Notes under the pieces: model-generated
What the model was told of the DNA's origin: nothing
Seen by the model: only the letters and a program-made list of their open reading frames with translations
Database searches by the model: none
Source: Christensenella sp. UBA7597
GTDB taxonomy: Bacteria > Bacillota > Clostridia > Christensenellales > Borkfalkiaceae
Assembly (NCBI GenBank): GCA_002474405.1
Contig: DLQW01000075.1
Span: forward strand, 1 to 12,717
Length of the DNA stretch: 12,717 nucleotides
Direction: 5' to 3'
In this document: positions 1 to 12,717 of the stretch, piece by piece
Numbering within the stretch: the first letter of the stretch is position 1
Layout of the letters: each line of letters opens with the position of its first letter
Program-made: the position numbers and the translations under genes

Positions 1-13
1 AGGAGAGAAAATC

Positions 14-1225
14 ATGAGAAAATTCACCAAATTGTTTGCCGTTCTTCTGGCTTCGGCGGCGCTTACGTGCACCTTTGCGCAATCCTGCGCGAAAACCCCG
101 CAGGATCCTTCGCAAAACGAACAGCCGCAGCAAACGCTTTCCGTCGCCGACGCGCAGGTACGCATAGGCGAGCCCGCCGTTGCGCTGCAAATCTCGTTCG
201 GAATCCCCGAAAAGGCGGAAACCATCGCCTATTCGTACGACGAAACGAAAATTTCCATTTCCGAAAACAAAGTTACGGGGCTTGCCGAAGGCGAAACCAC
301 GGTAACGGCAACCGCGAAAACCTGCGGCACCACGTTTAAAGTTACCGTTCTTCCCATGCAGTACGATGGCGATCTGCTCACGCACGAAAATGCCGTGGCG
401 TGGGTGGGGTACCCCGCAACGGAACTCGAATATACGCTGGCGGCGCCCGTTCAGAACGAAACGATTACGTATACGTACGATTCTTCGAAACTTTCCATCG
501 AAAACGGCGCCGTTACCGCGCTGCAGGAAGGCACGTTCGAAGTTACGGCAACGGTGAAAAATTTTTCGGCGAACTTCACCGTAACCTGCAAAACGGTGGA
601 TAAAAGCGGCTGGAGATACGCCGTCGGCGAAGGCTGGCAAACCAAAGCGGATTCGCTCAGAGAGCAGTGGGAATTGTTCGGCAACGATCATTCCACAACG
701 CTTTTCATCGGCGATTCATTCTTCGATTGCCCCACATACTGGGCGGATTTCTATTCAAAATATTACGGCTCGTACGATGCCCGCTGCTTCGGTATCGGCG
801 GCACCACTTCGTGCACGTGGGAAGTCCTTGCCGATACGCTTTTAAAAGACGTATATGCGAAGAACGTGGTGGTTAATCTCGGCAACAATAATATTTATAA
901 CGACAAAACCGACGCCGACACCGCGATAGAAGATCTGGAACGTTTCTACACCCTTCTGCACGGAAGAATGCCGGATGCGAAAGTGTACGTTTTTTCCGTA
1001 ACAAAACGCAATATTCCCGATACGGCAATGTACGACGATAACGTTCGAATCGTAAACGCCGCGATAGAGAAGTGGTGCGCAAATAAAAAGTGGACGACCT
1101 ATCTCGATTTGCAGGATAAACTCACCACGGATAAACTTTCCGACAGAGTGCATCCCAAGGCGGAATATTATTCTTACTTTACCGACGCGCTTGCCGCCGC
1201 GGGCATTTCCATCGAAAAAAAATAA
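14..1225 (+). CDS. Secreted SGNH/GDSL-type esterase with two N-terminal Ig-like domains
   Basis: A 403-residue exported protein. Residues 1-25 form a signal peptide (MRKFTK, then a hydrophobic run) with Cys19 and Cys25; Cys25 (AQSC) could be a weak lipoprotein cysteine, but neither fits the lipobox well. Residues about 41-113 and 114-192 are two similar beta-rich modules (pattern: xxITYxYDxxKxSI followed by GxVTxLxEGTxxVTAT) resembling bacterial Ig-like group 2 domains. Residues about 225-400 are an SGNH hydrolase: nucleophile Ser235 in FIGDSFFD, a Gly-rich block at 261-265, Asn292 in NLGNNN, and the Asp377/His380 pair in SDRVHP. Such enzymes remove acetyl or other esters from glycans. An AGGAG site at positions 1-5 supports the ATG at 14. 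It is followed 31 bases later by a GH43-like gene, suggesting polysaccharide breakdown. The substrate cannot be deduced. Fold assignment is firm; lipid attachment is uncertain. Confidence 0.82.
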   Translation: MRKFTKLFAVLLASAALTCTFAQSCAKTPQDPSQNEQPQQTLSVADAQVRIGEPAVALQISFGIPEKAETIAYSYDETKISISENKVTGLAEGETTVTATAKTCGTTFKVTVLPMQYDGDLLTHENAVAWVGYPATELEYTLAAPVQNETITYTYDSSKLSIENGAVTALQEGTFEVTATVKNFSANFTVTCKTVDKSGWRYAVGEGWQTKADSLREQWELFGNDHSTTLFIGDSFFDCPTYWADFYSKYYGSYDARCFGIGGTTSCTWEVLADTLLKDVYAKNVVVNLGNNNIYNDKTDADTAIEDLERFYTLLHGRMPDAKVYVFSVTKRNIPDTAMYDDNVRIVNAAIEKWCANKKWTTYLDLQDKLTTDKLSDRVHPKAEYYSYFTDALAAAGISIEKK

Positions 1226-1256
1226 TCCGTTAAAGGCGGAGGCACGCGAAAATCGT

Positions 1257-2078
1257 ATGAAAAGAGAAAATCTGCATATCAGAGATCCGTTTATCTTCAC
1301 GGAAAACGGAAAATATTATCTTCTCGGCACCACGGGCGACGATTCGTGGGGCAAAGGCAGCGATTTAACGCTGTACGAATCGGCGGATCTTGAAAATTTC
1401 AACCGCGTCTGCGCGCTTGTAACCGACGGTTCGCTTGCAGGCTACACAAATATCTGGGCGCCGGAACTGCACGCCTTCAACGGGAAATACCATCTGATTG
1501 TTTCCGCGTTCAGGGAAGATCTCGGTCGGGGCAGTCTGATTTTAACGTCCGATTCGCTCTTTTCTCCGTTCGGAATGCTTACGGGCAGATACGTTACGCC
1601 CGAAAACTGGGGCTGTCTCGATGCCACGCTGTTTGTGTATCGCGAAGAACCTTACCTGTGTTTTTCCAACGAGTGGCTCACGCCGGTGAGCGGCAACGGC
1701 GACGGCAGCCTGTTTATCGCAAAGCTTTCGCCCGATTTAAAACGCCTTGTCGAAGCCCCGGTAAAAATCGTGAGCGGCAGAAATTGTCCGCTTTCCGTGG
1801 AAATCGGCGACGAACGGAAAGGGTATGTGGCGGAAGGTCCGTTTTTGTATTGCGAAAACGATAAAATCGTACTGCTCTGGTCCACGTTTACGAAAAGCGG
1901 CTATTCCGTGCTGAAAAGCGTCAGCGAATCGGGAATTTACGGCAAATATGTTTTAAAAGAAACGGTATTCGATAAAGACGGCGGACATTGTATGCGCTTT
2001 ACCGATTTAAAAGGAGAAAATCACATCGTCCTGCATCAGCCGAACCGCTCGCCGGACGAACGCCTGAAAATTTTCTGA
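1257..2078 (+). CDS. GH43-type glycoside hydrolase (five-bladed beta-propeller), cytoplasmic
   Basis: A 273-residue protein with no signal peptide, so probably cytoplasmic. Family features are in order: HIRDPFIF with the candidate catalytic base Asp10, WAPELH at 67-72, GCLDATLF with Asp122 as the candidate pKa modulator, and VAEGPFLY with Glu193 as the candidate general acid. The C-terminus has the LHQPN...DER signature seen at the end of short GH43 proteins, so the gene is complete. GH43 members are mostly beta-xylosidases, alpha-arabinofuranosidases or arabinanases; which one cannot be told. An in-frame upstream ATG at 1191 lies inside the preceding gene and has no ribosome site; the ATG at 1257 has GGAGG at 1238-1242 (spacing 14, rather long) and the family's usual N-terminus begins right there. 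Probably co-transcribed with the upstream esterase gene. Confidence 0.85.
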   Translation: MKRENLHIRDPFIFTENGKYYLLGTTGDDSWGKGSDLTLYESADLENFNRVCALVTDGSLAGYTNIWAPELHAFNGKYHLIVSAFREDLGRGSLILTSDSLFSPFGMLTGRYVTPENWGCLDATLFVYREEPYLCFSNEWLTPVSGNGDGSLFIAKLSPDLKRLVEAPVKIVSGRNCPLSVEIGDERKGYVAEGPFLYCENDKIVLLWSTFTKSGYSVLKSVSESGIYGKYVLKETVFDKDGGHCMRFTDLKGENHIVLHQPNRSPDERLKIF

Positions 2079-2097
2079 AAAACAAATATAGCTTTAA

Positions 2098-2129
2098 AAG
2101 AGCCTGCAATCGCCCGATTGCAGGCTCTT
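2098..2129. terminator. Bidirectional hairpin terminator between convergent operons
   Basis: A perfect 15-bp stem (AAGAGCCTGCAATCG at 2098-2112 pairing with 2115-2129). It lies 20 bases after the GH43 stop and about 55 bases after the histidine kinase stop on the opposite strand. The U-tract is clearer for the minus-strand transcript (CTCTTTTAAA) than for the plus strand (CTCTTCAAA), so it probably serves both, best for the kinase operon. Confidence 0.85.
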
Positions 2130-2184
2130 CAAATGGGTTTCGGCGGAAATACATCCCGGAATATGCAAACGAAGCATAGGCAAT

Positions 2185-3549
2185 TTAAAACTCGATTTTA
2201 AACGTTGTGCCGGCGGCGGGGGAAGATTCCGCCGTCAGGCGCGCGCCGTGCAAATCCGCAATGTTTTTCGCTATCGCAAGCCCCAAGCCCACGCCGTCGC
2301 CGGAAGATCGCGATTTATCCGCGCGGTAAAAGCGTTCGAAAACATGCGGCAAATCTTCGGGCGCTATCACGGAACGTTCGTTTTTCACTTCGCACACCGC
2401 GTTTTTCGCGCCGCCCTGCGTATACAGGCGCACCGAAACGGAGCCGCCCGCGGGCTCGTATTTTATCGCGTTTTCAATCAGCACGCCGAAAAGCCGCCGC
2501 AACATTTTTTCGTCGCCGTTCACCACGGCGCCGCTTTCGATTTCCTGTCGCAATGTTATGCCTTTTTCATATGCCGCCGCGTCGAACTGCAGGCAGATTC
2601 CGTCAAGAAGGTACGAAATATCCGTCGGCTTTTTGTCCGCTTTCGTCAGCGCTTCTCCGTGCGCAAGGGCAAGCATATCGCGGATAATATCCGTCATTAC
2701 GCCTATTTCCTCCTGCGAAGATAAAAGCCATTCGCGCTTTTTTTCGTCGCCCGGCGCAGTCGTTTCGGAAAGCAGAATTTTATTGTTCGCGGCAATCACC
2801 GCCAGAGGGGTTTTCAGTTCGTGCGAAGCGTCCGCGATAAAACGTTTTTGTTCTTTGTCCGCTTTTTCCACGGGTTTCACCGCCTGCGCCGAAACGTACA
2901 AGGCAAGCAGAAACGTCAGCGCGATGAAAGATACGTCAAACGCCGCCGCCAGCGTAATTACGCGCGTACGCGCGCTTTTCAGGTACGCGTAATCGGCAAA
3001 TCCAGCGTATATGCCGTCGGCGCCGGCTTTCACGCCGTACACAAGCTTGTATGCCTTTAATACACCCTGCTTTTTCCCGCCGCCGTTTTCCGGCGCGGCA
3101 GGGGAAGCGGGTTTGTTTTCCGCGCCTTGCTCAGATTGCTCTGGGGCTTGCGGCGGCTGCGGTTTTTCCGAAAATTCCGGCGTAATGCCCGCGGCGTTTA
3201 TCGCGGCGGCAACGGCGTTTTCAAGCACGTCGCCCGAAAGACAGAAATCTTCGGAAAGGGTGGTAATCAAAGCTTCGCCGCTTTCCGAAACGGTATATTT
3301 CACCACGCATATTGCGGCGGAAGAGAAATTCTGCGGCGGTTCGGCGCCGATTTCCGTTTTTCCGCCGCCCGTTTCGCCGCCGTTGTCTTTGCGCTCGGCG
3401 GAAGAAATCGCGGTATCGAGGGCGGAATACAGTCCGCGTTCGTATCTTCCGATAAAGTAGGCGGAAACCCCGCACGAAAACAAGACGGAAAACACGCCGA
3501 TGAAAACCGTTACGAAGGTTGCGATTTTTCTGCGCAGTTTTTTAATCAT
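2185..3549 (-). CDS. Sensor histidine kinase of a two-component system
   Basis: A 454-residue membrane kinase. TM1 spans about residues 10-33 and TM2 about 197-221, enclosing an extracytoplasmic region of about 160 residues. That region has a low-complexity Pro/Glu/Gln/Gly linker at about 126-162 and no recognisable sensor fold. There is little room for a HAMP domain: only about 20 residues separate TM2 from the dimerisation helix. The phospho-acceptor is His243 in FIADASHELKTPLA. ATPase motifs are the N box with Asn360 (LIENAIKYEP), the F box near 403-412 (VFERFYRADK) and the G box GDGVGLGLAIAKNI at 417-430. All catalytic motifs are intact. AAGGAGG at 3558-3564, inside the end of the regulator gene, sets the start; the two genes overlap by 8 bases, implying coupled translation. 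The signal is unknown; context suggests cell-envelope or glycan status. Confidence 0.95.
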   Translation of the reverse strand: MIKKLRRKIATFVTVFIGVFSVLFSCGVSAYFIGRYERGLYSALDTAISSAERKDNGGETGGGKTEIGAEPPQNFSSAAICVVKYTVSESGEALITTLSEDFCLSGDVLENAVAAAINAAGITPEFSEKPQPPQAPEQSEQGAENKPASPAAPENGGGKKQGVLKAYKLVYGVKAGADGIYAGFADYAYLKSARTRVITLAAAFDVSFIALTFLLALYVSAQAVKPVEKADKEQKRFIADASHELKTPLAVIAANNKILLSETTAPGDEKKREWLLSSQEEIGVMTDIIRDMLALAHGEALTKADKKPTDISYLLDGICLQFDAAAYEKGITLRQEIESGAVVNGDEKMLRRLFGVLIENAIKYEPAGGSVSVRLYTQGGAKNAVCEVKNERSVIAPEDLPHVFERFYRADKSRSSGDGVGLGLAIAKNIADLHGARLTAESSPAAGTTFKIEF

Positions 3550-4240
3550 TGCCGTTGCCTCCTTCAGCGGAATCGAATTCGCATTTATAACCCGTTTTCT
3601 GATAGTTTTTCAGGCACACGCGAGAACCTAAAAAGCGCAGCTTTTTGCGCAGAAACGAAAGGTACGCTTCCAGCGAATTATCGCCCGCGTCCGAATCCCA
3701 GCCCCACACTTTATCAATCAGGGCGTCTTTCAGAACCAGCGTTCCTTTCGCCGCAAACAGCATTTTCAGAATTTCTTTTTCTTTATAGTTCAGCTTCACG
3801 CTTTCGCCGTCTTTCGTCAGTTCGCCCGAAAGACAGTCGAGTGTGAGGTCGCCGAAAGAAAGTCGGTTCTGCAGCGCGGCGCCGCTGCGGCGCGTCAGGG
3901 CAAAAATCCGCGCAATCAGTTCGTCGCTGTCGAACGGCTTCGGCAGATAATCGTCGGCGCCCGCTTTCAGACCTTTGATTTTATCGGGCACCGAACCCAG
4001 CGCGGTAAGCATAATCACGGGCGTATCCACGCCGTCTTTGCGCAGCGCTTCAAGCACTTCGAAGCCGTTCATTTGCGGCAGCATCACGTCTAAAATAATT
4101 ACGTCGTAACTAGCTGAAAGGGCTTTTTCGTAGCCGCTTTTTCCGTCGTACGCCGTTTCAAGCTCCACGCCGTTTTCTTTAAACAAATACTGCATTGCCG
4201 CGGCAAGCTTTTTTTCGTCTTCGATCATCAATGCTTTCAT
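3542..4240 (-). CDS. OmpR/PhoB-family response regulator
   Basis: A 232-residue regulator. The receiver domain (1-115) has the acidic pair Glu7/Asp8, phospho-acceptor Asp51 in IILDVMLPQMNGFE, Thr79 in IMLTA and Lys101 in DYLPKPFD, so it should be phosphorylatable by the kinase encoded immediately downstream. A winged-helix DNA-binding domain follows (about 127-220), with a recognition helix near DNSLEAYLSFLRKK (187-200). The start has GAGGT at 4252-4256. The promoter lies about 100 bases upstream and carries two TTTAAG half-sites spaced like OmpR-family operators, so autoregulation is likely. A mirror-image copy of the same promoter drives the divergent lipoprotein gene, which is therefore the best candidate target. 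The half-site resembles that of CiaR, but orthology to CiaR is not claimed. Confidence 0.96.
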   Translation of the reverse strand: MKALMIEDEKKLAAAMQYLFKENGVELETAYDGKSGYEKALSASYDVIILDVMLPQMNGFEVLEALRKDGVDTPVIMLTALGSVPDKIKGLKAGADDYLPKPFDSDELIARIFALTRRSGAALQNRLSFGDLTLDCLSGELTKDGESVKLNYKEKEILKMLFAAKGTLVLKDALIDKVWGWDSDAGDNSLEAYLSFLRKKLRFLGSRVCLKNYQKTGYKCEFDSAEGGNGND

Positions 4241-4343
4241 GACGTTTTTTTACCTCTTTTTTGCCCGATTTTTGCCTTTTTTATGTTGATTTTGCGTTGT
4301 TTTTTGTGTGATTTCGGCTGTTTTTTGCCCTGTATTCGCCTAT

Positions 4344-4376
4344 ATTATAGCATATTTTTCTTAAAAAAGCCTTAAA
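4344..4376 (-). promoter_or_regulatory. Promoter of the regulator-kinase operon with TTTAAG direct-repeat operator
   Basis: Read on the minus strand: TTTAAG (4376-4371), five bases, TTTAAG (4365-4360), ten bases, then TATAAT (4349-4344). The second repeat sits where a -35 box would be, and there is no good TTGACA, which is typical of a promoter needing an OmpR-family activator. The predicted leader is about 97 bases, A-rich, and has several GCAAAA runs. Confidence 0.72.
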
Positions 4377-4409
4377 AATCAGCGATTTTTTTGTGTTTTC
4401 GCACGTTTT

Positions 4410-4442
4410 TTTAAGAATTTTTTAAGCTTTGTAAGTTATAAT
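4410..4442 (+). promoter_or_regulatory. Promoter of the beta-helical lipoprotein gene with TTTAAG direct-repeat operator
   Basis: TTTAAG (4410-4415), AATTT, TTTAAG (4421-4426), ten bases, then TATAAT (4437-4442). This is the same spacing, base for base, as the promoter facing the other way. The repeats cover the -35 position. The expected start of transcription is near 4449, giving a leader of about 29 bases that ends in AGGAG (4464-4468) before the ATG at 4478. Confidence 0.74.
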
Positions 4443-4477
4443 CGGGGTACAAAATTCAAAAAAAGGAGACGACTTCG

Positions 4478-6481
4478 ATGAAAAATTCAGGCAAAAAAAG
4501 ATGGACGGCTGCGGCGCTCGCGTTTTTGTTTTTAAGCGGGTTTGCTTTCGCGGGGTGCGATAACTCCGCTTCTTCGGGCGGCACGAACAACGGCGGCGCG
4601 AACAACGGGCAACCGACTCCGCCGGACGGTTCGTTCGTAAATCCCGGCGATCGACTGGACGGTGGCGGCGAAGGCACGCTGCCCGATACGGTGGACGAAT
4701 CGGAAACGGAAAGCGCGGTGATTGCCGCGGGCAAGGTGGATTTATCGGCGCTGAAAGCGGATACCGACGAGACGGGCGCGACGGCGCTGGAGGCGGACGG
4801 CGTGATTTCCGCGGCGGGCACGTATCTTTTAAGCGGCGATTATGCGGACGGCGTTTCGTTTTCCGGCTTGAAAAAGGGCGCGGAAGTGCATCTGATTTTA
4901 AGTGGCGCGAATATTTCCTCTGCGGCGGGCGCGGCGATTGCAAAAAGCGATAAAAAACTTTCGCTTACCGTTACGGCGAAAGACGGCACGACGAACGCGA
5001 TTACGACGACCTGCGACGGCGCCAACGCGGTACACGTGAAAGGCGATTTGTACGTGAACGGCGGCGGCACGCTGGAAATTACGACAAGCGGAGCGGACGG
5101 CAGCGCGGTGAAAGCTTCCGGCAAGTGCTTTATCGTGAACGCCGCACTGAATTTATCGTGCACGAAACACGGCGTTTCCGCGGAAACGGTGGCGGCGGAC
5201 GGCGCGACGATCAACGTGAAAACGGCGGCGAAAGACGGCTTGCACGCGGAGTGCGACTACGATAATTCCGACGGCGATACTTCGGGCGCTTATACGACGG
5301 AAAGCGGCTTTGTGGCGCTGAAAGACGTAACCTACACGTGCAATACGGACGGCGACGGGATTCAGGCGGATACGTTTGCGTATATTTCGGGCGGCACGTA
5401 CGATATACGCACGAACGGGCTGTTTTTAGGCTTTTCTTCCGCGAACATGGCGGAATACGGCGTGGAAGCGGACGATTATCGTTATATTAAAAGCGGCAGT
5501 ACCTATAAAAAGGTAGCGAGCGATTATAACGGCAATATTTCCTCGCGGTATGCCCTGGCGCAAAGCTGCAAGGGCATCAAAGCAGGCGAAATAGAATACG
5601 ATACGGACGGCGACGACGAGGACGATTACAAGGTAACGGACGGCGCCTACGCGATTGTGATTGAAAGCGGCGACGTTACGATAAATTCCACGGACGACGC
5701 GGTTCACTGCAACGGCGGCGATACGTTCATCCGCGGCGGCAACCTTACGATAGATACGTATGACGACGGCATCACTTCCGATTACCTGACCTGCGTGAAA
5801 GGCGGCGACATCACCGTAAATTCTTCGTACGAAGGGCTGGAAGGCGCGTATGTGGAAATTTCGGGCGGAACGATTTCCGTGGTTTCTTCCGACGACGGCA
5901 TCAACGCCGCGAGCGACGATGCTTCGGTGAAAGAATATATTCTGATTTCCGGGGGCGATATAGCGGTGAACGCCGAGGGCGACGGGCTGGATTCCAACGG
6001 CAGCATACTGATGACGGGCGGAACGGTGATCGTGCACGGACCTACGGGCGGCGGCGACGGCGCGCTCGATTCGGAAACGGGCATCATCGTGCAGGGTGGC
6101 ACGCTGTATGCGGCGGGTTCGCTGGGAATGGTGGAAACGCCTTCTTCTAATTCTTCGCAGTATGTGCTTTCGTATGCGCAAAGCAGCGCGATTGCCGCGG
6201 GCACTACGATAACGATTACCGATGCGGACGGAAACGCGCTGTTTGAAACGACGACGGAAAAGAGCTGTCAATCGGTGATTATCTCGCTGGCGGCGTTTGT
6301 TTCGGGCGGCAGCTATACGATTACGCTCGGCGACGGCACGACGGCGACGTTTACGGTTTCTTCCGTGATTACGTCCGTCGGAGCAACCGCTTCCGGCGGT
6401 ATGGGCGGGCAGCCCGGCGCGGGCGGAAACCAACCGGGAGGCAACCGTCCCGGCGGATTCGGCGGGTTTGGCGGTAACTGA
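4478..6481 (+). CDS. Beta-helical carbohydrate-binding lipoprotein (DUF4353/Cthe_2159-like)
   Basis: A 667-residue surface protein. The N-terminus is a lipoprotein signal with FAGC, lipidation predicted on Cys27, followed by a Ser/Gly/Asn-rich tether. From about residue 75 onward it is built of short beta-strand repeats with recurrent GGxI/GGTL turns and acidic corners: DD at 405, DDG at 429, EGLEG at 452, DDG at 472, DGLD at 502 and DGALD at 527. The 20-30-residue spacing is expected for rungs of a right-handed parallel beta-helix with calcium-binding acidic stacks, as in the pectate-lyase-like carbohydrate-binding family DUF4353 (Clostridium thermocellum Cthe_2159 binds polygalacturonate and cellulose). 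A small beta-rich domain follows at about 560-635, then a Gly-rich tail (640-667, GGFGGFGGN end). No catalytic site is evident. Divergent from, and probably controlled by, the adjacent two-component system. Ligand unproven. Confidence 0.85.
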   Translation: MKNSGKKRWTAAALAFLFLSGFAFAGCDNSASSGGTNNGGANNGQPTPPDGSFVNPGDRLDGGGEGTLPDTVDESETESAVIAAGKVDLSALKADTDETGATALEADGVISAAGTYLLSGDYADGVSFSGLKKGAEVHLILSGANISSAAGAAIAKSDKKLSLTVTAKDGTTNAITTTCDGANAVHVKGDLYVNGGGTLEITTSGADGSAVKASGKCFIVNAALNLSCTKHGVSAETVAADGATINVKTAAKDGLHAECDYDNSDGDTSGAYTTESGFVALKDVTYTCNTDGDGIQADTFAYISGGTYDIRTNGLFLGFSSANMAEYGVEADDYRYIKSGSTYKKVASDYNGNISSRYALAQSCKGIKAGEIEYDTDGDDEDDYKVTDGAYAIVIESGDVTINSTDDAVHCNGGDTFIRGGNLTIDTYDDGITSDYLTCVKGGDITVNSSYEGLEGAYVEISGGTISVVSSDDGINAASDDASVKEYILISGGDIAVNAEGDGLDSNGSILMTGGTVIVHGPTGGGDGALDSETGIIVQGGTLYAAGSLGMVETPSSNSSQYVLSYAQSSAIAAGTTITITDADGNALFETTTEKSCQSVIISLAAFVSGGSYTITLGDGTTATFTVSSVITSVGATASGGMGGQPGAGGNQPGGNRPGGFGGFGGN

Positions 6482-6499
6482 ACGCGTCTTTGCGAAATA

Positions 6500-6531
6500 C
6501 GGCGGGGTGTTCGCGCACTCCGCCGATTTTA
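6500..6531 (+). terminator. Rho-independent terminator after the beta-helical lipoprotein
   Basis: A 10-bp stem (CGGCGGGGTG at 6500-6509 with CACTCCGCCG at 6516-6525, one G-U pair) and loop TTCGCG, followed by ATTTTAT. It begins 18 bases after the stop. The U-tract is short. Confidence 0.7.
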
Positions 6532-6608
6532 TATAAAGAAAAACCGAAGGGAAAAAACGGGCAGGGAGCCGAAGGCGGAAGATTGTTTTTTCAGGCGGTA
6601 AAAAGTAT

Positions 6609-6637
6609 TTGACAGGCGCATTGTTTTCCTCTATAAT
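6609..6637 (+). promoter_or_regulatory. Consensus sigma-A promoter of the sucrose/fructan operon
   Basis: A perfect TTGACA (6609-6614), 17-base spacer and perfect TATAAT (6632-6637). Transcription should start near 6644. So strong a core promoter suggests control by repression or in the leader, but no obvious LacI-type palindrome overlaps it. Confidence 0.88.
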
Positions 6638-6644
6638 TGATACA

Positions 6645-6685
6645 TCGCAAACGCGCCGCACGGACGGCGCGGGGACATATTGCGA
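6645..6685 (+). promoter_or_regulatory. Structured 5' leader of the fructokinase operon
   Basis: A nested inverted repeat beginning at about the first transcribed base. The inner stem is CGCGCCG (6652-6658) with CGGCGCG (6665-6671) and a six-base loop; the outer stem is TCGCAA (6645-6650) with TTGCGA (6680-6685). It could be a protein-binding operator, an mRNA-stabilising 5' hairpin or a regulatory element. No T-run follows, so it is not a simple attenuator. Confidence 0.45.
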
Positions 6686-6714
6686 AATGAAACTACGAAA
6701 AGGCGGGGAGACCC

Positions 6715-7656
6715 ATGAAAAAAGTATATGCCGCGGGGGAAGTGCTGATTGATTTTATTGCGGGGCGGAAAGGCGAAGCGGAAAACGCAGGCGTTTTTTA
6801 CCGCAACGCGGGCGGCGCGCCCGCAAACGTGGCGGTGTGCGTAAGCAAGCTGGGCGGGAACAGCGCCGTGATTACAAAACTCGGCAACGATATGTTCGGA
6901 AAATTTCTGAAAGAAACGCTTGAAAAAGCGGGCGTCGATACGAAATACGTACGGTTTACGGACGAGGCGAATACCGCTCTTGCGTTTGTATCGCTGGACG
7001 AAAACGGCGAAAGATCGTTTTCCTTTTACAGAAAACCCTCGGCGGACATGCTTTTAAGCGCCGCCGACGTTGCGGACGTTTCGTTCGATACAACGGACGT
7101 TCTGCATTTCGGCAGCGTGGACCTGATTGACGCGCCCGTGAGAAAAGCGCACGACGCGCTGATAGAAAAAGCGAGAAAAAGCGGCGCAACGGTGAGTTTC
7201 GACCCGAATCTGAGATATTCGCTCTGGAAAAGCAAAGACGAACTTCTTGAAACGGTAAGGCGGTATATTCCGCTTGCGGACGTGATAAAAGTCAGCGAAG
7301 AGGAGCTTGCCGATATTACGGGCGAAGCGGATATGAAAAAAGCGGCGGTTTCTCTCCTCGGCGGAAACGTGAAACTGGCGATCGTTACGATGGGCGCCGC
7401 GGGCGCGACGGCGTATACGAAAGAAGCGGAAGTATACGTTCCTTCCGAAAAGGCGGAACGGGTAGAGGATACCACGGGCGCGGGCGATTCGTTTGTGGGG
7501 GCTACGCTGTATCAGCTGGTGGAAAACGGCTTCGATATTTCCGCCGCCGCGCTGAAAAGAATTTTGACTTACGCCAACAAAACGGCGGGGTACGTGGTGG
7601 GCAGAGCGGGCGCTATCCCCGCGATGCCGGACGGAAAAGAAATCTTCGGAAAATAA
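6715..7656 (+). CDS. scrK: PfkB-family fructokinase
   Basis: A 313-residue ribokinase-fold sugar kinase of the usual length for the family, predicted to transfer ATP phosphate to fructose. The sugar-binding signature GGAPANVA is at 33-40, and the C-terminal PfkB signature DTTGAGDSF starts at 252, with catalytic base Asp258. SFDPNLRYSLW at 161-171 is also typical of fructokinases. The ATG at 6715 has a GGGGAG site at 6705-6710 with only four bases between, unusually tight. It is the first gene of an operon with a GH32 hydrolase 21 bases downstream, which fits fructose released from sucrose or fructans being phosphorylated here. Substrate assignment rests on this context plus the family; related PfkB enzymes act on 2-keto-3-deoxygluconate or other sugars. 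Confidence 0.9.
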   Translation: MKKVYAAGEVLIDFIAGRKGEAENAGVFYRNAGGAPANVAVCVSKLGGNSAVITKLGNDMFGKFLKETLEKAGVDTKYVRFTDEANTALAFVSLDENGERSFSFYRKPSADMLLSAADVADVSFDTTDVLHFGSVDLIDAPVRKAHDALIEKARKSGATVSFDPNLRYSLWKSKDELLETVRRYIPLADVIKVSEEELADITGEADMKKAAVSLLGGNVKLAIVTMGAAGATAYTKEAEVYVPSEKAERVEDTTGAGDSFVGATLYQLVENGFDISAAALKRILTYANKTAGYVVGRAGAIPAMPDGKEIFGK

Positions 7657-7677
7657 GATTTGCAAGCGGGGACGATT

Positions 7678-9204
7678 ATGACGAACGAACATAAAAAAGA
7701 CGATGAAACCTGCCCTGCGGCGGAGGAAAAAACGGAATGCGTTACCGCATTTTCGGTGGAGCGCGCCGACGAATACGTGAAGCGGTTTGCGCCTTCCGTG
7801 GCGAAAAAATACCGCCATACTTTTCATGCGATGCCGCCCGCGGGCTGGATGAACGACCCGAACGGTTTTTGTTACGCGCTGGGAAAATACCACCTGTTTT
7901 TTCAGTTTCATCCGTATTCTTCGGTGTGGGGACCCATGCACTGGGGACATTTTACGACGAAAGATTTTATTCGCTGGCACTGGGAAGGGGTTGCGCTTGC
8001 GCCCGATAAGGAATACGATAAAGACGGCTGTTATTCCGGTTCCGCGGTGGAAAAAGACGGAAAAATGTATCTGTTTTATACCGCGGTGAACGGCGATATT
8101 CAAACGCAGGCGCTTGCGGTTTCTTCCGACGGCGTGCATTTTAAAAAACAGGGCGTTATTCTTTCGGGAGAAAAACTGCCCGCCGATTGTTCGCGGCACG
8201 ATTTCCGCGACCCGTACGTTTTTTTAAGAGACGGCGTATATTATATGCTTTGCGGTTCGCAGGCGAAAGACAAAGACGGGCAGATATTGCTGTTCCGTTC
8301 AAAAGACTGCCTTGCGTGGGAATTTGCGGGGAAACCGATCAAAGACGGAAAGCCGACGAGGGGGATTTACGAATGCCCCTGCGCGTTTACGGCTGACGGA
8401 AAAGACGTGATTATGGCGAGCCCGCAAGGATATTTAAGAGAGGACTGGAGATACGAAAACACCGTTTCGGCGGTATATTTTACGGGAAAAATCGATTTTG
8501 AAAAGGGCACGTTTGCGCGGGAATACGAGGACGAGACGGACGGCGGTTTCAATTTTTACGCGCCGCAGGTTGCCGCGATTCCGGACGGCAGAACGGTGAT
8601 GACGGCGTGGATGCTGCCCGGCTGCATCGAATCGCCCGCGGCGGACGACGGCTGGAAATGCGCGATGATTCTGCCCCGCGAACTCGGTTTGCAAAACGGC
8701 AGATTGGTGCAGTCGCCCGTGAGAGAGATAGAAGCGTACAGAAAAAACGCCGTGCGTTACGAAAACGTAACCATCGGCGAAAGAACGGTTTTAAACGGCG
8801 TCGGCGGCGTGAAAACGGAGCTGATTTTCGAGTTGGAGCCGGGCGACGCGGAAAGGGCGGGCGTAAGGCTGTTTGAAAGCGAAAACAATTACGCCGCGGT
8901 GTATTATTCGAAAAAAGACGGCAAAATCGTGTTCGACCGTTCCGCTACGGGGCTGAACCTTTATTGCGACCCGAACGAAAAGGACGCCGCGTACCGCTCG
9001 GTGAAAACGGAAGAAAAAAACGGGGCGATTACGATGCGTGTTTTTCTGGACGTTTCGTGCTGCGAAGTTTTTGTAAACGGCGGCGAAAGAGTGATGACCG
9101 CCGTCGTTTATACGAAGGAAAACGGCGAGGGGATTTCTTTCTTTGCGGAGGGCGGAAACGCGAAACTCCGTTCGCTGGAACTTTACGATATCTGCGTGGA
9201 ATGA
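7678..9204 (+). CDS. scrB: GH32 sucrose-6-phosphate hydrolase / fructan beta-fructosidase
   Basis: A 508-residue GH32 enzyme without a signal peptide, so intracellular. All three active-site motifs are present: WMNDPNG with nucleophile Asp60, FRDPY with Asp178 (transition-state stabiliser), and YECPCAF with acid/base Glu232. The five-bladed propeller is followed by the C-terminal beta-sandwich typical of the family (about 365-508). A TTG at 7660 is in frame, but the ATG at 7678 is preferred because the GCGGGGA site (about 7666-7671) precedes it at normal spacing. It would release fructose for the kinase encoded upstream. With no PTS sucrose EII gene alongside, the substrate may be sucrose or short fructans rather than sucrose-6-phosphate; sequence alone does not distinguish them. 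Confidence 0.9.
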   Translation: MTNEHKKDDETCPAAEEKTECVTAFSVERADEYVKRFAPSVAKKYRHTFHAMPPAGWMNDPNGFCYALGKYHLFFQFHPYSSVWGPMHWGHFTTKDFIRWHWEGVALAPDKEYDKDGCYSGSAVEKDGKMYLFYTAVNGDIQTQALAVSSDGVHFKKQGVILSGEKLPADCSRHDFRDPYVFLRDGVYYMLCGSQAKDKDGQILLFRSKDCLAWEFAGKPIKDGKPTRGIYECPCAFTADGKDVIMASPQGYLREDWRYENTVSAVYFTGKIDFEKGTFAREYEDETDGGFNFYAPQVAAIPDGRTVMTAWMLPGCIESPAADDGWKCAMILPRELGLQNGRLVQSPVREIEAYRKNAVRYENVTIGERTVLNGVGGVKTELIFELEPGDAERAGVRLFESENNYAAVYYSKKDGKIVFDRSATGLNLYCDPNEKDAAYRSVKTEEKNGAITMRVFLDVSCCEVFVNGGERVMTAVVYTKENGEGISFFAEGGNAKLRSLELYDICVE

Positions 9205-9269
9205 TATACGTGTGGGGGCGCGGGGAATGCGGGCGAAAAACGTCTGTTCGGCAAGATATATTAAAAAAT

Positions 9270-9294
9270 GGCGCGCCGGAATAAACGGCGCGCT
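9270..9294. terminator. Bidirectional terminator between GH32 gene and rhamnose mutarotase gene
   Basis: An 8-bp GC stem (GCGCGCCG at 9271-9278 with CGGCGCGC at 9286-9293), extended by a G-U pair, loop GAATAAA. On the minus strand it is followed by ATTTTTTAAT, a good U-tract for the mutarotase transcript; on the plus strand only TTT follows. Confidence 0.8.
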
Positions 9295-9336
9295 TTCGTA
9301 TGTCTTTAGAAGCGAGTTTTAAATTGCGGGCGGCGG

Positions 9337-9654
9337 TTAGTTAAGTTCGAATACTTTTTTCAGCTGCGGCTGCGCGCCCGTTTCGGGATCCGTTTCCATG
9401 ATAAGAACGTCTTTCATATATTCGTTCCAACGCGAGACGGTTTCGCTTTCGCGTTGAATTTTTGCGGCGTATTCTATGCCTTTTTCACATTCGTAATAGC
9501 CGAAAAGCGTATCTCCCGAACGCCATATCGTATAATTTTTTATGCCGGCGGATTTTAAAACCGCTTTCATTTCTTCCCATATTTCTGCGTGGCGTTTTTC
9601 GTATTCCGATTCTTTGCCTTTCACGACTTTTGCCGTCCATACGTATTTTTCCAT
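9337..9654 (-). CDS. rhaM: L-rhamnose mutarotase
   Basis: A 105-residue cytoplasmic protein that interconverts the alpha and beta anomers of L-rhamnose. It aligns without gaps to the numbering of E. coli RhaM at the functional residues: Tyr18, catalytic His22 (KRHAEIWEEM), Tyr41 (IKNYTIW) and Trp76 (SRWNEYM). The length is usual for the family. AAGGAG at 9663-9668 precedes the ATG by eight bases. It stands alone behind its own promoter; no rhamnose isomerase, kinase or aldolase is in the window, so rhamnose catabolism, if present, is encoded elsewhere. Confidence 0.93.
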   Translation of the reverse strand: MEKYVWTAKVVKGKESEYEKRHAEIWEEMKAVLKSAGIKNYTIWRSGDTLFGYYECEKGIEYAAKIQRESETVSRWNEYMKDVLIMETDPETGAQPQLKKVFELN

Positions 9655-9676
9655 AGTGTTTTCTCCTTACGTTGCT

Positions 9677-9706
9677 ATTTTACCACATCGAGGCGGGCGT
9701 TGTCAA
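9677..9706 (-). promoter_or_regulatory. rhaM: Sigma-A promoter of rhaM
   Basis: On the minus strand: TTGACA (9706-9701), 18-base spacer, TAAAAT (9682-9677). The predicted transcription start is near 9670, so the leader is very short and begins almost at the AAGGAG site. Confidence 0.8.
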
Positions 9707-9774
9707 TGGATAATCCGACGAAAAAACGGGAGGATTCAACAAAATCGGAGACGGAAAGGCGCGCGGCGAAAGCG

Positions 9775-9803
9775 TTGACAAATTTTCGCCGCGGTGATAT
9801 AAT
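9775..9803 (+). promoter_or_regulatory. Consensus sigma-A promoter of the GNAT-YoaP gene
   Basis: A perfect TTGACA (9775-9780), 17-base spacer and perfect TATAAT (9798-9803), divergent from the rhaM promoter. The leader is about 25 bases and includes AGGGGG at 9824-9829. Confidence 0.88.
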
Positions 9804-9834
9804 GCTTGTTGCAAAAGATTAAAAGGGGGATTTT

Positions 9835-10596
9835 ATGGCGAATTTTGTGGATATTACAAGCGAAAATATCGATTCCGAACAATTATGTTGCATTATCCGC
9901 ACGAAAAAGCCTCATGAAGGCGTGGAAAGAAAGCGCGCGTGGTTGCGCGGGCGATTGAACGAGGGGCATGTATTCAGAAAGGCGGATATAAACGGCTGCG
10001 TATTTATAGAATATGCGCCTGTGGAAAGCGCGTGGGTGCCCGTAGAGGGAAAGAATTATCTGTACATTTACTGCCTTTGGGTGCTGGGCGAACCGCGCGG
10101 ACACGGGTACGGGCGGGCGCTGATGCAATCGTGTATCGACGACGCGAAAAAGCGCGGTATGGCGGGCGTTTGCATGCTCGGCGCAAAAAAACAGAAAGCA
10201 TGGCTTTCCGATCAGTCGTTTGCGAAAAAATTCGGATTTGTATGTGTGGACGAAACGGATTACGGCTACGAATTGCTTGCGTTGAGGCTGGACGGCGCTG
10301 CGGAGTCGCCGCGTTTTACGGAACGCGCGCGGGCGGGCGTATCGGGCGGCAGCGGAGCGGAAATATATTACGACGCGCAGTGTCCGTATATTCCCGACAG
10401 GGTAAAGAAGCTGAAAGAATATTGCCTGTCGCAAGGGATTGACGCCCGTTTTGTTGAAGTCGACAGCTTACGGGCGGCGAAGGAATTGCCGTGCGTTTTC
10501 AATAATTGGGCGGTATTTCTGAACGGAAAATTCGTTACGGTGAATCAGACCGACGGCGCGGCGCTTGAAAAAATACTTCGCCGCGGTGTAGATTGA
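9835..10596 (+). CDS. GNAT N-acetyltransferase with C-terminal YoaP-like domain
   Basis: A 253-residue cytoplasmic protein. Residues about 1-153 are a GNAT fold; the acetyl-CoA loop is RGHGYGRAL (88-96), following the strand YLYIYCLWV. Residues about 177-251 match the YoaP-like module, a thioredoxin-like domain beginning IYYDAQCPY with Cys183, and ending in a predicted strand-helix (VFLNGKFVTVNQTD). The two-domain arrangement and length are those of YoaP-type acetyltransferases common in Clostridia and Bacilli; their acceptor is not well established. AAAAGGGGGA ahead of the ATG at 9835 gives a clear start. Single-gene unit with its own strong promoter. Domain assignment is good, substrate unknown. 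Confidence 0.87.
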   Translation: MANFVDITSENIDSEQLCCIIRTKKPHEGVERKRAWLRGRLNEGHVFRKADINGCVFIEYAPVESAWVPVEGKNYLYIYCLWVLGEPRGHGYGRALMQSCIDDAKKRGMAGVCMLGAKKQKAWLSDQSFAKKFGFVCVDETDYGYELLALRLDGAAESPRFTERARAGVSGGSGAEIYYDAQCPYIPDRVKKLKEYCLSQGIDARFVEVDSLRAAKELPCVFNNWAVFLNGKFVTVNQTDGAALEKILRRGVD

Positions 10597-10685
10597 AAAA
10601 CAAAGCTCGGAGAACTTACTCCGGAATGGTGGATCTGACGGGCGATGCGAAGGCGTTGACGAATTTGTGCCGCGGCGGGAAGTAA
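10593..10685 (+). pseudogene. Possible relict C-terminal coding fragment after the GNAT gene
   Basis: This stretch reads in one frame as RRTYSGMVDLTGDAKALTN followed by LCRGGK and a TAA stop at 10683-10685. It looks protein-like, but has no start with a ribosome site and no upstream body (the frame would enter the GNAT coding region). Part of it (10647-10677) is 84% identical to the GNAT promoter region at 9766-9796. It may be the tail of a lost gene or a duplicated scrap. I do not recognise the family. Confidence 0.25.
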
Positions 10686-10696
10686 GAAGAAAAAGA

Positions 10697-10726
10697 AAAA
10701 CGTCGGATTCGTCGTCCGGCGTTTTA
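10697..10726. terminator. Bidirectional terminator between the GNAT gene and the PTS EIIC gene
   Basis: An 11-bp stem (AAAACGTCGGA at 10697-10707 with TCCGGCGTTTT at 10715-10725, one G-U pair), loop TTCGTCG. The flanks are A-rich on the left and T-rich on the right, giving U-tracts in both directions; the minus-strand one (TTTTTCTTTTTC) is strongest and serves the EIIC gene, whose stop is 40 bases away. Confidence 0.85.
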
Positions 10727-10764
10727 TCTGTATTTTAATTAGTTTCATACTATAGCGAAACCGA

Positions 10765-11973
10765 TTATTCGGGCAGGAGCATATCGTTTTGTTTAATCCA
10801 GCCTTTTTTGCGGAACCATTCCGAAAACAGCAGGTTTAACGCGGCGGGCAGAACAATCGTCAGCAAAACGATTCCGATACAGCCGAGGGCGCCCGAAGTG
10901 TACTTGAACGAATCGAACACGCCTACCAGTCCGCTGGTGCCCATACCGCCGCCGCTGGCGCCGCATTTTACTTTGAAAACGCAGGTGGAAAGAGGACCGA
11001 GAATCGCCGAGGAAAGAATCATCGGCAGCATGATTACGGGCTTCTTCATGATGTTGGGGATTTGCAGCATGCTGGTGCCCAAGCCCTGCGCGATAAGTCC
11101 GCTCCATTTGTTTTCGCGGAAGGAAGCCACGGCAAAGCCCACCATGTGGCACGCGCAGCCCACCGTTGCCGCGCCGCCCGCAAGCAGCATTGCGTTGTAC
11201 TGCGCTTCGGTAACGCCCGCCGCGCCGCTTGCATAGCCCGTTAAAATGGGGCTGGCAACCGAAATCCAGATGGCGGCGGACGACGTGGGCATCGTGAGCA
11301 CGACGCCCATGACGACGGCGATGACGACGCCCATGACGAACGGCGTGGCGTCCGTAGCGAACGCGATGAAATCGCCGAGCCAGCCGATAAGTTTAATGAA
11401 AGGATACGCCGCGAAAATTCCCGCAAACGATAAAAACAGCGCGCCGAGGGGGATTAAAATAATGTCGAGCTTCGTTTTGCCCGCGTACAGCGATACGATT
11501 TCGATGACGAGCATCGTGGCGACGTATGCGCCGATGGGGTTGCCGGGCGCGCCGAGCGTGATTGCCGAAAACGGCGCCGCGGCGGACGGGAAAAACTTTT
11601 CCGCAAACGCGCCTACCATGCCGGCGACGGCGGCGGAGAAGATTAAAAGTTTCGGCTTTTTCAGCGCGTGCGCGATGCCTACGCCGATGCCGGCGCCCAT
11701 CATGGTTTTTGCGATGTTCGAAATGCCCGTCAACGTTCTTCCGAAATAATTATCGGGGAACCAGCCTGCAATCATGGCGAGAATGGTGCCCGCGATGAGC
11801 GTTACGAACAAGCCTTGCGCCATGCCCGAAAACGCCGTGATGAAATAGCGCTTCGGCAAAGCTTTGAAATAGGCTTTGATTTTTTCTTTCGTCGTCGGTT
11901 TCTGCGCCGCGTCGGGTGTTCCGTCGGGCGTTTCCTGCCGTGTTTCGGGGGCGAGCTTTTCGGGTTCTGCCAT
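10765..11973 (-). CDS. PTS EIIC_2-family (PfoR-like) membrane protein
   Basis: A 402-residue integral membrane protein. After a hydrophilic Glu/Pro/Thr-rich N-terminus (1-40) there are about nine or ten hydrophobic segments from residue 43 to 382, with the conserved-looking loops GAPGNPIGAY (141-150) and GGGMGTSGLV (341-350). Composition and motifs fit the PTS_EIIC_2 family, which includes PfoR of Clostridium perfringens and many lone EIIC-like proteins of Bacillota. Its transported sugar is unknown, and some members lack demonstrated PTS transport. No EIIA, EIIB or regulator gene is adjacent. A GGAAGG ribosome site lies about 11 bases before the ATG at 11973. A single-gene unit, divergent from thyA. 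Confidence 0.83.
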   Translation of the reverse strand: MAEPEKLAPETRQETPDGTPDAAQKPTTKEKIKAYFKALPKRYFITAFSGMAQGLFVTLIAGTILAMIAGWFPDNYFGRTLTGISNIAKTMMGAGIGVGIAHALKKPKLLIFSAAVAGMVGAFAEKFFPSAAAPFSAITLGAPGNPIGAYVATMLVIEIVSLYAGKTKLDIILIPLGALFLSFAGIFAAYPFIKLIGWLGDFIAFATDATPFVMGVVIAVVMGVVLTMPTSSAAIWISVASPILTGYASGAAGVTEAQYNAMLLAGGAATVGCACHMVGFAVASFRENKWSGLIAQGLGTSMLQIPNIMKKPVIMLPMILSSAILGPLSTCVFKVKCGASGGGMGTSGLVGVFDSFKYTSGALGCIGIVLLTIVLPAALNLLFSEWFRKKGWIKQNDMLLPE

Positions 11974-12006
11974 TTTCGTATACCTTCCGTAAAAAATTTC
12001 GGTAAT

Positions 12007-12035
12007 ATAGTAGCACTTTTTTTGGAAATAAGCAA
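12007..12035 (-). promoter_or_regulatory. Weak candidate promoter of the EIIC gene
   Basis: On the minus strand: TTGCTT (12035-12030), 17-base spacer, TACTAT (12012-12007). Each box matches consensus only partly, but no better candidate is seen close to the start. Confidence 0.35.
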
Positions 12036-12122
12036 GCGAAACGGGGCGGACGGAAGAAAAAACAGCAGAAAACGGAGAGAAAAAAAACGCGCGGAAAACG
12101 GAGAAAAGCGCCTGCCGACCGC

Positions 12123-12152
12123 TTGACGAAACGCTTGCGGATATGGTACAAT
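12123..12152 (+). promoter_or_regulatory. thyA: Sigma-A promoter of thyA
   Basis: TTGACG (12123-12128), 18-base spacer, TACAAT (12147-12152). The expected start near 12159 leaves a leader of about 33 bases carrying AAGGAG (12177-12182). Confidence 0.8.
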
Positions 12153-12191
12153 ATACATATATTTTTACGCGTTACGAAGGAGAACGGGACT

Positions 12192-12717
12192 ATGAGCAAG
12201 GCAGACGAGATATTTATTGCGAATATGACGGATATTATGGAAAACGGCGTGTGGGATACGAACCTGAACGTGCGCCCGCACTGGGAGGACGGTACGCCCG
12301 CGCACACCGTGAAGAAATTCGGCGTGGTGAACCGTTATAACCTGCAGGAAGAATTTCCGATTCTGACGATTCGCCGCACGGCGTTTAAATCGTGCGTGGA
12401 CGAGCTCTTATGGATCTGGCAGAAAAAAAGCAACAACGTGCACGATCTTCATTCGCATATCTGGGACAGCTGGGCGGACGAAAACGGTTCGATTGGCAAG
12501 GCGTACGGGTATCAGCTGGCGAAAAAGTCCGTTTACAAAGAGGGCGAATTCGATCAGGTGGACAGGGTGCTGTTCGATTTGAAAAACAATCCCGCTTCGC
12601 GGCGCATCATGACGAATATTTATAACTTCGAAGATCTGCACGAGATGAATCTGTATCCGTGCGCATACAGCATGACTTTTAATGTGACACAGAAGCCGGG
12701 CGATGACAAGTTGACGC
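12192..12717 (+). CDS. thyA: Thymidylate synthase, 3' end beyond the window
   Basis: The first 175 residues of a folate-dependent thymidylate synthase, which methylates dUMP to dTMP with methylene-tetrahydrofolate. Visible are the N-terminal folate/dUMP region, Arg137-Arg138 in ASRRIM (phosphate-binding arginines), and the nucleophile Cys157 in LYPCAYSM. The Cys is followed by Ala rather than the His of E. coli ThyA, and the SAWN-type motif is replaced by NIYN; both place it in a divergent subfamily, while the signature spacing is preserved. AAGGAG with nine bases to the ATG fixes the start. The frame stays open to the last base; roughly a third to 40% of the gene, including the folate-closing C-terminus, is missing. 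A dihydrofolate reductase gene often follows but cannot be seen. Confidence 0.93.
   Translation, partial: MSKADEIFIANMTDIMENGVWDTNLNVRPHWEDGTPAHTVKKFGVVNRYNLQEEFPILTIRRTAFKSCVDELLWIWQKKSNNVHDLHSHIWDSWADENGSIGKAYGYQLAKKSVYKEGEFDQVDRVLFDLKNNPASRRIMTNIYNFEDLHEMNLYPCAYSMTFNVTQKPGDDKLT

Follow-up and report, generated by a model that had tools for sequence, protein, structure and literature searches.

Mirrored promoters between a regulator gene and a lipoprotein gene

Within the window, a stretch of 12,717 nucleotides from Christensenella sp. UBA7597 analysed here as a whole, two promoters of the same design leave one intergenic gap in opposite directions, which raises the question of what protein reads them. 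The answer favoured by sequence comparison, to which we give a probability of about 0.82, is that the adjacent CiaR-like regulator of the OmpR family likely binds both sites and activates its own operon together with the gene of a Cthe_2159 lipoprotein. The features concerned are the following.

2185..3549, minus strand: sensor histidine kinase gene, overlapping the regulator gene (HisKA and HATPase_c; hydropathy)
3542..4240, minus strand: OmpR-family response regulator gene, likely reader of the boxes (Pfam Response_reg and Trans_reg_C; reciprocal best hit of CiaR)
4344..4349, minus strand: -10 element TATAAT of the regulator/kinase promoter (read directly from the sequence)
4360..4365, minus strand: proximal TTTAAG box of the regulator promoter (sequence)
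4371..4376, minus strand: distal TTTAAG box of the regulator promoter (sequence)
4377..4409, no strand: 33-base stretch separating the mirrored sites (sequence)
4410..4415, plus strand: distal TTTAAG box of the lipoprotein promoter (sequence)
4421..4426, plus strand: proximal TTTAAG box of the lipoprotein promoter (sequence)
4437..4442, plus strand: -10 element TATAAT of the lipoprotein promoter (sequence)
4478..6481, plus strand: Cthe_2159-family beta-helix lipoprotein gene, predicted target (PF14262, 6.1e-44; PDB 4peu/4phb, 9.2e-12)
6500..6525, plus strand: terminator-like stem after the lipoprotein gene (11 pairs, 8 of them G-C)

Both sites lie in the 237-base gap (31% G+C) between the regulator gene on the minus strand and the lipoprotein gene on the plus strand. 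As the original prediction had it, TTTAAG-N5-TTTAAG-N10-TATAAT occurs there in opposite orientations, at 4344-4376 (minus) and 4410-4442 (plus), exact in both cases and with 33 bases between the two. The further claim, that this is a common architecture and not a recent inverted duplication, also stands: the 33-base sites are identical at 24 positions, and because only 6 of the 15 spacer bases agree, shared architecture is the better fit and a recent inverted duplication was rejected. When the gap was subjected to 20,000 dinucleotide shuffles, the exact bare repeat TTTAAG-N5-TTTAAG appeared on either strand in 17 of them, on both strands in none, and with TATAAT at N10 in none.

No -35 box is recognisable at either promoter, TTGACA being matched at 2 of 6 positions at most with spacers of 15 to 19, and a sigma-70 promoter scan of positions 2000-6800 lists neither. 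By the usual -10 numbering, the boxes would lie at about -39/-34 and -28/-23. Judged on sequence criteria alone, both promoters resemble the class II activator-dependent type, with a regulator box in place of the -35 element.

The regulator has the two domains of the OmpR/PhoB family, a receiver (3.7e-30) and a winged-helix Trans_reg_C domain (2.2e-13), with a DVMLP motif from residue 51. In the kinase, hydrophobic segments at about residues 8-34 and 196-224 flank about 160 residues that have no Pfam match and include a proline-rich stretch. The lipoprotein belongs to PF14262 (150.7 bits against a cut-off of 25.8), and its N-terminus reads ...FLSGFAFAGC, with the lipobox assigned by inspection; the PDB entries that it matches, 4peu and 4phb, are presumably Cthe_2159 itself. 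According to the accessible part of PMC6712302, members of the Cthe_2159 family are beta-helix proteins with affinity for cellulose and polygalacturonic acid, and the window lipoprotein is predicted to be a sugar-binding surface protein. Terminator-like stems number 13 in positions 2000-6800, against 12.2 expected from shuffles; the one at 6500-6525 is the longest, and its place after the lipoprotein gene suggests a single-gene transcript. Farther downstream, a perfect TTGACA-N17-TATAAT at 6609-6637 on the plus strand precedes fructokinase and GH32 genes (6715-9204). Unlike the mirrored pair it has a -35 box, and it is the only sigma-70-type match in positions 2000-6800.

The motif is confined to the window in the source genome

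Had the motif been frequent at unrelated promoters without enrichment, the assignment to the regulator would have suffered. The opposite was found: it is rare in the genome, enriched at orthologues of the regulator and accompanied by recurrent gene partners. The source genome was scanned over 1,764,610 bases (1.76 Mb; 86.7% complete), and the bare repeat TTTAAG-N5-TTTAAG has three copies in it, two of which are those in the window gap, while the third, at C20:47205, overlaps the stop of an ORF of 255 codons. With TATAAT required at N10 and up to two mismatches allowed, the window's two sites are the only ones in the source genome as scanned. Exactly three mismatches bring four further sites; as a reversed control pattern has nine matches at up to three mismatches, there is no signal beyond the two window sites. 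The relaxed pattern TTTMAK-N5-TTTMAK-N10-TANNNT adds a single match, C63:6292, which falls within an opposite-strand ORF of 300 codons. A wider regulon within the source genome was rejected, given a third repeat at an ORF stop, a relaxed match inside an ORF and three-mismatch matches that do not exceed the control.

Promoter geometry is conserved upstream of orthologous regulators

Of 396 genomes of the order, 166, among them the source genome, encode an orthologue of the window regulator, defined as a match with E up to 1e-45. Among 36 relatives of the same genus there are none (best match, 6.3e-37), and Cthe_2159 was found in 1 of 24 such relatives. As both are rare in the genus, it looks as if the source species acquired or retained regulator and lipoprotein jointly, as one unit.

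From the matches in the 166 genomes, 100 orthologue loci were hand-picked, best first and then thinned. TTTAAG-N5-TTTAAG, with at most one mismatch and within 400 bases upstream, occurs at 28 of these loci, compared with 0 to 4 for each of 12 other gap lengths (0-12), and this count by gap length is the result that is free of any box class. A box class, TT[TC][AC]A[GTC] with at most one mismatch, TANNNT as the -10 element and a position within 300 bases, was drawn from the same 100 loci, in which it recovers at N10 61 loci with a site facing the regulator, 26 with one facing away and 20 with both, forming mirrored pairs. At the other spacers from 5 to 17 the counts are 0 to 13 facing and 0 to 6 away; 30 shuffles average 0.5 facing, 0.6 away and 0 both per 100 loci. 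Paralogues, 40 of which were hand-picked from the regulator's matches, served as a second control and have a class site at N10 facing the gene in 2 cases and facing away in 0. One of the two positives, which carries a TTTCAC pair, is the C18 regulator of the source genome itself.

The other 39 orthologue loci have no class site facing the regulator at N10, a few of them owing to N9 spacing. At the closest orthologue (59%, L065), a perfect site points towards Cthe_2159 only, and the regulator side has no canonical pair.

A search blind to the box, accepting any hexamer repeated at a period of 11 and followed at N10 by a -10-like hexamer, matches the facing strand of 50 of the 100 loci, 43 of them with a pair resembling TTTAAG, TTTAAT, TTTCAG or TTCAAG. 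By spacer, it matches 48 loci at N9 and 50 at each of N10 and N11, because reading the repeat in a register displaced by one base changes the spacer as well; since N9 and N11 score alike, this search supports the repeat and not the N10 spacing.

Paired sites were compared in 25 relatives having both at N9 or N10 with no more than two mismatches; excluded were the window and L104 (overlapping sites, spacing -61). The inner gap between the mirrored sites ranges from 6 to 155 bases over these relatives and is 6-15 in eight of them; a fixed looping geometry between the sites was rejected on this range. The two promoters of a locus carry like box variants: they share 10.52 of their 12 box bases, whereas re-pairing sites among loci yields 9.19 (sd 0.26) and in 0 of 5,000 trials a value as high (25 loci, relatedness uncorrected). 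TTTAAT boxes, once TTTAAC, stand at both mirrored promoters of L108, L116, L117 and L131, which share one genus code (g69); at L078, L103 and L106 both carry TTTCAG. On the protein side, residue 187 of the regulator, two residues before the stretch aligned with the recognition helix of CiaR, tops 232 alignment columns for covariation with box positions 4 and 6, and residue 215 ranks second for box position 4; shared ancestry may account for this, supported branches offering only 1 to 3 independent pairs.

Box promoters recur with the same gene partners

A divergent Cthe_2159, VTC, DUF4956, HlyD or MacB gene lies upstream at 15 of the 100 orthologue loci, and where it does, an N10 site facing away within 400 bases is commoner (9 of 15 loci, versus 18 of the 85 others; p 0.0037). 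Crude ORF calls tie a divergent neighbour of any kind weakly to a site facing away (15/40 versus 12/56; p 0.068); such longest-ORF calls are poor in G+C-rich loci, as at L068, where a divergent Cthe_2159 gene was masked by a spurious ORF of 1044 codons. Pfam searches of 10 neighbour proteins, and of 54 out of a list of 72, confirmed VTC, DUF4956, Cthe_2159, HlyD, ABC and MacB domains.

Across the order, exact boxes with TANNNT occupy 54 places in 46 genomes, compared with 8 in 7 for the reversed pattern, and 36 of the 166 genomes with an orthologue have them, versus 10 of the 230 that lack one (counted by hand, relatedness uncorrected; p 1.1e-7). A scan for the exact pattern in about 85,000 named species genomes returned at least 114 stretches, of which 80 loci with 82 sites were readable; genes around them were labelled with profiles built on L066, L105 and the window. 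Among the matches listed, a labelled gene comes first within 600 bases downstream of 40 of the 82 sites, namely Cthe_2159 at 20, VTC at 10, HlyD/MacB at 5, the regulator at 4 and a kinase at 1, and the other 42 have no labelled gene in that range. Upstream, again among the matches listed, a labelled divergent neighbour lies within 600 bases of 5 sites, all 5 with a mirrored class site, and labelled co-directional genes end within 600 bases of 2; a crude ORF call is overlapped by 8 of the 82 sites listed. One of these five, L191, reproduces the window arrangement: its Cthe_2159 and regulator genes diverge from a shared gap in which each side has exact TTTAAG boxes, the inner gap between the sites being 6 bases.

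Other arrangements were seen as well. VTC-DUF4956 operons, often with Cthe_2159, are divergent from the regulator among L066, L078, L090, L103, L161 and L233; at L220, VTC, DUF4956, regulator and kinase genes run in one direction, and at L223 mirrored sites lie between divergent VTC-DUF4956 and Cthe_2159 genes. At L105, L106, L226 and L228, export genes of the HlyD/MacB type that have box promoters adjoin a regulator and kinase. Some exact box promoters have no labelled downstream gene, for example L212 in Streptococcus devriesei, and may belong to csRNA-like genes or be due to chance.

A candidate regulon and its alternatives

Comparative evidence supports the first inference made at this locus, namely that the regulator drives both promoters. 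Upon a signal, the kinase would phosphorylate the regulator, which would then dimerise head-to-tail on each direct repeat (about -39/-34 and -28/-23), replace the missing -35 contact and recruit RNA polymerase. Through the regulator-side promoter the two-component genes would thereby come under positive feedback, and the lipoprotein-side promoter, independent of the other, would make the surface lipoprotein.

Activation is not the only possible outcome of such binding, and OmpR-family regulators are able to repress. The accessible part of PMC8317062 describes Streptococcus pneumoniae manLMN as negatively controlled by CiaR. The window regulator could likewise bind both sites and repress one or both promoters, as a switch, and an inner gap of 33 bases here and of 6-15 in eight relatives makes cross-interference conceivable. 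We regard this as unlikely: the spacing of the boxes is that used to find CiaR-activated promoters, as far as the published account at hand describes it, the lack of a -35 element at both promoters is what activation predicts, and among the 25 relatives the inner gap extends from 6 to 155 bases.

It is less probable still that another regulator reads the boxes and that adjacency is incidental. OmpR-type folds are shared, and the source genome has five matches to the window regulator, itself included; one candidate would be its other OmpR-type regulator, on C18, which has TTTCAC-N5-TTTCAC-N10-TACGTT upstream, within the loose box class. That pair is TTTCAC, however, and not TTTAAG, and the best match of CiaR in the genome is the window regulator, with 144.8 bits against 118 for C18. 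Exact boxes, moreover, are commoner in genomes with the orthologue (36/166 versus 10/230), and class sites face orthologues at 61 of 100 loci but paralogues at 2 of 40. Least credible of all are ordinary sigma-70 promoters with TTTAAG repeats arising by chance or as an A-tract effect, for although the gap is A+T-rich (31% G+C), 0 of its 20,000 shuffles placed the bare repeat on both strands, a -35 element is missing from each promoter, the scan of 2000-6800 lists neither, and the gap-5 repeat recurs in distant loci with negative controls.

With activation of both promoters by the adjacent regulator as the preferred reading, the window is likely one member of a wider clostridial regulon. We lean slightly towards a broader proposal, that a CiaR-related family runs an unrecognised clostridial surface regulon, activating Cthe_2159 genes, VTC-DUF4956 operons and itself, often via mirror-image promoters, and that regulator and boxes (TTTAAG, TTTAAT, TTTCAG) changed together by lineage with both promoters in step. 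A search of the open literature, outside which most subscription papers fall, found no report that ties Cthe_2159 to a response regulator and none of a TTTAAG direct repeat with a response regulator in Clostridia; nor was a wider clostridial regulon of a CiaR-like regulator found in print there; seven papers in it mention Cthe_2159. The box pair with its -10 element at N10 can serve directly as a search key for such a regulon in Clostridia, which include many uncultured lineages. The proposal would link Cthe_2159 and VTC-DUF4956, surface genes that are little understood, to a single two-component system dedicated to them, and their signal and function therefore become testable, while the box variants form a natural set in which to study the joint drift of a regulator and two promoters.

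Comparison with CiaRH and other known systems

Surface gene sets resembling the divergent operons of some relatives have been described: CotH, polyphosphate polymerase and DUF4956 sets adjoin Pel loci (PMC7112168, in the part available), and the operons in question are VTC-DUF4956-Cthe_2159. The window differs in having the Cthe_2159 lipoprotein alone, and the available part of PMC7112168 names no such regulator for these sets.

Another parallel by description is BAS0540-BAS0541 of Bacillus anthracis, a CiaR-like pair with the TTTAAG-N5-TTTAAG repeat upstream of the regulator's own gene. In gel shifts, BAS0540, the nearest CiaRH relative in that species, bound this repeat ahead of both its own gene and an efflux membrane-fusion gene (PMC4938410, in the accessible text), and the HlyD/MacB genes at box sites echo the latter target. 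Unlike the window pair, this one belongs to Bacilli and has a predicted regulon of 23 genes, among whose targets the accessible text names neither Cthe_2159 nor VTC.

The original prediction had likened the repeat to the CiaR box of streptococci, a link now borne out by reciprocal best hits and by the promoter geometry published in PMC3091779, as far as its available text goes. The best match of the window regulator in Streptococcus devriesei is L283 (4.0e-42), whose own best match is the window regulator (2.5e-42); L283 was named CiaR from its recognition helix VVEVYVSKIRKKL, as tabulated in the same source, and has ATTAAG-N5-TTTAAG-N10-TAAACT upstream. The recognition helices are also alike, reading SLEAYLSFLRKKL in the window regulator and VVEVYVSKVRKKL in PMC3091779. 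In that text, csRNA genes were predicted by TTTAAG, five bases, TTTAAG, ten bases and TATAAT, so that CiaRH, like the window, has TTTAAG-N5-TTTAAG ten bases before TATAAT. A further likeness is feedback on the own operon, described for CiaRH in the available part of PMC8317062.

In a tree of 61 regulators, into which every second paralogue was taken, the 22 orthologues placed (the window's included) form a supported group with one regulator each from Clostridium saudiense and Ruminococcus flavefaciens (96, starred). CiaR pairs with a Heyndrickxia regulator (96, starred), and the fork joining the CiaR and orthologue groups has 91, unstarred. Nearer to the orthologues than CiaR are L286 of C. 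saudiense and L298 of S. devriesei, the latter on a long branch and with no class boxes upstream. The window kinase has its best S. devriesei match at C1:330249 (4.1e-33), beside L298 (C1:331492), and the kinase beside CiaR comes second (6.3e-26).

The window regulator thus falls outside the CiaR clade and its kinase is not the counterpart of CiaH, its best match being another kinase; identity with CiaRH itself was rejected on these two grounds. Targets differ too: a regulon of csRNAs and htrA is characteristic of CiaRH, and those published for CiaR include, in the accessible text, csRNAs as well as genes for choline on teichoic acids, whereas in the source genome two sites only were found, one of them at a Cthe_2159 lipoprotein. 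From its sequence, then, the window pair would appear to work like CiaR at its promoters, yet it is not CiaRH.
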